From Rhizobiales bacterium 64-17 (GTDB taxonomy: Bacteria; Pseudomonadota; Alphaproteobacteria; Rhizobiales; Xanthobacteraceae), in the NCBI GenBank assembly GCA_001899285.1, contig MKWA01000022.1:1-64000 (forward strand): a stretch of DNA of 64,000 nucleotides. Direction: 5' to 3'. The notes under the pieces are model-generated. The model made no database searches, had not been told where the DNA came from, and was given only the letters and a program-made list of their open reading frames with translations. Both the position numbers and the translations under genes were made by a program. Position 1 is the first letter of the stretch. Each line of letters opens with the position of its first letter. Shown here in pieces: positions 1 through 64,000 of this stretch.

Positions 1-1
1 C

Positions 2-2164
2 TCGATCCTGATCGACGAGGCGCGCACGCCGCTGATCATCTCCGGCCCGCTCGACGACCGTTCGGAATTCTACAACACCATCGACGCTTTCATCCCGAAG
101 CTCGACGCCAGCGACTTCGAGGTCGACGAGAAGCAGCGTGCCGTCACCATGACCGAAGCCGGCATGGAGAAGATGGAGACGATGCTGCGCGATGCGGGCC
201 AGCTCAAGGGCAGCGGCTCGCTCTACGACGTCGAGAACGTCTCGGTCGTGCACCACGTCAATCAGGCGCTGCGTGCGCACAAGCTGTTCCAGCGCGACAA
301 GGATTACATTGTGCGCAACGGCGAAGTCGTCATCATCGACGAGTTCACCGGCCGCATGATGCCGGGCCGCCGCTATTCCGAAGGTCTGCACCAGGCGCTG
401 GAAGCGAAAGAGCGCCAGCCGATCCAACCGGAAAACCAGACGCTCGCCAGCATCACCTTCCAGAACTATTTCCGCATGTACGAGAAGCTGGCCGGCATGA
501 CCGGTACGGCGCTCACCGAAGCGGACGAGTTCATGGATATCTACGGGCTCGAAGTGCTCGAGATCCCGACCAATCTGCCGGTCGCGCGCATTGACGACGA
601 TGACGAGGTCTACCGCACCAACGCTGAAAAGCATCATGCGGTGATCGAGCTGATCGAGGATTGCAAGAAGCGCGGCCAGCCGGTGCTGGTCGGCACCACT
701 TCGATCGAGAAGTCGGAACAGCTCGCCGAAGCCTTGAAGGCCAAGGGCTGGGAGCAGCACGATTTCAGCGATCCGAATGCGTTCGCGAAACTTTATTCCG
801 GCGACGAGGGCGCGACCCGAACCAAGGTGTTCGCGATCCTCAACGCGCGCTATCACGAGCAGGAAGCGTTTATCGTCTCGCAGGCCGGCGTGCCGGGCGC
901 GGTGACCATCGCTACCAACATGGCGGGCCGCGGCACCGACATTCAGCTTGGCGGCAGCGCCGACATGCGCATCCGCCAGGAGATCGCCGATATCGCCGAC
1001 TGGGGCGAGCGCGACCGCGATCCGCGCGCCGCCGCGATCCGCGAGCAGGTGGCACGACTGAAGGAAAAGGCGCTGGCGGCCGGCGGGCTTTTCGTGCTCG
1101 GCACCGAGCGCCACGAAAGCCGCCGCATCGACAACCAGTTGCGCGGCCGCTCCGGCCGTCAGGGCGATCCGGGTCATTCCAAGTTCTTCCTGTCGCTCGA
1201 AGACGACCTGATGCGCATCTTCGGCTCCGGCAAGCTCGACGGCATGCTGCAGAAACTCGGCCTGAAGGAAGGCGAGGCAATCATCCATCCCTGGATCAAC
1301 AAGGCGCTGGAGAAGGCGCAGCAGAAGGTGGAAGCGCGCAACTTCGACGCGCGCAAGAACGTGCTCAAGTTCGACGACGTCTCGAACGACCAGCGCAAGG
1401 TGATCTTCGAGCAGCGTCTCGAACTGATGCGCGACGACAATGCCGAGCAGACCGTCACCGACATGCGTCATGAGGTGATCGATCAACTCGTCTCAAAACA
1501 CATTCCGGAGAATGCCTATCCGGAACAGTGGGATGTCGCCGGCCTCGACAAGGCGGTGCGCGAAATTCTCACCATCGATCCGCCGGTCTACGACTGGGCC
1601 AAGGAAGAGGGGATCGCGGACGAGGAGGTGCGCGAGCGCATCACCAAGCAGGCGGACGAATGGATGGCGCGCAAGGCGGCGCAATATGGTCCCGACGTGA
1701 TGCGCTACGTCGAGAAGTCGATCCTGCTGCAGACGCTCGATCATCTCTGGCGCGAGCACATCATCATGCTCGAACATCTGCGTCAGGTGATCGGCCTGCG
1801 CGGCTACGGCCAGCGTGATCCGCTCAACGAATACAAGGCGGAAGCCTTCGCGTTGTTCGAGAATCTCGTGCTGCGCATGCGCGAGGCGGTGACGGCGCAA
1901 CTGATGCGCGTCGAGGTGGTGCAGCGTCCGCCCGAGGATGAGGTGCAGGAGCTTCCCTACATGGAAGCGCACAAGATCGACCCGACCACGGGCGAGGACG
2001 AGATGGCGATCGCCCGCGTCAGCCTCGGCGCGTCCGATGAGGCAGTCGATCCGGCCGCGCGCAATCCCAAGGATCCCTCGACCTGGGGCAAGGTCGGCCG
2101 CAATGAATCCTGCCCGTGCGGCTCCGGCAAGAAGTACAAGCATTGCCATGGACGCTACGCGTAA
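2..2164 (+). CDS. secA: Protein translocase ATPase SecA, 5'-truncated by window edge
   Basis: This is the C-terminal three quarters of SecA, the ATPase motor that drives unfolded preproteins through SecYEG. The frame is already open at base 2 and begins inside the nucleotide-binding fold with the [16 protein letters not shown] signature (DEAD-type Walker B). Downstream are the NMAGRGTDI motif of the second helicase-like domain, the [17 protein letters not shown] arginine-finger region, the helical wing/scaffold region, and a C-terminal zinc-binding tail ([14 protein letters not shown]) used for SecB and lipid contact. The start codon lies outside the window. A clear terminator follows. Identification is certain; only the start is missing. 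Confidence 0.98.
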
Positions 2165-2201
2165 GCCTTGACGCGAAAGTCATCGGCGATCGAACGAGTG
2201 A

Positions 2202-2227
2202 AACGCCGGCCTTGGGCCGGCGTTTTT
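2202..2227 (+). terminator. Rho-independent terminator of secA
   Basis: AACGCCGGCC and GGCCGGCGTT flank a short loop and are followed by a run of T. It lies about 40 bases after the secA stop codon. Confidence 0.85.
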
Positions 2228-2368
2228 ACGCGATACGTCGCGTACGGGCTCATGAATTGACACGGTTCGCCGGCTTCGGAAAACTGCATCCCGTGCGATG
2301 ATATGAAAGCCGGCGGTATCGACATATCGTCGAGCGCGGCGCCGGCGTCGCGAGGAGATTGATCAGCC

Positions 2369-3319
2369 ATGGTTTCAAGTCTGCCGCCGCCTGTGTCCCA
2401 GTCCGTCGCGAGCCGGCTGACGCGGGCCGCCATCTTCATGGTGCTGACCGTCAACGCGAAGCCGGAGGCCCTGCAGACGGTGCGTGGCGTGTGTGCCGAT
2501 CTCTCCAGCCTGTTACGCGGCGTCGGATTCCGGAATCTTAACGGGCAACTGTCGTGCGTCATGGGGTTTGGGTCCGATATCTGGGACAGGTTGTTCGGCT
2601 CGCCGCGACCCAGGGATCTTCATCCGTTCCAGGAAATTCGCGGCGTGTACACGGCGGTCTCCACGCCCGGCGACATTCTTCTCCACATCCGTGCGGCCAG
2701 CATGGATTTGTGCTTCGAGCTGGCGACGCACATCATGTCGCGGCTGGCCGGTGCGGTTGCGACCGTGGATGAAGTGCACGGCTTCAAGTTTTTCGATGAT
2801 CGCGATCTGATCGGCTTTGTTGACGGGACGGAAAATCCCGTCGGCCAGGCCGCGGAAGCAGCCACGCTTGTCGGTGACGAGGATGCGGCTTTTGCCGGCG
2901 GCAGCTATGTGATCGTGCAGAAGTATCTGCACGATCTGGCGCGATGGAACAAAGTGCCGATCGAGGAGCAGGAAAACATTGTCGGCCGGCACAAGCTGTC
3001 CGATATCGAGCAGCCCGATTCCGTGAAGAAGCCGTACGCGCACAACGTTCTGACGTCGATCGAAGAGAATGGCGAGCAACTTCAGATCGTGCGTGACAAC
3101 ATGCCGTTCGGCGAAGTGGGTAAAGGTGAGTTCGGCACCTATTTTATTGGCTATGCGCGGTCGCCGGCCCGGATCGAGATGATGCTGAAAAACATGTTCA
3201 TCGGCAATCCGCCGGGAACCTATGACCGTCTTCTGGATTTCAGCCGTGCGGTGACGGGCGGGCTATTCTTTGTGCCGACGGCAACATTCCTGGATAGTGT
3301 CGATCCCGACGCGCCCTGA
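2369..3319 (+). CDS. DyP-type (YfeX-like) heme peroxidase
   Basis: Dye-decolorizing peroxidase of 316 residues, the usual length for the YfeX/class B group, which oxidises broad phenolic or porphyrin substrates with H2O2. The family GXXDG motif is seen as GFVDG at residues 149-153, followed by TENP. The likely proximal heme ligand is His225 (PYAHN) and the distal Arg is R242 in IVRDNMPFG. There is no signal peptide, so a cytoplasmic location is expected. The ATG has a GAGGAG ribosome site about 12 bases upstream. No encapsulin gene is adjacent, although some relatives are encapsulin cargo. It is monocistronic between the secA terminator and an MFS gene. Confidence 0.93.
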   Translation: MVSSLPPPVSQSVASRLTRAAIFMVLTVNAKPEALQTVRGVCADLSSLLRGVGFRNLNGQLSCVMGFGSDIWDRLFGSPRPRDLHPFQEIRGVYTAVSTPGDILLHIRAASMDLCFELATHIMSRLAGAVATVDEVHGFKFFDDRDLIGFVDGTENPVGQAAEAATLVGDEDAAFAGGSYVIVQKYLHDLARWNKVPIEEQENIVGRHKLSDIEQPDSVKKPYAHNVLTSIEENGEQLQIVRDNMPFGEVGKGEFGTYFIGYARSPARIEMMLKNMFIGNPPGTYDRLLDFSRAVTGGLFFVPTATFLDSVDPDAP

Positions 3320-3393
3320 TATCTTTTCATTTCAACCTCTTGCCTGGCTGCATGCGCTGCTGATCGCCAGCGTCATCCGATCGTATTTCTCCC

Positions 3394-4587
3394 ATGAAAA
3401 CGACTGACAGCTCTCCGACATCGCCGAGTATCAGTGCGCCGCCCGTTTTCGTCATGGCGGTCGCCGCCGGTGTTGCGGTCGCGAACATCTATTACAACCA
3501 GCCGATGCTCGGTCTGATCGAACGCGATCTGCCGGGGTCGTTGATCGGTCTCATTCCGATGGCGACCCAACTTGGTTATGCGCTTGGCCTCCTGCTGCTG
3601 GTGCCGCTCGGTGATCTCGTCGAGCGTCGCCGGCTGATTGTCGGCCAGTTCATTGCGCTCGGGGCGGTGCTGGCGCTTGCGGCACTCGCGCCCAGCGCGA
3701 TAACGCTTGTGCTCGCCTCTTTTTTTGTCGGCGCAGCGGCAACGGTCGCGCAGCAGATCGTGCCATTTGCAGCGACGCTCGCCGCGCCGCAATCACGCGG
3801 TGCTGTGGTCGGCACCGTGATGGCGGGTCTGGTGACCGGTATCTTCCTGAGTCGGCCGCTTGCCGGCTATGTCGCAGCTTATGCCGGCTGGCGCGCCATG
3901 TTCTGGCTGGGCGCGCCGCTGGCGCTGGCGACCGCAGCGCTGCTGGCGTTGCGTCTGCCGCACAGCCGCTCCGAGAACCGTCAAAGTTATGGGCAGTTGC
4001 TCGCCTCACTGGCGACGCTATGGCGCGAACTGCCGGATTTGCGGCTTGCCGCCATGACGCAGGCGTTGATCTTCGGTGCGTTCACGATGTTCTGGACCGT
4101 GATTGCGTTCCGGCTTGAGGCGCCACCATTCGGCTATGGCGCGGATGTCGTCGGACTGTTCGGCATCCTCGGTCTGGTCGGGGTGCTGGCGACGCCGGCG
4201 TCCGGCTTTCTCTCGGATCGGCGCGGTCCCTATAGCGCGATCCTGCTGGGCACGGTGGTGACGCTGCTGTCGTGGGTGATCCTTGGAACCTGGGAAAGTC
4301 TGGTCGGATTTGCCATCGCCGTTGCTTTGCTCGATATCGGTTTGCAGGGTGCGATTGTCGCCAACCAGTACGTCATCTTCGCGCTGCGGCCGGAAGCGCA
4401 GTCGCGCATCAACACGTTGTTCATGGGCTCAATGTTTGCCGGCGGCGCTATCGGCGCGGCAATGGCCAGTGAAGGATGGCGGCTCGGCGGCTGGCCGGCG
4501 GTTGCCGGCATCGGGATCGCACTCGGCGTCGCGGCGGTGACGTTGCAGGCGATCAAGGGTTTGTCGCGCATTCGGCAGCCGCGCTGA
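3394..4587 (+). CDS. MFS transporter, drug/sugar efflux type
   Basis: Major facilitator of 397 residues with about 12 hydrophobic segments, located in the inner membrane. After a short Ser/Pro-rich N-terminus it carries ANIYYNQPMLG, typical of an uncharacterised efflux subgroup close to E. coli YgaY. The loop 2-3 signature appears as PLGDLVERRRLI. It probably exports small toxic compounds or metabolites by proton antiport, but the substrate cannot be read from sequence. No regulator is adjacent. The family is secure, the substrate unknown. Confidence 0.9.
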   Translation: MKTTDSSPTSPSISAPPVFVMAVAAGVAVANIYYNQPMLGLIERDLPGSLIGLIPMATQLGYALGLLLLVPLGDLVERRRLIVGQFIALGAVLALAALAPSAITLVLASFFVGAAATVAQQIVPFAATLAAPQSRGAVVGTVMAGLVTGIFLSRPLAGYVAAYAGWRAMFWLGAPLALATAALLALRLPHSRSENRQSYGQLLASLATLWRELPDLRLAAMTQALIFGAFTMFWTVIAFRLEAPPFGYGADVVGLFGILGLVGVLATPASGFLSDRRGPYSAILLGTVVTLLSWVILGTWESLVGFAIAVALLDIGLQGAIVANQYVIFALRPEAQSRINTLFMGSMFAGGAIGAAMASEGWRLGGWPAVAGIGIALGVAAVTLQAIKGLSRIRQPR

Positions 4588-4636
4588 GTTGTTGCCACGG
4601 CAAATCTGCATGAGGCCATCGCGCGGCGCGACCTTG

Positions 4637-4664
4637 AAACGCCGGTGCGGGCCGGCGTTTATTC
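4637..4664 (+). terminator. Hairpin terminator after first MFS gene
   Basis: AAACGCCGG and CCGGCGTTT form a perfect 9-bp stem about 50 bases after the stop codon. The T-tract is short, so termination may be partial. Confidence 0.6.
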
Positions 4665-4739
4665 GCCGCCTCTTTCTATCGGCGTGATGTCGCTCCAGAG
4701 CCGGCTTGAGCCGCCTCCTTTGAATCATTCGAGGTTTCC

Positions 4740-5975
4740 GTGACGACGCAGGCGCCTGCCGCCCGACAGTCCTTTTCGGCCTTCCGCCATCCCGGTTACC
4801 GGATCCAGTTCGTCTCCTACGTGCTGGTGATGATGGCCGACAATGTCGAGCATGTGATCAGCTACTGGGTGATGTTCCAGAAATTCCAGTCGCCGGTGCT
4901 GGGCGGCTTCGCGGTGCTGTCACACTGGCTGCCGTTCCTGTTGTTGTCGGTCGCTGTCGGCGCGCTTGCCGACAAATTCGATCCGCGCCGGATCATCCAG
5001 TGCGGCATGGGCCTGTTCATCATCGCGTCGTCGGGATGGGGCTATTTCTTCATCACCGATACGCTGACGGTGGAGGCCGCCATGGTGTTGCTGGTGATCC
5101 ACGGTTGCGCCGGCGTGCTGTGGCAGACGCCGAACCAGTTGCTGCTCTACGACATCGTCGGTCCGGAAGATTTGCCGAGCGCGGTGCGGCTGAACGCGAC
5201 CGCGCGTTACCTCGGCGTGCTGGTCGGCCCGGCGATGGGCGGGTTGATCATGCTGACGCTCGGTACCTCGGTCGGCATCGTTGTCAACACGCTGTTCTAT
5301 CTGCCGATGCTGCTGTGGCTGATCGGGGCGCCTTACGGACCGAAATTCCGCACCATCGCACAGGCACCGCAACGTGCGGTGCGCGGCTTTGCTGATTTCA
5401 TCCGGACCTTCCGCGACATCGCCGGCGACCGCGTGTTGATGTCGATGATCCTGCTTGCGGGAGGCATGTCGTTTCTTGTGGGCAATGCCTATCATCCGCA
5501 GATGCCGAGCTTCGCCATCGATCTCGGCCACGGCGATCCCGGCGTGTCCTATAGCGCGCTGCTTGCTGCCGACGCGTTCGGCGCGATCCTCGCCGGCTTC
5601 GCGCTGGAATATTGGCGGGTGCTGGATGCCAAGCCGCGCACGGCGATTATCCTCGCAGTGGCCTGGGCGCTCGCCCTGTTCGGCTTCGCGCTGACCGGCT
5701 CCTATCCGTTCGCGCTGGCGATGCTGTTCGTCGCCGGTTTCTTCGAGCTGTCCTATAACGCCATGGCGCAGACGCTGGTGCAGCTCAATGCGCCGACAGA
5801 CATTCGCGGCCGCGTCATCGGCCTGTTCAATATGGCGAGCCTCGGCATGCGCGCGTTCAGTGGTATCACCGTCGGCCTTGTCGGCGCGATCACCGGCATT
5901 CATGTCTCGCTGGCGCTGGCCGCCGGCCTCGCGGTGATCGTCCTCGCGGCGCTATTCCAATATATGCGGCGATAG
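4740..5975 (+). CDS. MFS transporter, EntS-like (MFS_3) type
   Basis: Major facilitator of 411 residues with 12 predicted membrane spans, located in the inner membrane. The N-terminus (SAFRHPGYRIQFVSYVLVMMADNVEH) and the PNQLLLYDIVGPEDLPSAVRLN segment match the MFS_3 group, which includes the enterobactin exporter EntS and many uncharacterised exporters. The start is GTG with GAGG just upstream. It is separated from the previous MFS gene by a hairpin, so it is probably transcribed on its own. It is convergent with the DUF930 gene. The substrate is unknown. Confidence 0.88.
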   Translation: MTTQAPAARQSFSAFRHPGYRIQFVSYVLVMMADNVEHVISYWVMFQKFQSPVLGGFAVLSHWLPFLLLSVAVGALADKFDPRRIIQCGMGLFIIASSGWGYFFITDTLTVEAAMVLLVIHGCAGVLWQTPNQLLLYDIVGPEDLPSAVRLNATARYLGVLVGPAMGGLIMLTLGTSVGIVVNTLFYLPMLLWLIGAPYGPKFRTIAQAPQRAVRGFADFIRTFRDIAGDRVLMSMILLAGGMSFLVGNAYHPQMPSFAIDLGHGDPGVSYSALLAADAFGAILAGFALEYWRVLDAKPRTAIILAVAWALALFGFALTGSYPFALAMLFVAGFFELSYNAMAQTLVQLNAPTDIRGRVIGLFNMASLGMRAFSGITVGLVGAITGIHVSLALAAGLAVIVLAALFQYMRR

Positions 5976-6050
5976 GCGTTTGCGAGCGAAGCGGATATGG
6001 CTTGGCGCAAGAAAACGCGAAAAATTAAAACCTAGCTGTGATCGCGACGA

Positions 6051-6437
6051 TCAGCGCCACAGGCCGTAGGTGTCCCATTTGCTCTCGGGGATTTTCTCGC
6101 CGATCTTGTAATCGAACGAGAGTACCTTCAGCCGGTCGGGCGACGTCTGGCAGGTGAACGAGAACTGATACCACTCGCCCTTGCTGCGAAACGCTCCGCC
6201 TTCGCCGCGCACCGTGTCGCCGCGCACATGCGCCGGCGCGATTGATTCGATCACCGCGCGGTCGGGGCGATAGGGATTCTTGTCGCGGTTGATGTATTTC
6301 ACCGCCGCGTAGTCGCAGACCTGCTCCAACCGTTCTGATGGGTCGAGCCGCTTGAGGATGGCCTCGAAGCGGGCGTCGTTGGCCGCGGAAACCGGCGTCA
6401 TCAACATGGTGGACAGTGTCAGGACCAGCCGGATCAT
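6051..6437 (-). CDS. DUF930 domain protein, secreted
   Basis: Small exported protein of 128 residues. The ATG chosen at 6437 gives a clean signal peptide (MIRLVLTLSTMLMTPVSA) and has GGGAG upstream; a longer in-frame start would put 21 charged residues in front of it. The mature part has the pattern of Rhizobiales DUF930 proteins: LDPSERLEQVCDYAAV, YRPDRAV, a GGAFRSKGEWYQFSFTC core with paired Cys residues, and SKWDTYGLW at the end. The function of DUF930 is not known. A periplasmic location with one disulfide is inferred. Confidence 0.8.
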   Translation of the reverse strand: MIRLVLTLSTMLMTPVSAANDARFEAILKRLDPSERLEQVCDYAAVKYINRDKNPYRPDRAVIESIAPAHVRGDTVRGEGGAFRSKGEWYQFSFTCQTSPDRLKVLSFDYKIGEKIPESKWDTYGLWR

Positions 6438-6513
6438 CGGACTCCCGCGTGTTGGTGGCGAATCGCGAGCCAAGTCATAGCCGTTGCCGGGGCGCGACAA
6501 AAGCGTCGTGGGG

Positions 6514-6780
6514 TCAACGCTGGTTCTCGGTGACCAAGCTTTCGCATAGCCGCTTGCGGAAGGTCCGGTCGCGCTTGAGGTGCCATTCGCGGCTCATCGC
6601 TTCGGGTTTGCTGGCGAATTGCTCCACATGCAGCAGCACCCATTGTCGGCCGCGGGTGCTGCGGGCGCCGGCCCCGGCATTGTGGCGGGCGAGGCGGCGG
6701 GCGACGTCGGTGGTCCAGCCGACATAGGTCATCGGTCGCCGGCCGGCGGCGGTGCCGAGCACATAGACGAAGCAATCCAT
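6514..6780 (-). CDS. GIY-YIG nuclease family protein (YhbQ/UPF0213-like)
   Basis: A single-domain GIY-YIG protein of 88 residues. The N-terminus shows the paired strands FVYVL and TYVGWT that correspond to GIY and YIG. These are followed by VARRLARHNAG, which supplies the conserved Arg, and by SREWHLKR with the candidate metal-binding Glu. Members cut or bind DNA with one active site; bacterial stand-alone forms are implicated in DNA processing but have no settled role. There is no partner domain. It ends about 75 bases upstream of the start of the DUF930 gene on the same strand. Confidence 0.88.
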   Translation of the reverse strand: MDCFVYVLGTAAGRRPMTYVGWTTDVARRLARHNAGAGARSTRGRQWVLLHVEQFASKPEAMSREWHLKRDRTFRKRLCESLVTENQR

Positions 6781-6819
6781 GGGGAAAGGAATCCCGGCGT
6801 CAGGCGGACGCCGGTGGCG

Positions 6820-8322
6820 TTAGCGGAACGCCGACCACCGGCTGTTGAACGAGGTCGCGGGCAGCACGGCCTGCGCGCCGGACATGGTCGAGGACGGCGG
6901 TGGCGGCGCGGCGAAGGCGCTGCGTGTGGACGGGGCTTCGTCGAGCACGCGCGGCTTGTTGGCTTGCGCGGTCTGCGCGGGTGTCGATACCGGCTTTTCC
7001 GCGAGCTTGGCGGCGATGTCGTCGCGCGGCGCGGTCTTCGCGCTCTTGATCTCGGCGTGCTTGTTCTCGTCGGCGCTGGAGCCGCGCAGCATTGGCGCGT
7101 CCTTCGGATCCGCCGAGGCGGTGCGATACATCTTGTTCAGTGTGGTGGCGAAGCGGGTCGGATGCTCGGCCTTCTTCGCGGGCGCCGGATGCGCGGCGGC
7201 AACCGCCACGGCGGGCTTCTTCGCGGGCGCTGCGGCAGGAGCCGGTGTCTCCGGCGGCAGCGGTGCTGGCGGCACGACGCCGACACGCGAGAAGATGCCG
7301 CTATCGTTCGAGGCAGACGACAGCATGATCGAACGGCCGCTCTGATCCTGCACCGTGTCGCTGTTGCCGAGGCCGAGCTTCTCGGCGAACACGGTGTTCA
7401 TGCCGCCATCGATGCCGGCGCGATTCGGCGCCAGCGGCGCGCCATGGGAGATGAGTTGCGCGGTCTGATAGTTGTCCTGGCGCTGCTTCTCCTGCACCGC
7501 CTGCGCGATCGCTGCGGGGATTTCGTAGGTCGGGCACTTGGCGGCCGGACTGAACGTGCCATTGGTCGCGGTGGCGTCGAACACATAACGACGCTCGCAC
7601 ACCGACACTTGCGGCTGCTGGCGCGTGACCTCAAAGTGATCGTAGCCTTCCTTGATCATCTTCCAGAAGGCCATGTGCTTGCTGTTGCGATGCTTGGCCA
7701 TGTTCTCGGGCGTCATCCGGAACGGATAGGCTTGCACCTGGAACGCTTTCTGACCGCCGAAGAAGGATTCGCGGCCGAGCGAATAGATTTCGGAAATCTG
7801 CTCGTCAGTCATCGCGTAGCAGCCGCGCGACGAGCAGTCGCCGTGGATCATCAGGTTGCTGCCGGTGCGGCCGTTGGCTTTGTCATAGGCGTTGGGAAAG
7901 CCCATGTTGAACGCCAGATAGTAGCTTGAGTTCGGATTCATCTGCGCCGGCGTGATCGTGTAGAAGCCTTCCGGCGCCTGCCGGTCGCCTTCCTTCACCT
8001 TCGGGCCGAGATCACCGGACCAGCGGCAGATCGGATAGGTCTTCAGCAGCGCGAATTGGCCGGAGCGATCCTGCTTCCAGACTTCGAGTTCGGCTTCGGA
8101 TTTGAACAGGCGGACGAGGATCGGCGATCCCTTGTCCATGTTCTTGGAATCGAGCTCGGCCACCATCTTGTCCGACAGCGGCGCCATGGCGCGGCCGGGC
8201 ATCATCTGCGTGCCGTCGGTGTTGCAGCCGGCGAGGCCAAGGGTGGCGGCGAGCGCGGCGGTAGCCAGGACGGTCCGGATCAGCGGGCGGCGATACAAAC
8301 GCAAAAACTCCCCAGCGGCCAT
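6820..8322 (-). CDS. L,D-transpeptidase, YafK-like lipoprotein
   Basis: Cell-envelope enzyme of 500 residues. The ATG at 8322 has a GGAAGGG ribosome site 8 bases upstream and yields a lipoprotein signal with lipobox LAGC (Cys33). The YkuD-type catalytic domain spans roughly residues 65-215, with HGDCSSRGC at 160-168; Cys168 is the expected nucleophile. The C-terminal half has an Ala/Pro-rich linker and then a low-complexity tail without a recognisable domain. YafK-like members cleave or make links between peptidoglycan and proteins, so cell-wall remodelling in the periplasm is inferred. Longer in-frame starts were rejected because they precede the lipoprotein signal. Confidence 0.9.
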   Translation of the reverse strand: MAAGEFLRLYRRPLIRTVLATAALAATLGLAGCNTDGTQMMPGRAMAPLSDKMVAELDSKNMDKGSPILVRLFKSEAELEVWKQDRSGQFALLKTYPICRWSGDLGPKVKEGDRQAPEGFYTITPAQMNPNSSYYLAFNMGFPNAYDKANGRTGSNLMIHGDCSSRGCYAMTDEQISEIYSLGRESFFGGQKAFQVQAYPFRMTPENMAKHRNSKHMAFWKMIKEGYDHFEVTRQQPQVSVCERRYVFDATATNGTFSPAAKCPTYEIPAAIAQAVQEKQRQDNYQTAQLISHGAPLAPNRAGIDGGMNTVFAEKLGLGNSDTVQDQSGRSIMLSSASNDSGIFSRVGVVPPAPLPPETPAPAAAPAKKPAVAVAAAHPAPAKKAEHPTRFATTLNKMYRTASADPKDAPMLRGSSADENKHAEIKSAKTAPRDDIAAKLAEKPVSTPAQTAQANKPRVLDEAPSTRSAFAAPPPPSSTMSGAQAVLPATSFNSRWSAFR

Positions 8323-8492
8323 CTTAAGCCCTTCCACGCGAACCGTTATCCCGAAGATGTGGCAGCCGCAAGGCAAGGCCGCCGGTCGGTCGGATGACTA
8401 TGGGCAAGGAATGGTAAATCGCCGGTTCATGGACCGGCAAGGGCCCAGATAAATATCTGGAAAATCAGACAGAATCCGACCGGCGGGGGCTG

Positions 8493-9449
8493 TTAACCGC
8501 CAAGACGGCCCATCGCCAGGAATTTCTCGCGCCGCTGCTGGCGCAGTGCCTTGGCGTCGAGGCCCTTGAGGTCGCCGAACGCCTGCGCGATGGCATTGCC
8601 GGCGGCGGCGATGGCGGCGGCGGGATCGCGATGCGCGCCGCCGACCGGCTCGGAAATAATCGTATCGATCACGCCGAAGCGCACCATGTCCTGCGCGGTG
8701 ATCTTCATATTGGTGGCGGCGTCCTGCGCCTTGGTGGTGTCGCGCCACAGGATCGAGGCCGCGCCTTCTGGCGAGATGACGCTGTAGATCGCGTGCTCCA
8801 GCATCATCACCTTGTTGGCGGTGGCAATCGCGATCGCGCCGCCGGATCCGCCTTCGCCCAGCACGACGGCGACATTGGCGACGCCGAGATTGAGGCAGGC
8901 TTCCGTTGAGCGTGCAATCGCTTCCGCCTGGCCGCGTTCCTCCGCGCCGATGCCCGGATAGGCGCCGGCGGTGTCGACCAGGCAAATGACGGGAATGCCG
9001 AAATGATCGGCCATTTCCATCAGCCGCACGGCTTTGCGATAGCCCTCGGGCCGCGCCATGCCGAAATTGTGCTTGAGGCGGCTGTCGGTGTTCGAGCCCT
9101 TCTCGTGGCCGATCAGGCAGACGCTCTCGCCGCGGAAACGGCCGAAGCCGCCGACAATGGCGGCATCGTCGGCGAATTTGCGGTCGCCGGCGAGCGGGAC
9201 GAAATCGGTGATCAGCCCGTTCACATAATCGATGCAGTGCGGCCGCTGCGGATGGCGCGCGACCTGGGTCTTCTGCCACGGCGACAACTCGGTATAGAGC
9301 TGCTGCAGGGCTGAGGACGCCTTGGCCTCGAGCCGCCCGATCTCCTCATCCACGGCCACGGCGTTGCCGCCGGCCTGCATGGCGCGCAATTCCTCCACCT
9401 TCGCCTCAAGTTCGGCGACGGGTTTTTCAAAATCGAGATAGCTGCGCAT
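8493..9449 (-). CDS. accA: Acetyl-CoA carboxylase carboxyltransferase subunit alpha
   Basis: The alpha subunit, with AccD, transfers carboxyl from biotinyl-AccB to acetyl-CoA to make malonyl-CoA for fatty acid synthesis. The product has 318 residues, the family's normal length. The ATG at 9449 gives the expected [18 protein letters not shown] coiled-coil N-terminus. Crotonase-fold landmarks are visible: [40 protein letters not shown] and [11 protein letters not shown] longer in-frame start 27 codons upstream was rejected. No accD is in the window, which is normal for this order. Confidence 0.96.
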
Positions 9450-9535
9450 GGAACCGGATATGGGGTCGTGAAATCGAGCCAAAAGGGGTGCTGCAGCGCG
9501 CAACTGGCCCGCGGATGGGCCGCAAGTCAAGCTGC

Positions 9536-9572
9536 CGTGCCAGTCTCAGTGCCAGTCTCCGTGCCAGGTCTC
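9536..9572 (+). repeat. Three tandem 12-13 bp units upstream of accA
   Basis: The unit (c/a)GTGCCAGTCTC occurs three times in a row, the third copy with one extra base. It lies about 90-120 bases upstream of the accA start, in its likely leader or promoter region. Its role is unknown; it may be only a small satellite. Confidence 0.6.
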
Positions 9573-9771
9573 CGGGCCGGATGATCCGGACCGTTATGGT
9601 GAGCGAGGGCTTAACAAGTCCTTGTGATGTCACGAAACCCCGCTAGGGCGGCCTTAACCCCAAATCGCGCCTTCCTCGGCAGACCATGTGAGTCTGCGAT
9701 CGTTTTTGCCCCCTCTTAACGTCCTCGCGCCCATCGTCCTCGCGGGTGTGAAGAACGGGACGGTGGCGCCG

Positions 9772-10980
9772 ATGGCGGTGACGGAGAGTGCAGACGGCCT
9801 GCGATGGCGCGGATCGAGCGCCGGCGGACAGGTCGATGGGCGTGTGAACGCGCATCGCGCCGCCGCCGAACTCGTCGACCTGCTCGACGTGCCGGAAGCG
9901 GCATGGGCCTCCCTCGCGGCGCGCGCCGTCGAATCCAATGGCTTTTATCATCCGGCGTGGGCGCGGGCGGTGACGCGTCATGCCGAAGGCAAAAGCGGCG
10001 CGCAGGCGCTGCTGGCATGGGACAGTCCGGCGCGCGCGCGGCTGATCGGCTTGCTGCCGGTCGTGTCCGCGTTTCGCGCGCTCACGCTGCCGGTCCCGGC
10101 GCTCGTCGCCTGGCAAGCTTATGCGCCGCTGACGGTGCCGCTGCTCGATCGCGATGCGGTGGATCAGGCGGCCAGTGCTCTTCTCGATGCGGCATCGGCG
10201 GCCGGCGCTTGCGGCGTGCTGCTGCCGTCGATCACCACCGGAGGCGCCGCGGCGCACGCGTTGCAGCGCGCAGCACGCGGTGCGGGGATGCTGTCGCATC
10301 AGCATGAGCGCGCCATGCTCGACGCGCGGCAGGATGGCGACGCAGCTGTGGATGCGCTCGGCGCCAAGAAGCTCAAGGAATTGCGGCGCCAGCGCAACCG
10401 GCTCGCGGACAATGGCGAGGTCAATTTCCGCGTCGTCACCGGGGCCGATGACGTGCAGTCCGCACTCGAAGCGTTTCTGACACTGGAAGCCGCCGGCTGG
10501 AAGGGCGCGCGCGGCACGGCCCTCGGCCGCAAGCCGGGTGACGCGGCGTTCGTGCGCGAAGCGGTGCCGGCGCTGGTGCGCGACGGGCAGGCGCAGATGA
10601 TGACGCTGTCCACCGGCGCGCGGATCGTCGCCGCCGGCGTCGTGCTGCGGCATCTCGATCGCGCCTACTTCTTCAAGATCGCCTATGACGAAAATCTGGC
10701 GAAGACCTCGCCCGGTGTGCAGCTCACACTCGACCTGACGCGCGCGCTGTGTGCTGACCCGGCGGTCGGCAGCATCGATTCCATCGCCGTGTCGAACCAT
10801 CCGATGATTGATCACATCTGGCGCGACCGCCTCGCGATCGGCGATCTGCTGCTGCCGGCGCGCGGCGGCGCCGCGACCTTGCGGCCGCTTGCCGCCGTGA
10901 TCGCGGCGCGCGATGGCGCGCGCGAGCAGGCCCGCCGTTTTGTCCATTTTGTCCGTTCCGTGAGAGGAGTCCGTCCATGA
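9772..10980 (+). CDS. CelD/BcsL-type GNAT acyltransferase
   Basis: Protein of about 402 residues resembling the COG5653 group (GNAT fold, related to FemAB-type aminoacyl/acyl transferases, often linked to polysaccharide or surface modification). The core FYHPAWARAVTRH, the charged stretch KKLKELRRQRNRL, the AGWKGARGTALGRKPGD loop and the late RAYFFKIAYDENLAKTSPG segment with conserved Lys and SPG are family hallmarks. The start is uncertain: GTG at 9688 or 9748 or ATG at 9772 are all in frame and none has a strong ribosome site. The stop overlaps the next ATG by four bases, so the two genes are translated together. Substrate unknown. Confidence 0.78.
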   Translation: MAVTESADGLRWRGSSAGGQVDGRVNAHRAAAELVDLLDVPEAAWASLAARAVESNGFYHPAWARAVTRHAEGKSGAQALLAWDSPARARLIGLLPVVSAFRALTLPVPALVAWQAYAPLTVPLLDRDAVDQAASALLDAASAAGACGVLLPSITTGGAAAHALQRAARGAGMLSHQHERAMLDARQDGDAAVDALGAKKLKELRRQRNRLADNGEVNFRVVTGADDVQSALEAFLTLEAAGWKGARGTALGRKPGDAAFVREAVPALVRDGQAQMMTLSTGARIVAAGVVLRHLDRAYFFKIAYDENLAKTSPGVQLTLDLTRALCADPAVGSIDSIAVSNHPMIDHIWRDRLAIGDLLLPARGGAATLRPLAAVIAARDGAREQARRFVHFVRSVRGVRP

Positions 10981-11969
10981 CTGGCGCAATGAGTGCAACA
11001 ATGAATGCGGCAACCGTGACCGCAACCGACGCGATGATCGAGCCGACCGATCGCCAGGCTTTCACCGCGTCGTTCCCGCTGCAGCCGTTCGCGATCCGCC
11101 ATCGTCTTGCCGGCGACCCGTTGTTCTCGCTGTCGCATGTCGTCGATCTCGTGCGGCAGTTGCCGCGCGACCAGATCGAGTACAATTCCGGCAAGGTGGC
11201 GATCGGCCAGGATCCGGACTCGACGCCGGTGGTCGATCTCGAACCGGATGAGGTGGTGCGGCGGATCGAAACCGCCGGTGCCTGGATGGTATGCAAGCGC
11301 ATCGAGGTGCTGCCGGCCTACCGTGCCGTCCTCGAGGAGACGCTGCTGTCGGTGGCGCGAGCCAACGGCCATGCGAGCCTGGAAGAGGCCGGTTTCGAAG
11401 ATATCCGCGGCTTCCTGTTCGTGTCGTCGCCGAATTCGACGACGCCATTCCATGTGGACGGCGAGGACAATTTCTTCGTGCACATGCACGGCGAGAAATA
11501 CTTCACCGTCTGCGATAACCGCGACGGCGCGGTGGTGGCCGACGATGCGATCGAACAGGCGATCTCCAAGCACCGCAACGTGACTTACACGCCGGAATTC
11601 GAAGCGCGTTCCAAGTGCTATTCGCTGCAGCCGGGCGAGGGGTTGTTCGTGCCGTATCTGTGGCCGCACTGGGTGCGCACCGGTTCGCAGTATTCGATCT
11701 CGATGGCGATCACTTGGAAGACCAAGGCGGTGATGCGCAAGAACGATATCTTCGTCGTCAACGGCCTGCTGCGCCGCATGGGTCTGCCGCAGGCCGCGCC
11801 GGGCCGCAATCCGGCAGCCGATGCCGTGAAGCTCGCGCTGTTCCGCGTGGTCAAGGCGGTGCTCGATCCGCTGCGCCGCAGTGCGTCGATGCGCGCGATG
11901 CTGCGCAAGCTGGTGCTCGGTCGCAACGCCAACTACTTCATCCGCGCCGGCGCGAAAACGGCGGGATAA
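10977..11969 (+). CDS. JmjC/cupin_8-like Fe(II) oxygenase
   Basis: Protein of 330 residues with a double-stranded beta-helix fold of the cupin_8/JmjC type. The facial triad can be read as H159-x-D161 in TPFHVDGEDN and H231 in WPHWVRTGSQYS. HMHGEK (169-174) follows the first strand and could place the 2-oxoglutarate-binding residue. Related enzymes hydroxylate amino-acid side chains or small molecules. There is no signal peptide. ATGA overlap with the upstream acyltransferase gene implies a shared pathway, perhaps oxidising a residue or lipid group that the partner installs. It ends flush against xerD on the other strand. Confidence 0.8.
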   Translation: MTGAMSATMNAATVTATDAMIEPTDRQAFTASFPLQPFAIRHRLAGDPLFSLSHVVDLVRQLPRDQIEYNSGKVAIGQDPDSTPVVDLEPDEVVRRIETAGAWMVCKRIEVLPAYRAVLEETLLSVARANGHASLEEAGFEDIRGFLFVSSPNSTTPFHVDGEDNFFVHMHGEKYFTVCDNRDGAVVADDAIEQAISKHRNVTYTPEFEARSKCYSLQPGEGLFVPYLWPHWVRTGSQYSISMAITWKTKAVMRKNDIFVVNGLLRRMGLPQAAPGRNPAADAVKLALFRVVKAVLDPLRRSASMRAMLRKLVLGRNANYFIRAGAKTAG

Positions 11970-12905
11970 TCATTTTTCCGACAGCGGGTGCAGGTCGCGC
12001 ACTAGGCTCTTCAGCCGGTCCTCGAGCACGTGGGTGTAAATCTGCGTGGTCGAGATGTCGGCATGGCCGAGCAGTGTCTGCACGATCCGCAGATCGGCGC
12101 CGTTGTGCAGGAGATGGCTGGCGAACGCATGGCGCAACACATGCGGGCTGATGCGCGCGGCGGCGATGCCGGCGCGGGCGGCGAGCGCCTTCAGGTCGCG
12201 CGCGAAATGTTGCCGTGTCAGGTGCCCGCTGTCGCCGAATGACGGAAACAGCCATTTCGATTGTGCGGATTCTTCCGGCAACATCGCCAGATAGGCGGCC
12301 ATGCTTTGGCGCGCCGCGTCATTGAGTGGCACCAGCCGCTCGCGACCGCCCTTGCCGCGGATCACCAGCATGCGCTGGTCCTTGCGCGCGGCGGCCGCCG
12401 GCAGTGCCACCAGCTCGGACACGCGCAGCCCGGTGGCGTAGACGACTTCGAGCAGACACATCAGCCGCATCGCCCGCAGTTTCGCGCCGGGCTGCTCCGC
12501 CTCGTCGACGGCCGCACGCGCGGTGGCGAGCAGATGATCGACCTCGGCGACGGTGAGGACTTTCGGAATCGTCAGGCCGCGGCGCGGACCGGCGAGCACG
12601 GCGGCCGGATCGTCGCCGCGATGGCCCTCGGCATACAGGAAGCGAAACAGTTGCCGTGTCGCCGACAGCTTGCGGGCGACGCTGGTGCTCTTGAAGCCAC
12701 GGTCGGCGAGGTCGGCGAGATAGTCGCGCAGCACCTGCGTCGGCGCGTCGGCGAAACCATGCCCCTGCGTGCTGAGGAACGCGGCGAGATCGGCAAGATC
12801 GCGGCGATAGGCATCGAGCGTGTTGGCGCCGGCGCCGCGCTCGGCGGCGAGCATGTCGAGGAACAGCCGCGTCAGGGTGTCGTTCGCCGGGGCGGCGGCG
12901 CTCAT
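11970..12905 (-). CDS. xerD: Site-specific tyrosine recombinase XerD
   Basis: Recombinase of 311 residues that, with XerC, resolves chromosome dimers at dif. The N-terminal SAM-like core-binding domain covers residues 8-100 and the catalytic domain 115-300. All catalytic residues are present: R161 (TGLRVSEL), K185 (GKGGRE), H255 and R258 (HVLRHAF), H281 (LGHADIS) and the nucleophile Y290 (TTQIYTHV). It sits one base after the 48-residue ORF on the same strand and next to aroK on the other, a chromosomal housekeeping context that argues against a mobile integrase. Confidence 0.95.
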
Positions 12906-12906
12906 C

Positions 12907-13053
12907 TCAGCGCTTCAGGAAGGTCTGCGGCGGCACAGTGACGGTGATCTCGCGCTGCTTGAGCGGGACGAAATTGGCGAGCGCGAACACGGCCCCGTAG
13001 CCGATGCCGGCGATGACGCCGACGATGAACAGGAAGCGGATCAGACTGGGCAT
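12907..13053 (-). CDS. 48-residue single-pass membrane microprotein
   Basis: A short ORF from ATG at 13053 to TGA. It has a hydrophobic span (residues 7-30, [19 protein letters not shown]) after a short N-terminus with one Arg. It ends in a soluble, probably periplasmic tail rich in Pro and Thr ([17 protein letters not shown]). Its stop codon is one base from the xerD start, so it is co-transcribed with xerD and divergent from aroK. I recall a similar short ORF between aroK and xerD in related genomes, sometimes misnamed as a histidine kinase; this was not checked. Function unknown. Confidence 0.75.
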
Positions 13054-13248
13054 GCCGGATGTCGCTTAACAGGAAAACCGAACCAGACGGGAATCAGGAC
13101 GATGGAACTCCGGTTAGCACAGGTTGTGGGCGATCCGACACCGTTTGTCTGCCATCGGCAGGGTAGTCGAGCGCCGGTTGTGTCGCCGGGCGGTTTATGA
13201 TGGAACCATAGCCACGCATTGGAAAGTCCCTCGGAAAGACCCTGCCGG

Positions 13249-13857
13249 ATGACCGGACCGGACAAAATCGCCGCACCCAAAGACAGTGCATCCAAGGAGA
13301 CGGAGCGCCGCATCGCGGAGGCGCTGGGCCGCCGCTCCGTGGTGCTGGTTGGTATGATGGGGGCGGGGAAATCCTCGGTCGGGCGGCGGCTGGCCGCGCG
13401 GCTCGGTATCCCGTTCGTCGATGCCGATACCGAGATTGAGAAGGCCGCCGGGATGCGTATTCCGGATATCTTCGCGACGCGGGGCGAACCGGAGTTCCGT
13501 CTTGGCGAGGCGCGGGTGATCGCCCGGCTGCTCGACGACGGGCCGCAAGTGCTGGCAACCGGTGGCGGCGCGGTGATGAATGCGGGCACCCGCGATCTGA
13601 TCCACGCGAAAGGCGTGTCGGTTTGGCTCAAGGCCGATCTCGACGTGCTGTTGCGCCGGACCAGGCGGCGCGGCGACCGGCCGCTGGCCGACCGATTGAA
13701 AGACCTGTTGCCGGAGCGCGAACCGGTCTATGCGCAGGCGGATTTGATCGTGCAGTCCCGCGAGGAGCCGCACGAGGTGATTGTCGATGAAGTGGTGACG
13801 GCGCTGATGACGCATCTGGACAAACCCGCGACGGCCGCGATCGAGGCGACGCGATGA
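13249..13857 (+). CDS. aroK: Shikimate kinase
   Basis: Phosphorylates shikimate at O-3 with ATP, the fifth step of chorismate synthesis, in the cytoplasm. The P-loop GMMGAGKSS is at residues 35-43, followed by the shikimate-binding DADTEIE and the substrate/lid motifs GEPEFRLGE, ATGGGAV and RRTRRRGDRPL. ATG at 13249 was chosen (202 residues) because a GGAAAG site precedes it; an upstream TTG is unlikely. The N-terminal 30 residues are a family-typical charged extension. Its last four bases overlap the aroB start. Confidence 0.96.
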   Translation: MTGPDKIAAPKDSASKETERRIAEALGRRSVVLVGMMGAGKSSVGRRLAARLGIPFVDADTEIEKAAGMRIPDIFATRGEPEFRLGEARVIARLLDDGPQVLATGGGAVMNAGTRDLIHAKGVSVWLKADLDVLLRRTRRRGDRPLADRLKDLLPEREPVYAQADLIVQSREEPHEVIVDEVVTALMTHLDKPATAAIEATR

Positions 13858-15005
13858 CGACGATGACCGCGACCCGCACCGGCAATCCGATCACTGTCGA
13901 TGTCGCGCTCGGCGCGCGCAGCTATGACATCGTTATCGGTCGGGGGCTGGTGGCGACTTTGGGCGAGCGCATCGCCGCGCTGAAACCCGGTGCGAAGGCC
14001 GCGATCCTTACCGACGCGACGGTGGCGGGCCTGCATCTCGCGGCGGCCGAAGAGGCGCTGGCGGCGGCGAACATTCCGTCGTCGCGCGTCGTCGTCGCGG
14101 CCGGCGAGGGCTCGAAAAGCTTTTCCACCTTCGAGCGCGTATGCGACGAATTCCTCGCGCTGCGGCTGGAGCGTGGCGATCTGGTGGTGGCGCTCGGCGG
14201 CGGCGTGATCGGCGATCTCGCCGGCTTCGCGGCGTCGTGCATCCGGCGCGGACTCGATTTCGTGCAGGTGCCGACCACACTGTTGGCGCAGGTCGACTCG
14301 TCTGTCGGCGGCAAGACCGGCATCAATTCGCGCCACGGCAAGAATCTGATTGGCGCGTTTCACCAACCCGTTTTGGTGGTGGCGGATACCGCGGTGCTCG
14401 ACACGCTGCCGCGCCGCGACTTCGCCGCCGGCTATGCGGAGATGGCGAAATACGGTTTGCTCGGTGACGCCCAATTCTTCGCCTGGCTGGAGAGCAACTG
14501 GCAGGACGTATTCGCCGGCACACCGGCGCGCGATGAAGCGATCGCGGTGTGCTGCCGCGGCAAGGCGGGCATCGTCGCTCGCGACGAGCGCGAGAGCGGC
14601 GAGCGTGCGCTGCTCAATCTCGGCCACACTTTCGGGCACGCCTTTGAAGCAACGGCGGGATTCTCAGATCGTCTGCTGCACGGCGAGGCGGTGGCGTTCG
14701 GCATCGTGTTGGCGTTCGGCTATTCCGCGCGCTGCGGGCTGATCGCACCGGCGCTGACCGAACGCGTCGTGCGCCATCTCGCGGCGGTCGGCCTGCCGAC
14801 AAAACTCGGCGATCTGCGCGGGCCGCTGCCGGATGCGGATCGGCTGATGGAGCTGATCGCGCAGGACAAGAAAGTGAAGCGCGGCAAGCTCACCTTTATT
14901 CTGGTGCGTGACATCGGCGAGGCGTTCGTCGCACCCGATGTCGATCCCGCCGATGTGCGCGCGTTCCTCGCGGAGACGCTGGCGGAGACTCGGGCTCAAC
15001 GATGA
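13854..15005 (+). CDS. aroB: 3-dehydroquinate synthase
   Basis: Converts DAHP to 3-dehydroquinate, step two of the shikimate pathway, using NAD+ and a divalent metal. The 383-residue protein shows the NAD-binding GGGVIGDLAGF, the DSSVGGKTGIN substrate loop, the metal-ligand regions ENLIGAF-like KNLIGAFHQP and GYAEMAKYGLL, and LNLGHTFGHAFE with the metal-binding His. ATGA overlap with both neighbours makes aroK-aroB-CorC a tightly coupled operon. Confidence 0.97.
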   Translation: MTTMTATRTGNPITVDVALGARSYDIVIGRGLVATLGERIAALKPGAKAAILTDATVAGLHLAAAEEALAAANIPSSRVVVAAGEGSKSFSTFERVCDEFLALRLERGDLVVALGGGVIGDLAGFAASCIRRGLDFVQVPTTLLAQVDSSVGGKTGINSRHGKNLIGAFHQPVLVVADTAVLDTLPRRDFAAGYAEMAKYGLLGDAQFFAWLESNWQDVFAGTPARDEAIAVCCRGKAGIVARDERESGERALLNLGHTFGHAFEATAGFSDRLLHGEAVAFGIVLAFGYSARCGLIAPALTERVVRHLAAVGLPTKLGDLRGPLPDADRLMELIAQDKKVKRGKLTFILVRDIGEAFVAPDVDPADVRAFLAETLAETRAQR

Positions 15006-16288
15006 CGCTGGTTGACTGGCTTTCGCTCGCCGTCGTTCTCATCAGCCTGCTGCTGTCGGCCTTCTTTTCGGCCAGCGAGACGGCGATGACGGCGTCGTCG
15101 CGCGCGCGGCTGTCGCGTTTGCAGAAACACGGTCAGCCGAAGGCCGGGCTGGTGCGGCGCCTGCTCGATGCGCGCGAGCGGCTGATCGGCGCCATGCTGG
15201 TTGGCAACAACATCGCCAATATCGGCGCCTCGACGCTCACGACCGGCCTGTTGCTCGCCTGGTTCGGCGATGTCGGCGTGCTGTATGCGACGGTGGTGAT
15301 GAGTGTGCTGGTCATCGTCTTCGCCGAGGTGATGCCGAAGACGGCGGCAATCGTCGCGCCGGAGCGGCTGGCGATCCTGGTGGCCCGGCCGGTGAGCTGG
15401 ATCGTGCGCCTGCTCGGGCCGATCATGGTGGCGATCGAGGTGGTCTCGCGCACACTGCTGCGGCCGTTCGGCATCCGTGTCGGCGAGAACCAGTCGATCC
15501 TGTCGGCACACGAGGAACTACGCGGTGCGGTCGATTATCTGCACAGCGAGGGCGGTGTCGAGAAGCGCGACCGCGACATGTTTGGCGGCATTCTCGATCT
15601 GCGCGAACTCGAAGTGTCGGACGTGATGGTCCATCGCACCAAGATGCTGACCATCAATGCCGACGATTCGCCGGAGGCGATCGTCAATGCGATGATCGCC
15701 GCGCCGGTGACGCGGTTGCCGTTCTGGCGCGAGAAGCCGGAGAACATCATCGGCGTGGTGCACGTCAAGGATCTGCTGCGCGCGCTGCATGCGGTCGATG
15801 GCGACACGGCGAAGCTCGATATTCCGGCGCTGATGTCGGCGCCGTGGTTCGTGCCGGAGACGCGGCCGCTGTCGGAACAGCTTGCTGCGTTCCGCCGCCG
15901 CAAGACCCCGTTCGCGCTGGTGGTGGATGAATACGGCGAGGTGATGGGCCTTGTCACGCTCGAAGACATCATCGAGGAGATCGTCGGCGACATCACCGAC
16001 GAGCACGATGTCGCGGTGCCGGGTGTGCGGCGTCTGCCGGACGGCTCGGTGAATGTCGACGGCGCGGTGCCGATCCGCGATCTCAACCGGGTGATGGACT
16101 GGAATCTGCCGGACGAGGAGGCGACGACTATCGCCGGTCTGGTGATCCACGAGGCGCGGCTGATCCCCGAGCCCGGGCAGAGTTTCACCTTCTACGGATT
16201 TCGCTTCCGGGTGCTGCGGCGCACCCGTAACCGCCTGACCTCCTTGCGGATTCAGCCGATCTCGCGGGCGGCACAGACGGGGGCCTGA
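15002..16288 (+). CDS. CNNM/CorC-family protein (DUF21, CBS pair, CorC_HlyC)
   Basis: Membrane protein of 428 residues, often annotated as a hemolysin-family protein. The N-terminal DUF21 (CNNM) region, about residues 1-190, has several hydrophobic spans and the SAFFSASETAMTASSRARL signature. Two CBS domains follow (about 205-325; SDVMVHRTKM and ALVVDEYGEVMGLVTLEDI). The C-terminal CorC_HlyC domain ends near residue 420. CNNM/CorC relatives handle Mg2+ or Co2+ efflux with nucleotide sensing by the CBS pair; haemolysis is not implied. It overlaps aroB by four bases, though no functional link to aromatic synthesis is apparent. Confidence 0.92.
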   Translation: MTLVDWLSLAVVLISLLLSAFFSASETAMTASSRARLSRLQKHGQPKAGLVRRLLDARERLIGAMLVGNNIANIGASTLTTGLLLAWFGDVGVLYATVVMSVLVIVFAEVMPKTAAIVAPERLAILVARPVSWIVRLLGPIMVAIEVVSRTLLRPFGIRVGENQSILSAHEELRGAVDYLHSEGGVEKRDRDMFGGILDLRELEVSDVMVHRTKMLTINADDSPEAIVNAMIAAPVTRLPFWREKPENIIGVVHVKDLLRALHAVDGDTAKLDIPALMSAPWFVPETRPLSEQLAAFRRRKTPFALVVDEYGEVMGLVTLEDIIEEIVGDITDEHDVAVPGVRRLPDGSVNVDGAVPIRDLNRVMDWNLPDEEATTIAGLVIHEARLIPEPGQSFTFYGFRFRVLRRTRNRLTSLRIQPISRAAQTGA

Positions 16289-16318
16289 GGGCTGCCTGAA
16301 CTTTTGCTCGCATCAATT

Positions 16319-16346
16319 TTGAATGCTACCTTAGGTTGTCTATGAT
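16319..16346 (+). promoter_or_regulatory. Probable sigma70-type promoter of the first LysR gene
   Basis: TTGAAT (16319-16324) and TATGAT (16341-16346) are spaced by 16 bases and end about 24 bases before the ATG. Read by eye only. Confidence 0.5.
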
Positions 16347-16369
16347 TCGGACGCAACCGGGGGCCGGGC

Positions 16370-17332
16370 ATGCACCGCCGCTACGATTCCACCAATATCC
16401 CGATCGAATTGTTGCGCACGCTAGTCACCGTGAGTGAACTGGGCACCCTGACCAAAGCCGCCGATGCGCAGCGGCTCACCCAGCCGGCGGTCAGCGCCCA
16501 GATCCGCCGATTGCAGCAGATCGTCGGCGCGGAACTGCTGGAGAAGAGTGGCAGCAGCCTGCGTATCACCGCGTGCGGCGAGATGGTGGTGCGTTACGCG
16601 CAGCGCATCCTCGCCATGAACGATCAGATCCTGCTGCAATCGCGCATGAAGCCCGACCGTGCCGCGACCCGGATCGGCCTGTGCAGCGATGTCGCCGCTT
16701 ACGCGCTGCCGCCGCTGCTCGCGGCGCTGACCGGCACCGAGCGCAGCCAGCAGCCGGTGATCGAATGTCTCGGCACCCAGGAGTTGGGGCAACGGCTCGC
16801 CAACGGCTATGTTGATCTCGCGGTGCTGCCGGCCGGCGGACCGACAGCGCCGGGACTCGTGTCGAGTCTTGCGGCGGTGCGTTGGCAGGAACCACTCGGC
16901 TGGCTGTGTGCGCGCGCGTTTCTGCTTAGTCCGGGCAAACCGATCCCGCTGATCGGCAGCACCGGATCGTTCGTCCAAAAGCTCGCGATCGCGGCACTCG
17001 ATCAATCCGGGCAACTCCACGCCACCGCGTTCACCGCGACGGATTGGAGCGCGCGCGTCGCCGCCGTGCGCAATGGCTTTGGTTATCTGGTCGCGCCGAC
17101 ACGCCTTGCGGATGAAACGATCAAGGCGGCGGGCGAACATTTCCTGCCGGCGCTGCCGCCGTTTGATATTGGCGTATTCGTCCGGCCGGACGCGAGTCCG
17201 CATCAGTTCGCGCGCGTGCTTGATATCCTGGTCGAAGCGGTGCGCAATCCGATCGCGGTTTCCGAGCCGGTTGTGCCGCCGCGCCGGCGCGAACGTGCAT
17301 CAGCGTTCGTGATGGAATCGCAAAAACTCTGA
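16370..17332 (+). CDS. LysR-family transcriptional regulator
   Basis: Regulator of 320 residues. The N-terminal winged helix-turn-helix (residues 8-66) includes LTKAADAQRLTQPAVSAQIRR, split here between helix two and the recognition helix. The C-terminal substrate-binding region, about 95-295, has the usual alpha/beta pattern. The region after residue 295 is a short basic tail. It is flanked by CorC and the TadE gene on the same strand, with no divergent partner, so its target cannot be guessed from position. Confidence 0.9.
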   Translation: MHRRYDSTNIPIELLRTLVTVSELGTLTKAADAQRLTQPAVSAQIRRLQQIVGAELLEKSGSSLRITACGEMVVRYAQRILAMNDQILLQSRMKPDRAATRIGLCSDVAAYALPPLLAALTGTERSQQPVIECLGTQELGQRLANGYVDLAVLPAGGPTAPGLVSSLAAVRWQEPLGWLCARAFLLSPGKPIPLIGSTGSFVQKLAIAALDQSGQLHATAFTATDWSARVAAVRNGFGYLVAPTRLADETIKAAGEHFLPALPPFDIGVFVRPDASPHQFARVLDILVEAVRNPIAVSEPVVPPRRRERASAFVMESQKL

Positions 17333-17396
17333 CGGCAACCCATCATCCGGGTTTGCTATTTACCGCTTTGCGAGGCCGTGGCCGCATCCTTGCGGC

Positions 17397-17843
17397 ATGG
17401 GTATCGAATCGACCATCGCCACTTTGCTGGCTTCAATCCGCCTCTGTCGTCGCGGCACGTCGGCAATCGAATTCGCGCTCGTCGTGCCGGTGTTCGTCAT
17501 GCTGCTGTTCGGCATGATCACCTACGGCAGCTATCTGGCCGTGGTGCATGGTGTGCAGCAGCTCGTCGCCGAGGCGGCGCGCGCGGCGGTCGCCGGCATG
17601 ACCGATGACGAGCGCAACACGCTCGCCCGCAGCTATATCGACGGCAACATTGGTGCCTATCCGCTGCTGTCGGCGCGGCATCTGACGCTCGACAGCAGCC
17701 GTACCGATCCGGCGAGCGGCGTATTCTCGGTGACGGTGCATTACGATTTGTCCGACATGCCGCTGTTCGCGATGCCGAGCATCGTGCCGTCGCCGCCGAC
17801 CAGCGTCGTCCGTTCGGCGGCGATCCAGCGGGGTGGGTACTAG
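17397..17843 (+). CDS. TadE-like pilus assembly (pseudopilin) protein
   Basis: Protein of 148 residues with one N-terminal hydrophobic segment containing the TadE signature SAIEFALVVPVFVMLLFG, where the Glu is the conserved residue after the prepilin-type cleavage region. The remainder is a soluble extracytoplasmic domain. TadE proteins are minor pseudopilins of Flp/Tad pili. The gene overlaps or abuts the TadG-like gene downstream. No Flp pilin, ATPase (CpaF) or prepilin peptidase gene is nearby, so it is an orphan tad pair unless the rest lies elsewhere. Confidence 0.85.
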   Translation: MGIESTIATLLASIRLCRRGTSAIEFALVVPVFVMLLFGMITYGSYLAVVHGVQQLVAEAARAAVAGMTDDERNTLARSYIDGNIGAYPLLSARHLTLDSSRTDPASGVFSVTVHYDLSDMPLFAMPSIVPSPPTSVVRSAAIQRGGY

Positions 17844-17847
17844 CGTC

Positions 17848-19509
17848 ATGCGCCCGCGCTGCCCAATACGCTTCGCCATCGACACGCGCGGCAGCATCGC
17901 GGTGCTCGCAGCGGTGATGATGGCGGTGGTGATGGCGATTGCCGCGCTCGCCATCGATACGGGCAAGGTGTTCGCCGATCGTCGCCGCGCGCAAGGTGCC
18001 ACCGACCTTGCGGCAATCGCCGCCGTCAGCGATCTCGGCAATGCGGCGCGGGCCGCGACCGCGACCATCGCGCGCAATCAGTTCAGCGGCGTCACGCCGC
18101 GGGTCGAGCTTGGCATTTATCTGGCCGACGCGGCGGTACCGCCGGCGCAGCGGTTCAAGCCGGGTGCCGCCGGGACGGCCAACGCCGCACGCGTGACCCT
18201 GCAAAGCCTGTCGACGCTGGCATTCGGCGCGGCCTTGCTTGGCCGTGATACGGTGGCGATCACCACGCAGGCGGTCGCCGCGCAGTCGGCCTTCGCGACC
18301 TTCGCCATCGGCTCGCGGCTCGTGTCGCTCGACGGCGGCGTGCTCAACGCGCTGCTGAGTTCGCTGCTTGGCACCTCGGTCAGTCTGTCGGTGATGGATT
18401 ATCAGGCCTTGCTCGATACGCGGGTCGATCTGTTCGACACGATGTCGGCGCTGGCGACGCGGCTGAATGTGACGGGTGGCAGCTATACGAGTCTGCTTGC
18501 CACCAGCACGTCGTCGCGCAACGTCATCGCAGCTCTCACCGACGCCGCGCGGCTGATGAATGCGAGCAGCCGTGCCGTCTCGGCCTTGACCGGGATCGGT
18601 CAGGCCCTGCCGACGGATGCCGTGTCGATCGCCGCGCTGATCGATCCCGGTGTCTATGGCACCCTGAAGCCCGGCGAGAAGCCGCGCGTTAGCGCGACGG
18701 CGAGCGCGCTCGATATCCTGACGGCGATGGCGCAGATCGCCTCGGCGCGCCGGCAGGCCGATATCGCGCTCAATCTCGGTATCCCCGGCATTGTTAGCGC
18801 GTCGCTCTCCGTGCTGATCGGCGAGCGGCCGCAGGGGACGAGCTGGATCACGGTCGGCGCGGCGGGCGCGCAGGTCTCGACCGCGCAGGCGCGGGTGCTG
18901 CTCAGGGCGCAGGTGCTCGGTGGCGGGTCGATCGCCAGCGTGACGCTTCCGATCATCATCACGCTGGCGCCGGCAAAAGCCGTGCTCGGCGCGCTGACCT
19001 GCGGTTATCCCGATCGGGCGACATCGACGGCACGGCTCGATGTTACGCCCGGTGTCGTCGATGCCTGGATCGGCACGGTATCAACGGCCTCCTTCGCCGA
19101 TTTCACCAATCCGGTAACGGCGGCGCCGGCGACCCTCCTCGATGTGCTGGGTCTGGTAAAGGCGACCGCCAGGGCACATGCCGCCGTGACCAACATGACG
19201 GCGACACCGGTGTCCTTCAGCATGGGCGAGATCGCGGCGCAGACCCGCAAGACGGTCGGCACCACCGACTTCACCCGTTCGCTATTGTCGTCGCTGCTTG
19301 CTAATACGCAACTCAGCGTCAGTCTGCTGGGCATCAATGCGCTGCTGCCGGATACGACGACGCCGCTCCTGCGCACGATTCTTGCCAATGCCGCGGCGCC
19401 GCTCGACCAATTACTCGTGCGCGTGCTCGGCACGCTCGGCATCAGTCTCGGTCAGGCGGATGTGTGGATCACCGGCCTGCGCTGCGATGGAGCGGTGCTG
19501 GTGAATTAG
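17848..19509 (+). CDS. TadG-like pilus assembly protein
   Basis: Protein of 553 residues from the ATG at 17848 (GGGTGGG upstream; a GTG five codons earlier is possible). The N-terminus has the TadG-type segment DTRGSIAVLAAVMMAVVM, then AALAIDTGKVFADRRRAQGATDLAAIAA, a Flp/TadG membrane anchor with the conserved D-x-G. The long remainder is Ala/Ser/Thr/Leu-rich and extracytoplasmic, with few charged residues. I see no von Willebrand MIDAS motif, unlike classical TadG. A terminator follows. Function beyond Tad-type secretion/adhesion is inferred. Confidence 0.82.
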   Translation: MRPRCPIRFAIDTRGSIAVLAAVMMAVVMAIAALAIDTGKVFADRRRAQGATDLAAIAAVSDLGNAARAATATIARNQFSGVTPRVELGIYLADAAVPPAQRFKPGAAGTANAARVTLQSLSTLAFGAALLGRDTVAITTQAVAAQSAFATFAIGSRLVSLDGGVLNALLSSLLGTSVSLSVMDYQALLDTRVDLFDTMSALATRLNVTGGSYTSLLATSTSSRNVIAALTDAARLMNASSRAVSALTGIGQALPTDAVSIAALIDPGVYGTLKPGEKPRVSATASALDILTAMAQIASARRQADIALNLGIPGIVSASLSVLIGERPQGTSWITVGAAGAQVSTAQARVLLRAQVLGGGSIASVTLPIIITLAPAKAVLGALTCGYPDRATSTARLDVTPGVVDAWIGTVSTASFADFTNPVTAAPATLLDVLGLVKATARAHAAVTNMTATPVSFSMGEIAAQTRKTVGTTDFTRSLLSSLLANTQLSVSLLGINALLPDTTTPLLRTILANAAAPLDQLLVRVLGTLGISLGQADVWITGLRCDGAVLVN

Positions 19510-19636
19510 AGCGTGATCCTGGAGAGCATGAAGCGGTTTTCAGAAACGATCATACTCACGCAAATATTCCGTTCCCGGCGTGGCTCTGTCTGACCACGAC
19601 CGGAAGGCAAGGCCGGAACCGCGCCCGGCTTTGTAG

Positions 19637-19677
19637 GAGAGGCGCCTGTTGCCCGCAGGCGCCTCTCATTTTTTTTT
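19637..19677 (+). terminator. Rho-independent terminator of tadE-tadG
   Basis: A 12-bp arm beginning GAGAGGCGCCTG pairs with CAGGCGCCTCTC across a short loop, followed by about nine T. It is the strongest terminator in the window. Confidence 0.92.
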
Positions 19678-19691
19678 GAGCGGGTTTGCCG

Positions 19692-19982
19692 CTACCGGCT
19701 TTTGGGAGCCGCATGCGGCTCGCCGGGCGCGGCGGCATGGATCGCCAGCGCATGGACCCCGCCGGCGAGTTCGGCGGCGAGCGCCGCATTGATCAGGCGA
19801 TGGCGCTCCAGCCGGCTCTTTCCGGCGAACGCCTCGGACACAATATAGACGCGGTAATGGGTTTGACCTTCGGGCCGGTGTCCGGCATGACCTGCGTGCA
19901 GGTGGGACTCGTCCTCGACGGCGAGGCTTTGCGGGGCGAAAGCCTGGGTCAGCTTGTCGGTGATGATGTCGGCGGTGCGCAT
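19692..19982 (-). CDS. bolA: BolA-family protein
   Basis: Small cytoplasmic protein of 96 residues from the ATG at 19982 (an upstream in-frame ATG would add 21 residues). The class II KH-like BolA fold is recognised by DESHLHAGHAG, THYRVYIVSEAFAGKSRLERHRLINAAL and HALAIHAAAP. BolA proteins bind [2Fe-2S] clusters with monothiol glutaredoxins and influence stress and envelope genes. It is divergent from the J-domain gene and close to cobST, an arrangement I associate with this order. Confidence 0.9.
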   Translation of the reverse strand: MRTADIITDKLTQAFAPQSLAVEDESHLHAGHAGHRPEGQTHYRVYIVSEAFAGKSRLERHRLINAALAAELAGGVHALAIHAAAPGEPHAAPKSR

Positions 19983-20116
19983 GCTGTCGCTTAACGGACG
20001 GTGGCCCTCAGCGTCAATGGCGGCAAAAACGCCGGGGCGATCCATCGTTGCGTAAGATTTTTTGAGTAAACCGCGTTTATGCGAGCCACCTGTCGCGTCA
20101 GGCAGGAGTCAAGACC

Positions 20117-20146
20117 TTGCGTCGCGGTCGCCTGTTTTTGCATAAT
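20117..20146 (+). promoter_or_regulatory. Possible promoter of the J-domain gene
   Basis: TTGCGT (20117-20122) and CATAAT (20141-20146), spaced 18 bases. The predicted transcript would start only about two bases before the ATG at 20155, and no Shine-Dalgarno sequence is seen. Confidence 0.35.
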
Positions 20147-20154
20147 GAACGGTC

Positions 20155-20757
20155 ATGAAATTCGACTCTCCGATCTTCGATAAAATCCGTGTCAAACCCT
20201 CGCAGGATCGGCGCCCCAAAGCGCCGGGTCCGACATGCGAATGGGCGGGCTGCAAGGAACAGGGGACGCACAAGGCGCCCAAGGGCCGTGGCCGTGAGAA
20301 CGAGTATTGGCGCTACTGCATGAAGCATGTGCGCGAATACAACCAGAACTACAATTTCTTCCAGGGCATGAAGGATGACGCGGTGCTGTCCTATCAGAAG
20401 GACGCGCTCACCGGTCATCGCCCGACCTGGAAGATGGGGACCGGCAAGCGCGGCAAGCGCAGTGCCGCCGAGGAATTGCGCGCGGCGGCCGATCCGTTCG
20501 GCGTGTTCCACGAGCAGAAGGCGCAGACCCGCGCTGAGCCGAAGGTGGAGCGGCGCACGATCCGCAATGCCGAGCGCAAGGCATTCGACACCCTGGGTCT
20601 GGAAATCGAAGCGTCGGCGGTGCAGGTGAAGGCACGGTTCAAGGAACTGGTGAAGCGCCATCATCCGGACGTCAACGGCGGCGACCGCTCGACCGAGGAT
20701 CGTCTGGTCGAGATCATCCAGGCGTATAATTATTTGAAGTCTGTCGGGATGGGTTGA
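20155..20757 (+). CDS. J-domain (DnaJ-like) protein
   Basis: Protein of 200 residues with a C-terminal J domain (about 140-198) containing the diagnostic HPD in KRHHPDVNGGD, which stimulates DnaK ATPase. The N-terminal part has a conserved region with WAGCKEQGTHKAPKGRG and YWRYCMKHVREYNQNYN, where Cys and His residues could bind metal. This arrangement, J domain at the end rather than the start, is the alphaproteobacterial type often found beside bolA and cobS. The client is unknown. Confidence 0.92.
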   Translation: MKFDSPIFDKIRVKPSQDRRPKAPGPTCEWAGCKEQGTHKAPKGRGRENEYWRYCMKHVREYNQNYNFFQGMKDDAVLSYQKDALTGHRPTWKMGTGKRGKRSAAEELRAAADPFGVFHEQKAQTRAEPKVERRTIRNAERKAFDTLGLEIEASAVQVKARFKELVKRHHPDVNGGDRSTEDRLVEIIQAYNYLKSVGMG

Positions 20758-20775
20758 GGCCCGATTGGGTGTTCG

Positions 20776-20860
20776 TCATGCCCGCACTTGGTGCGGGCAT
20801 CCTCGTCTTGATTTATGCCTCGTAAGGAAGTAGTGGATGCGCGGGTCAAGCCCGCGCATG
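20776..20860. repeat. Pair of REP-like palindromes
   Basis: ATGCCCGCAC-TTG-GTGCGGGCAT (20778-20800) and ATGCGCGGG-TCAAG-CCCGCGCAT (20837-20859) are two perfect hairpins between convergent genes. They have the look of the dispersed extragenic palindromes frequent in Bradyrhizobium-type genomes. They may also help terminate transcription from both sides. Confidence 0.7.
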
Positions 20861-20890
20861 ACGTGGCGAGAGGACACCCTCAGCAAATCA

Positions 20891-21937
20891 CTACGGCTCG
20901 ACCAGCTTGAACTGTAGCAGCAGGTTGCGCTGGATCACGTTGAAATTGTCGTCGGAGATCAGTGTCAGCACGGTCTCGCCCGCCGCGTTGCGATGCACGG
21001 CGAGCCCTTCCATGTTGTCGATCTGGTAGCCCATGTCGGCCTCCATCAGCACCGGACCGTCGACCACCGCGCCGGGGCGGATCTCGTCCGGGTTCAGACG
21101 ACGGATGCGCATGGCGATACCGCGCGTCGGCGCGAAGAAGCGTTCGAGGATCAGCACATGGCCGCTCGGCAGAACGGCGGCGTCGGTGACGTCGTAGTCG
21201 TTGCTGCGCTTGATGGTGAACTGGCCGGGATGCGTGCCGCCGATCAGGAACGCGAGAATATTGCCGTTGCTGTCGAGGCCGCGCTCGGAGATCGCGATCA
21301 AGGTGCCGCCGAGCGGCTTGTGCTGGCGCGGCATGAACACCAGCGTTTCCAGGCCGCGGTTGAACGGCAGGGTCTTCACGGCGGGTGGCACCGCGATCGG
21401 CTCACCGCGCGCCTCCAGGCCGTCGCGGCCATAGTTGAAGCGGACGATCTGGTTCACCCGCTCGATGCCGACATAGAGCGTGCCTTCGCCGTCATCGGCG
21501 AGCGATTCCGTATCGAACCAGCCGTGATCGGCGAGCGATGCGCCATCGGGGCCGAGGATCGGCGCGGTCTGTGCATCGGTGATGCCGACCGGCTTGCCGT
21601 CACGATAGGCGATGCGGCCGCGAAACCAGCGGCCCTTGTCGTTGAGCGACAGGAACTGCGTGCCGTCGGCGTTCAGGCGCAACGACGACAGTTCGCCGAA
21701 ATCCTTGTCCGGTGATGTGAGTTCGATGCCGCCGATATAGTCAAGCTGGCCGAAGCGGCGGCGCGCCGCATCGCGCACGTCGAACGACTCGATCGGCCGG
21801 GCCGTGATCTCGAGTGCGTGCGGTGCTGCTGCCATGCGCGGCTGATCGGCAGCCGCCGGCAAGACCGCGATCAGCATGAGCGCGGCGCATAGTTTCAACC
21901 AGCGTCGTTGGTCCGCACGCCCCCCGGCGGATGTCAC
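20891..21937 (-). CDS. Phytase-like esterase domain protein, secreted
   Basis: Exported protein of 348 residues. After a Sec signal peptide ([18 protein letters not shown]) it has the beta-propeller pattern of the 'esterase-like activity of phytase' family: [54 protein letters not shown] and [27 protein letters not shown]. Its four-base ATGA overlap with cobT makes it the third gene of the cobS-cobT unit, a layout I recall from other Rhizobiales. The true substrate is not known; the phosphatase name is by family only. Confidence 0.85.
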
Positions 21938-23841
21938 GCAACGCGTCTCCGTGGTCCGCGCCGCCGCGGCGCGGCCGCCTGCTGCGCATGATCGTCGAAC
22001 AGTTCGGCCAGCTTCTCGGTCATCGCGCCGCCAAGCTCTTCGGCATCGACGATGGTCACCGCGCGGCGGTAATAGCGCGTCACGTCATGGCCGATGCCGA
22101 TGGCGATCAGCTCGACCGGCGAGCGGGTCTCGATCTCCTCGATGATCCAGCGCAGGTGCCGTTCGAGATAGTTGCCGGGATTGACCGACAGCGTGGAATC
22201 GTCGACCGGCGCGCCGTCGGAGATCATCATCAGGATCTTGCGCTGTTCGGGACGCGCCAGCAGCCGCTTGTGCGCCCAGTCCAGCGCCTCGCCGTCGATG
22301 TTTTCCTTCAGCAGGCCCTCGCGCATCATCAGGCCAAGATTCTTGCGCGCGCGCCGCCACGGTGCGTCGGCCGCCTTGTAGATGATGTGGCGCAGATCGT
22401 TGAGACGGCCGGGATTGGCGGGCTTGCCGGAGGCGAGCCACGCTTCACGCGATTGCCCGCCCTTCCACGCGCGGGTGGTGAAGCCGAGAATCTCGACCTT
22501 GACGCCGCAACGTTCCAGCGTGCGCGCGAGGATGTCGGCGCAGGTCGCGGCGACCGTGATCGGACGGCCGCGCATCGAGCCTGAATTGTCGAGCAGCAGC
22601 GTCACCACGGTGTCGCGGAAGGTGGTGTCCTTCTCCTGCTTGAACGACAGCGCGTGCATCGGATCGATGATGATGCGCGGCAGACGCACCGGATCGAGCT
22701 GGCCTTCTTCCAGGTCGAAATCCCACGAGCGATTCTGCTGCGCCATCAGCCGGCGTTGCAGGCGGTTGGCGAGCCGCGCCACCACGCCTTGCAAATGCGA
22801 GAGCTGCTTGTCGAGATAGCCGCGCAGCCGGTCGAGTTCTTCCGGCTCGCACAGATCCTCGGCGGCGATGATCTCGTCGAATTTGCCGACGAACGGGTGA
22901 TATTCCGGCCCGCGCGGTTCGTTGCGGCCCTGCTCACCGGGACGCCACGGCTCGCCGGGCGTTTCGGTGTCGCCCATCTCGCCGTCTTCGCCCATTTCCG
23001 AGGTCGGCGATTCCGACGCCTCGGTGTCGCTGTCGGGCATGTCCTCGGTGGACTGCTCGGTGTCCTCGATCTGCGACTGCTGTTGCTCGTCGGCGTTCGG
23101 CGCCTCGCCGTCCTCGCCGGAATCCTGGCGGCGTTCTTCGTCTTCGCCGTCTTCGGTCTCGTCGTCCTCGGAATCGCTGGTACGGTCGTCGCCCATGTCG
23201 AGCTGATCGAGCAGGTCATGCACGACGTCGGAAAATTGCCGCTGGTCCTCGACCCATTCCTCGAGCCGGTCGAGGCTCGCACCGGCGCGCTCCTCGATCA
23301 CCGGCCGCCACAGATCGACCAGCTTGCGCGCGGCCGGCGGCGGTGCGAGGCCGGTCAGCCGCTCGCGCACCATCATGGCGATGGCGTCTTCGATCGGCGC
23401 GTCGGCGCGGTCGGTGACATTGTCGAATTTGCCGCGATGGAATTTGTCGTCGAGCATCGCCGTCAGGTTCTTGGCGACGCCCTCCATCCGCCTCGCGCCG
23501 ATCGCCTCGACGCGGGCCTGCTCGACCGCATCGAACACCGCGCGCGCCTGCTGTCCGGTCGGCACCTGGCGGCGATGGATCGCCGGGTCGTGGCAGGCGA
23601 GCCGCAACGCAATCGAGTCCGAATGGCCGCGCACGATCGTCGCCTCGCGCCGCGACAGCTTGCGCGGCGGCTCCGGCAGCCGCGCCTTGCCGCCGACAAG
23701 GCCCGGACGCTCGGCGGCGAACGCCACTTCCAGTTCCGGGTTGCGGGCGATGGCGCGCAGACAGCCGGTCACGGCGCGCTTGAACGGCTCGTTCGGCGCT
23801 TCCTTGGCGGGGGCCTTGGTCTTGATCGTGTTCGGGGGCAT
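21934..23841 (-). CDS. cobT: Cobaltochelatase subunit CobT
   Basis: Subunit of the ATP-dependent CobNST chelatase that inserts cobalt into hydrogenobyrinic acid a,c-diamide in the aerobic cobalamin pathway. The 635 residues divide into an N-terminal helical region (1-215), a strongly acidic Glu/Asp-rich linker (about 217-300) and a C-terminal von Willebrand A domain with the MIDAS motif D418-x-S-x-S in [11 protein letters not shown]. Length and linker are family-typical. It follows cobS by about 60 bases and overlaps the phytase-like gene. CobN is not in the window. Confidence 0.96.
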
Positions 23842-23903
23842 CGGGTCGTCAAACCTGATCTGTCATTCCAGGTGCGCGGCGGTACCGCGCACCGGAACGG
23901 TCG

Positions 23904-24890
23904 TCAGCTCAATGCGACGTTCACCGCGCTTTCCGGCAGATCCTGGCCGAAGCAGCGCTGATAGAACTCGGCAACGATCGGCCGCTCAAGCTCATCGCAC
24001 TTGTTGAGGAAGGTGAGCCGGAACGCGAAGCCGACATCCTGGAAAATGTCGGCGTTCTCCGCCCAGGTGATCACCGTGCGCGGACTCATCACCGTCGAGA
24101 TGTCGCCGTTGATGAAGGCGTTGCGGGTGAGGTCGGCGACGCGAACCATCTTGTTGACGATGTCGCGGCCCTGCTCGTTGCGATAGTGCTTCGCCTTGGC
24201 GAGGATGATCTCGACTTCGTTATCGTGCGGCAGATAATTCAGCGTGGTGACGATCGACCAGCGGTCCATCTGCGCCTGGTTGATCTGCTGCGTGCCGTGA
24301 TAGAGGCCCGACGTGTCGCCGAGGCCGACGGTATTCGCAGTCGCAAAGAGTCGGAACGCCGGATGCGGTTTGATCACGCGGCTCTGGTCGAGCAGCGTCA
24401 ACCGGCCGGAGGACTCCAGCACGCGCTGGATCACGAACATCACGTCCGGGCGGCCGGCGTCGTATTCGTCGAAGCAGAGCGCGACATTGTTCTGATAGGC
24501 CCAGGGCAGGATGCCGTCGCGGAATTCCGTGACCTGCTTGCCGTCCTTGATGACGATCGCATCCTTGCCGATCAGATCGATCCGGCTGATGTGGCTGTCG
24601 AGGTTGACGCGCACCATCGGCCAGTTGAGCCGCGCCGCCACCTGCTCGATATGCGTCGACTTGCCGGTGCCGTGATAGCCGGTGATCATCACGCGGCGGT
24701 TACGGGCGAAACCGGCCAGCACGGCGAGCGTCGTCGGCTTGTCGAACCGGTAGTCCGGATCGGTATCCGGGACGTGTTCGGAGGCCGAGGAGTAAGCGGG
24801 GACTTCGAGATCGCTGTCGATGCCGAAAACCTGCCGGACCGACACTTTCATGTCCGGCATCTGGGCGGCGGTTGCTTCCTGGGTAGCCAT
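23904..24890 (-). CDS. cobS: Cobaltochelatase subunit CobS (AAA+ ATPase)
   Basis: AAA+ motor of the CobST ring that powers cobalt insertion by CobN. The ATG at 24890 has a GGAG site and gives 328 residues. Walker A is GYHGTGKST (71-79), Walker B is [10 protein letters not shown] with D141/E142, followed by a sensor region [19 protein letters not shown]. The N-terminal [21 protein letters not shown] is typical of CobS. It is the first gene of the minus-strand cobS-cobT run. Confidence 0.96.
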
Positions 24891-25073
24891 TGGAACTCCG
24901 TGGACCCGCGCGGGGTACACTTTTCGGGAATAAGGTCGGGTTGCGAACGCGCGGCAACCTAGCAGAAAGCGGCGGCGCGGCGAAATCGACGTTTATGCGA
25001 ATGACCCATGCAAAATGCGGTCATTTTCAGCATTTTTCAGGGAAAATCCGGCCGTCGGTACCGGGCTCAGGGA

Positions 25074-28000
25074 CTACCAGGCGTAGCGGACGCTGCCCAG
25101 TCCGCCATAGGTCTGACCCTTGCCGGACAGTTCGCTGTCGAACTTGGCCGCGAACGACAGGCCGCTCGCCATCCGGTATTCCGCGCCGAGCGTCAGCAGT
25201 GCGGAATCCGCCGGTATGGCGGTGCCGCTGACGGTGAAGCTCGATCCCGGCAGGGTCTGGAACGCGGCGCCGATGCCAGTGTCGGCGTGGTCGTGCGCCC
25301 AGGCGGCGCGGGCGCGCAGCGACAGCGCGTCGCCATGCGCCAGGATGAAGGTCCGGTCGAACCAGGTGCCAAGCTCGATCCGCGTCGCGGTGGTGGAGCG
25401 GGCGGCATAGTCGAGCGCGAAGGTGCCGAGTCCCGAGGTTGCTGCTTCGCCATAGGCGGGGGTGCGGAAATTCTGCGCCTGGAACGCGGCGTAGGGTGTC
25501 ACCGCCACGACCGGCATGGCGAAGCGGTAACCGGTTTCGATCCGGCCACCGAAGCTGTGGGCGTTGAAGCTTGCGCCGAGGCGATCGGTGCCAGCGACGG
25601 TGACGGTCCGGTCGGTGCGGACCGAGTGCCAGCCATAGGTCAGTGCTCCGGAGATATAGGCCGCGCCGAACTGCTGCGAGCCGTAAGCGCCGATCTGGAA
25701 CACGTCGCTGCGGCCGCCGCCGGTCACCTGCGCGACGCTCCAGTTGGTGCCGCCGCCGGCCAGCGCGAAGCCGAGCAGCGTGGTCGGCGTCGCGCGGTAG
25801 TCGGCGCCGGCGGCGAACCCGTAGGCGCGTGCCGTCAGATCGCTGGTGCCCGCGGTCGCGTCGCCATTGGTTTTGTTCTGGCCGCCGAATCCGCCGCCCC
25901 ATACGCTCCAGCGCGCCGCGAAGCTGTCGACACGCTCGCGCTTGTCGCGCGGCGTCACTGCCGCATAAGCGGCAGCGGCCTCCGGCGAAACATTCACGCT
26001 CCCATTTGCTCCCATGGCCCGCGCATAGCCGAGCGCGCCCACATTGCCGCTAGGCGCGCCGCCGAAAGGATTCAGCATCATGTTCAGGAACGCGGTGGTG
26101 AACTGGACGCCGGCCTGCATGATGCCGCCGGAGCTTTCGCCGGAAATCTGCGCGAGGCCGTTGTTCAGCGCGTTGCCCTGCAGGTTGAACAGGTTCTGGA
26201 ACGCGGTGCTCGGATTGCTGCCGCCGATCAGTGCGTTGTCGATGCCGGCGGCGACGTTGCGCTGGTTCTGGCCGGCCGAGCCGTTCAGCAGCGGCGTGAT
26301 GGTGCCGATATCGAGCAGCAGATAGACATGGGTGGCGTCATAGGACAGCCGCGGATTGCGCACGCTGTAGCCGAAGCCGAGCGTGTTCAGCGCGGAGAAC
26401 GTCGTGCCGCCGGTGATGCCGCCCTGCACCGTCATCAGCGTGTACTGGCCCGCCTGATAACGCTGCCCGGTCTGCGCGTTGACGAACACGGTGCCGTTGA
26501 GACTGGCGGTTCCCGTGACGAGCGTATTGCCGATCAGTGTTGGATTGGCGAACACCACATAGGCCGAGCCGGCATTCATGGTGAGATTGCCGTTGACCGT
26601 CAGCATGCCGGGCGTGCCGATGGTGCCCCCGACCAGAGCGCCACCGCTGTTGACCGTCACCGCGCCGACCTGGCCCGTGCCGCTCAGAATGCCACCGCTC
26701 ACGGTGGAGGCACTGGTGATCGAGCCATCCACCTGCAGCGTGCCGGATGTCACGGTGGTGGCGCCGCTATAGGTGTTGGTGCCGGTCAGCACGTAAGTGC
26801 TGTCGGATGCGCCATTGAGCGTCAGACCGAGTGCTTTCGAGCCATCGGTCAGCGTCCCGTCGAACGCCAGCGTGCCTGATGGTGGCGCGAGGGTAAGCGT
26901 TGCCGCGGATGCGCCGTTGTTGGTGACGATGCCGCTGGTGGTGCCCACGATACCGGCCAGCGACTGGTTGAAGCCGCCGAGATCGAAAGTGCCGCCGACG
27001 AAAATATTGGTGCCGCTGCCGAACGCATTGGCCGCGCCGCCTTGCAGTGTGCCGGCGGAGATATAGGCCAACCCGGCAGTCAGATTGTTGACGATCAGCG
27101 TGCCGGCGCCGGTCTTGGCAATCCCCAGCCCGGTCGCGGTCACCGCGCCGGTCTGTTGCGCGGTGACGCCGGTGTCGGTGTTCAGCGACGTGGCGCCTCC
27201 GGTGGTGGTGATGGCATTGCCGATGGTGACGCCGTTGGCGTAGTCGACCGTGACCGCGCCCGATGTGGCGAGGCCGCCGCTACCGAGCGCGTTGTTGCTG
27301 CCGAGGCGAAGCGTGCCGCCCTGCAAGGATGTGCCGCCGCTAAACGTGCTGTTGCCCGCCAGAACGAGGGTGCCGTCGCCGGTCTTCGTCAGCGCCCCCG
27401 CGCCGACGCCATTCGTGATCGTGCCGCCGAGCGTGAACGTCATCGCGGAGTCGACATTCACCGTGCCGCCGGCGGTGTTCATCGCGACAGCGTTGGTCAG
27501 CGTGAGATTGTTCGCGGTCGGGTCCGGTTGCAGCGTGCCGCCGTTGAAGGTGAGCGTGCCATCACCGAGCGAACTGGCATTGGTGACCTGAACCGTGCCT
27601 TGCGTCAGCACGGTGCCGCCGTGATAGGTGTTGCTCCCCATCAGCACCAGCGTGCTGTCGCCGGTTTTGATCAGCCCGCCGTTGCCGGAGATCGTGCCGC
27701 TGGACTCCATCGTGATCGGAATGCCGGCGAATGGGCCGGATGCGGCGGAATTGATCTTGAACGTGGCGAGGCCATTGAGCGTGACGTCGTTGCTGAAGCT
27801 GCCGAAGCTGCTCTGGATCAACAGCGTCGTACCGGCCTCCATCGTGAGCGCGCCGGCGCCGAGCGAACTGGTGTTGGTCAGCTCCAGTGTCCCGCCCTGA
27901 ACGAACGTGCCGCCGGAATAGGAGTTGCTCGCGCCCGACAGGGTCAGCGTGCCGCTGCCCTGTTTGGTGATGCTGCCGTTTCCGCTGACGGTGGCGGTGA

Positions 28001-31000
28001 GCGCCGAACTGTCGGTGAAGTTGGCGACGATCTGGCCGTTGTTCTGGATCGACGGGCCGGCGAAGGTGCCGGCGAGACCGCCGGTGCCGAGTTCGAGGAT
28101 GCCGTGCGCGCCGATGTCGAGATTGTTGTTGGTCAGCATCGTGACGGTGCCACCGTCGGCGATCGTCAGCTTGCCCGAGCCGGGATAAAAGACGAAGTCA
28201 CCGACGGTGAACCCGCCGGACGCTTTCAGATTGGAGCCGGTGCCGGTGACCAGGATCTGTGCGCTGCTGGTGCCGGAGATGATCGGGGTCGCATCGGATG
28301 TCAGCGTTCCGCCGTTGCTGACCGTCAGCTTGCCGTCGATCACCAAGACACCGTTGCCGGTTTCAAACGTTCCGCCGCTGATATCCAGTTCGCCAGCCGG
28401 GCCGGTTCGCGAACCGGCCGTGGCACCCACGGTCAGGCCGGCTCCGATCTGACTGCCGGTGCCGGTCAATGTCAGTTTGCCGCCGCCGGTATATTGCAGG
28501 TCGCCGGCGCCCGTGAAGGTGCCGCCGAAGGTGGTGTTCGCGGTGTTGGCGCCGCCATTGCCGATGTTCAGGCCGGCGCCCGTGCCGATCGACACCGCGC
28601 CGCCGCCCGACGTTCCGTTAGCCAGCGAGCCGATATCGTTGAATCCGGTGCTGTCGGCGATCTTGAACGTGGCGCCGGAATTGACGGTAACGGCGGTGCC
28701 GATCGGCACGGCCCGATAAGCGCCGACCGTCAGCGTTCCCGCCTCGACGTTCGTCGTGCCGGTGTAGGAACTGGTGCCGCTGCTGGTGAGGATCAGTTCG
28801 CCGCTGCCGATCTTGGTTAGCGATCCGGTCTGGCCGGAGGCATCGCTGATGGTGCCGGACAGCGTCAGCGTGTTGGCCTGCGTGTCGACGGTGCCGCCGT
28901 TGTTGGTGACGCTGACCGCGTTGGCGATGTCGAGGTTGTTGGCTCCCGCCTGCAACGTGCCGCCGTCGAAGATAATCGCGCCGGTGCCGGCGGCGTTGTT
29001 GTTGGTCACCTGCAGCGTCGCGTTGGCGTCGATCAGCGTGCCGCCGCTGTAGGTATTGGCGGCGCTGAAGGTGATGACGCCGCTGCCCTTGATCTCGACG
29101 CGGCCGGGCGCGCCGCCGCCATCGGAGATGGTGTTGGCGAAGGTGTAAGTGTCCGACCGGTTGAAGATCAGCAGGCCGCTGTTGGCGACGTCGCTGACGA
29201 TTGCGCCGCTGGTGCCGCCATTGCCGATCTGCAACACGCCGCAATCGCAAATCACCGTTTGGCCGGTGTAGGTGTTGTTGCCGGTGAGAATGAATGCACC
29301 GCCGCTGCCGTCACCGTCGACGATCAGGCCGGTCTTGTTGGTGGCGCCGTCGGCGATCACGCCAGAGAACGTGGCCGCGGAATTGATATACCCGCCGCCG
29401 CCGACCATCAGCGATGCGTCGGACGTGCCGCTGTTGGTGACAGTGCCGGCGCCCGACAGCGATCCGATCACCTGATCGTATCCGCCGATATCGAGCGTCG
29501 CGCCCGATGCGACGGTAAATGCGCTCCACGCGCCGAACGCGCTGGACGTTCCGCCCTGCAACGTGCCGGCGGTAACCGTCGTCGCGCCGGTGTTGCCGAG
29601 CGCATCGACGACCAGTGTGCCCGCGCCGATCTTTTCCAGCGGCCGCGGATTGGCGTCCTCCGTCACCGCGCCGGACTGGTGCGCCGAGCCGGTCAACACC
29701 TGAAGCTGCGTGGTGTTGCTTTGAATGACGATGCTGTTGCCGATCGTCACGCCGTCGGCGTAATCGACCACCGAACCGGTGGTGATCAGCGTGCTGGAGC
29801 CGAGCGCCCCGTCGCTGGCGAGCCGCAGCGTGCCCTGAGCGAGCGTGGTGAAGCCCGAATAGGTGTTCGTGCCGGTCAGGATCAGCGTGCCCGTGCCGGT
29901 TTTGGTCAGCGAATTGCCGGTGCCGTCGGCGATCACGCCGGAGAGGGTCAGCGTCTTGCCGTTGCTGTCGACCGTGCCGTTGCCGGCGTTGAGCGTGATG
30001 GCGTTGGCGAGATTGAGATTGTCGGCGCCGGCCTGGATGGTGCCGTTGTCGAGCGTCACGCCGCCCGCCCCGAACGCAGCATTGTTGCCAGCACTCGCGA
30101 CCGCGCCGTTGTTGACGGTGGTGCCGCCGCTGAATGTGTTGGCGCCATTGAGCGCGACAGTGCCGCCGGTGATGGCGATGGCTGCGCCAGCGCCGCTGCC
30201 GGCGGTGAAGTTCTGCCCGGTCGGCACGCTCGCGACGCTGTCGTCGGCAATGGTGCCGTTGAAGGTCAGCGTTCCGGTCGGATTGAACGTGGTCGTCGCG
30301 CCGTTCATCAGGAACAGGTCGGAGCCCGCCGCCGCGCCGGCATTTCCAGTGCTGCCGCCGGCAACGCTGCCGCCGCTGAAACTGCCGTCGGTGATGGTCA
30401 GGCTCGCGCCGTCGCGCACGAACACCGCGCCGCCGAAGCCCGCGCCGCTGCCGGCCGTGCTTCCGGTCGCGTTGCCGCCGCCGACACCGCCGGCTCCGGG
30501 CGTGCCGTAAGAATTATTGCCACCGCCGCCGCCGCCGCCGAAGCCGCCGTTGCCGCTGGTCCCGCTACCGCCCGCGCCACCACCGCCGCTGCCGAAGCCG
30601 CCATTGCCGCCTGCGGCATTGTTGGTGCCGCCACCGCCGCCGCCGAAATCGCCGCCATTGCCGGCGCGGCTGTCATTGGCACCAGCACCACCGCCACCGC
30701 CGCCATAGGTGCCATCGGTCGATGCCGCTCCCGCCTGTGTGCCGCCATTGCCGCCGCTGCCGGCCGCGAGACCGGCGCCGCCGCCACCGCCGCCGCCGTT
30801 GACATTGACGAGGCTGCCGCCGCCGCCGGTGCCGCCGTTGGTCCCGCCACCGCCGCCGCCGCCGCCCATGGTCCAGCCGGGGATGCCAGGGTTTATGTAG
30901 GCCGCTCCGCCAGTGCCGCCGTTGACGCCGTTGCTGCCCGCAGCGCCGGAACCGCCGTCGCCGCCGGCCCCGCCCGGCCCGGCGCCGCCCGTTCCGACAT

Positions 31001-31721
31001 AGGTTGTGACAGCTCCGGTCGAGCCGCCGGCGCCACCGCCGCCGCCGCTATAACCGCCGCCACCGCCGCCGGCATCCTGACCGCTGCCGCCGCCGCTGCC
31101 GCCGAGACCACCGCCACCGCCGCCGCCCGCGGTGCCGCTACCTGTCAGCGGGAATCCGCCGGCGTTGCCGCCTGTAGCGCTGTTGTTGGTGAAGCCGACA
31201 TTGGCGATGGTCGCGGTGCCGCTATTGACGAAGATGGCGCCGCCCGCACCGAGGCCGCCGCCGCCGCCGTTCTGGCCCGCGCCACCATTGCCGCCGGTCG
31301 CCTTGCCGCCCGTCAGCGTGACGTTCTGGATCGTCGCGCTGCTGTCGAGGAAGAAGATGCGGTTGTTGCCGCCCGCATCGATGGTGTGGCCGTTGCCGTC
31401 GATGGTGATGTTCGACAGCACCGGCGGCAGCAAGGTCGTGCCGAGCGCGATGTCGTTCTGCAGCAGGATGCGGTCGCCCGCGCTCGCGCCGGCGATGGCG
31501 GCCGACAGGCTCGCGGCATCGGTGACGGTGATATCGGCGGCGGAGGCGGGGCCGGACACCAGCGCCGACGACGCGAGCAGCAGCGACGTCAATGCCAAAT
31601 ACGAGCGCCGCCGAAACCGGCGGCGAACGCGCTGATGCGACTTCCGGCCTGACAAACGCCGCGTCCCCAGTCCCAATCCGCGTCCGGTCTCAAGACCTTC
31701 GCCGGGCAGCGCGGATCCCAT
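25074..31721 (-). CDS. Giant type V autotransporter with PATR repeats
   Basis: Surface protein of 2,215 residues. An extended N-terminal signal (basic region, then SYLALTSLLLASSALVSGPASA) leads into a parallel beta-helix passenger. Residues about 140-440 are extremely Gly-rich (GGGGGGG tracts with Gly-Ala-Asn). About 480-1850 consist of many autotransporter-associated beta-strand repeats of the form GTLTLTG-x-NTYSGGT-x-V and GTLVLAGNSTFSGGT. A typical outer-membrane beta-barrel follows (about 1930-2215) and ends in the aromatic beta-signal VRYAW. Probable role is adhesion or biofilm; no protease or lipase motif is seen. A downstream in-frame ATG might also be used. No transporter partner is required. 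Confidence 0.92.
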   Translation of the reverse strand: MGSALPGEGLETGRGLGLGTRRLSGRKSHQRVRRRFRRRSYLALTSLLLASSALVSGPASAADITVTDAASLSAAIAGASAGDRILLQNDIALGTTLLPPVLSNITIDGNGHTIDAGGNNRIFFLDSSATIQNVTLTGGKATGGNGGAGQNGGGGGLGAGGAIFVNSGTATIANVGFTNNSATGGNAGGFPLTGSGTAGGGGGGGLGGSGGGSGQDAGGGGGGYSGGGGGAGGSTGAVTTYVGTGGAGPGGAGGDGGSGAAGSNGVNGGTGGAAYINPGIPGWTMGGGGGGGGTNGGTGGGGSLVNVNGGGGGGGAGLAAGSGGNGGTQAGAASTDGTYGGGGGGAGANDSRAGNGGDFGGGGGGTNNAAGGNGGFGSGGGGAGGSGTSGNGGFGGGGGGGNNSYGTPGAGGVGGGNATGSTAGSGAGFGGAVFVRDGASLTITDGSFSGGSVAGGSTGNAGAAAGSDLFLMNGATTTFNPTGTLTFNGTIADDSVASVPTGQNFTAGSGAGAAIAITGGTVALNGANTFSGGTTVNNGAVASAGNNAAFGAGGVTLDNGTIQAGADNLNLANAITLNAGNGTVDSNGKTLTLSGVIADGTGNSLTKTGTGTLILTGTNTYSGFTTLAQGTLRLASDGALGSSTLITTGSVVDYADGVTIGNSIVIQSNTTQLQVLTGSAHQSGAVTEDANPRPLEKIGAGTLVVDALGNTGATTVTAGTLQGGTSSAFGAWSAFTVASGATLDIGGYDQVIGSLSGAGTVTNSGTSDASLMVGGGGYINSAATFSGVIADGATNKTGLIVDGDGSGGAFILTGNNTYTGQTVICDCGVLQIGNGGTSGAIVSDVANSGLLIFNRSDTYTFANTISDGGGAPGRVEIKGSGVITFSAANTYSGGTLIDANATLQVTNNNAAGTGAIIFDGGTLQAGANNLDIANAVSVTNNGGTVDTQANTLTLSGTISDASGQTGSLTKIGSGELILTSSGTSSYTGTTNVEAGTLTVGAYRAVPIGTAVTVNSGATFKIADSTGFNDIGSLANGTSGGGAVSIGTGAGLNIGNGGANTANTTFGGTFTGAGDLQYTGGGKLTLTGTGSQIGAGLTVGATAGSRTGPAGELDISGGTFETGNGVLVIDGKLTVSNGGTLTSDATPIISGTSSAQILVTGTGSNLKASGGFTVGDFVFYPGSGKLTIADGGTVTMLTNNNLDIGAHGILELGTGGLAGTFAGPSIQNNGQIVANFTDSSALTATVSGNGSITKQGSGTLTLSGASNSYSGGTFVQGGTLELTNTSSLGAGALTMEAGTTLLIQSSFGSFSNDVTLNGLATFKINSAASGPFAGIPITMESSGTISGNGGLIKTGDSTLVLMGSNTYHGGTVLTQGTVQVTNASSLGDGTLTFNGGTLQPDPTANNLTLTNAVAMNTAGGTVNVDSAMTFTLGGTITNGVGAGALTKTGDGTLVLAGNSTFSGGTSLQGGTLRLGSNNALGSGGLATSGAVTVDYANGVTIGNAITTTGGATSLNTDTGVTAQQTGAVTATGLGIAKTGAGTLIVNNLTAGLAYISAGTLQGGAANAFGSGTNIFVGGTFDLGGFNQSLAGIVGTTSGIVTNNGASAATLTLAPPSGTLAFDGTLTDGSKALGLTLNGASDSTYVLTGTNTYSGATTVTSGTLQVDGSITSASTVSGGILSGTGQVGAVTVNSGGALVGGTIGTPGMLTVNGNLTMNAGSAYVVFANPTLIGNTLVTGTASLNGTVFVNAQTGQRYQAGQYTLMTVQGGITGGTTFSALNTLGFGYSVRNPRLSYDATHVYLLLDIGTITPLLNGSAGQNQRNVAAGIDNALIGGSNPSTAFQNLFNLQGNALNNGLAQISGESSGGIMQAGVQFTTAFLNMMLNPFGGAPSGNVGALGYARAMGANGSVNVSPEAAAAYAAVTPRDKRERVDSFAARWSVWGGGFGGQNKTNGDATAGTSDLTARAYGFAAGADYRATPTTLLGFALAGGGTNWSVAQVTGGGRSDVFQIGAYGSQQFGAAYISGALTYGWHSVRTDRTVTVAGTDRLGASFNAHSFGGRIETGYRFAMPVVAVTPYAAFQAQNFRTPAYGEAATSGLGTFALDYAARSTTATRIELGTWFDRTFILAHGDALSLRARAAWAHDHADTGIGAAFQTLPGSSFTVSGTAIPADSALLTLGAEYRMASGLSFAAKFDSELSGKGQTYGGLGSVRYAW

Positions 31722-31916
31722 GCCTGTCCTTCAGCCGCGGTGTTGCGGCGTGTCGGGAACCCCGATTTCAGTATTGCAGCCCCCACGCTCCGTGTCTTGC
31801 GGGGGTGGTGGCAAAGTTCTGAAGTTTTTCTGAATTTGGAAAACGGCGGGTCGGGCCGTCGAGGATATCAGGGCAGGCGCGGGGACGCGCGACTGCCGCG
31901 TATCCAGGCACCGCCC

Positions 31917-31949
31917 AAACAAAAAGCCCGGCGTTACCGCCGGGCTTTT
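31917..31949 (-). terminator. Rho-independent terminator of rpmB
   Basis: On the minus strand, GCCCGGCG-GTAA-CGCCGGGC is followed by five T. It lies 26 bases after the rpmB stop. A-tracts flank both sides, so it may act in both directions. Confidence 0.88.
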
Positions 31950-31974
31950 ATCGATAGGTTTGGTTGGCCGTGGA

Positions 31975-32265
31975 TCAGGCCGCGCTGGCGCGCTTCTTCT
32001 CGAGGTCGCGCTTGATGCGCAGCGCCTTGGGCGCCAGATCCTCGTTGGAAGCCTTGAGCAGGAAGGCGTCGAGGCCGCCGCGATGGTCGACGGTGCGCAG
32101 CGCATTTGCCGAAATCCGCAGGCGGAACGCGCGGCCGAGCGTTTCCGAGGCAAGCGTGACGACCCGCAGGTTCGGCAGGAACCGGCGCTTGGTCTTGATG
32201 TTGGAGTGGCTCACCTTGTGGCCTACCAACGGCTTCTTGCCCGTGAGATCGCAACGGAAGGACAT
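31975..32265 (-). CDS. rpmB: 50S ribosomal protein L28
   Basis: Large-subunit ribosomal protein of 96 residues. The conserved core [37 protein letters not shown] and [18 protein letters not shown] is unmistakable. The N-terminal sequence lacks the Cys pair of zinc-binding L28 (only C5 is present). It is a monocistronic gene with its own promoter about 140 bases upstream and a terminator immediately downstream. Confidence 0.97.
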
Positions 32266-32725
32266 CTTCGCCTCGTCAAACTTGCTGGCGGCTGCCAGAC
32301 CCGTGACTGCGCCTGTGGGACCACTTGGAGGATCACACCTGGCAGGACCGCGGGCAGAGCAGCGATCAGATCCGATCAGGGATCATTGAAATTCGGCCGG
32401 ACGTATAGTGAGAGGGGGCTGCCGCGTCAAGCGCCGGACGCGGCCGATTCGGCGGCTGATGGCCGGAAAATGCCGAAAAACCGGCACTTCCGCCGATCTC
32501 TGCCCCTGATCCGATACCTGTTCCGGCCGTCTGTCGGCGGCGCCGGCGAACCATATAATCGGCGCATTCCGCGCCAAAAAAAGAGATTGTTGTCCACATC
32601 GGCCAGTGGCCGATGCGAGAGGCCCTGCACGGGCTGCCGGCTCGGATATAGTGCGGCGCGCCGGTGCGTGTTGTGGTGTCGACCCCCTGTTCCGATCCAT
32701 CATTCCGTTTTATGGCCCCGCCTCG
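32266..32725. other. Intergenic region between rpmB and DUF3108 gene
   Basis: 460 bases without a convincing gene. It holds the rpmB promoter (see separate entry) and a leader of about 130 bases before the rpmB start. The remaining right half presumably carries the promoter of the DUF3108 gene, but I see no clear -35/-10 pair there. Short ORFs across it are not credible. Confidence 0.7.
32402..32430 (-). promoter_or_regulatory. Sigma70-type promoter of rpmB
   Basis: On the minus strand TTGACG (32425-32430) is followed after exactly 17 bases by TATACG (32402-32407). This is the best sigma70-like match in the window and fits the high expression expected for a ribosomal protein gene. Confidence 0.8.
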
Positions 32726-33571
32726 ATGACCCTGCGGTTTCAACGGATGCGCTCTCTGTTCCCGGTCGTGCTCTTGGCCGTCTCCGTGCTGGCCGACTCG
32801 GCGCAGCCCGCTGCTGCGCAGCAGGCCGGCAAGCTCGAAGCCACCTATACGGCCTCGCTCGGCGGTATTCCGGTTGGCCGCGGCAACTGGTCGGTCGACG
32901 TGAACGGCAGTCGCTACAGCGCCTCGGTGCGTGGCGGGACTGTGGGCCTGCTGCGGATTTTCGCCAGCGGTGAGGGCAACGGCTCGGTGCGCGGCAGCTT
33001 CGGCGCGGCATCCTCCGCGATCTATGCGAGCCTGCTCAAGACCGAAAAGAAAACCGACAGCGTCAGGCTGCTGGTCAACAACGGCGTGGTGAAGGACGCG
33101 GCGGTCGAGCCGCCGATCGAGCCGGACGACGAGCGTGTGCCGATCACCGACGTGCATCGTCGTGGCGTGGCGGATCCGTTGTCGGCATCGATCCTGCGCG
33201 TGCCGGGAACGGCGGCGGCGCTCGGTCCCGATGCGTGCCACACCACCGCGGTGTTCGACGGTCGCACGCGCTACGACCTGCAACTGTCCTACAAGCGCAT
33301 GGATCATGTGCGCTCCGACAAGGGCTACGAAGGGCCGGTCGTCGTCTGCGCGGTTTATTTCAAGCCGATCGCCGGCTTCATCCTGTCGCGCACGGCGGTG
33401 AAGTATCTGATGAAGCAGCGCGACATGGAGGTGTGGCTTGCGCCGATGGCCGGCACCCGCGTGGTGGTGCCGTATCGCGTCTCGATCCCGACGCCGATCG
33501 GACTTGCTGTGCTCGAAGCCAACGATTTCGTGGCGACGGTGCAGGCGGCGTCCAACGAGAAGACGCAATAG
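32726..33571 (+). CDS. DUF3108 domain protein, secreted
   Basis: Exported protein of 281 residues from ATG at 32726 (an ATG seven codons later would also keep the signal). The signal peptide ends near AAAQQAG. The mature part has the DUF3108 pattern: KLEATYTASLGGIPVGRGNWSVDV early, FDGRTRYDLQLSYKRMD in the middle and LAPMAGTRVVVPYRVSIPTPIG near the end. It is predicted to be an all-beta periplasmic protein. The family has no firm biochemical role; some members are linked to outer-membrane or polysaccharide phenotypes. It is not in an obvious operon. Confidence 0.85.
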   Translation: MTLRFQRMRSLFPVVLLAVSVLADSAQPAAAQQAGKLEATYTASLGGIPVGRGNWSVDVNGSRYSASVRGGTVGLLRIFASGEGNGSVRGSFGAASSAIYASLLKTEKKTDSVRLLVNNGVVKDAAVEPPIEPDDERVPITDVHRRGVADPLSASILRVPGTAAALGPDACHTTAVFDGRTRYDLQLSYKRMDHVRSDKGYEGPVVVCAVYFKPIAGFILSRTAVKYLMKQRDMEVWLAPMAGTRVVVPYRVSIPTPIGLAVLEANDFVATVQAASNEKTQ

Positions 33572-33870
33572 CGCGCTGCCAGCGGCTTGACTCTTTGGCC
33601 GATCGGAGTCCGTCTCGCCGTTAACCGATGGATCGCGGTTTTGCCCTTGCGGCGCGCCTGGATTCACACGATCTAGTAGCCACGGCGTCACGGCCTGCCA
33701 GATGTCGCCGTGAACGAAACCCTACCCGGACAAGGTCAGCGATTCGGGCGCTATTCGTTCCAGACTCGTTCCGAACCTTAACCACCGGGCGGATGGACTG
33801 CGCCGCGCAGTCCCGATCTGTCGCAATGTGAGACAGTGCCGTGCCTTGCGCCGGCTGATTGAGCGCTCCT

Positions 33871-37191
<3,321 letters not shown>

Positions 37192-37214
37192 CGGGAAAAA
37201 ATAAGGACGGTCCG

Positions 37215-37511
37215 CTGACCGCTGCGCCGCAATTCCCCGAGCCTCCGCCTGCGTCCGACCGCCAGCGCATCGATAAATGGCTTTGGCATGCGCGGGTGGT
37301 GCGCACCCGCAGCGACGCGGCCAAACTCGTGGCCGGCGGTTTCGTGCGCATCAATGGCCAGCGTGTCGCGGCCCCCGGCCATCCGGTGCGGATCGAGGAC
37401 GTGGTGACGGTTGCGCTCGACCGCTCGGTCAGGGTGCTGGCGGTGCAGGGTTTTTGCGAACGGCGCGGCCCGCCGTCGGCAGGGCAGGCCCTTTACCGGT
37501 CGCTGGACTGA
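37215..37511 (+). CDS. S4-domain RNA-binding protein (HslR-like), CTG start proposed
   Basis: Small RNA-binding protein, about 98 residues if it begins at CTG 37215. The S4 domain RQRIDKWLWHARVVRTRSD, AAKLVAGGFVRINGQRV and HPVRIEDVVTVAL is complete and resembles HslR (Hsp15), which binds stalled 50S subunits. No ATG, GTG or TTG exists in frame upstream of the domain. The first conventional starts (GTG 37293, 37296) lie after the first S4 helix. AAGGACGG stands a few bases before CTG 37215, so CTG initiation best preserves the domain. It lies 23 bases after the helicase gene and probably shares its transcript. Confidence 0.78.
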   Translation: MTAAPQFPEPPPASDRQRIDKWLWHARVVRTRSDAAKLVAGGFVRINGQRVAAPGHPVRIEDVVTVALDRSVRVLAVQGFCERRGPPSAGQALYRSLD

Positions 37512-37634
37512 TATGGTCGGTTTGCGTAGCCAACCAGCCGCTTGCGGCATTTCAACGACTGCGATACGCCACATCTGTCAGTCTGGAACACTGGCAAAGT
37601 GTGAGAGCGCAAGGCTTGTGAGCGAAAGAGTGCG

Positions 37635-37973
37635 ATGACCTACGTCGTCAACGAACAGTGCATCAAGTGCAAGCATATGGATTGCGTCGAAGTCTGTCCG
37701 GTGGACTGCTTCTACGAAGGCGAGAATATGCTGGTGATCCACCCGGACGAATGTATCGATTGCGGCGTCTGCGAACCGGAATGCCCGGCGGAGGCGATCA
37801 AGCCCGATACCGAGCCGGGGATGGACCAGTGGCTCGCCCTCAACGCCGAATATTCCAAGACCTGGCCCAACATCACGGTCAAGAAAGACCCGCCCGCCGA
37901 CGCCAAGGAATGGGAAGGGGTACCGGACAAGTTCCAGAAGTACTTTTCGCCGGAGCCGGGCGAGGGCGATTGA
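37635..37973 (+). CDS. fdxA: 7Fe-8S ferredoxin FdxA
   Basis: Cytoplasmic electron carrier of 112 residues. The N-terminal cysteines C9, C17 and C50 fit the [3Fe-4S] cluster and C21, C40, C43 and C46 the [4Fe-4S] cluster of the FdxA family, in [18 protein letters not shown]-type and [12 protein letters not shown] arrangements. C12 and C25 are additional. The C-terminal 50 residues ([21 protein letters not shown]) are the usual FdxA extension. It lies between the S4 gene and carD, a conserved order in this group. The redox partner is unknown. Confidence 0.95.
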
Positions 37974-38105
37974 CCTCGGCTTAAGCTTGATGCCGGGCTT
38001 TGCGCCGAAGCGGCCTTTGCTCCGAAGGGGTCTGGCAGCGTTAACCCAACCGGTTAATTCCCCCCTCAGCGGGGTGTCCTGCCTTTGCCGCAGGGCGATA
38101 AAGCT

Positions 38106-38133
38106 TTGATTTTGGCCGAAAATGTGCTATATA
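38106..38133 (+). promoter_or_regulatory. Probable carD promoter
   Basis: TTGATT (38106-38111) and TATATA (38128-38133) are separated by 16 bases, about 90 bases before the carD start, in an AT-rich island of otherwise GC-rich sequence. Confidence 0.6.
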
Positions 38134-38223
38134 GGCCACAATAAGCGAAAATAAGCGCCCGGTACGGCTTGTTGCGAGCCAACGGTCAAGCTTTGCCGGA
38201 TTTCCAGGGTTCTTTGAGAGGGC

Positions 38224-39090
38224 GTGCGTTCCACGCGTCAAGCAGTGGCAGATAAATCGCGTCAGAAATCGAAGAAGACGACCTCCGGTTCCAGCCGGAG
38301 CGCCAAGAAACCCGCTGCGGCGACGCGGCGGTCATCCCCTGCCGCTCGCGGGCCTGCCCGCGCCGCGGCGCCCGCCAAAGTTCCCGGCCCGAAGGCCCAC
38401 GCCGCCAAGGTATCCGTACCGAAGGCGCCCGTGGCCAAGGTTGCCGGTCAAGGAGCAGTTCCCGGAATGCCGACGACCACCACCGCCACCACCAAGAAGA
38501 CCGCTCAGCAACGCCACGGTTTCAAGACCAGCGAGTTCATCGTCTATCCGGCGCATGGCGTCGGTCAGATCATGGCGATCGAGGAGCAGGAGATCGCGGG
38601 CGCCAAGCTCGAACTGTTCGTCATCAGCTTCATCAAGGACAAGATGACCCTGCGGGTTCCCACCGCCAAGATCGTCGCGGTCGGCATGCGTAAGCTCTCC
38701 GAGCCGGCGCTGGTCAAGAAAGCGCTGGAAACCCTGAAGGGTCGCGCCCGCATCAAGCGAACCATGTGGTCGCGCCGCGCGCAGGAATACGAAGCCAAGA
38801 TCAACTCCGGCGACATCGTCGCCATCGCCGAGGTGGTGCGCGACCTGTACCGCTCGGAGAACCAGCCGGAGCAGTCCTACAGCGAACGCCAGCTTTACGA
38901 AGCGGCGCTCGACCGCCTGTCGCGCGAAGTTGCGGCGGTGCAGAAGGTGACCGAGACCGAGGCGATCAAGGAGATCGAAGCGGCGCTCGCCAAAGGTCCG
39001 CGTCGCGGTCCGAAGCCGGCCGAAGCGGCCGCCGAGGGCGAGGGCGACGAGGGCGGCTCCGACGAGGAATCGGCGGACGAAGCGGCCTGA
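38224..39090 (+). CDS. carD: CarD-family transcription factor
   Basis: RNA polymerase-binding regulator of up to 288 residues. The conserved part begins at FKTSEFIVYPAHGVGQI, the Tudor-like RNAP-interaction domain, followed by the helical DNA-binding domain (about 150-240: RRAQEYEAKINSGDIVAIAEVVRDL). The N-terminal 80 residues are Ala/Lys/Pro-rich and probably disordered; the C-terminus is acidic. CarD stabilises open promoter complexes, notably at rRNA promoters. The start GTG at 38224 is uncertain because an internal ATG at about residue 82 would still give the whole CarD core. A strong terminator follows. Confidence 0.92.
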   Translation: MRSTRQAVADKSRQKSKKTTSGSSRSAKKPAAATRRSSPAARGPARAAAPAKVPGPKAHAAKVSVPKAPVAKVAGQGAVPGMPTTTTATTKKTAQQRHGFKTSEFIVYPAHGVGQIMAIEEQEIAGAKLELFVISFIKDKMTLRVPTAKIVAVGMRKLSEPALVKKALETLKGRARIKRTMWSRRAQEYEAKINSGDIVAIAEVVRDLYRSENQPEQSYSERQLYEAALDRLSREVAAVQKVTETEAIKEIEAALAKGPRRGPKPAEAAAEGEGDEGGSDEESADEAA

Positions 39091-39118
39091 TCCGGCCCTC
39101 ATCCGGTCCATACGACCA

Positions 39119-39147
39119 AAAGCCCGGCTTCGGCCGGGCTTTTTCTT
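39119..39147 (+). terminator. Rho-independent terminator of carD
   Basis: AGCCCGGC-TTCG-GCCGGGCT with a stable UUCG tetraloop and a following T-tract, about 30 bases after the carD stop. Confidence 0.92.
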
Positions 39148-39185
39148 TGCGCCGAGGGGTGGCGGTCCGCGCGCATGGTTTGGAG

Positions 39186-39210
39186 GGAACCCGTTGTGCC
39201 GGCAGCCGTT
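39186..39210 (+). promoter_or_regulatory. EcfG-type (general stress) promoter candidate for ku-ligD
   Basis: GGAAC (39186-39190), then 16 bases, then CGTT (39207-39210). This matches the consensus recognised by EcfG/RpoE2 sigma factors of the alphaproteobacterial general stress response. It lies about 37 bases before the ku ATG. Confidence 0.65.
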
Positions 39211-39246
39211 CTCATCCGATAGTATTGCGTTACGAGAGGCAGCCTC

Positions 39247-40152
39247 ATGGCGACACGCGCCTACTGGTCGGGACGAATCCGGCTCGCTCTGGTGTCGATC
39301 CCGGTGGATGTTATTCCCGCCACCAAATCCTCGCACCGCATCGCCTTCCATCAGGTGCACGAGCCGAGCGGCAAGCGCATCCGCTACGAGAAGGTCGTGC
39401 CGGGGATCGGGCCGGTCGATGCCGACGACATCGTCAAAGGCTACGAGGTGGAGAAGGGCAAATATGTGCTGCTCTCCGACGAGGAAATCGACGAGGTCAA
39501 GCTGGAGGCGAAGAAATCGGTCGATCTGGTGCAGTTTGTCGATCAGGATGACATCGATCCGATCTATTTCGAGCGGCCGTTCTTCGTGCTGCCGGCCGGC
39601 GACAGCGAGGATGCGGACGAAGCCTATGCGGTGCTGCGCGACGCTTTGAAGAAAACGCGCAAGATCGGGCTGGGCCAGATCGTCGTGCGCGGACAAAGCT
39701 CGATCGTCGCCATCAAGCCGTGCGGACGCGGGCTGGTGATGGAAACGATCCGCTACGCCGACGAGGTGAAGAAGGCCGACACCGCGTTCGACGATATCGA
39801 GGACGGCACGCCCGACAAGGAATTGCTCGAGCTTGGCGAGGAACTGATCAAGAAGAAGTCCGGAAAATTTCATCCCGAAAAATTCAAGGACGCTTACACT
39901 ACCGCACTGCGCGAACTGATCGACGCCAAGGTCGAGAAGCGCGCGCCGAAGGCGATCGAGGAGGCAGCACCGGCATCAAATGTCATCAATCTGATGGACG
40001 CGCTGAAACGCTCGGTGCGCGGCGACAGTGGCCGATCGGGCGCCGCGACCAAACCAAAAGGCAAATCGCGCGCGGTTAGTGCGGCAGCACGCAAGAAGCC
40101 GGCGAAGAAAGCGACGAAGAAAGCCGGAAAATCGAAACGCAAGGCGGCGTGA
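39247..40152 (+). CDS. ku: Non-homologous end joining protein Ku
   Basis: DNA-end binding homodimer of 301 residues for bacterial NHEJ. The Ku core spans residues 1-255 and begins with the standard ATRAYWSGRIRLALVSIPVDV; RIRYEKVVPG, YFERPFFVLPAG, GLGQIVVRGQS and ELLELGEELIKKKSGKF are family motifs. The C-terminal 45 residues are very Lys/Ala-rich, the kind of tail that modulates DNA binding and LigD recruitment. A GAGAGG site precedes the ATG. The LigD phosphoesterase ORF starts 3 bases after the stop, so the two are one transcription unit. Confidence 0.97.
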   Translation: MATRAYWSGRIRLALVSIPVDVIPATKSSHRIAFHQVHEPSGKRIRYEKVVPGIGPVDADDIVKGYEVEKGKYVLLSDEEIDEVKLEAKKSVDLVQFVDQDDIDPIYFERPFFVLPAGDSEDADEAYAVLRDALKKTRKIGLGQIVVRGQSSIVAIKPCGRGLVMETIRYADEVKKADTAFDDIEDGTPDKELLELGEELIKKKSGKFHPEKFKDAYTTALRELIDAKVEKRAPKAIEEAAPASNVINLMDALKRSVRGDSGRSGAATKPKGKSRAVSAAARKKPAKKATKKAGKSKRKAA

Positions 40153-40155
40153 GCC

Positions 40156-40965
40156 ATGGCCAAGCGGGCAGCGAAGAAGGCCGCCAGGAAACGCGCTCCG
40201 GCAAAAAAGAAGAAAGCCGGCACCGCAAAGCGACGCGCGTCGTCGCCGCGTTCGCGGGTCTCCGCCGCCGATCCGCTTGACCACTACAAGGCGAAACGCG
40301 ATTTCAAGAAGACACAGGAACCGAGTGGAGAACCGAGCGGCGCGCGGCGTCGCGTCAGCAAGGCCGGCAGGCTGTCCTATCTCATTCAAAAGCACGACGC
40401 CTCGCGGCTGCATTACGATTTCCGGCTGGAATGGAATGGCACGCTGATGAGCTGGGCAGTGCCGAAAGGGCCGAGCGAGAATCCCGACGACAAGCGCCTC
40501 GCCGTGCATGTCGAAAATCATCCGGTCGATTACGGCGGCTTCGAAGGCACGATCCCGCAAGGCGAATATGGCGGCGGCACGGTGATGCTGTGGGATCGCG
40601 GCATCTGGGAGCCGCAAGAAGGAGTCGATGTCGACGCGGCGCTGGCCAAGGGCAAGCTCGCCTTCATCCTGCATGGCGAGCGGCTGAAGGGAAAATGGGC
40701 GCTGGTACGGCTGCGCGCGCGCAGCCCGAAGGACAAGGACAACTGGCTGCTGATCAAAGAGCTTGACGACTATGTGAAGCGCAGCGGCAAGCTCGTCACC
40801 GAGCGCGACGTGAAGAGCGTCGCCAGCGGCCGCAGCATGAACGAGATCGCCGGCGGCAGGCGCGTCTGGCATTCCAACCGCAAAGGCCGTGCGGCGGCTG
40901 CGGCCGCTCCGGAAATCCTTGCCGGTCCCGCGCATCGCCGCTCGGCTCAAAAAAAAAGTCGGTAG
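40156..40965 (+). CDS. ligD: LigD N-terminal part: 3'-phosphoesterase domain
   Basis: The first 269 residues of ATP-dependent ligase D. After a Lys/Arg-rich head the phosphoesterase (PE) domain is clear: FVIQKH-type SYLIQKHDASRLHYDFRLE with the catalytic His and Asp, WAVPKGPS, and VDYGGFEGTIPQGEYGGG with WDRG. PE removes 3'-phosphate or ribonucleotides from break ends. The frame ends at TAG 40963-40965, just after a run of nine A. The rest of LigD continues in the -1 frame (see 41052). It may be a stand-alone PE protein, a frameshifted pseudogene piece or the 0-frame product of a slippage site. Confidence 0.9.
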   Translation: MAKRAAKKAARKRAPAKKKKAGTAKRRASSPRSRVSAADPLDHYKAKRDFKKTQEPSGEPSGARRRVSKAGRLSYLIQKHDASRLHYDFRLEWNGTLMSWAVPKGPSENPDDKRLAVHVENHPVDYGGFEGTIPQGEYGGGTVMLWDRGIWEPQEGVDVDAALAKGKLAFILHGERLKGKWALVRLRARSPKDKDNWLLIKELDDYVKRSGKLVTERDVKSVASGRSMNEIAGGRRVWHSNRKGRAAAAAAPEILAGPAHRRSAQKKSR

Positions 40966-40986
40966 GGTCTGAGACGAAGCTCTCAG
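40949..40986 (+). other. A9 slippery run and hairpin joining the two LigD reading frames
   Basis: Nine A followed by G (40949-40958) contain the A-AAA-AAG heptamer known from -1 frameshifting. After 10 bases, CTGAGA (40969-40974), the loop CGAAGC and TCTCAG (40981-40986) form a perfect 6-bp hairpin. A -1 shift, or one extra A in the mRNA or in the true genome sequence, restores one LigD frame with no intervening stop. Confidence 0.75.
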
Positions 40987-41051
40987 CCGCGACTGTTCGA
41001 AACGACAGCGGCAAGCTGCTGGCTTTCGTCGCGCCGCAACTGGCGACGCTG

Positions 41052-42902
41052 GTGGACGCGCCGCCGCAGGGCGGCGGCTGGCTCTACGAAATCAAATATG
41101 ACGGCTATCGCGCGGTGGCCTCGCTCGCCGGCGGCCGGGTGGCGATCCGCACGCGCAACGGACTCGACTGGACCGACAGATTCGCGGCGTTGGCGCCGGC
41201 CTTGCAGGCGCTGCCGTGCCGCGACGCGGTGCTCGACGGCGAGATCGCGGTGGCGGATGCGCAGGGCCATACCGATTTCGGCGCGCTGCAGGATGCGCTC
41301 TCCACCGGCTCCGGCAAGCTGGCCTACTACCTGTTCGATCTGCTCGCGCTCGATGGCAAGGATTTGCGCAGCCTGCCGCTGCGTGACCGCAAGGAGACCT
41401 TGCGCAAACTGATCGGAAAGAATGCCGGGCCGCTGATCTATTCCGATCACATCGAGACCGAGGGCGAGACGATGTTCGCGCGCGCCTGCGCGCTCAAGCT
41501 CGAGGGCATCATTGCCAAGCGCGCCGACGCGCCGTATCGCTCGGGCCGCACCAAGAGCTGGCTCAAGATCAAATGCGGGATGGAGCAGGAGTTCGTCATC
41601 ATTGGTTGGCGCGCTTCCGACAAGGCGGGGCGGCCGTTCTCGTCGCTGTTGCTGGCGGTGCATGACGGCGGCAAGCTGCGTTACGCCGGCCGTGTCGGCA
41701 CCGGTTATACCGGCGCGCGGCTCATGCGGCTGGCGGCGGCGTTTAAAAAGCTCGCGCGCAAGTCGCCGCCTGTTGATGACGTGCCGCGCGCCATCGCCCG
41801 GCACGCGCATTTCGTCGCGCCGGAACTGGTCGCGGAAATCGAATTCCGCGGCTGGACGCGCGACGGCCTCGTGCGGCACGGCGCGTTCAAGGGCCTGCGC
41901 GGCGACAAGCCGGCGCATGAGGTGGTGCGGGAGCAGGAAATGCCGACGAAGAAGGCGGTGCGGAGCGTCGCGGCGAAAGCGAAACAGGCGAAAAAACGCA
42001 GCGCGCCCGCGCAAAAGCGCGCGACCGCCGACGACGGATCAGAGATGATCGAGGGCGTGCGCGTCACCCATCCGGACCGCGTGCTGTTCGCCGACCACAA
42101 CATCACCAAGCGCGAACTGATCGATCACTACATCGCCGTCGCCGACCGGATGCTGCCGCACATCGCTAACCGGCCGATCAGCCTGGTCCGCTGTCCGCAG
42201 GGCAGCGGCAAGGCGTGCTTCTTCCAGAAGCACGCGTCCGACGGTTTCCCCGATGCCTTCAAGAAAGTGCCGATCCGCGAGAAGTCCGGCAAGCAGGACT
42301 ATCTCTACATCACCGACGTGCAGGGCCTGATCGCGTCGGTGCAAGTCGGCGTGCTCGAACTGCACATCTGGCAATGCCATGTGGACGAGATCGAAAAACC
42401 GGACCGGCTGGTGTTCGATTTCGATCCCGACGAGGGGCTCGACTTCGCCGCGGTGCGCGCCGCGGCGCGTGACATGCGCGACCGGCTGAAAAATCTTGGC
42501 CTCGAATCCTTCGCCATGGTCACTGGCGGCAAGGGCGTGCATGTGGTCGCGCCGCTGACGCGCGGCCATAGCTGGGATCAGCACAAGGATTTCGCCGAGG
42601 CCATGGCTCGGCTGATGGAGGAAGAGGAGCCGGAGCGGTTCGTCGCCAACATGGCGAAGGCGAAGCGCAAGGGCCGCATCTTCGTCGACTATCTGCGCAA
42701 CCAGCGCGGCGCGACGGCGATCTGTCCGTTCTCGACCCGTGCGCGCAAGGGTGCGCATGTCGCCCTGCCGGTCTCGTGGACGGCGCTGGCGCGGTTGCCG
42801 AATGCGCATCCCGCTGCGGTCGGCGAGATGGCGAAGGTGTTGCGCGGCAAAGATCCGTGGCCGAACTATTTCAAGCTGCGGCAGAAGCTGCCGGTGCTTT
42901 GA
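41052..42902 (+). CDS. ligD: LigD C-terminal part: ATP-dependent ligase and polymerase domains
   Basis: Ligase and polymerase modules of LigD. The frame is open from the A9 run near 40949, and the first conventional start is GTG 41052. The ligase domain begins at once with nucleotidyl-transfer motif I YEIKYDGYRA (Lys about residue 15), later GIIAKRADAPYRSGRTKSWLKIK and an OB-fold. The polymerase (primase-like) domain begins near residue 330 (VTHPDRVLFADHNITKRELI) with the metal site FDFDPDEG. PE-LIG-POL order matches the Pseudomonas/rhizobial type. If made alone it would retain end-joining catalysis but not PE activity. Confidence 0.93.
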   Translation: MDAPPQGGGWLYEIKYDGYRAVASLAGGRVAIRTRNGLDWTDRFAALAPALQALPCRDAVLDGEIAVADAQGHTDFGALQDALSTGSGKLAYYLFDLLALDGKDLRSLPLRDRKETLRKLIGKNAGPLIYSDHIETEGETMFARACALKLEGIIAKRADAPYRSGRTKSWLKIKCGMEQEFVIIGWRASDKAGRPFSSLLLAVHDGGKLRYAGRVGTGYTGARLMRLAAAFKKLARKSPPVDDVPRAIARHAHFVAPELVAEIEFRGWTRDGLVRHGAFKGLRGDKPAHEVVREQEMPTKKAVRSVAAKAKQAKKRSAPAQKRATADDGSEMIEGVRVTHPDRVLFADHNITKRELIDHYIAVADRMLPHIANRPISLVRCPQGSGKACFFQKHASDGFPDAFKKVPIREKSGKQDYLYITDVQGLIASVQVGVLELHIWQCHVDEIEKPDRLVFDFDPDEGLDFAAVRAAARDMRDRLKNLGLESFAMVTGGKGVHVVAPLTRGHSWDQHKDFAEAMARLMEEEEPERFVANMAKAKRKGRIFVDYLRNQRGATAICPFSTRARKGAHVALPVSWTALARLPNAHPAAVGEMAKVLRGKDPWPNYFKLRQKLPVL

Positions 42903-42910
42903 CCCGCGAT

Positions 42911-44383
42911 CTACTCGACGACGATCTTCACCGGTTCGCCGGGCTTCAACGCCTGGCCCGGCTCGATGCCGTTGATGACGCGGAAGCGGTCGGCCGGATT
43001 ATGCAGCGCCATGCGCCGCGCCAGGCTCTCGATGGTGTCGCCGGCCTTGACCGTGACGATCTTGATCCGCAGCGGCCGTGTCTCGCGGATTTCCTTCAGG
43101 CTCATGCGCCGGAAGGTGTGGATCGCCTCCTTGAAGCTGCGGTCGATCTCTGCCGTGGTGTTCTTGGCGGCGAAGATGAAGCGATAGACGTCGCTGCCGA
43201 AGCGCACGACATAAAGCCGGAACGCCCACGGATCGCCCTTGGCGGTGGCGGTCGCTGCCGGGAAACCGTTGATGGTGACGGCCTCGACGCTGCGCTGGTC
43301 GATGTTCTCGATCCAGCCGGAAGCAAGATAGCTGGTCAGCGACTGCTCGACCGGCACTTGCACCACGTCAAGCCGCATCGCCTGCGAGCCGCCGTCGTTG
43401 AGGCCGAGCACCGCCTGCGCGGTATTGTCGAGTGTGAATCCCTGCGGCGCGGTGAAGGTGAAGCCAAGCCGTGCATGCAGGAAGCGGCGTCCGCGCACGA
43501 AGCCTTCGCTCGGGTCTTCGCCGTAGACCATGCCGTCGAGGTCGGCGATGTATTCGGTGCGCTCGCGCGCTCCGGCGCCCGGCGCGGTGAACTGCCGCGC
43601 GTTGAGTTGCGCATTGCGCACGCGTTCCGGCGTCGAAGGATGCGACGAGATGAAATCGAGCGAGCGCGGATCGGAGGTGCCGAGCGGCTTGAGGTTGGCG
43701 TTGCGCTCCATCGCCGTGAGGAAGCGCGACGCGCCGAACGGATCGTAGCCGGCGCGCGCAGCGATGCCGACGCCGATGCCGTCCGCCTCGAATTCCTGTG
43801 CGCGAGAGAAACTCGCCAAAGCGAGCTTGGACTTGGCAAGCGCCAGCGCGCCGAGATTGGGATCGCTCAATACATCGCTGACCACGGTGGAGACGATCGC
43901 CGCTTGCTTGGCCTGCTCCTCGCGGATTGCGGCGTGACGCGCGATCACATGCGCCATTTCGTGCGACAGCACCGAGGCGACTTCCGACGTGTCGTTGGCG
44001 AGCGCCAGCAGCCCGCGCGTGACGTAGATCTGCCCGGTCGGCAACGCGAACGCATTGACCGCCGGCGAATTGAGGATGGTGACGCGATATTTGAGGTCGG
44101 GCCGCTCGGACGCCGCCACCAGCCGGGCGACCGTGCGGTTCACCAGCGCCTCGAGCTTGGTGTCGTCGTATTCGCCGCCATAGGCCGCGAGGATGCGCGC
44201 GTGTTCCTTCTGGACGGCGGTGCTGGCTTCCGTCGCCTTCGGTGCCTGCGGCAGCGTCACCTGCCGCGAGGTGTCCGGAATCTGCGCGCACGACGCTAGC
44301 CACAGCGCCGCAAGCGCGCCCAAGACGCCAAGAGCGCGCCCGCTTGCGATCCGTTCTGTCCTCGTGCGTCGCATCCTGATCAT
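42911..44383 (-). CDS. M48-family metalloprotease lipoprotein with LysM domain
   Basis: Periplasmic protease of 490 residues. The signal ends in lipobox LASC (Cys32), predicting a lipoprotein. The zinc motif HEMAH is at 141-145, and the third ligand Glu is in the EFEADGIGV segment. Downstream is the TPR-less C-terminal region with YxADLDGMVYGEDP, and the last 50 residues form a LysM-like peptidoglycan-binding module (VKAGDTIESLARRM, NRINGIEPGQALKPGEPVKI-like). BepA/LoiP-type quality control of outer-membrane proteins is the likely role. Its start overlaps the stop of the nuclease gene by four bases. Confidence 0.93.
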   Translation of the reverse strand: MIRMRRTRTERIASGRALGVLGALAALWLASCAQIPDTSRQVTLPQAPKATEASTAVQKEHARILAAYGGEYDDTKLEALVNRTVARLVAASERPDLKYRVTILNSPAVNAFALPTGQIYVTRGLLALANDTSEVASVLSHEMAHVIARHAAIREEQAKQAAIVSTVVSDVLSDPNLGALALAKSKLALASFSRAQEFEADGIGVGIAARAGYDPFGASRFLTAMERNANLKPLGTSDPRSLDFISSHPSTPERVRNAQLNARQFTAPGAGARERTEYIADLDGMVYGEDPSEGFVRGRRFLHARLGFTFTAPQGFTLDNTAQAVLGLNDGGSQAMRLDVVQVPVEQSLTSYLASGWIENIDQRSVEAVTINGFPAATATAKGDPWAFRLYVVRFGSDVYRFIFAAKNTTAEIDRSFKEAIHTFRRMSLKEIRETRPLRIKIVTVKAGDTIESLARRMALHNPADRFRVINGIEPGQALKPGEPVKIVVE

Positions 44384-45240
44384 TGCCGGGCCGCCGTCGT
44401 CGTGTCGGCGAGTTCGATCTGCTCCGGTGTGACGGCTTCGATCACCGGGCCGGAGCGCTGCTCGATGAAGCCGCGCACGCGAATACGGCGGCCTTCGAGC
44501 GCGGTCAATGTCATGCCTGCGGCGGCAAACGGACGCTGGTTGCGCTTGAGCACGATGGCGGTGAAATCGCGGGTCCAGCGCCGGCCGAAATTCAGATAGA
44601 TGACGCCGCGGCTTTCGCGCACCGAGAGCACGGTTCCCTCGACCATGGCGAAGCGCCCGCGCGCCTCGGTCACCATGGCCGGCTGGTCGGCCTGCAGCGG
44701 CGCGAAGGCGGCCTCGGCCCAGAGACCGCGCCGGGCCTGCCGGGCGTCACGCTCGGCGGCGGTCAGCGCCGTGTTGCAGTCCTGCGGGACCGGTTGCGCC
44801 GCGCGCCGGGCAAAGCCGGCGGCGAGCATCGCTTCCTGCAGCGATTGTTTGCCATCGGCCGGATAACCGAAACCCACGCTGCGGCCGTAGCGGTCGGTGC
44901 TGGCGCCGGCAAAGGTGACACGGCGCTCCGCGAGCAGGCCATCGAGGGCCTGACGCGCGGCCTCCGCGCCGGCCTCGTCCGGCTCCGGGACCGCGATGCC
45001 GGCGAGGCGGATTTCGCGGCCGTCGTCGAGCGCGATGGTGCGCCCGTCGCGCACAGCGGCGACCGTCGCGACCGGGGTCGCGGCGCGCGGACAGCCTGCT
45101 GTCTGTGCCGTGGCGGAGGTCGGCATCGTTGCGTTCAAAAGTCCCCAAAAGCCCGCGCCGGCGATGAGACCGGCATAAACCGGGGGCGGCAAACGGCCCG
45201 GTAAGCGGGCGCGGATCGAAACGGGCGAATGAGGCCGCAT
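44380..45240 (-). CDS. Thermonuclease (SNase)-family protein, exported
   Basis: Protein of 286 residues with an N-terminal hydrophobic segment (VYAGLIAGAGFWGLLNAT) that may be a signal or anchor. An SNase-like domain follows (about 58-180): VRDGRTIALDDGREIRLAGI, a catalytic-loop-like DRYGRSVGFGY, and LNTALTAAERDARQARRGLW-type end. The C-terminal 100 residues form another beta-rich module (VEGTVLSVRESRGVIYLNFG). Whether it is an active nuclease is uncertain because the classical Arg-Glu-Arg triad is only partly apparent. It is translated with the downstream M48 protease. Confidence 0.82.
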   Translation of the reverse strand: MRPHSPVSIRARLPGRLPPPVYAGLIAGAGFWGLLNATMPTSATAQTAGCPRAATPVATVAAVRDGRTIALDDGREIRLAGIAVPEPDEAGAEAARQALDGLLAERRVTFAGASTDRYGRSVGFGYPADGKQSLQEAMLAAGFARRAAQPVPQDCNTALTAAERDARQARRGLWAEAAFAPLQADQPAMVTEARGRFAMVEGTVLSVRESRGVIYLNFGRRWTRDFTAIVLKRNQRPFAAAGMTLTALEGRRIRVRGFIEQRSGPVIEAVTPEQIELADTTTAARQ

Positions 45241-45336
45241 TGCGGTGTCGGGTCCAGGTCCGACCGCAATTTTACAGGGTTTTCAGCCAAAAGGGGACCA
45301 GCCGGGGCGTGGAAAACCGGCCAGACCGGGAAAATG

Positions 45337-46650
45337 TCAGCCCGGCCGATACAGGTCCGCCCGCGTCGGCGGCAGGCCGGAGGGGCCGCGGGCCTTTTTC
45401 GAGGCCAGCGTCTGGAAAATGCCGACCGTCGACCGGTCGAAGGCGATGGCGCAGCCGGCGAAATAAGCGAGCCACATCCGCATCTTGACCGAACCGACCT
45501 CGCGGATCGCCGCATCCTTGTTGGCGAGCAGCCGGTCGTGCCACAGCCGGCAGGTGCGGCCGTAATGCTCGCGCCAGCCCTCGACGTCGTGCACCTCGAA
45601 GCCGTGCCGCTCCAGGTTCGCCGCCGACATGCCGATGTGATCGAGCTCGCCGCCGGGGAAGATGTAGCGCACCAGCGCCGCGAATTCCGGGCGATGCTTG
45701 CGGAACTCCTTGTCGGTGCGCTTGGCCGGGCGGGCGATGGCGTGATGCAGATAAAGCCCGCGTGGCCGTAAGAGCCGGTTGATGGTCGCGAAATAGGCCG
45801 GGTGATTGTCGATGCCGACATGCTCGAACATGCCGATCGACGCGATCTTGTCGAACTTGCCCGCAGCCTCATCCCCGAGCGCGTGATAATTCTTCAGTTC
45901 GACAGTGATGCGCTCGCTCAGGCCGCGCGATGCGATGCGCTCCCTGGCGAGCGCGAGTTGTTCCTCCGACAGCGTCACGCCGTGCGCGATGACGCCGTAG
46001 TGCTCGGCCGCGTGACACACCAGCGCGCCCCAGCCGCAGCCGATGTCGAGGAACCGTTCGCCGGGTTGCAGCCTCAGCTTGCGGCAGATCATGTCGAGCT
46101 TGTCGCGCTGCGCGGTGTCGAGGTCATTCGACCAGTCGGTGAAGTAGGCGCAGGAGTAGAGCATCTGCGTGTCGAGGAACAACGTGTAGAACGTGTTCGA
46201 CACGTCGTAGTGATAGGAGATGTTCTCCTTGTTCTCGCCCTCGCTGTTGTCGCTGGTGCCGCGCACGGCGGTGTTCTCCAGCGGCCACGGACCGCCGCGC
46301 GAGACGGTAAGGAATTTCAGCAGCGTCGAGACGACGAGCCGTTTGTCGAGGCTTTTCATCAGGTCGCGCGTGCGCACCTTCGGCCGCTGCGCCACCAGAT
46401 CGAAGATCGTGCCGTTGCGGATGTCGATGCGCGCTGACGCCCACAGATTGGCGAACGTGTCGATCTTCGGCTTGCGCAGCAGCGCCGCGACCGCGCCTTC
46501 GTCGGCGATGCTGACCGCGAGCGCATCCGCCGGCAGATCGGCCGGCACCGTCGAGCCGTCCCACAGCACGAAGCCCGGCGCGAAGCCGGTGCGCTCGCGC
46601 AGATGCGTCAGGAAACGGCGAAAGCTGTCGAGGCGGGCGGTGCTGGTCAT
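45337..46650 (-). CDS. cfa: Cyclopropane-fatty-acyl-phospholipid synthase
   Basis: SAM-dependent enzyme of 437 residues that methylenates unsaturated acyl chains of membrane phospholipids. The SAM-binding motif FLDIGCGWGALVCHAAEHYG lies at about residues 198-217. GVTLSEEQLALARERI, ASIGMFEHVG and YIFPGGELDHIGM are family landmarks. The N-terminal 150 residues form the usual lipid-binding region. No regulatory site was identified upstream. CFA synthases are typically stationary-phase enzymes; that is family knowledge. Confidence 0.95.
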   Translation of the reverse strand: MTSTARLDSFRRFLTHLRERTGFAPGFVLWDGSTVPADLPADALAVSIADEGAVAALLRKPKIDTFANLWASARIDIRNGTIFDLVAQRPKVRTRDLMKSLDKRLVVSTLLKFLTVSRGGPWPLENTAVRGTSDNSEGENKENISYHYDVSNTFYTLFLDTQMLYSCAYFTDWSNDLDTAQRDKLDMICRKLRLQPGERFLDIGCGWGALVCHAAEHYGVIAHGVTLSEEQLALARERIASRGLSERITVELKNYHALGDEAAGKFDKIASIGMFEHVGIDNHPAYFATINRLLRPRGLYLHHAIARPAKRTDKEFRKHRPEFAALVRYIFPGGELDHIGMSAANLERHGFEVHDVEGWREHYGRTCRLWHDRLLANKDAAIREVGSVKMRMWLAYFAGCAIAFDRSTVGIFQTLASKKARGPSGLPPTRADLYRPG

Positions 46651-46701
46651 CGGCGGAGGTAGAGCACGGCGGAGTGGAATTGTCAGTCCTAAATCCCGGC
46701 C

Positions 46702-47490
46702 TTAATCCTCGAAAATCGCCACGGCGCGGGTCCATCCGGCAGAGGCCGCTTTCACCTTCACCGGGAAGCACGACACCATGAAGCCGTCCGGCGGCAGGGC
46801 TTCGAGGTTATGCAACTTTTCCAGGTGACAATAACCGATGTCGCGGCCGGCCTTGTGTCCCTCCCAGATGATCTTGGGATCGCGGTCCACCGCGTAGCGT
46901 TGCGCGGTGTAGGAGAACGGCGCGTCCCAACTCCAGCCGTCAATGCCGGTGACGCGCACGCCGCGCTCGGTGAGATAGAGCGTCGCGTCGCGGCCCATGC
47001 CACAGCCGGAATCGACGTAATCGGCTTCGCCATAACGCGCGCCGGCGGCGGTGTTGACCAGAACGATCTCCAAAGGCTTCAGCGTGTGGCCGATGCGCTG
47101 GAGTTCGTCCTCCACATCGTGCGCGGTGGCGACATAGCCGGCGGGGAAATGCCGGAAGTCGAGTTTCACGCCGGGCTGGAAGCACCAGTCGAGCGGCACC
47201 TGATCGATGGTCATCGCCGGCTTCGGTCCGCCAAGCGCATGATCCATGGTCGGATGGAAATGATAGGGCGCATCGAGATGCGTGCCGTTGTGGGTGGTGA
47301 TCTCGACTTTTTCCAATGCCCAGCCGGCGCTGTCCGGCAGGTCCGACGCTTCGAGGCCGGGGAAGAACGAGCGGATGCGGTCGATGGTCTGATCGTGGCG
47401 CAGATACTGAATCTTCGGCAGCGCGAGCGGCGGATCGCTGGCCACGTCGCTTTCCAGCGGGATGGAGATATCGACGATGCGGCGGGTCAT
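46702..47490 (-). CDS. Cyclase-family metal-dependent hydrolase
   Basis: Protein of 262 residues from ATG at 47490, chosen for its GGAGGA ribosome site; an upstream start adds 21 residues of non-family sequence. The HNGTHLDAPYHF motif is the metal-binding HxGTHxDxPxH signature of the cyclase/kynurenine formamidase family, with a later conserved DSGCGMGRDATLYL region. Members hydrolyse N-formylkynurenine, isatin or related amides. It is divergent from a Bug-type receptor 91 bases away, suggesting a shared catabolic role. The substrate is not identifiable. Confidence 0.88.
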   Translation of the reverse strand: MTRRIVDISIPLESDVASDPPLALPKIQYLRHDQTIDRIRSFFPGLEASDLPDSAGWALEKVEITTHNGTHLDAPYHFHPTMDHALGGPKPAMTIDQVPLDWCFQPGVKLDFRHFPAGYVATAHDVEDELQRIGHTLKPLEIVLVNTAAGARYGEADYVDSGCGMGRDATLYLTERGVRVTGIDGWSWDAPFSYTAQRYAVDRDPKIIWEGHKAGRDIGYCHLEKLHNLEALPPDGFMVSCFPVKVKAASAGWTRAVAIFED

Positions 47491-47581
47491 GCGGCATGTC
47501 CTCCTGATTGTTTGGCAGTTTTCTTGACGGAGCCGGTCCGGCTTGCTTAGCATTTTTCCATCGATTGCCGGGAGATTTGCA

Positions 47582-48538
47582 ATGGTCGTGAAATGGGCGG
47601 GTGCCGCTGCGGCGCTGTTGATGACGTCAACTCTGACTTCGACGCTGGCTGTGGCGCAGTCCTATCCGTCGCACAATGTGGAAGTGATCATTCCGTTCGC
47701 GGCCGGCGGTGGCGTCGACGTGATCGGCCGCGCGGTGGCGGCATCCTTGCAGGAGCAGCTCGGCAAGAGTTTCACGGTGATCAACCGCGACGGCGCCGGT
47801 GGCACGCTTGGCTTTGGTCAGTTGGCGGCGGCGCAGCCGGACGGCCACACGCTCGGCTTCGGCCCCTCGACGCCGATCGCCAACGCGCCCTATCTGGTGA
47901 AGGGCGTGCGCTATAACGTCGAGTCGTTCGATTATATCTGCCAGGTATTCGAGAACGTGTTCTCGATCGCGGTGCCGGCGCAATCGCCGTACAAGACGGC
48001 GAAGGAACTGTTCGCCGCCGCCGGCGACAAGGGCCTGACGTTCGGCCATGCCGGGCTCGGTTCGATCCCGCATCTTTCGGTGGAGAATCTCGCCGAGGCG
48101 CTGCATGTGAAGGTCACGCATCTGCCGTTCCGCGGCGACGCCGCGATGCTGCCGGTGCTGATGAAGGGCGATCTCGATTTTGGTGCACCGGCACTGTCGT
48201 CGATCCGCGGCAACGACAAGATTCGTCCGCTGCTGGTGTTTTCCGGGAAGCGCCAGCCGGCGTTTCCGGATGTGCCGACGGCGGCGGAGCTTGGTGTGAA
48301 AACCTCGGTGCCGCCGGGCCAGAACGGGCTCTATGCCCCGAAGGGTCTGCCGGCCAATGTGAAAACGGCGCTGGAAAAAGCCTGCGCCGCTGCGGTGAAA
48401 TCGGAAGCGGTGCTCAAGGTGATCGGCAACACCGGCCAGAGCATCGCTTATCTCTCCGGCCAGCAATTCCACGATCAGACCGCGGCGGACTACAAGTTCA
48501 AGGGCGAGCTGATCAAGCGGCTCGGGCTGGGGCAGTAG
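47582..48538 (+). CDS. Bug-type tripartite tricarboxylate receptor
   Basis: Periplasmic binding protein of 318 residues from ATG at 47582 with GGGAG upstream. The signal peptide ends near TLAVAQS, followed by the Bug hallmark YPSHNVEVIIPFAAGGGVDVIGRAV and IINRDGAGGT-like VINRDGAGGTLGFGQLAAAQPDG. The family binds carboxylates and feeds TctA/TctB carriers or sensor systems. No TctA/B is in the window. It is divergent from the cyclase-family gene, whose product may act on the imported compound. Confidence 0.92.
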   Translation: MVVKWAGAAAALLMTSTLTSTLAVAQSYPSHNVEVIIPFAAGGGVDVIGRAVAASLQEQLGKSFTVINRDGAGGTLGFGQLAAAQPDGHTLGFGPSTPIANAPYLVKGVRYNVESFDYICQVFENVFSIAVPAQSPYKTAKELFAAAGDKGLTFGHAGLGSIPHLSVENLAEALHVKVTHLPFRGDAAMLPVLMKGDLDFGAPALSSIRGNDKIRPLLVFSGKRQPAFPDVPTAAELGVKTSVPPGQNGLYAPKGLPANVKTALEKACAAAVKSEAVLKVIGNTGQSIAYLSGQQFHDQTAADYKFKGELIKRLGLGQ

Positions 48539-48584
48539 AGCAGCACTGTTCGCTGACGACGGAAGCAGCCGCGCCTCTCTCTGA

Positions 48585-48695
48585 GAGCCTCATGGTGAGG
48601 AGCATCGCGTTAGCGATGCGTCTCGAACCATGGGGCGGGAATAGGGGCCGCCTCGTCCTTCGAGACGCGCCTACGGCGCTCCTCAGGATGAGGCG
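48585..48695. repeat. Dispersed intergenic palindromic repeat
   Basis: Contains the perfect hairpin GCATCGC-GTTA-GCGATGC (48602-48619) between CCTCATGGTGAGGAG and a second module ending CTCCTCAGGATGAGG. The layout is that of the abundant intergenic repeat of Bradyrhizobium-like genomes; other copies lie outside this window. Confidence 0.65.
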
Positions 48696-48746
48696 GATTG
48701 AGTGTGCCCTGACGCATTGAGATGGCGGTGACTGCCGTCGCCGTGC

Positions 48747-49631
48747 TTACCGCTTCAGCGACAGCATCTCGCGCGCTTCGTCGGACGACGCGAGCGTGCC
48801 GCCGAGCTTCTCGATCAGCCAGCGCGCTTTCTCCACCAGTTCGCCGTTGCCGCTGGTGAGCTGACCGCGGCCGACATAGACCGTGTCTTCCATGCCAATG
48901 CGGATATGGCCGCCGAGCAGCCACGCCTGCACCAGCATCGGGAACGCCATGCGGCCGACGCCGAAGCCGGTCCATTCCATGCCGGCCGGCAGACGCGACT
49001 TGACGAACGCCATGGTCTCCGGCGTCGACGGCATGCCGTATTTCGTGCCGTGCACCAGCGACGCCATCGCCGGCATCTTCAGGCTGCCGTCGGCAAACAG
49101 GTCGCGGCACAGTTCGATATCGCCGGTGTCGAACAGTTCGATCTCCGGCTTCACGCCACTGTCGTAGATGGCGGCGGCCATCTTGCGCACACTCGGCGGG
49201 ATGTTGATCACCACTTCCTGGCCGAAGGTCATGGTGTTGAGATCGAGCGTGGCGATCTCGGGCTTCAGCGCGACGATGTGCTCGACGCGCTTGTGCGGCG
49301 GCAGGAAGTTGGTGCGCGGGCCGGGCTTGGCGGGATCCTCGTCGCCCGGCTGGAACCGGCCGCCGGGACCGGTGGTGAGGTTGATAATCAGCGCGGTGTT
49401 TTTGGCGCGGATGCGCTCCATCACCTCGCGATAGTACGCCAGCTCCATCGACGGCCGCCCGTCGGGCTCGCGCACATGGATGTGGACGATGGCCGCGCCG
49501 GCGTCGGCGGCGGCGAGGCAGTCACGGGCGATCTGTTTCGGCGTGATCGGCAGCGCCGGGTTCATCTCCGGCCGCGTCAGATTGCCGGTGACCGCGCAGG
49601 TGAGAATCGTCCGTCGTTCCGATGCCGCCAT
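48747..49631 (-). CDS. BKACE-family (3-keto-5-aminohexanoate cleavage-like) enzyme
   Basis: Enzyme of 294 residues in the beta-keto acid cleavage family (DUF849). These zinc TIM-barrel enzymes condense a beta-keto acid with acetyl-CoA and split off acetoacetate. Visible motifs are [22 protein letters not shown] at the start (metal and substrate region), [27 protein letters not shown] with the zinc-ligand His pair, [10 protein letters not shown] and [29 protein letters not shown]. The substrate varies widely in this family (lysine, carnitine and others), so it is left open. It is divergent from the candidate small RNA and phoH. Confidence 0.9.
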
Positions 49632-49943
49632 CTTTATTTCCGATGCGTTGCAAAAATGTTCGTCTGATTGTCACTCGAATCAACTATACTCTCAATCAAT
49701 GGCGACCCGTCTACTACGGAAGACAGCACGGTCAGGTCGTTCGGGACCAGCAAGTCCACGAATGCAGCCGTTGCCGCCGCCTCCTGTTACCCCCTCTTTG
49801 ACTGCCTCGCCCGCGCCGCCAAGACACGATCTTGGGGCGCGTTTTGCTTTTTGGCGGGATTGTCCATCGGTCTCTTTGCTTGCCGCGGTCTCCGCGGCGC
49901 GCCGGCGATATCGCGCCGGAACAAGCTCTGAACTGCCGGTCAC
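49632..49943. other. Divergent intergenic region between BKACE gene and phoH
   Basis: 312 bases. It holds a TATACT-like -10 at 49685-49690, a pyrimidine-rich tract with CCTCCTGTTACCCCC near 49781-49795, and a terminator-like hairpin at 49812-49852. Short ORFs here are not convincing. See the ncRNA entry. Confidence 0.6.
49697..49852 (+). ncRNA. Candidate small RNA upstream of phoH
   Basis: About 155 bases between a TATACT box and a hairpin (5' arm 49812-49824, loop CACGA, 3' arm 49830-49841) with one bulged base, followed by TTTTGCTTTTT. The unpaired stretch before it has an anti-Shine-Dalgarno CCTCCT tract. The layout resembles short alphaproteobacterial sRNAs of the suhB/mmgR kind. Alternatively it is a leader attenuator for phoH. 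The 5' end is uncertain. Confidence 0.4.
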
Positions 49944-50714
49944 ATGAAGAAGGAGCGAGCCTTGGGTAAGAGCCTTGCCAGAAAGCGACGCCGCCACGAA
50001 CGCCACCAGGAGCGCAGCCACGAGCGCTATTCCGCCGAAATCATCGACCTGCAGGGGACGAAATTCGAGACGGAGCGTGCGCTGCCGCCGATCAAGGCGT
50101 TGAACCCGACCCAGGCCGACTATCTGGAGGCCCTGCGCAAGAGCGAGCAGGTGATCGTGCTCGGCCCCGCCGGCACCGGCAAGACCTGGATCGCGGCGAC
50201 CCATGCCGCCGATCTGCTGCGCCATCGCCGTATCGACAAGATCATCCTGACGCGGCCGAACGTGCCGTGCGGCCGCTCGCTCGGCTTCTTCCCCGGCAGC
50301 ATCGAGGAAAAATTCATGCCGTGGGCGACGCCGCTTGCCGAAGCGATCAAGGATCGCATCGGCAAGGCGGCGTTCGAGATTGCGCTCAAGAACGGCGACA
50401 TCGAACTGGTACCGTTCGAGGTGATGCGCGGCCGCTCGTGGAAGAATGCCTTCATCTTGTTCGACGAGGCGCAGAACGCGACGCGCGGCGAGATCAAGAC
50501 CTTCCTCACCCGCATCGGAGAGAACTGCACCGTGGTGATCAACGGCGACGTCAGCCAGTGCGATCTGGAAGAGGCGAGCGGGCTGCGCACCGCGCTGCAT
50601 CTGATCAAGTCGCAACTGCTGCCGGTACCGGTGATCGAGTTCACCCGTGCCGATATCGTGCGCTCCGGCGTCTGCGCCATGTGGGTGCAGGCATTCGAGG
50701 ATGCGAATCTCTAG
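49944..50714 (+). CDS. phoH: PhoH-family ATPase
   Basis: Cytoplasmic P-loop protein of 256 residues. Walker A is GPAGTGKTW, Walker B ILFDEAQNAT, with the family segments IILTRPNVPCGRSLGFFPG, EKFMPWATPL and TVVINGDVSQCD. The N-terminal 30 residues are very basic (KSLARKRRRHERHQER). Two starts fit: ATG 49944, or TTG 49962 which has AAGGAG seven bases upstream. PhoH proteins are linked to phosphate response or RNA metabolism. It has no PIN or KH domain and is closest to the short, phage-like PhoH type. A terminator follows. Confidence 0.93.
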   Translation: MKKERALGKSLARKRRRHERHQERSHERYSAEIIDLQGTKFETERALPPIKALNPTQADYLEALRKSEQVIVLGPAGTGKTWIAATHAADLLRHRRIDKIILTRPNVPCGRSLGFFPGSIEEKFMPWATPLAEAIKDRIGKAAFEIALKNGDIELVPFEVMRGRSWKNAFILFDEAQNATRGEIKTFLTRIGENCTVVINGDVSQCDLEEASGLRTALHLIKSQLLPVPVIEFTRADIVRSGVCAMWVQAFEDANL

Positions 50715-50740
50715 TCTCACCGCGAGACGGTGATTGTCAG

Positions 50741-50768
50741 CGCGCCGGAGTGATCCGGCGCGTTTTTT
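50741..50768 (+). terminator. Rho-independent terminator of phoH
   Basis: CGCGCCGGA-GTGA-TCCGGCGCG, a perfect 9-bp stem with a GNRA-type loop, followed by six T. Confidence 0.92.
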
Positions 50769-50882
50769 ATGGGCCGCCGGACCTGCGCCGCGGTCCGCGT
50801 ACCCGTCGGTCTCGGCGGTTCCGCATGTCTGGCATGACGGCTGTCATGGCTTGCCGCGGCCAGAGGGCTTGCCGGCTAATAG

Positions 50883-50915
50883 ATGATATGTCATGCAATT
50901 TACATGATACGTCAT
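50883..50915 (+). promoter_or_regulatory. Tandem operator for the MarR regulator
   Basis: ATGATATGTCAT (50883-50894) and ATGATACGTCAT (50904-50915) are two imperfect palindromes with arms ATGA/TCAT, spaced 21 bases centre to centre (two helical turns). They end 12 bases before the marR ATG. Confidence 0.65.
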
Positions 50916-50927
50916 CTAACAAATGAG

Positions 50928-51410
50928 ATGTCAGACCGGCCGAAGCAGGGCGAAGCAGCGTCCCCCGCCGCCCCCTGGCTCGGGACGATGATCGGGCTTG
51001 CCGGCCGCCAGTGGCGGCGAGCCGTGGACCTGCGCCTGCAGCCTTTCGATCTAACGGAAGCGGCTTGGATGCCGCTGGTGCAACTGGCACGCGCCGACGG
51101 ACCCATGCGGCAGAAGGATCTCGCCGCTGCGCTGTCGCTCGACAGTTCGTCGGTGGTGCGGGTGCTGCAGAATCTGGAGGCGGCCGGGTTCGTAACCCGC
51201 GAGGAAGACCCGGACGACCGCCGCGCCAAGGCGATCGCCATCACTCGTGCCGGCCGCAAACGCGCGCAGCAGGTGCTGCGCCTCTCCGAGCAGCTCGAAC
51301 ACGATCTGCTTGCCGGCATTGCGCCGGCTGATCTTGCTGCGACGCGCCGCGTGCTCGCGCACATCTGCGATCAGTTGGGACGCTTCAACGACAAGGCATC
51401 GGAACGATGA
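50928..51410 (+). CDS. MarR-family transcriptional regulator
   Basis: Dimeric winged-helix regulator of 160 residues from ATG at 50928; an earlier ATG at 50883 falls inside the operator repeats. The core MRQKDLAAALSLDSSSVVRVL is the helix-turn-helix, and the wing is VTREEDPDDRRAKAIAIT with the conserved DxRxK. The stop overlaps the exporter start (ATGA), so the pair is an operon that it probably represses by binding the two palindromes just upstream. The ligand is presumably a compound exported by the partner. Confidence 0.93.
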   Translation: MSDRPKQGEAASPAAPWLGTMIGLAGRQWRRAVDLRLQPFDLTEAAWMPLVQLARADGPMRQKDLAAALSLDSSSVVRVLQNLEAAGFVTREEDPDDRRAKAIAITRAGRKRAQQVLRLSEQLEHDLLAGIAPADLAATRRVLAHICDQLGRFNDKASER

Positions 51411-52615
51411 TGCGGCCAAACCCCGACAACTTTAGTTCTACGGCGAACCGACCCTCGGTGTCCGCGCCGCTCTGGCTGCTGGCGCTGATCACGTTGAGCG
51501 GCACGCTGGCGATGCACATCTTCGTACCGGCGCTGCCGCATACGGCGCACGATCTCGGCGCGAGCGCCGGCGCCGCGCAATGGACCTTGAGCGCGTATAT
51601 TCTTGGTCTGGCGCTCGGCCAACTCACTTACGGCCCGGTCTCCGATCATTTCGGGCGGCGGCCGGTGCTGGCGGCCGGACTGGTCGTTTACGCGCTCGCC
51701 AGCGTCGCGGCGATGCTGGCGCCGAATATCGAATCGCTGATCGCGTTGCGGTTCGTGCAGGCGTTGGGCGGATGCTCCGGGCTGGTGCTCGGCCGGGCGA
51801 TCGTGCGCGACACGGTGTCGGGTGACGACGCGGCGCGCAAGCTCTCGCTGATGAACCTGATGGTCTATATGGGGCCGGGCCTGTCGCCGCTGATCGGTTC
51901 GCTGCTGGCCGAGACCACCGGATGGCGCTCGATCTTCGTCGCGCTGTCACTGCTTGGCTTCGTCAATCTGGCGCTGATGTGGCGGCTGCTGCCGGAAACA
52001 TCCGGCGGGGCGGGACACGACATCGCCACGGTGCTGCGCAGCTATCGACACCTTACCGCATCGCGCCGCTTCATCGGCTACACCATCGGCGGCGGCTGCG
52101 CGACCACGTCGCTCTATGCCTTCATCGGCGCGGCGCCGTTTATTTTCACCGATCAGTTGCATCGGCCGACTCACGAGATCGGGCTTTATCTGTTCCTCAC
52201 CATCGTCGGTGTCTGGTTCGGCAGTCTCGCTGCAAGCCGCCTGATCGGTGGCTTCTCGACGCGACGGCTGATGGTGATGGGAAACATGCTCACCTGCATC
52301 GCCGCCATCGCCTTTCTGCTGTTCGTCCTGTCGGGCTCGTTGACGGTGCTGTCGACAATTATTCCGATCGTCGTGTTGTGCTTCGGCGCCGGCATCGCCT
52401 CGCCGACTGCCCTCGCGGAAGCGATGAGCATCAATCCGGCGATCGCCGGCTCCGCATCGGGACTTTACGGCTTCGCCCAGATGGCGATCGGCGCGCTGTG
52501 CACGACGCTTGGCGGATTTGGTGGCAATCACGCGCTCGCCGCGGCGCTGGTGCTCGCCGGCGCGGGGCTGATCGCGCAGGCCGCGTTCTGGTGGGCGGAT
52601 CGCGTGCGCGCCTGA
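51407..52615 (+). CDS. Bcr/CflA-family multidrug MFS exporter
   Basis: Inner-membrane proton-antiport exporter of 402 residues with 12 predicted spans. The pattern LWLLALITLSGTLAMHIFVPALPHTAHDLG, then LGLALGQLTYGPVSDHFGRRPVL and QALGGCSGLVLGRAIVRD, is characteristic of Bcr/CflA-type drug exporters. Regulated together with the overlapping MarR gene upstream. The actual substrate is not known. A GC-rich hairpin without a T-tract follows between convergent genes. Confidence 0.93.
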   Translation: MMRPNPDNFSSTANRPSVSAPLWLLALITLSGTLAMHIFVPALPHTAHDLGASAGAAQWTLSAYILGLALGQLTYGPVSDHFGRRPVLAAGLVVYALASVAAMLAPNIESLIALRFVQALGGCSGLVLGRAIVRDTVSGDDAARKLSLMNLMVYMGPGLSPLIGSLLAETTGWRSIFVALSLLGFVNLALMWRLLPETSGGAGHDIATVLRSYRHLTASRRFIGYTIGGGCATTSLYAFIGAAPFIFTDQLHRPTHEIGLYLFLTIVGVWFGSLAASRLIGGFSTRRLMVMGNMLTCIAAIAFLLFVLSGSLTVLSTIIPIVVLCFGAGIASPTALAEAMSINPAIAGSASGLYGFAQMAIGALCTTLGGFGGNHALAAALVLAGAGLIAQAAFWWADRVRA

Positions 52616-52623
52616 CAGCACCA

Positions 52624-52647
52624 GCGCGCCGGTGCGATCCGGCGCGC
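52624..52647. terminator. GC-rich hairpin between convergent genes
   Basis: GCGCGCCGG and CCGGCGCGC pair perfectly (9 bp) around TGCGAT, nine bases after the exporter stop. There is no T-tract, so its terminator role is uncertain. Confidence 0.4.
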
Positions 52648-52670
52648 GAGCCGTGACGACGAGCCGTTGC

Positions 52671-53114
52671 TCAGGCGTCGATGCCGTTGCGCGTCAACAG
52701 CCGTTCGGCGCTGTCGTTCCAGACGTCCATCTGCACGATCTTGCCGTCGCGCACGACGAAACGGTCGACATAGCGGTTGCCTTCAAACGGCGTGCCGTCC
52801 GGCCATTCGCCATAGAGTGTGCCGATATTGTAGACGATGGTTTCGCCGTGGCCGGGGACGACGTCCGAGCGCTCCATCGCCTTCTTCACCCACTTGTAGC
52901 GCTTGGCGTTGAAGGCGGTGCTCTCGCGCGGATGGGAGAATTTGCGGCCGCCGGTGAAGGTGAGCTTTAGCGGTTCGGCAATATAGCGGGCGGCCGTTTC
53001 CGGATCGGGAATCATCGAAGCGGTCAGGAAGGCCTCGACGATCGCCGCCGCTTTCGCGGTCTCGTCCGAGGGCATGACAACCGAGGCTTGGGTGGCGGCT
53101 GTGGCGGCGGACAT
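52671..53114 (-). CDS. NTF2/SnoaL-like fold protein
   Basis: Protein of 147 residues with the cone-shaped NTF2-like pattern: AAIVEAFLTASMIPDPETAARYIAEPLKL as helices, TIVYNIGTLYGEWPDGTPF and RYVDRFVVRDGKIVQMDVWND as the sheet. Such proteins act as isomerases, dehydratases or ligand-binding domains. No catalytic residue can be assigned from sequence. It stands alone between the exporter (convergent) and the GntR gene. Confidence 0.82.
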   Translation of the reverse strand: MSAATAATQASVVMPSDETAKAAAIVEAFLTASMIPDPETAARYIAEPLKLTFTGGRKFSHPRESTAFNAKRYKWVKKAMERSDVVPGHGETIVYNIGTLYGEWPDGTPFEGNRYVDRFVVRDGKIVQMDVWNDSAERLLTRNGIDA

Positions 53115-53268
53115 GACGGCTCCTTTTCGTTTCTGTCCGGCTTCGGATGGCGATCCGGCCGGAAACTCCCGCTCTCTGGTTAGCCGATGATCGCTGAAAC
53201 GAGAAGCCGTTTCACCCGGTCCGGGCGCTGCGCGATCCCGCGGAGATGTCCGTGGTGAGAATGATCCG

Positions 53269-54036
53269 CTAGGGCGCCTGAACGTTGACGCTGAGTTTGT
53301 ATACGTCCGGCAGCAGATAATGCAGCGAGCGTTCGATCGGCTCTCCCGTCGCGCTGTAGGAAGTGCGATCGACGGACATCACCGGCGTCGCGCGGGACAC
53401 GCGGAGATGTTTCGCCAGCGCCCCGTCGGGAAGTTCGCTGCTGATGCTGAAAGACGCGCGCACCGGCGCGATCCCGCCTTTCTTCTTGAGGATCTCGTAG
53501 ACGCCTCTGGTTTCCGCATCGGCGCGGCTCACGCGTTCCGCCAGATGACCGGGAATCGCGATCTTCAGATAGCCATGCGGGACGCCGTCGGTCTCATACA
53601 GGCGCTCATAGACAAGCACGGGTTCCGAAGTGCCGAAACAGCGCGTCATCGGTTCGTCGGAAGACCAGAAAAAATCGATGAGGTGCGCGGTGGCCTTGGT
53701 ACCGGAGGCCGCGAACGCATCCATGAAGGGGCCGAGCCGATCGATTTCGTAGGTCACGCGGGGACGCGGTGTGGCCGTGAATGTGCCCTTGCCTTGCCGG
53801 CGAACAAGCAATCCCTGATCGACGAGCGTTTGAATGGCGCGCCGGACCGTGACGCGGCTGACATCGTGGGCACGGGATATGGCTTCCTCGGTCGGGATCT
53901 GTTGCCCCGGCGGAACGTTGCGCAGGAAGTCCGCGCGCAGTTGCACGCTCAACTGTTCATGCAGCGCACGCGGATCGTTCCGTCGAAGTTTCGATGATCT
54001 TGCCTTCGGCGCCATGAGCACCCGTGCCCTGTTCAT
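53269..54036 (-). CDS. GntR-family regulator with UTRA domain
   Basis: HutC-type regulator of 255 residues. The winged helix covers residues 22-90 (LHEQLSVQLRADF, PTEEAISRAHDVSRVTVRRAI, QGLLVRRQGKGTF) and the UTRA ligand domain about 110-245 (VYERLYETDGVPHGYLKIAIPGHLAERV, MSVDRTSYSATGEPIE). ATG at 54036 has GGAAGA upstream; a start seven codons later is possible. It is divergent from the aconitase X genes and very probably controls them and itself through the palindrome in the shared promoter region. Confidence 0.92.
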   Translation of the reverse strand: MNRARVLMAPKARSSKLRRNDPRALHEQLSVQLRADFLRNVPPGQQIPTEEAISRAHDVSRVTVRRAIQTLVDQGLLVRRQGKGTFTATPRPRVTYEIDRLGPFMDAFAASGTKATAHLIDFFWSSDEPMTRCFGTSEPVLVYERLYETDGVPHGYLKIAIPGHLAERVSRADAETRGVYEILKKKGGIAPVRASFSISSELPDGALAKHLRVSRATPVMSVDRTSYSATGEPIERSLHYLLPDVYKLSVNVQAP

Positions 54037-54129
54037 TCTTCCGTCTTCCGTCCGAACCTGTAGCGATATTCGGCCCGCGAGGACATTGTCGCCCCGACCC
54101 AGATACCGGCATCACCGGGTCATCATATA

Positions 54130-54160
54130 TGTTGCAAGATGTATTAGATACAATATAATA
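54130..54160 (+). promoter_or_regulatory. aconitase X promoter with GntR operator in the spacer
   Basis: TTGCAA (54130-54135), 16 bases, TATAAT (54152-54157). The palindrome TGTAT-TAG-ATACA (54138-54150) fills the spacer and a third half site ATACA follows at 54156-54160. A repressor here would block polymerase directly. Confidence 0.65.
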
Positions 54161-54280
54161 CAACTAAAGACCGGCATTCCCCCGCAATGGCCGAAGCGGG
54201 CAAAGCGGTGGACGCAGGATATCGCAGAGGTGCTCCGCGCATTGATCGTGGAGATGCCGCGAACACAGGGAGAGCGCAGC

Positions 54281-55507
54281 GTGAAGCTGACCGCGGAAGA
54301 ACAGGCGATGCTCGCCGGCGAGATGGGGCCGGCGAAGCGCTGGGCCATCGATCATCAGATCAAGGTCGGCCGGGCTTTCGACGCGCCGGATCTCGTTCCG
54401 GTCAGTCAGGCGCATATGATGGCCGATCCGGAATCGGTCGGTGTCGCCGGCGTGACCTTCCTCGAGCAACTGGCCGACGAGGGGGCGAAGGTTGCGATCC
54501 CCATGATCACCGATCCCCGTGGGGTCGATCTCGATTACTACCAGCCGCTCGGACAAACCGAAGAGATGGCCGACATCGACCGGCGCACCATCGCGGCGTG
54601 CACCAGGATGGGCATTCTCATGACCAATACCTGCGTGAACTATCAGACCATCATGCCGCCGGTGCGCGGAGAACACGTGGCTTTCGGCGATACCGGCGTC
54701 GTGATCTACTGCAACAGCGTTTGTGGCGCGCGGTCGAATTTCGAGGGCGGTCCGTCCGCGCTGGCCGCGGGATTGACCGGCCGCACACCACGCTACGGAC
54801 TGCATCTCGATGAAAAACGGCGCGCGACGCGGCGCTTCCGTGTCCGTCAGCAACCGAGAGGGCTCACCGACTGGGGCCTGCTTGGCGCGGTCGTCGGCCA
54901 GATGTCCGGCTCGTATTGGGCTGTCCCGGTTATCGAAGGCATCGACGTCGCTCCGACCTCGGACCAGATGAAACATCTCGGTGCCGCGATGGCGAGCTAC
55001 GGATCGACCCCGCTGTTCCACATGGTCGGGATTACACCCGAGGCCGCGACTTTGGCGGATACCGGTGGCGACAAACTCGCGGTCGAAGAGATCGACACGC
55101 AGGCGATCGACGCGATGCGGTCGCGCTTTGGCAGGAAAGGCGATGCGATCGACGTCGTCGTCTTCGCGGCGCCGCAGCTTTCTCTCGTCGAGATGCAAAG
55201 CGTTGCACGCCTTGTCGATGGCAAGACGATGAAGGTGCCCGTGATCGTCTGCACCTCGCCGCAAGTCTATCCGGACGCCGCGCGGATGCAGTTGATCGCG
55301 ACGATCGAGAAATCCGGCGCCAAGGTGTTGCAGGGCACCTGTTTCTATAACCAGTATGCGCGTGAGATCGGCGATGCCAATGGCTGGACGCGCCTGCTCA
55401 GCAACTCCGCAAAGATCGTCAACATCCTCGGCGGATACGGCTATCAGCCCGCACTCGCCAGCATGGAGGATTGCGTCGCCTCGGCCATCAAAGGGGAGAT
55501 CGTCTGA
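54281..55507 (+). CDS. Aconitase X large (catalytic) subunit
   Basis: Protein of 408 residues of the DUF521/aconitase X family, whose bacterial members include cis-3-hydroxy-L-proline dehydratase and whose archaeal ones include phosphomevalonate dehydratase. GTG at 54281 is preferred: it has AGGGAGAG upstream and gives the family start VKLTAEEQAMLAGEMGPAKRW. Upstream codons to 53834 belong to a spurious extension over the gntR gene. Motifs: NTCVNYQTIMPPVRGEHVAF, CNSVCGARSNFEGGPSALAAGLTGRTPRYG and GTCFYNQYA contain the Cys residues that carry the Fe-S cluster. The swivel subunit follows with a one-base overlap. Confidence 0.92.
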   Translation: MKLTAEEQAMLAGEMGPAKRWAIDHQIKVGRAFDAPDLVPVSQAHMMADPESVGVAGVTFLEQLADEGAKVAIPMITDPRGVDLDYYQPLGQTEEMADIDRRTIAACTRMGILMTNTCVNYQTIMPPVRGEHVAFGDTGVVIYCNSVCGARSNFEGGPSALAAGLTGRTPRYGLHLDEKRRATRRFRVRQQPRGLTDWGLLGAVVGQMSGSYWAVPVIEGIDVAPTSDQMKHLGAAMASYGSTPLFHMVGITPEAATLADTGGDKLAVEEIDTQAIDAMRSRFGRKGDAIDVVVFAAPQLSLVEMQSVARLVDGKTMKVPVIVCTSPQVYPDAARMQLIATIEKSGAKVLQGTCFYNQYAREIGDANGWTRLLSNSAKIVNILGGYGYQPALASMEDCVASAIKGEIV

Positions 55508-55914
55508 TGCGTCAGCTCAACTGTCATGTCGGCATCGGGCCCGACACCGAGGGCGAAGCGCTGGTTGCGAACGACAACTTCTCGGCGCGCTACGATCTGG
55601 ATCGCATCAAGGGCGTGTTTTCACGTCCGCAGCACAAGCTGGTTGGGCAATCCTACAAGGACAAGATCCTGGTCCTGAACACCGCCAAAGGTGGCGTTGC
55701 CTCCGCCTGGATGCTCTATGAGATGAAGTCGCGCGGGATCGCGCCGAAGGCCATTCTATTCAACCTTGCCAATACGATCCTGATGCAGGGCGCGGCGCTG
55801 GCCGACATGTCCATGTGCGACCGTTTCGAGGATGGCGACGTCACGACCCTGATCAAGACGGGTCAGAAAATCCGGGTGGAGCCGTCATCCGGCCGCGTCA
55901 TCATCATGGATTAA
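55507..55914 (+). CDS. Aconitase X small (swivel, DUF126) subunit
   Basis: Protein of 135 residues of the DUF126 swivelling-domain family, the partner that completes the aconitase X active site. The start ATG shares one base with the stop of the large subunit (TGATG). Core motifs are LVLNTAKGGVASAWMLYEMKSRG, with the conserved Ser/Gly loop, and a C-terminal GQKIRVEPSSGRVIIMD. A Bug receptor follows after 13 bases, so the three genes form one catabolic operon under the divergent GntR. Confidence 0.92.
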   Translation: MRQLNCHVGIGPDTEGEALVANDNFSARYDLDRIKGVFSRPQHKLVGQSYKDKILVLNTAKGGVASAWMLYEMKSRGIAPKAILFNLANTILMQGAALADMSMCDRFEDGDVTTLIKTGQKIRVEPSSGRVIIMD

Positions 55915-55927
55915 CAAGGGGGCAACG

Positions 55928-56905
55928 ATGAGAATGCCAGTCCTGCGGATGCTATTGTCGATCGTGGCGGTCGTGATGTCTTCCGCGAGCGGTCTCGCTC
56001 AGACCTATCCCACGCGGCCAATCACGATCGTCGTTCCATTCGCGGCCGGCGGTGCGACCGATGTCGTCGCCAGGCTGATCGGCGAGCGTCTGTCGGCGAA
56101 GCTCGGCCAGCCGGTCCTCATCGAGAACAAGTCTGGTGCCAATGGCGCTATCGGCTCCGCATTCGTCGCGAAAGCTGCGCCGGACGGCTATATGCTGGTG
56201 ATGGGCGGCGTGAATACGCATGCCATGAACGACAGCGTCGTTAAGCCGCCACTGTACAACTCGATGACTGATTTTGCGCCGATCGGTTTGATCGCTGAAA
56301 TTCCGATTGCGATCGTCGTTCACCCGTCGCTCGGCGTCTCCACGCTTCCCGAGTTGATCAAGCTCGTCAAGGAGAAACCAAAAACGATCGCTTATGGCTC
56401 GTCCGGCGCTGGCGGTCCTCATCATCTCGCCATGGAGATGTTCAAGAGCATCGCCAAACTGGATATGCCGCACGTTCCTTATCGTGGCGGTGCGCCGCAA
56501 CTCAATGATTTGATTGCCGGGCACATCACGGTCGGCGTCGTCGGCTTGCCGCCGGTTCTGCCGCATCTGAACGCGGGAAAGCTGCGGGCCCTGGCGGTTG
56601 TGGAAGGTCAGCGCTCCGAATTGCTGCCGAATGTGCCGACGATCGCGGAGCAGGGCTTCCCCGGTTTCGCGGTCAACTACTGGATGGGGTTGCTCGCGCC
56701 CGCCAAGACGCCGAATGATGTCGTTGCCCGACTGTCGAAAGAGCTCACGCTCATTCTCGACGAGCCGGACGTCGCGCCGGCGTTGCGAAAACAGGGCGCG
56801 ACCATCCTGCGCGGATCGCCGGACGAATTCAGCAAGCTCATTGCGTCGGAGGTGCCGCGCTGGGCGGCCGTGGTGAACACTATCGGTACTGCGGGCGACA
56901 AGTAG
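55928..56905 (+). CDS. Bug-type tripartite tricarboxylate receptor
   Basis: Periplasmic receptor of 325 residues. Signal peptide ends near SGLAQ, followed by YPTRPITIVVPFAAGGATDVVARLIG and IENKSGANGAIGSAFVAKAAPDG, the two hallmark Bug motifs, and later YGSSGAGGPHHLAMEMF and LLPNVPTIAEQGFPGF. It lies directly behind the aconitase X pair and probably captures its substrate, perhaps a hydroxyproline-like or hydroxy acid compound. No TctA/TctB carrier genes are nearby. A hairpin follows the stop. Confidence 0.93.
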   Translation: MRMPVLRMLLSIVAVVMSSASGLAQTYPTRPITIVVPFAAGGATDVVARLIGERLSAKLGQPVLIENKSGANGAIGSAFVAKAAPDGYMLVMGGVNTHAMNDSVVKPPLYNSMTDFAPIGLIAEIPIAIVVHPSLGVSTLPELIKLVKEKPKTIAYGSSGAGGPHHLAMEMFKSIAKLDMPHVPYRGGAPQLNDLIAGHITVGVVGLPPVLPHLNAGKLRALAVVEGQRSELLPNVPTIAEQGFPGFAVNYWMGLLAPAKTPNDVVARLSKELTLILDEPDVAPALRKQGATILRGSPDEFSKLIASEVPRWAAVVNTIGTAGDK

Positions 56906-56916
56906 CCCTCTGTTTG

Positions 56917-56942
56917 GAGCCGGGCCGTTCGCGGTCCGGCTC
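56917..56942 (+). terminator. Hairpin after the aconitase X operon
   Basis: GAGCCGGGCC and GGTCCGGCTC form a 10-bp stem with one G-U pair around GTTCGC, 12 bases after the stop. There is no T-tract. Confidence 0.45.
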
Positions 56943-57003
56943 TGCCGCTGGTGCCGTATCCGGGGCTGCGCAGCCGCGCTGACCTGTGATACAGGGAGCG
57001 CGC

Positions 57004-57080
57004 GGTCCCGTAGCTCAGCCGGATAGAGCAGCGGTTTCCTAAACCGAAGGTCACAGGTTCGACTCCTGTCGGGACCACCA
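57004..57080 (+). tRNA. tRNA-Arg (anticodon CCT)
   Basis: 77 bases folding into a full cloverleaf: acceptor GGTCCCG/CGGGACC, D arm GCTC/GAGC, T arm ACAGG/CCTGT with TTCGACT loop, and an encoded CCA. The anticodon loop TTCCTAA gives CCT, reading AGG. The outermost anticodon-stem pair (27-43) is a G/A mismatch. Confidence 0.97.
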
Positions 57081-57126
57081 GTCCGCTGCTCCGGCGGGTT
57101 GTCTTAGCGGCGCGCCGAGATGCCCA

Positions 57127-58056
57127 TCATGCCCGGCTTTCCGTCAGGATGTCGCGAATGCAGGCGACGAAGCGCAGCGCGAGCGGACTCAAGATCCGGT
57201 TCGGCAGCGTCACGACGCCGATCGGCCGTCGCATCGTTTCCAGTTCGATCAGCGCTTTGATCGTCGGATGCCGGGTCGGGAAGCGCAACAGCGAATAGGG
57301 GACCGCGCTGAGAAAGCGGCCGGTCGCGAGCAGGCTGTTGCGCAAATTTAGCGACATGGTCGCGACCTTGGGCTGCGGCGGCTCCAGTCCGTTGGCGTGG
57401 AATGCTTCCGCCACCAGCGAGCCGATGAAGGTTTCGCTCGACAGCACCCACGGTTCGTTCACCAGATCCGCCAGTTTGATGTTGCGCTGACGCGCCCAGC
57501 GACTCTCGATGCCGGCGGCGACGACAAACGGGTCGTGATACAGGATGTCGGTCTTGAGTTGTCTGTCGTCGAGCGGCCCGACCAGGCGCGAGACGACAAA
57601 TTCGACGGTGCGGTCGTGCAGAGCGCGATAGAGCGCGGACGTATCCGCCAGTGTGACGTGGAATACGATCTCCGGATGATCCTGTGACAGGCGATTGATC
57701 GCCGCGGTGATGATGCTGGCGCCGAGCGGTTCGGTGCTGCCGAGCCGGACTTCGCCGGCGGTCGGATTGGTCAAAAACTCGATGTCGTTGATGCCCTGCC
57801 GCAACTCGTCGAACACGGCGAGGCCGCGCCGGGCGAGCGCCTGCCCGTATTGTGTCGGCTCGACGCCCTGCGGGCTGCGCTCGAACAGCGGAACGCCGAG
57901 CGCATGCTCCATGTCGGCGATCGCCTTGGAGATGGCCGGCTGTGAGATGGAAAGTTGCCGGCTGGCCTTGGCCATGCTGCCGGCCTGCACCACCGCCAGC
58001 AGCACCTGCAGGTCCCGCAGTTTCAGCCGCCGGCCGATCCGATGATCCCAGTCCAT
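57127..58056 (-). CDS. LysR-family transcriptional regulator (GbpR/CatM-like)
   Basis: Regulator of 309 residues. The N-terminal helix-turn-helix, LKLRDLQVLLAVVQAGSMAK followed by ASRQLSISQPAISKAIADMEH, is standard, and the C-terminal domain (about 95-300) includes VRLGSTEPLGASIITAAINRL. It is divergent from a Bug receptor and sulfatase; a palindrome just upstream of its start codon is the probable binding site. It likely senses a substrate or intermediate of that pathway. Confidence 0.93.
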   Translation of the reverse strand: MDWDHRIGRRLKLRDLQVLLAVVQAGSMAKASRQLSISQPAISKAIADMEHALGVPLFERSPQGVEPTQYGQALARRGLAVFDELRQGINDIEFLTNPTAGEVRLGSTEPLGASIITAAINRLSQDHPEIVFHVTLADTSALYRALHDRTVEFVVSRLVGPLDDRQLKTDILYHDPFVVAAGIESRWARQRNIKLADLVNEPWVLSSETFIGSLVAEAFHANGLEPPQPKVATMSLNLRNSLLATGRFLSAVPYSLLRFPTRHPTIKALIELETMRRPIGVVTLPNRILSPLALRFVACIRDILTESRA

Positions 58057-58072
58057 GGTTCAGTCCGGGGGT

Positions 58073-58088
58073 ATAACCTAATGGTTAT
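58073..58088. promoter_or_regulatory. LysR-type binding box
   Basis: ATAACC-TAAT-GGTTAT, a perfect inverted repeat of the T-N11-A class, 17 bases before the lysR start and about 140 bases before the divergent Bug gene. Confidence 0.55.
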
Positions 58089-58225
58089 TGCAGAGATAGC
58101 ATAATCGAAATTCCATTTATAGCTCGTGTTCTTACACTGACCGTCAACAAGAGCGCGGGCGGCGCGGCGTCGCTCATGCGCCCGCCAACCGACGGAAGAC
58201 CAAATCGACAGGGAGGATCGGTGCG

Positions 58226-59194
58226 ATGCGCGCTCGTGGTTTGTTCGTTGCTCTGACGTTATGTCTCGGTTTTGGAATGGCGACCGCACGGGCCGATGAC
58301 GCGTACCCGTCGCGGCCGATCACCATCGTCGTGCCATTCTCGGCGGGCGGCCCGCTCGATTTCGTCGCGCGTGCGGTGGGCGAGAAACTGACCGCCAGCC
58401 TGAAACAGCCGGTGATCATCGAGAACCGCGCGGGCGCCGGCGGCAATCTCGGCACGGCGGCGGTCGCGAAGGCGGCGCCCGATGGTTACACCCTGCTGGT
58501 GGTGTTGAATTCGACGCTGACCGTCAATCCCTGGCTCTACAAGAATCTCACTTTCGATCCGGCCAAGGATTTGCGGCCGATCTCGCTGCTGACCAATTCC
58601 AGCCAGATGCTGGTGGTGAATCCGTCGATGCCGGTGAAATCACTTGCCGAATTCGTCGCTTTCGCCAAGCAGACTCCCGTCACCTATGCGCATGCCGGTT
58701 ACGGCAGTCCGGGTCATCTCGCGATGGAATATTTCCGCTTGCGCGCGGACTTCAAAGTCAACGCGGTGCCCTACAAGGGTAACGCTCCGCTGGTGACGGA
58801 TCTGCTCGGCGGTCAGGTGCAGGCCGGCTTTGTTTCCAGTGCCGGTGTGATCAATCATGTCCGCGCCGGAAAGCTGCGTGGTCTGGCGATCTCGGCCAGC
58901 AAACGCTCGCCTCTGGCGCCGGACATTCCGACGGTCGCCGAATCCGGCTATCCGGGATTCCAGGTCGATATCTATTTCACGATGCTGGCGCCGGCCGGTG
59001 TGCCGGACAAGATCGCCGCTCTGCTAGAGAGCGAGGTGCGCAAGGCGCTGCAGGATAAGCCGCTGCAGGCGAAGTTGCGTGCCCAGGATCTCGATCCGAC
59101 CGGCAGCACCGCGGCCGAGGCCCAAACGAAGATTGCCGATGAGCGCAAGCTCTGGGGTGATGTCGTTAAGGCCGCGCACATGCATATCGACTGA
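58226..59194 (+). CDS. Bug-type tripartite tricarboxylate receptor
   Basis: Periplasmic receptor of 322 residues with GGGAGG upstream of the ATG. The signal peptide ends at TARADD, then YPSRPITIVVPFSAGGPLDFVARAVG and IENRAGAGGNLGTAAVAKAAPDG. It is the first gene of an operon with the sulfatase (16-base gap) and is divergent from the LysR gene that probably controls it. As with the other two Bug receptors, no TctA/TctB partner is seen. The ligand might be a sulfated or organic acid compound processed by the sulfatase; this is inference. Confidence 0.93.
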   Translation: MRARGLFVALTLCLGFGMATARADDAYPSRPITIVVPFSAGGPLDFVARAVGEKLTASLKQPVIIENRAGAGGNLGTAAVAKAAPDGYTLLVVLNSTLTVNPWLYKNLTFDPAKDLRPISLLTNSSQMLVVNPSMPVKSLAEFVAFAKQTPVTYAHAGYGSPGHLAMEYFRLRADFKVNAVPYKGNAPLVTDLLGGQVQAGFVSSAGVINHVRAGKLRGLAISASKRSPLAPDIPTVAESGYPGFQVDIYFTMLAPAGVPDKIAALLESEVRKALQDKPLQAKLRAQDLDPTGSTAAEAQTKIADERKLWGDVVKAAHMHID

Positions 59195-59210
59195 AGCGGC
59201 ATTATCCGGA

Positions 59211-60779
59211 ATGACAACGTCTCCGAACTTCCTGTTCATCATCACCGATCAGCATCGCGCCGATCATCTCGGCTGCTATGGCAATCGCATCGTCAAGACG
59301 CCGGCGATCGACGGCATCGCGCGCGAGGGCATCAGCTTCGACCGCTTTTATGTGACGTCGGCGATCTGCATGCCCAATCGCGCGACCTTGATGACGGGAC
59401 GCCCGCCCTTGCTGAACGGAGTGCGGCATAACGGTCTGCCGCTGCCGCTGGAGTCTGTCACGTTTCTGGATTGCTTGCGCGGCGCGGGATATCGCACCCA
59501 CCTCGTCGGCAAGTCGCATCTGCAGAACATGACGGGAAAGCCGGCGGTCGGCGCCGGGACAAAGCCCGTCACCGAGGCGGTGCGGCGTGCCGGCGGACGC
59601 TACGATCAGGAGATCGCCCGCAAATGGCGTGACGATCCCGACCACGATCTCGATCTGCCTTACTACGGGTTCGATGGTGTCGATCTCGCCATCGAACACA
59701 GCGATCAGGTCGAAGGTCATTATACGCGCTGGCTCAGGGCGCGGCATCCCGATCCGGACAAGCTGCGCGGTCCCGAGAATGCGTTATCGAACGAGGCCGC
59801 CGATCTGCCGCAGGCATGGCGCACGCGGGTGCCGGAAGAACTTTATCCGACGACCTATATCGCCGAGCAGGCCATCGCGCGGCTGGGAGAGTTCGGCCGC
59901 AACAAGGAGCAGCCATTCTTCCTGATGTGCTCGTTTCCCGATCCGCACCATCCCTTCACGCCGCCGGGGCACTACTGGGATATGTACCGGGCTGCGGATA
60001 TCCCGCTGCCGGCGAGCTGGAACGTCGATCGCGACACCTGTCCGCCGCATGTGCGACGTCTGCTCGACGAGCGCGACAGCGGGCAGGCACGCAAGGACAC
60101 GCCGGCGCTGTTCGCCTGCACCGAAAACGAAGCGCGGCGGCTCACCGCGTTGACCTACGGCATGATCACCATGATCGACGATGCCGTGGCCCGCATCCTG
60201 GCCGCATTGGAAAAAGCCGGTGTCGCCGACAATACGGTGGTGGTGTTCACCTCGGATCATGGCGATCTGATGGGCGACCATCAACTGATGCTGAAAGGCC
60301 CGGTGCACTATCAGGGGCTGATCCGCGTGCCGTTCATCTGGAGGGACACCGCGGCTCGGCGTGCGAACGGCCGCCGCGACGGGATCGGCGCGACGCTCGA
60401 TCTTGCGCGCACGATTCTCGATCGTGCCGGGGTTGCGCCGTTCAACGGCATGCAGGGCGTGTCGCAGATGCCGGTGATCGACGGTGCGTCCCCCGCGGTT
60501 CGGGACGCCGCGCTGATCGAGGAGGAGGGGCAGCGCATTTATATGGGGTTCCCGAGCCGTATCCGTATGCGAACGCTGGTAACCGAACGCGCCCGTCTCA
60601 GCGTGTTCGAGGGCGTGGATTGGGCCGAGCTTTACGATTTGCAGGACGATCCCCAGGAGATGCGCAACCTCTGGGGCAGCCCTATGGTGCGTTCGCTCGA
60701 GCGCGACATGCTCGAACGGTTGGCCCGCGAGATGATCGCGGCCTCCGAAACGAGCCCGCTGCCGATGGGGCTGGCCTGA
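59211..60779 (+). CDS. Sulfatase-family hydrolase (formylglycine type)
   Basis: Alkaline-phosphatase-superfamily hydrolase of 522 residues. ATG at 59211 was chosen because the in-frame extension overlaps the Bug gene. The sulfatase signature C53-MPN-R57 within SAICMPNRATLMTGRPP is the site for formylglycine formation by a maturase. Metal ligands appear in FIITDQHRADHLGCYGN and FTSDHGDLMGDHQLMLKG. No signal peptide is present, so it is cytoplasmic. Phosphonate monoester hydrolases and choline sulfatases share this look, so either ester may be the substrate. It is the second gene behind the Bug receptor. Confidence 0.9.
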   Translation: MTTSPNFLFIITDQHRADHLGCYGNRIVKTPAIDGIAREGISFDRFYVTSAICMPNRATLMTGRPPLLNGVRHNGLPLPLESVTFLDCLRGAGYRTHLVGKSHLQNMTGKPAVGAGTKPVTEAVRRAGGRYDQEIARKWRDDPDHDLDLPYYGFDGVDLAIEHSDQVEGHYTRWLRARHPDPDKLRGPENALSNEAADLPQAWRTRVPEELYPTTYIAEQAIARLGEFGRNKEQPFFLMCSFPDPHHPFTPPGHYWDMYRAADIPLPASWNVDRDTCPPHVRRLLDERDSGQARKDTPALFACTENEARRLTALTYGMITMIDDAVARILAALEKAGVADNTVVVFTSDHGDLMGDHQLMLKGPVHYQGLIRVPFIWRDTAARRANGRRDGIGATLDLARTILDRAGVAPFNGMQGVSQMPVIDGASPAVRDAALIEEEGQRIYMGFPSRIRMRTLVTERARLSVFEGVDWAELYDLQDDPQEMRNLWGSPMVRSLERDMLERLAREMIAASETSPLPMGLA

Positions 60780-60900
60780 TTGCCGCGGGGGCCGGTGCCG
60801 GCCAGCCGCCCCCGGACAATATTTCATCTTTAAAATAATTCCCCGGCTGCGGCATACTGAGGAGCCATTGAGCCAAAGGCCGTCACCGAGGGGGATTCAC

Positions 60901-61896
60901 ATGACCATCTGGCTGCGCTCCGCATTTGCCGCGAGCTGTCTTGTCGCCGCTACAGTCGCCGGGGCCGACCGCGCCTCGGCGCAGACCGTGCCGACCATCC
61001 GCGTCGGCTGGACCGTGCCGGCCGAGGACGCGAAATACTGGATGATGAAGCGGCCGGAGCAGTTCCCGAACCTCGGCAAGACCTACAAGGTCGAATGGAT
61101 TCAGTTCCAGGGCACCGCGCCGATGGTGCAGGCCATGGTTGCCGGCGCGCTCGATTGCTCGACCCAGGGCGTGCTGTCGCTCGGCCAGGGCGCGGCCTCG
61201 GCCGGCCTTGAGACTTATGTGGTGGCCCAGCATGTGGGCGAAAAGCCGGGTGGCTTCTCGGTCTATTGGGCGGTGAAGGACGACTCACCGATCAAGACCG
61301 TGAAGGACATCAAGGGCAAGACCGTCGGTATCAACGTGCTCGGCTCCGGCATTTACGGACCGATGGCGATGTATCTCAAGAAGAACGGCATCGACCCTGA
61401 GAAGGACATCAAGCTGGTTGAAGCCCCGTTCCCGACCCAGGAAGACGCGATCCGCTCCGGCCGCATCGATGTCGGCGTGCTGAACCAGCCGTTTGCCTCG
61501 CGCGCCGAGGCCAAGGGCGGTCTGCGCAAGCTGTTCTCCATCGCCGACGGCGTGCCGAACGTCGTGCACATCGTCGAAGCCTGCAAGAAGTCGTTCGTCG
61601 ACAAGAACCCGGATCTTGCGGCGATGTATGTGCGCGATCTGACCACCGGCATGGGCAAGGCGCTGGCCAACCGCGAGGAGACGCTGAAGATCGTCTCCGA
61701 AGTGTTCAAGGCGCCGGCGGCGGTGTTCGAACCATTCTACTTCAAGACCAACGACTTCGCGCGCGATCCGGGCGCGGCGCCGAATTTCGACGGCATCCAG
61801 CAGTTGTTCGACATCTATGCCGATGTGGGCATGCTGCCGAAGAAGCTGAATGCCGCGGACTTCCGCAACGCCAAGATCGTCGCGCCGCTGAAATAA
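60901..61896 (+). CDS. ABC transporter periplasmic binding protein (NitT/TauT type)
   Basis: Receptor of 331 residues from ATG at 60901; an earlier start adds 11 residues. After a signal peptide ending ASAQT it has the SsuA/ThiY-like pattern: YKVEWIQFQGTAPMVQAMVAGALDCSTQGVLSLGQ and KDIKGKTVGINVLGSGIYGPMAMYLKKNGIDPEKDI with EAPFPTQEDAIRSGRIDVGVLNQPF. It binds a small anion such as a sulfonate, nitrate analogue or amino-pyrimidine. The transporter genes follow. It lies 121 bases behind the sulfatase gene. Confidence 0.92.
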   Translation: MTIWLRSAFAASCLVAATVAGADRASAQTVPTIRVGWTVPAEDAKYWMMKRPEQFPNLGKTYKVEWIQFQGTAPMVQAMVAGALDCSTQGVLSLGQGAASAGLETYVVAQHVGEKPGGFSVYWAVKDDSPIKTVKDIKGKTVGINVLGSGIYGPMAMYLKKNGIDPEKDIKLVEAPFPTQEDAIRSGRIDVGVLNQPFASRAEAKGGLRKLFSIADGVPNVVHIVEACKKSFVDKNPDLAAMYVRDLTTGMGKALANREETLKIVSEVFKAPAAVFEPFYFKTNDFARDPGAAPNFDGIQQLFDIYADVGMLPKKLNAADFRNAKIVAPLK

Positions 61897-61905
61897 CGGC
61901 GCGGC

Positions 61906-62706
61906 GTGAGAAGCGTGACCGAACGGGCGCCGATGATCGCGATCGAAGGCGTGTCGAAACGCTTTGATGCCGCGCGAGACCGGCGGCATCTGGCGCTCAA
62001 CGACGTGACCCTGTCGGTGGCCGAGGGCGAGTTTGTCTCGATCCTCGGCCCGTCCGGCTGCGGCAAGTCGACCCTGCTCTATATCGTCGGCGGCTTCGTC
62101 GAACCGACGGCCGGCCGCGTGCTGGTAAAGGACGTGCCGGTGCGCGGGCCGGGGCCGGACCGTGGACCGGTGTTCCAGGAATTCGCGTTGTTTCCATGGA
62201 AGACCGTGCTCGGCAATGTGATGTACGGCTTGCAGCAGGGCGGCGTGCCGCGCGCCGAGGCGCTGGCGCGCTCGCGCGAATTGCTGACCATGGTGCGGTT
62301 GTCGGCCTACGAGAATTTCTATCCCAAGGAATTGTCCGGCGGCATGAAGCAGCGCGTCGCCATCGCGCGCACGCTCGCCTATCGCCCGAACATTCTGCTG
62401 ATGGATGAACCGTTTGGCGCGCTTGACGCGCATACCCGCACCGGCCTGCAGAACGATCTGCTGCACATCTGGGACAAGGACCGCAAGACGGTGCTGTTCG
62501 TCACTCACAGCGTCGAAGAGGCGGTGTTTCTCTCCGACCGCGTGGTGATGATGTCCAGCGCGCCGGGGCGCATCAAACAGATCTTCGACATCGACCTGCC
62601 GCGGCCGCGCTCGCGTGCCGAACTGCTGCTCGACCGGCGGTTCCAGGATTACGTGGTCGAGATCGAGAAAATGTTTGACGATACCGCGCAGCAGGCGCCG
62701 GCATGA
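61906..62706 (+). CDS. ABC transporter ATP-binding protein (NitT/TauT type)
   Basis: ATPase of 266 residues. Walker A GPSGCGKSTL, Q-loop VFQEFALFPWKTVLGNV, signature LSGGMKQRVAIART and Walker B ILLMDEPFGALD are complete, followed by the H-loop VTHSVEEAV. The start is uncertain among GTG 61906, GTG 61915 and ATG 61933; the last still keeps the entire domain. Nine bases separate it from the binding protein stop, and it overlaps the permease start by four bases. Confidence 0.95.
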   Translation: MRSVTERAPMIAIEGVSKRFDAARDRRHLALNDVTLSVAEGEFVSILGPSGCGKSTLLYIVGGFVEPTAGRVLVKDVPVRGPGPDRGPVFQEFALFPWKTVLGNVMYGLQQGGVPRAEALARSRELLTMVRLSAYENFYPKELSGGMKQRVAIARTLAYRPNILLMDEPFGALDAHTRTGLQNDLLHIWDKDRKTVLFVTHSVEEAVFLSDRVVMMSSAPGRIKQIFDIDLPRPRSRAELLLDRRFQDYVVEIEKMFDDTAQQAPA

Positions 62707-63485
62707 CACGGCTGACGTCGATCCCCGGTCTGCCGCCGTTGCTCGCTTGTCTCGGCATATTGGTGGTGTGGGAATTGCTGGCGCGCTGGTATGGGCTCAA
62801 CGGCCTGCCGCCGGCGTCGCAGGCGCTGCCGCAGATCCCGCACATTCTCTCGGACAAGGAATCGCTGATCGACATGGGCGAATCGCTGCGCCGCATGGCG
62901 ATCGGTTACGGGCTCGCCCTGCTGATCGCGGTGCCGATCGGATTGTGGATGGGCCGCAGCCGATATGCGGCGGCGTTCTTCAATCCGCTGATGATGGTGA
63001 TCTATCCGGTGCCGAAGGCGGCGCTGATGCCGATCATCATGCTGTGGCTCGGCGTCGGCGATGCGTCGAAGACGCTGGTCATCTTCCTCGGCGTCACGCT
63101 GCCGCTGATCTATCATTCCTATCAGGGCAGCCGCGCGGTCGAGGAAAAGCTCCTCTGGTCCGCATCCGCCATGGGGCTTGGCGGCTTTGCGCGGCTGTGG
63201 CGCGTCGTGCTACCGGCGGCGCTGCCGGAAATCCTCGTCGGCTGCAAGACCGGGCTGGTGCTCGCCTTGATCACGATGGTGACGAGCGAGATGATCGCGC
63301 GGCAGGCCGGCATCGGCAATATCGTGTTCGTGTCGCTCGATCTCGGCGCCTACGACACCGTCTACGCGATGATCGTCATCATCGGCATGCTCGGCATCCT
63401 GTTCGATGTCGGCTTCGAGGTGCTGCGGCGCCGTCTGGTCGGCTGGGCGGATTCACCTCACACCATCATGGTGGGCAGCGCATGA
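62703..63485 (+). CDS. ABC transporter permease (NitT/TauT type)
   Basis: Inner-membrane permease of 260 residues with about six hydrophobic spans. The cytoplasmic EAA-type loop is near SASAMGLGGFARLWRVVLPAALPEILVG. The start shares ATGA with the ATPase gene. The second permease overlaps in the same manner, so the transporter seems to use a heterodimeric channel. The substrate is the one bound by the upstream receptor. Confidence 0.94.
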   Translation: MTRLTSIPGLPPLLACLGILVVWELLARWYGLNGLPPASQALPQIPHILSDKESLIDMGESLRRMAIGYGLALLIAVPIGLWMGRSRYAAAFFNPLMMVIYPVPKAALMPIIMLWLGVGDASKTLVIFLGVTLPLIYHSYQGSRAVEEKLLWSASAMGLGGFARLWRVVLPAALPEILVGCKTGLVLALITMVTSEMIARQAGIGNIVFVSLDLGAYDTVYAMIVIIGMLGILFDVGFEVLRRRLVGWADSPHTIMVGSA

Positions 63486-64000
63486 ATGCCGTGCGGCAAT
63501 GGTCGGAGCGGCTGATCGGCGCGGTGCCGATCATCGGCCTGCTCGCTTTGTGGCAGGCGATCGCCATGTCCGGGCTCGCGCCGCCGGCGCTGCTGCCGAC
63601 GCCGGGTGTGGTGTTCGCGCGCTTCTTCCAGCAGCTCGGCTCGCCGGCGTTTCTCGATCATGCGGCGGTGACGCTCTACCGGCTGTTTGCCGGCTTCATG
63701 ATCGCGGTGGTGATGGGCGTCACGCTTGGCATCGCCGCGGTCGGCAGCCGGGCGTTCGCCGCGATTGTGACGCCGGTGGTGCGGGTACTGGCGCCGGTGC
63801 CGAAGATCGCGCTCTATCCGGCACTGACTCTGACGCTTGGCTATGACGATGCCTCGAAGATCGCGCTGGTGATCGCCGACGCCATGTTCCCGATCCTGCT
63901 CGCCACCTATCAGGGCGCGAGCGCCGTCGAGCCGAAGCTGGCCTGGTCGGCGCGCGCGGCAGGCGTGTCGCCGGTACGCACGCTGTTCACCGTGGTGCTG
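63482..64000 (+). CDS. ABC transporter permease, truncated by window end
   Basis: First 173 residues of a second SsuC/TauC-like permease; the ATG overlaps the previous gene (ATGA). The segment shows hydrophobic spans, FLDHAAVTLYRLFAGFMIAVVMGVTLGI and VRVLAPVPKIALYPALTLTLGYDDASKIAL, and ends in the EAA loop (AWSARAAGVSPVRTLFTVVL). The 3' end lies beyond base 64000. Confidence 0.92.
   Translation, partial: MNAVRQWSERLIGAVPIIGLLALWQAIAMSGLAPPALLPTPGVVFARFFQQLGSPAFLDHAAVTLYRLFAGFMIAVVMGVTLGIAAVGSRAFAAIVTPVVRVLAPVPKIALYPALTLTLGYDDASKIALVIADAMFPILLATYQGASAVEPKLAWSARAAGVSPVRTLFTVVL

Follow-up and report, generated by a model that had tools for sequence, protein, structure and literature searches.

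Nine-base runs of A or T support efficient slippage in vivo, and a run of this length is used in the dnaX gene of T. thermophilus, where one gene gives two products that share their N-terminal part, nearby stops lie in the other frames and about half of the product is full length, according to the passages on dnaX in the review PMC5009743. The dnaX genes of the Chlorobium/Chloroherpeton type are split by -1 at a poly-A run of 7-10 A, and their long product is thought to be recoded, as described in the GeneTack paper (PMC3711429). In E. coli dnaX, two products are obtained from one gene by a -1 ribosomal frameshift at an A-rich site. For transcription in E. coli, the results given in PMC5574713 include an exponential rise of single-base insertions with run length up to 9 and a rarity of deletions in homopolymer runs. 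The ligD gene described here resembles the dnaX gene of T. thermophilus in its nine-base run, in the shared N-terminal part of its two predicted products and in the nearby stops of its other frames, and it resembles the Chlorobium/Chloroherpeton-type genes in its -1 split at poly-A. It differs from T. thermophilus dnaX in gene and pathway, and the long product is read in the zero frame there, whereas that of the present gene would need a slip. Unlike T. thermophilus dnaX, the relatives of this ligD show both arrangements, with the long product in the zero frame or in the slipped frame. In comparison with the Chlorobium/Chloroherpeton-type genes, both arrangements occur within one bacterial family and the length of the run is nearly fixed.

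The locus was analysed in a stretch of 64,000 nucleotides from Rhizobiales bacterium 64-17 (contig MKWA01000022.1, positions 1 to 64,000, hereafter the window) with a GC content of 65%. The genes and junction features described here lie on the forward strand. Ku, the end-binding protein of non-homologous end joining (NHEJ), is encoded at 39247..40152 (TIGR02772 Ku_bact, E 3.8e-87; Pfam Ku, E 1.2e-50), and a gap of 3 nt separates its end from the start codon of the 3'-phosphoesterase (PE) ORF. The PE ORF (40156..40965, 269 aa) contains the PE domain at residues 41-204 (TIGR02777 LigD_PE_dom, E 3.8e-65; LigD_N, E 2.1e-45), followed by a C-terminal linker that ends in AQKKSR. The PE-frame codons at this junction are TCG GCT CAA AAA AAA AGT CGG TAG, in which a run of nine A (A9, 40949..40957), the proposed slip site, is followed by GTCGG and by the TAG that stops the PE frame (40963..40965), 5 nt 3' of the run. 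A TGA in the third frame lies 12 nt 3' of the run (40970..40972), so both frames other than that of the ligase end soon after A9. The frame of the ligase and polymerase domains (LIG-POL) is -1 relative to PE and is open from stop to stop at 40767..42902, with conserved protein from about 41019. It encodes an ATP-dependent ligase domain (41034..41927; TIGR02779, E 1.7e-100, residues 6-303 of 41019-42899) and a primase-polymerase domain (42057..42791; TIGR02778, E 2.8e-97, residues 347-591; Pfam LigD_Prim-Pol, E 1.2e-89). The first-pass annotation of this DNA had likewise read a PE ORF stopped by the TAG after A9 and a LIG-POL frame open in -1, and the sequence bears this out.

The profile searches showed all three domains of LigD with Ku adjoining. 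The domain order PE-LIG-POL is that of LigD in Pseudomonas and Agrobacterium. Conventional LigD has the same three domains beside Ku; in the window, the frame is broken at A9 in the linker, and PE and LIG-POL are encoded in different frames rather than in a continuous one. The split ligD is the sole LigD-type match (E 1e-30) in the 4.63 Mb genome to which the window belongs (G000). A 371-codon open frame (39976-41091, minus strand) lies antisense to Ku and PE and is probably a by-product of the high GC content. Elsewhere in the window, a tRNA-Arg gene with a CCT anticodon is located at 57004-57080.

The family search for relatives covered 391 genomes, an even sample of a larger group, with a threshold of E up to 1e-180 for a close LIG-POL and one genome per species in the comparison. 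Close LigD was found in 21 genomes, the window's included. The PE-LIG linker holds a run of A8-A10 in 14 of these (exactly A9 in 12, A10 in G096 and A8 in G236), and the other seven are without an A run of 8 or more. Only three of these 14 genomes consist of a single contig (G128 and G137 with A9, G096 with A10). Relative to PE, the LIG-POL frame of the 14 run-bearing genes is -1 in six (G000, G001, G167, G197, G116 and G074), +1 in one (G096, with A10) and 0 in seven (G128, G149, G035, G313, G137, G236 and G091). Of the 12 species with exactly A9, six have LIG-POL in frame and six do not, so that indels at other places in the linker determine the frame. Among the seven run-less genes, those of G121, G082 and G219 are shifted by +1 and the other four are in frame. 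Second identifiers of counted genomes (L001, L006-L008, L035-L043) were left out, and the junction counts leave out L015 and L018, whose stretches hold no PE-LIG pair, and L002-L005, which are not LigD. In six of the seven shifted run-bearing genomes, the shifted gene is the sole LigD-type match at E 1e-30, a count that does not include the genus of G121, G082 and G219. A second, partial LigD-like match with one internal TGA was seen at G197:C124:135-1121 and covers 330 query residues.

The junctions outside this group are different. All of the 101 other LigD junctions, taken from three differently drawn samples (24 + 71 + 6), are in frame, and their longest A run is 7. No stop was found in the linker of any of the 112 in-frame junctions (101 of the outgroup and 11 of the clade). 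Shifted genes make up 7/14 of the run-bearing junctions and 3/108 of the others (Fisher test, p 5e-6, relatedness ignored). A gene-order search of 397 genomes gave six matches beyond the window, all of one other family, in frame and with A runs of at most 7, and none of 236 plasmid-borne LigD records reached the clade, all being below 60% identity. On a tree of 29 LIG-POL proteins, changes between in-frame and out-of-frame genes number at least 8, of which 6 are within the run-bearing rows, and the presence of the run changes only 3 times; of the 26 inner branches of this tree, 12 are well supported and 6, including deep ones, are open. Judged by these comparisons, what seems to be conserved is the run and not the frame.

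The scarcity of A9 elsewhere and the divergence around the run were used as the background for this conservation. In the whole G000 genome, A9 occurs 4 times with both strands counted. Two of the other three sites adjoin terminator-like inverted repeats, as judged by eye, and the third is L137; none of the three matched any of the three other A9 stretches in the nearest relative genome compared (G001), which is 83% complete. A9 is found once in the 3.7 Mb of G167, at the ligD site itself, and three times in the 8.2 Mb of G137, and the highest counts among the 14 are those of G096 (12 match positions, with longer runs counted repeatedly), G236 (10) and G091 (9). The only other nine-base run of A or T in the window (19669-19677, T9 on the plus strand), one of the three other sites of G000, lies beside a terminator-like inverted repeat and is A7 in G001, with flanks that are 95% identical. 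Over the 30 nt on each side of the ligD run in the 14 genomes, aligned without gaps, the mean pairwise identity is 0.21-0.47 in 54 of the 60 columns and 0.51-0.74 in the remaining six. Thus, the A9 counts, the flank identities and the A7 comparison indicate that the run is conserved beyond chance while its flanks diverge. In G001, a further A9 near position 525 of L142 (G001:C68:2600-3600) has the pairing flanks CCGCTTC/GAAGCGG and is perhaps a terminator or another junction.

Closely related pairs were also compared. G001, a sister species, has 92% nucleotide identity to the window, and at its junction both A9 and the TAG are unchanged and LIG is again open in the -1 frame; beyond A9 and the TAG, the linkers of G000 and G001 have diverged with two compensating 1-nt gaps. 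Pairwise omega values (dN/dS, from our own NG86 script) are 0.107 for LIG-POL and 0.160 for PE between G000 and G001, and 0.061 for LIG-POL between G082 and G121, both members being shifted in either pair. The mixed pair G167/G149 and the in-frame pair G236/G137 have omega values of 0.235 and 0.254. The shifted LIG-POL is under strong purifying selection. The mixed pair also shows how the default frame changes next to an unchanged run: the junction reads GGCGT-A9-CTTCGCG in G149 and GGCGT-A9-GACTTCGCG in G167, and this 2-nt indel adjoining A9 swaps the default frame and product between G149 (in frame) and G167 (-1). Both genes encode the same PE-only tail, KKTSRSRRS, which ends at a TAG lying within the F-V codons of the ligase.

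The stops after the run were compared among the 14 run-bearing species. The stop-distance test gave combined P values of 0.003 and 1e-4, with single P values floored at 0.001 and relatedness ignored. For the seven in-frame genes combined, P is 0.09 in the LIG+1 frame and 0.017 in the LIG+2 frame, and the distances are not short in every species. The stop-distance statistics are only moderately supportive of a slippage-type layout. A rare GTA or ATA codon creates a TAG or TAA in the LIG+1 frame in 6/14 run-bearing genes (G128, G167, G149, G197, G137 and G074; in G128, another stop comes earlier), where the codon use of the individual genes predicts 0.48 (P 1.2e-6, from a test chosen after the sequences had been seen and with the relatedness of the species ignored). 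Such stops are present in 0/7 run-less relatives and in 2/37 scorable outgroup junctions, the 37 of the 101 that matched the motif used.

In the best explanation of these features, A9 is a site in ligD at which transcriptional slippage is programmed. RNA polymerase would slip on the run, yielding mRNAs in which the number of A's is below or above nine. In the window, the nine-A mRNA would give PE alone, consisting of the PE domain, the linker and the TAG stop, and an mRNA with one extra A would give the full PE-LIG-POL ligase. In the relatives with a fused frame, the unslipped mRNA would encode the full ligase and a slipped mRNA would encode PE alone. The run would be kept and the default frame would be free to drift, and one gene beside Ku would provide the full NHEJ ligase as well as a free enzyme for processing 3' ends. 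Estimated from their lengths, PE alone would have about 30 kDa and full PE-LIG-POL about 100 kDa. That ligD is recoded at a conserved A9 is well supported by the comparison and very probably correct, and the suggestion of the first-pass annotation that recoding or transcriptional slippage yields PE together with PE-LIG-POL gains good support from the comparison among species. That programmed transcriptional slippage at A9 yields PE alone plus full LigD is likely, at a somewhat lower level of confidence. We infer that slippage occurs and is due to the RNA polymerase rather than the ribosome, and likewise that PE alone is useful and accumulates together with the full ligase. It would consist of an entire domain for 3'-end processing plus a linker, and the PE domain is described in PMC8656161 as converting 3'-phosphates to hydroxyls and trimming ribonucleotides; whether PE alone has a real function is an evenly balanced question in our judgement.

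The junction carries a run of the length looked for in slippage genes, about 8-10 A or T at a frame junction, but several observations run counter to slippage. The nearby stops of the in-frame genes lie in the frame that is reached by a deletion or by two insertions; one inserted base in any of these seven genes leads to a first stop only 50-132 nt further on. The run of G236 is A8 only. Since deletions are rare in such runs (PMC5574713), G096 would reach its +1 frame only through two insertions or through an infrequent deletion. The genes of G121, G082 and G219 are shifted by +1 without a run, and thus the run is not the only way in which a shifted ligD survives. The in-frame A9 genes could also be on the way to losing the run.

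The same two products could be made from one mRNA by a programmed -1 ribosomal frameshift on the A run, through a tandem slip of lysyl-tRNAs at A_AAA_AAA or A_AAA_AAG. All six -1 species have such a heptamer in the PE frame and would permit this shift, namely A_AAA_AAA in G000 (at 40950-40956, within A9), G001 and G116, and A_AAA_AAG in G167, G197 and G074; a 4-nt match resembling a Shine-Dalgarno (SD) sequence is present 8-10 nt upstream in G149, G236 and G074. However, six or seven A's suffice for the ribosome, yet at least nine are found in 13/14 genes, the A10 gene of G096 requires +1 rather than -1, and the in-frame genes keep the run. Upstream of the run, SD matches did not exceed 4 nt in a crude exact-match scan of all 14, and downstream folds are no better than shuffles in the 10/14 that were folded (z -0.62 to +1.83; G236, G313, G137 and G091 left out). 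These points favour transcriptional slippage, and a ribosomal shift is unlikely to be the mechanism. The window itself also departs from E. coli dnaX. The A-AAA-AAG heptamer that the first-pass annotation had singled out as a dnaX-type site is present, but in the register of LIG and not of PE. The 6-bp hairpin that it had placed 10 nt after AAAAAAG (CTGAGA/TCTCAG, 40969..40986) exists as well and has a free energy of -5.9 kcal/mol on its own (z -1.89), but it is absent from the best fold of the same stretch in G001, and the 61-nt stretch that follows the run has no folding advantage over shuffled sequences (z -0.04), which makes the hairpin probably incidental. About 10 nt upstream, where an SD-like element would be placed, the window has none, its best exact match being 3 nt long and 22 nt away. 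Because of the wrong register and the absence of the hairpin from the sister's best fold, the heptamer and the hairpin are not likely to be working parts in the window.

A neutral ratchet shares the slippage mechanism with the preferred reading and differs from it only on function, so that its probability overlaps with that of programmed slippage. A9 would have arisen by chance, slippage would tolerate frame-breaking indels, the split lineages would become locked in and PE alone would be a by-product. The shifted genes are indeed found only in a clade in which the run is present or, judging from the tree, may once have been present, and transcriptional frameshifting reportedly rescues an interrupted gene in Citrobacter. 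Against the ratchet, six in-frame species have exactly A9 without needing it for full LigD, in genomes where A9 is rare; and the rare-codon stops in the LIG+1 frame of the in-frame G128, G149 and G137 suggest that the short product is kept, although they could be relics of an earlier frame. We regard the ratchet as possible and rather doubtful. Phase variation at the DNA level, in which the run length would flip between cells and switch LigD on and off, is in line with the mutability of A runs and with the lengths of 8, 9 and 10 found between species. It is very unlikely, as the length does not set the frame (A9 being both in and out of frame) and as variable lengths rather than mostly 9 would be predicted. 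Similarly improbable is a division into two genes, in which LIG-POL would have a start of its own or be reached by reinitiation past the PE stop. Candidate start codons are present in some shifted genes (ATG 18 nt before the ligase core in G001, GTG 99 nt before it in G121 and G219, and TTG 93 nt before it in G074). However, in G000, G096, G116 and G082 the open stretch that leads up to the conserved PQLA holds no ATG, GTG or TTG, and the separate translation of LIG-POL, which the first-pass annotation had also offered, is unlikely because these are 4/10 of the shifted genes. The first start codon of G116 lies 156 nt inside the core, past the catalytic lysine, which we take to be that of the motif KxDG; the candidate starts of G167 and G197 are only far upstream, inside PE; and separate genes would leave A9 in the in-frame genes unexplained. 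Extremely unlikely is a sequencing error or a dead gene. The assembly is a draft and the site is a homopolymer, but the same A9 and TAG are present in the genome of the sister species and A9 is also found in the single-contig G128 and G137; an omega of about 0.1 and the lack of any other LigD-type match in the genome speak against this reading as well. The first-pass annotation had held an error or a loss-of-frame mutation to be equally possible and had proposed an alignment with sister strains, in which a continuous frame without an A run would point to an error or recent mutation; the alignment gave the opposite outcome. Because the sister species shares A9 and the TAG and 12/21 genomes have exactly A9, the split is, on this comparative evidence, not an isolated error or a fresh mutation.

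The three run-less shifted genes belong to one genus (code g48; G121, G082 and G219, with L036, L038 and L039 being the same as L122, L125 and L126). Their PE frame ends in UCC UGA and their LIG-POL frame is +1, whereas ligD of G142, from the same genus, is fused. UCC_UGA is listed in PMC5009743 as the +1 shift site of most antizyme genes. The three genes resemble the antizyme genes in having UCC_UGA with the second frame in +1; they differ in being bacterial, and the likeness is confined to the shift site. An antizyme-like +1 shift at UCC_UGA in bacteria is thus a possible reading of these sequences, and decoding may have been replaced in g48 rather than the split undone. As a tentative extension, which we consider somewhat doubtful, slippage at the conserved A9 in this clade of Xanthobacteraceae might determine how much free PE is made relative to full LigD, irrespective of the frame in the DNA, and a related genus might have switched to an antizyme-like +1 ribosomal shift at UCC_UGA. 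If so, a gene family would have switched its decoding mechanism and yet kept both products, and bacterial NHEJ would be dosed by RNA polymerase slippage.

None of the open-licence PMC papers examined is about LigD recoding. The word 'frameshift' is absent from the main texts of PMC8656161 and PMC7719229, 'LigD' is absent from the first 300,000 characters of the review PMC5009743, and the main text of the GeneTack paper PMC3711429 has 'ligase' once, for a Mur ligase. If programmed slippage at A9 is correct, ligD would be a case of programmed recoding in a double-strand-break repair ligase. The family would also offer a particularly clear natural experiment, with a run length at or close to nine despite at least 6 changes of the DNA frame among the run-bearing genes. 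Free PE is predicted as a second LigD product in organisms that are annotated with a broken or an ordinary LigD, and a single recoded gene may lie behind some of the LigD entries whose domains are divided between proteins.
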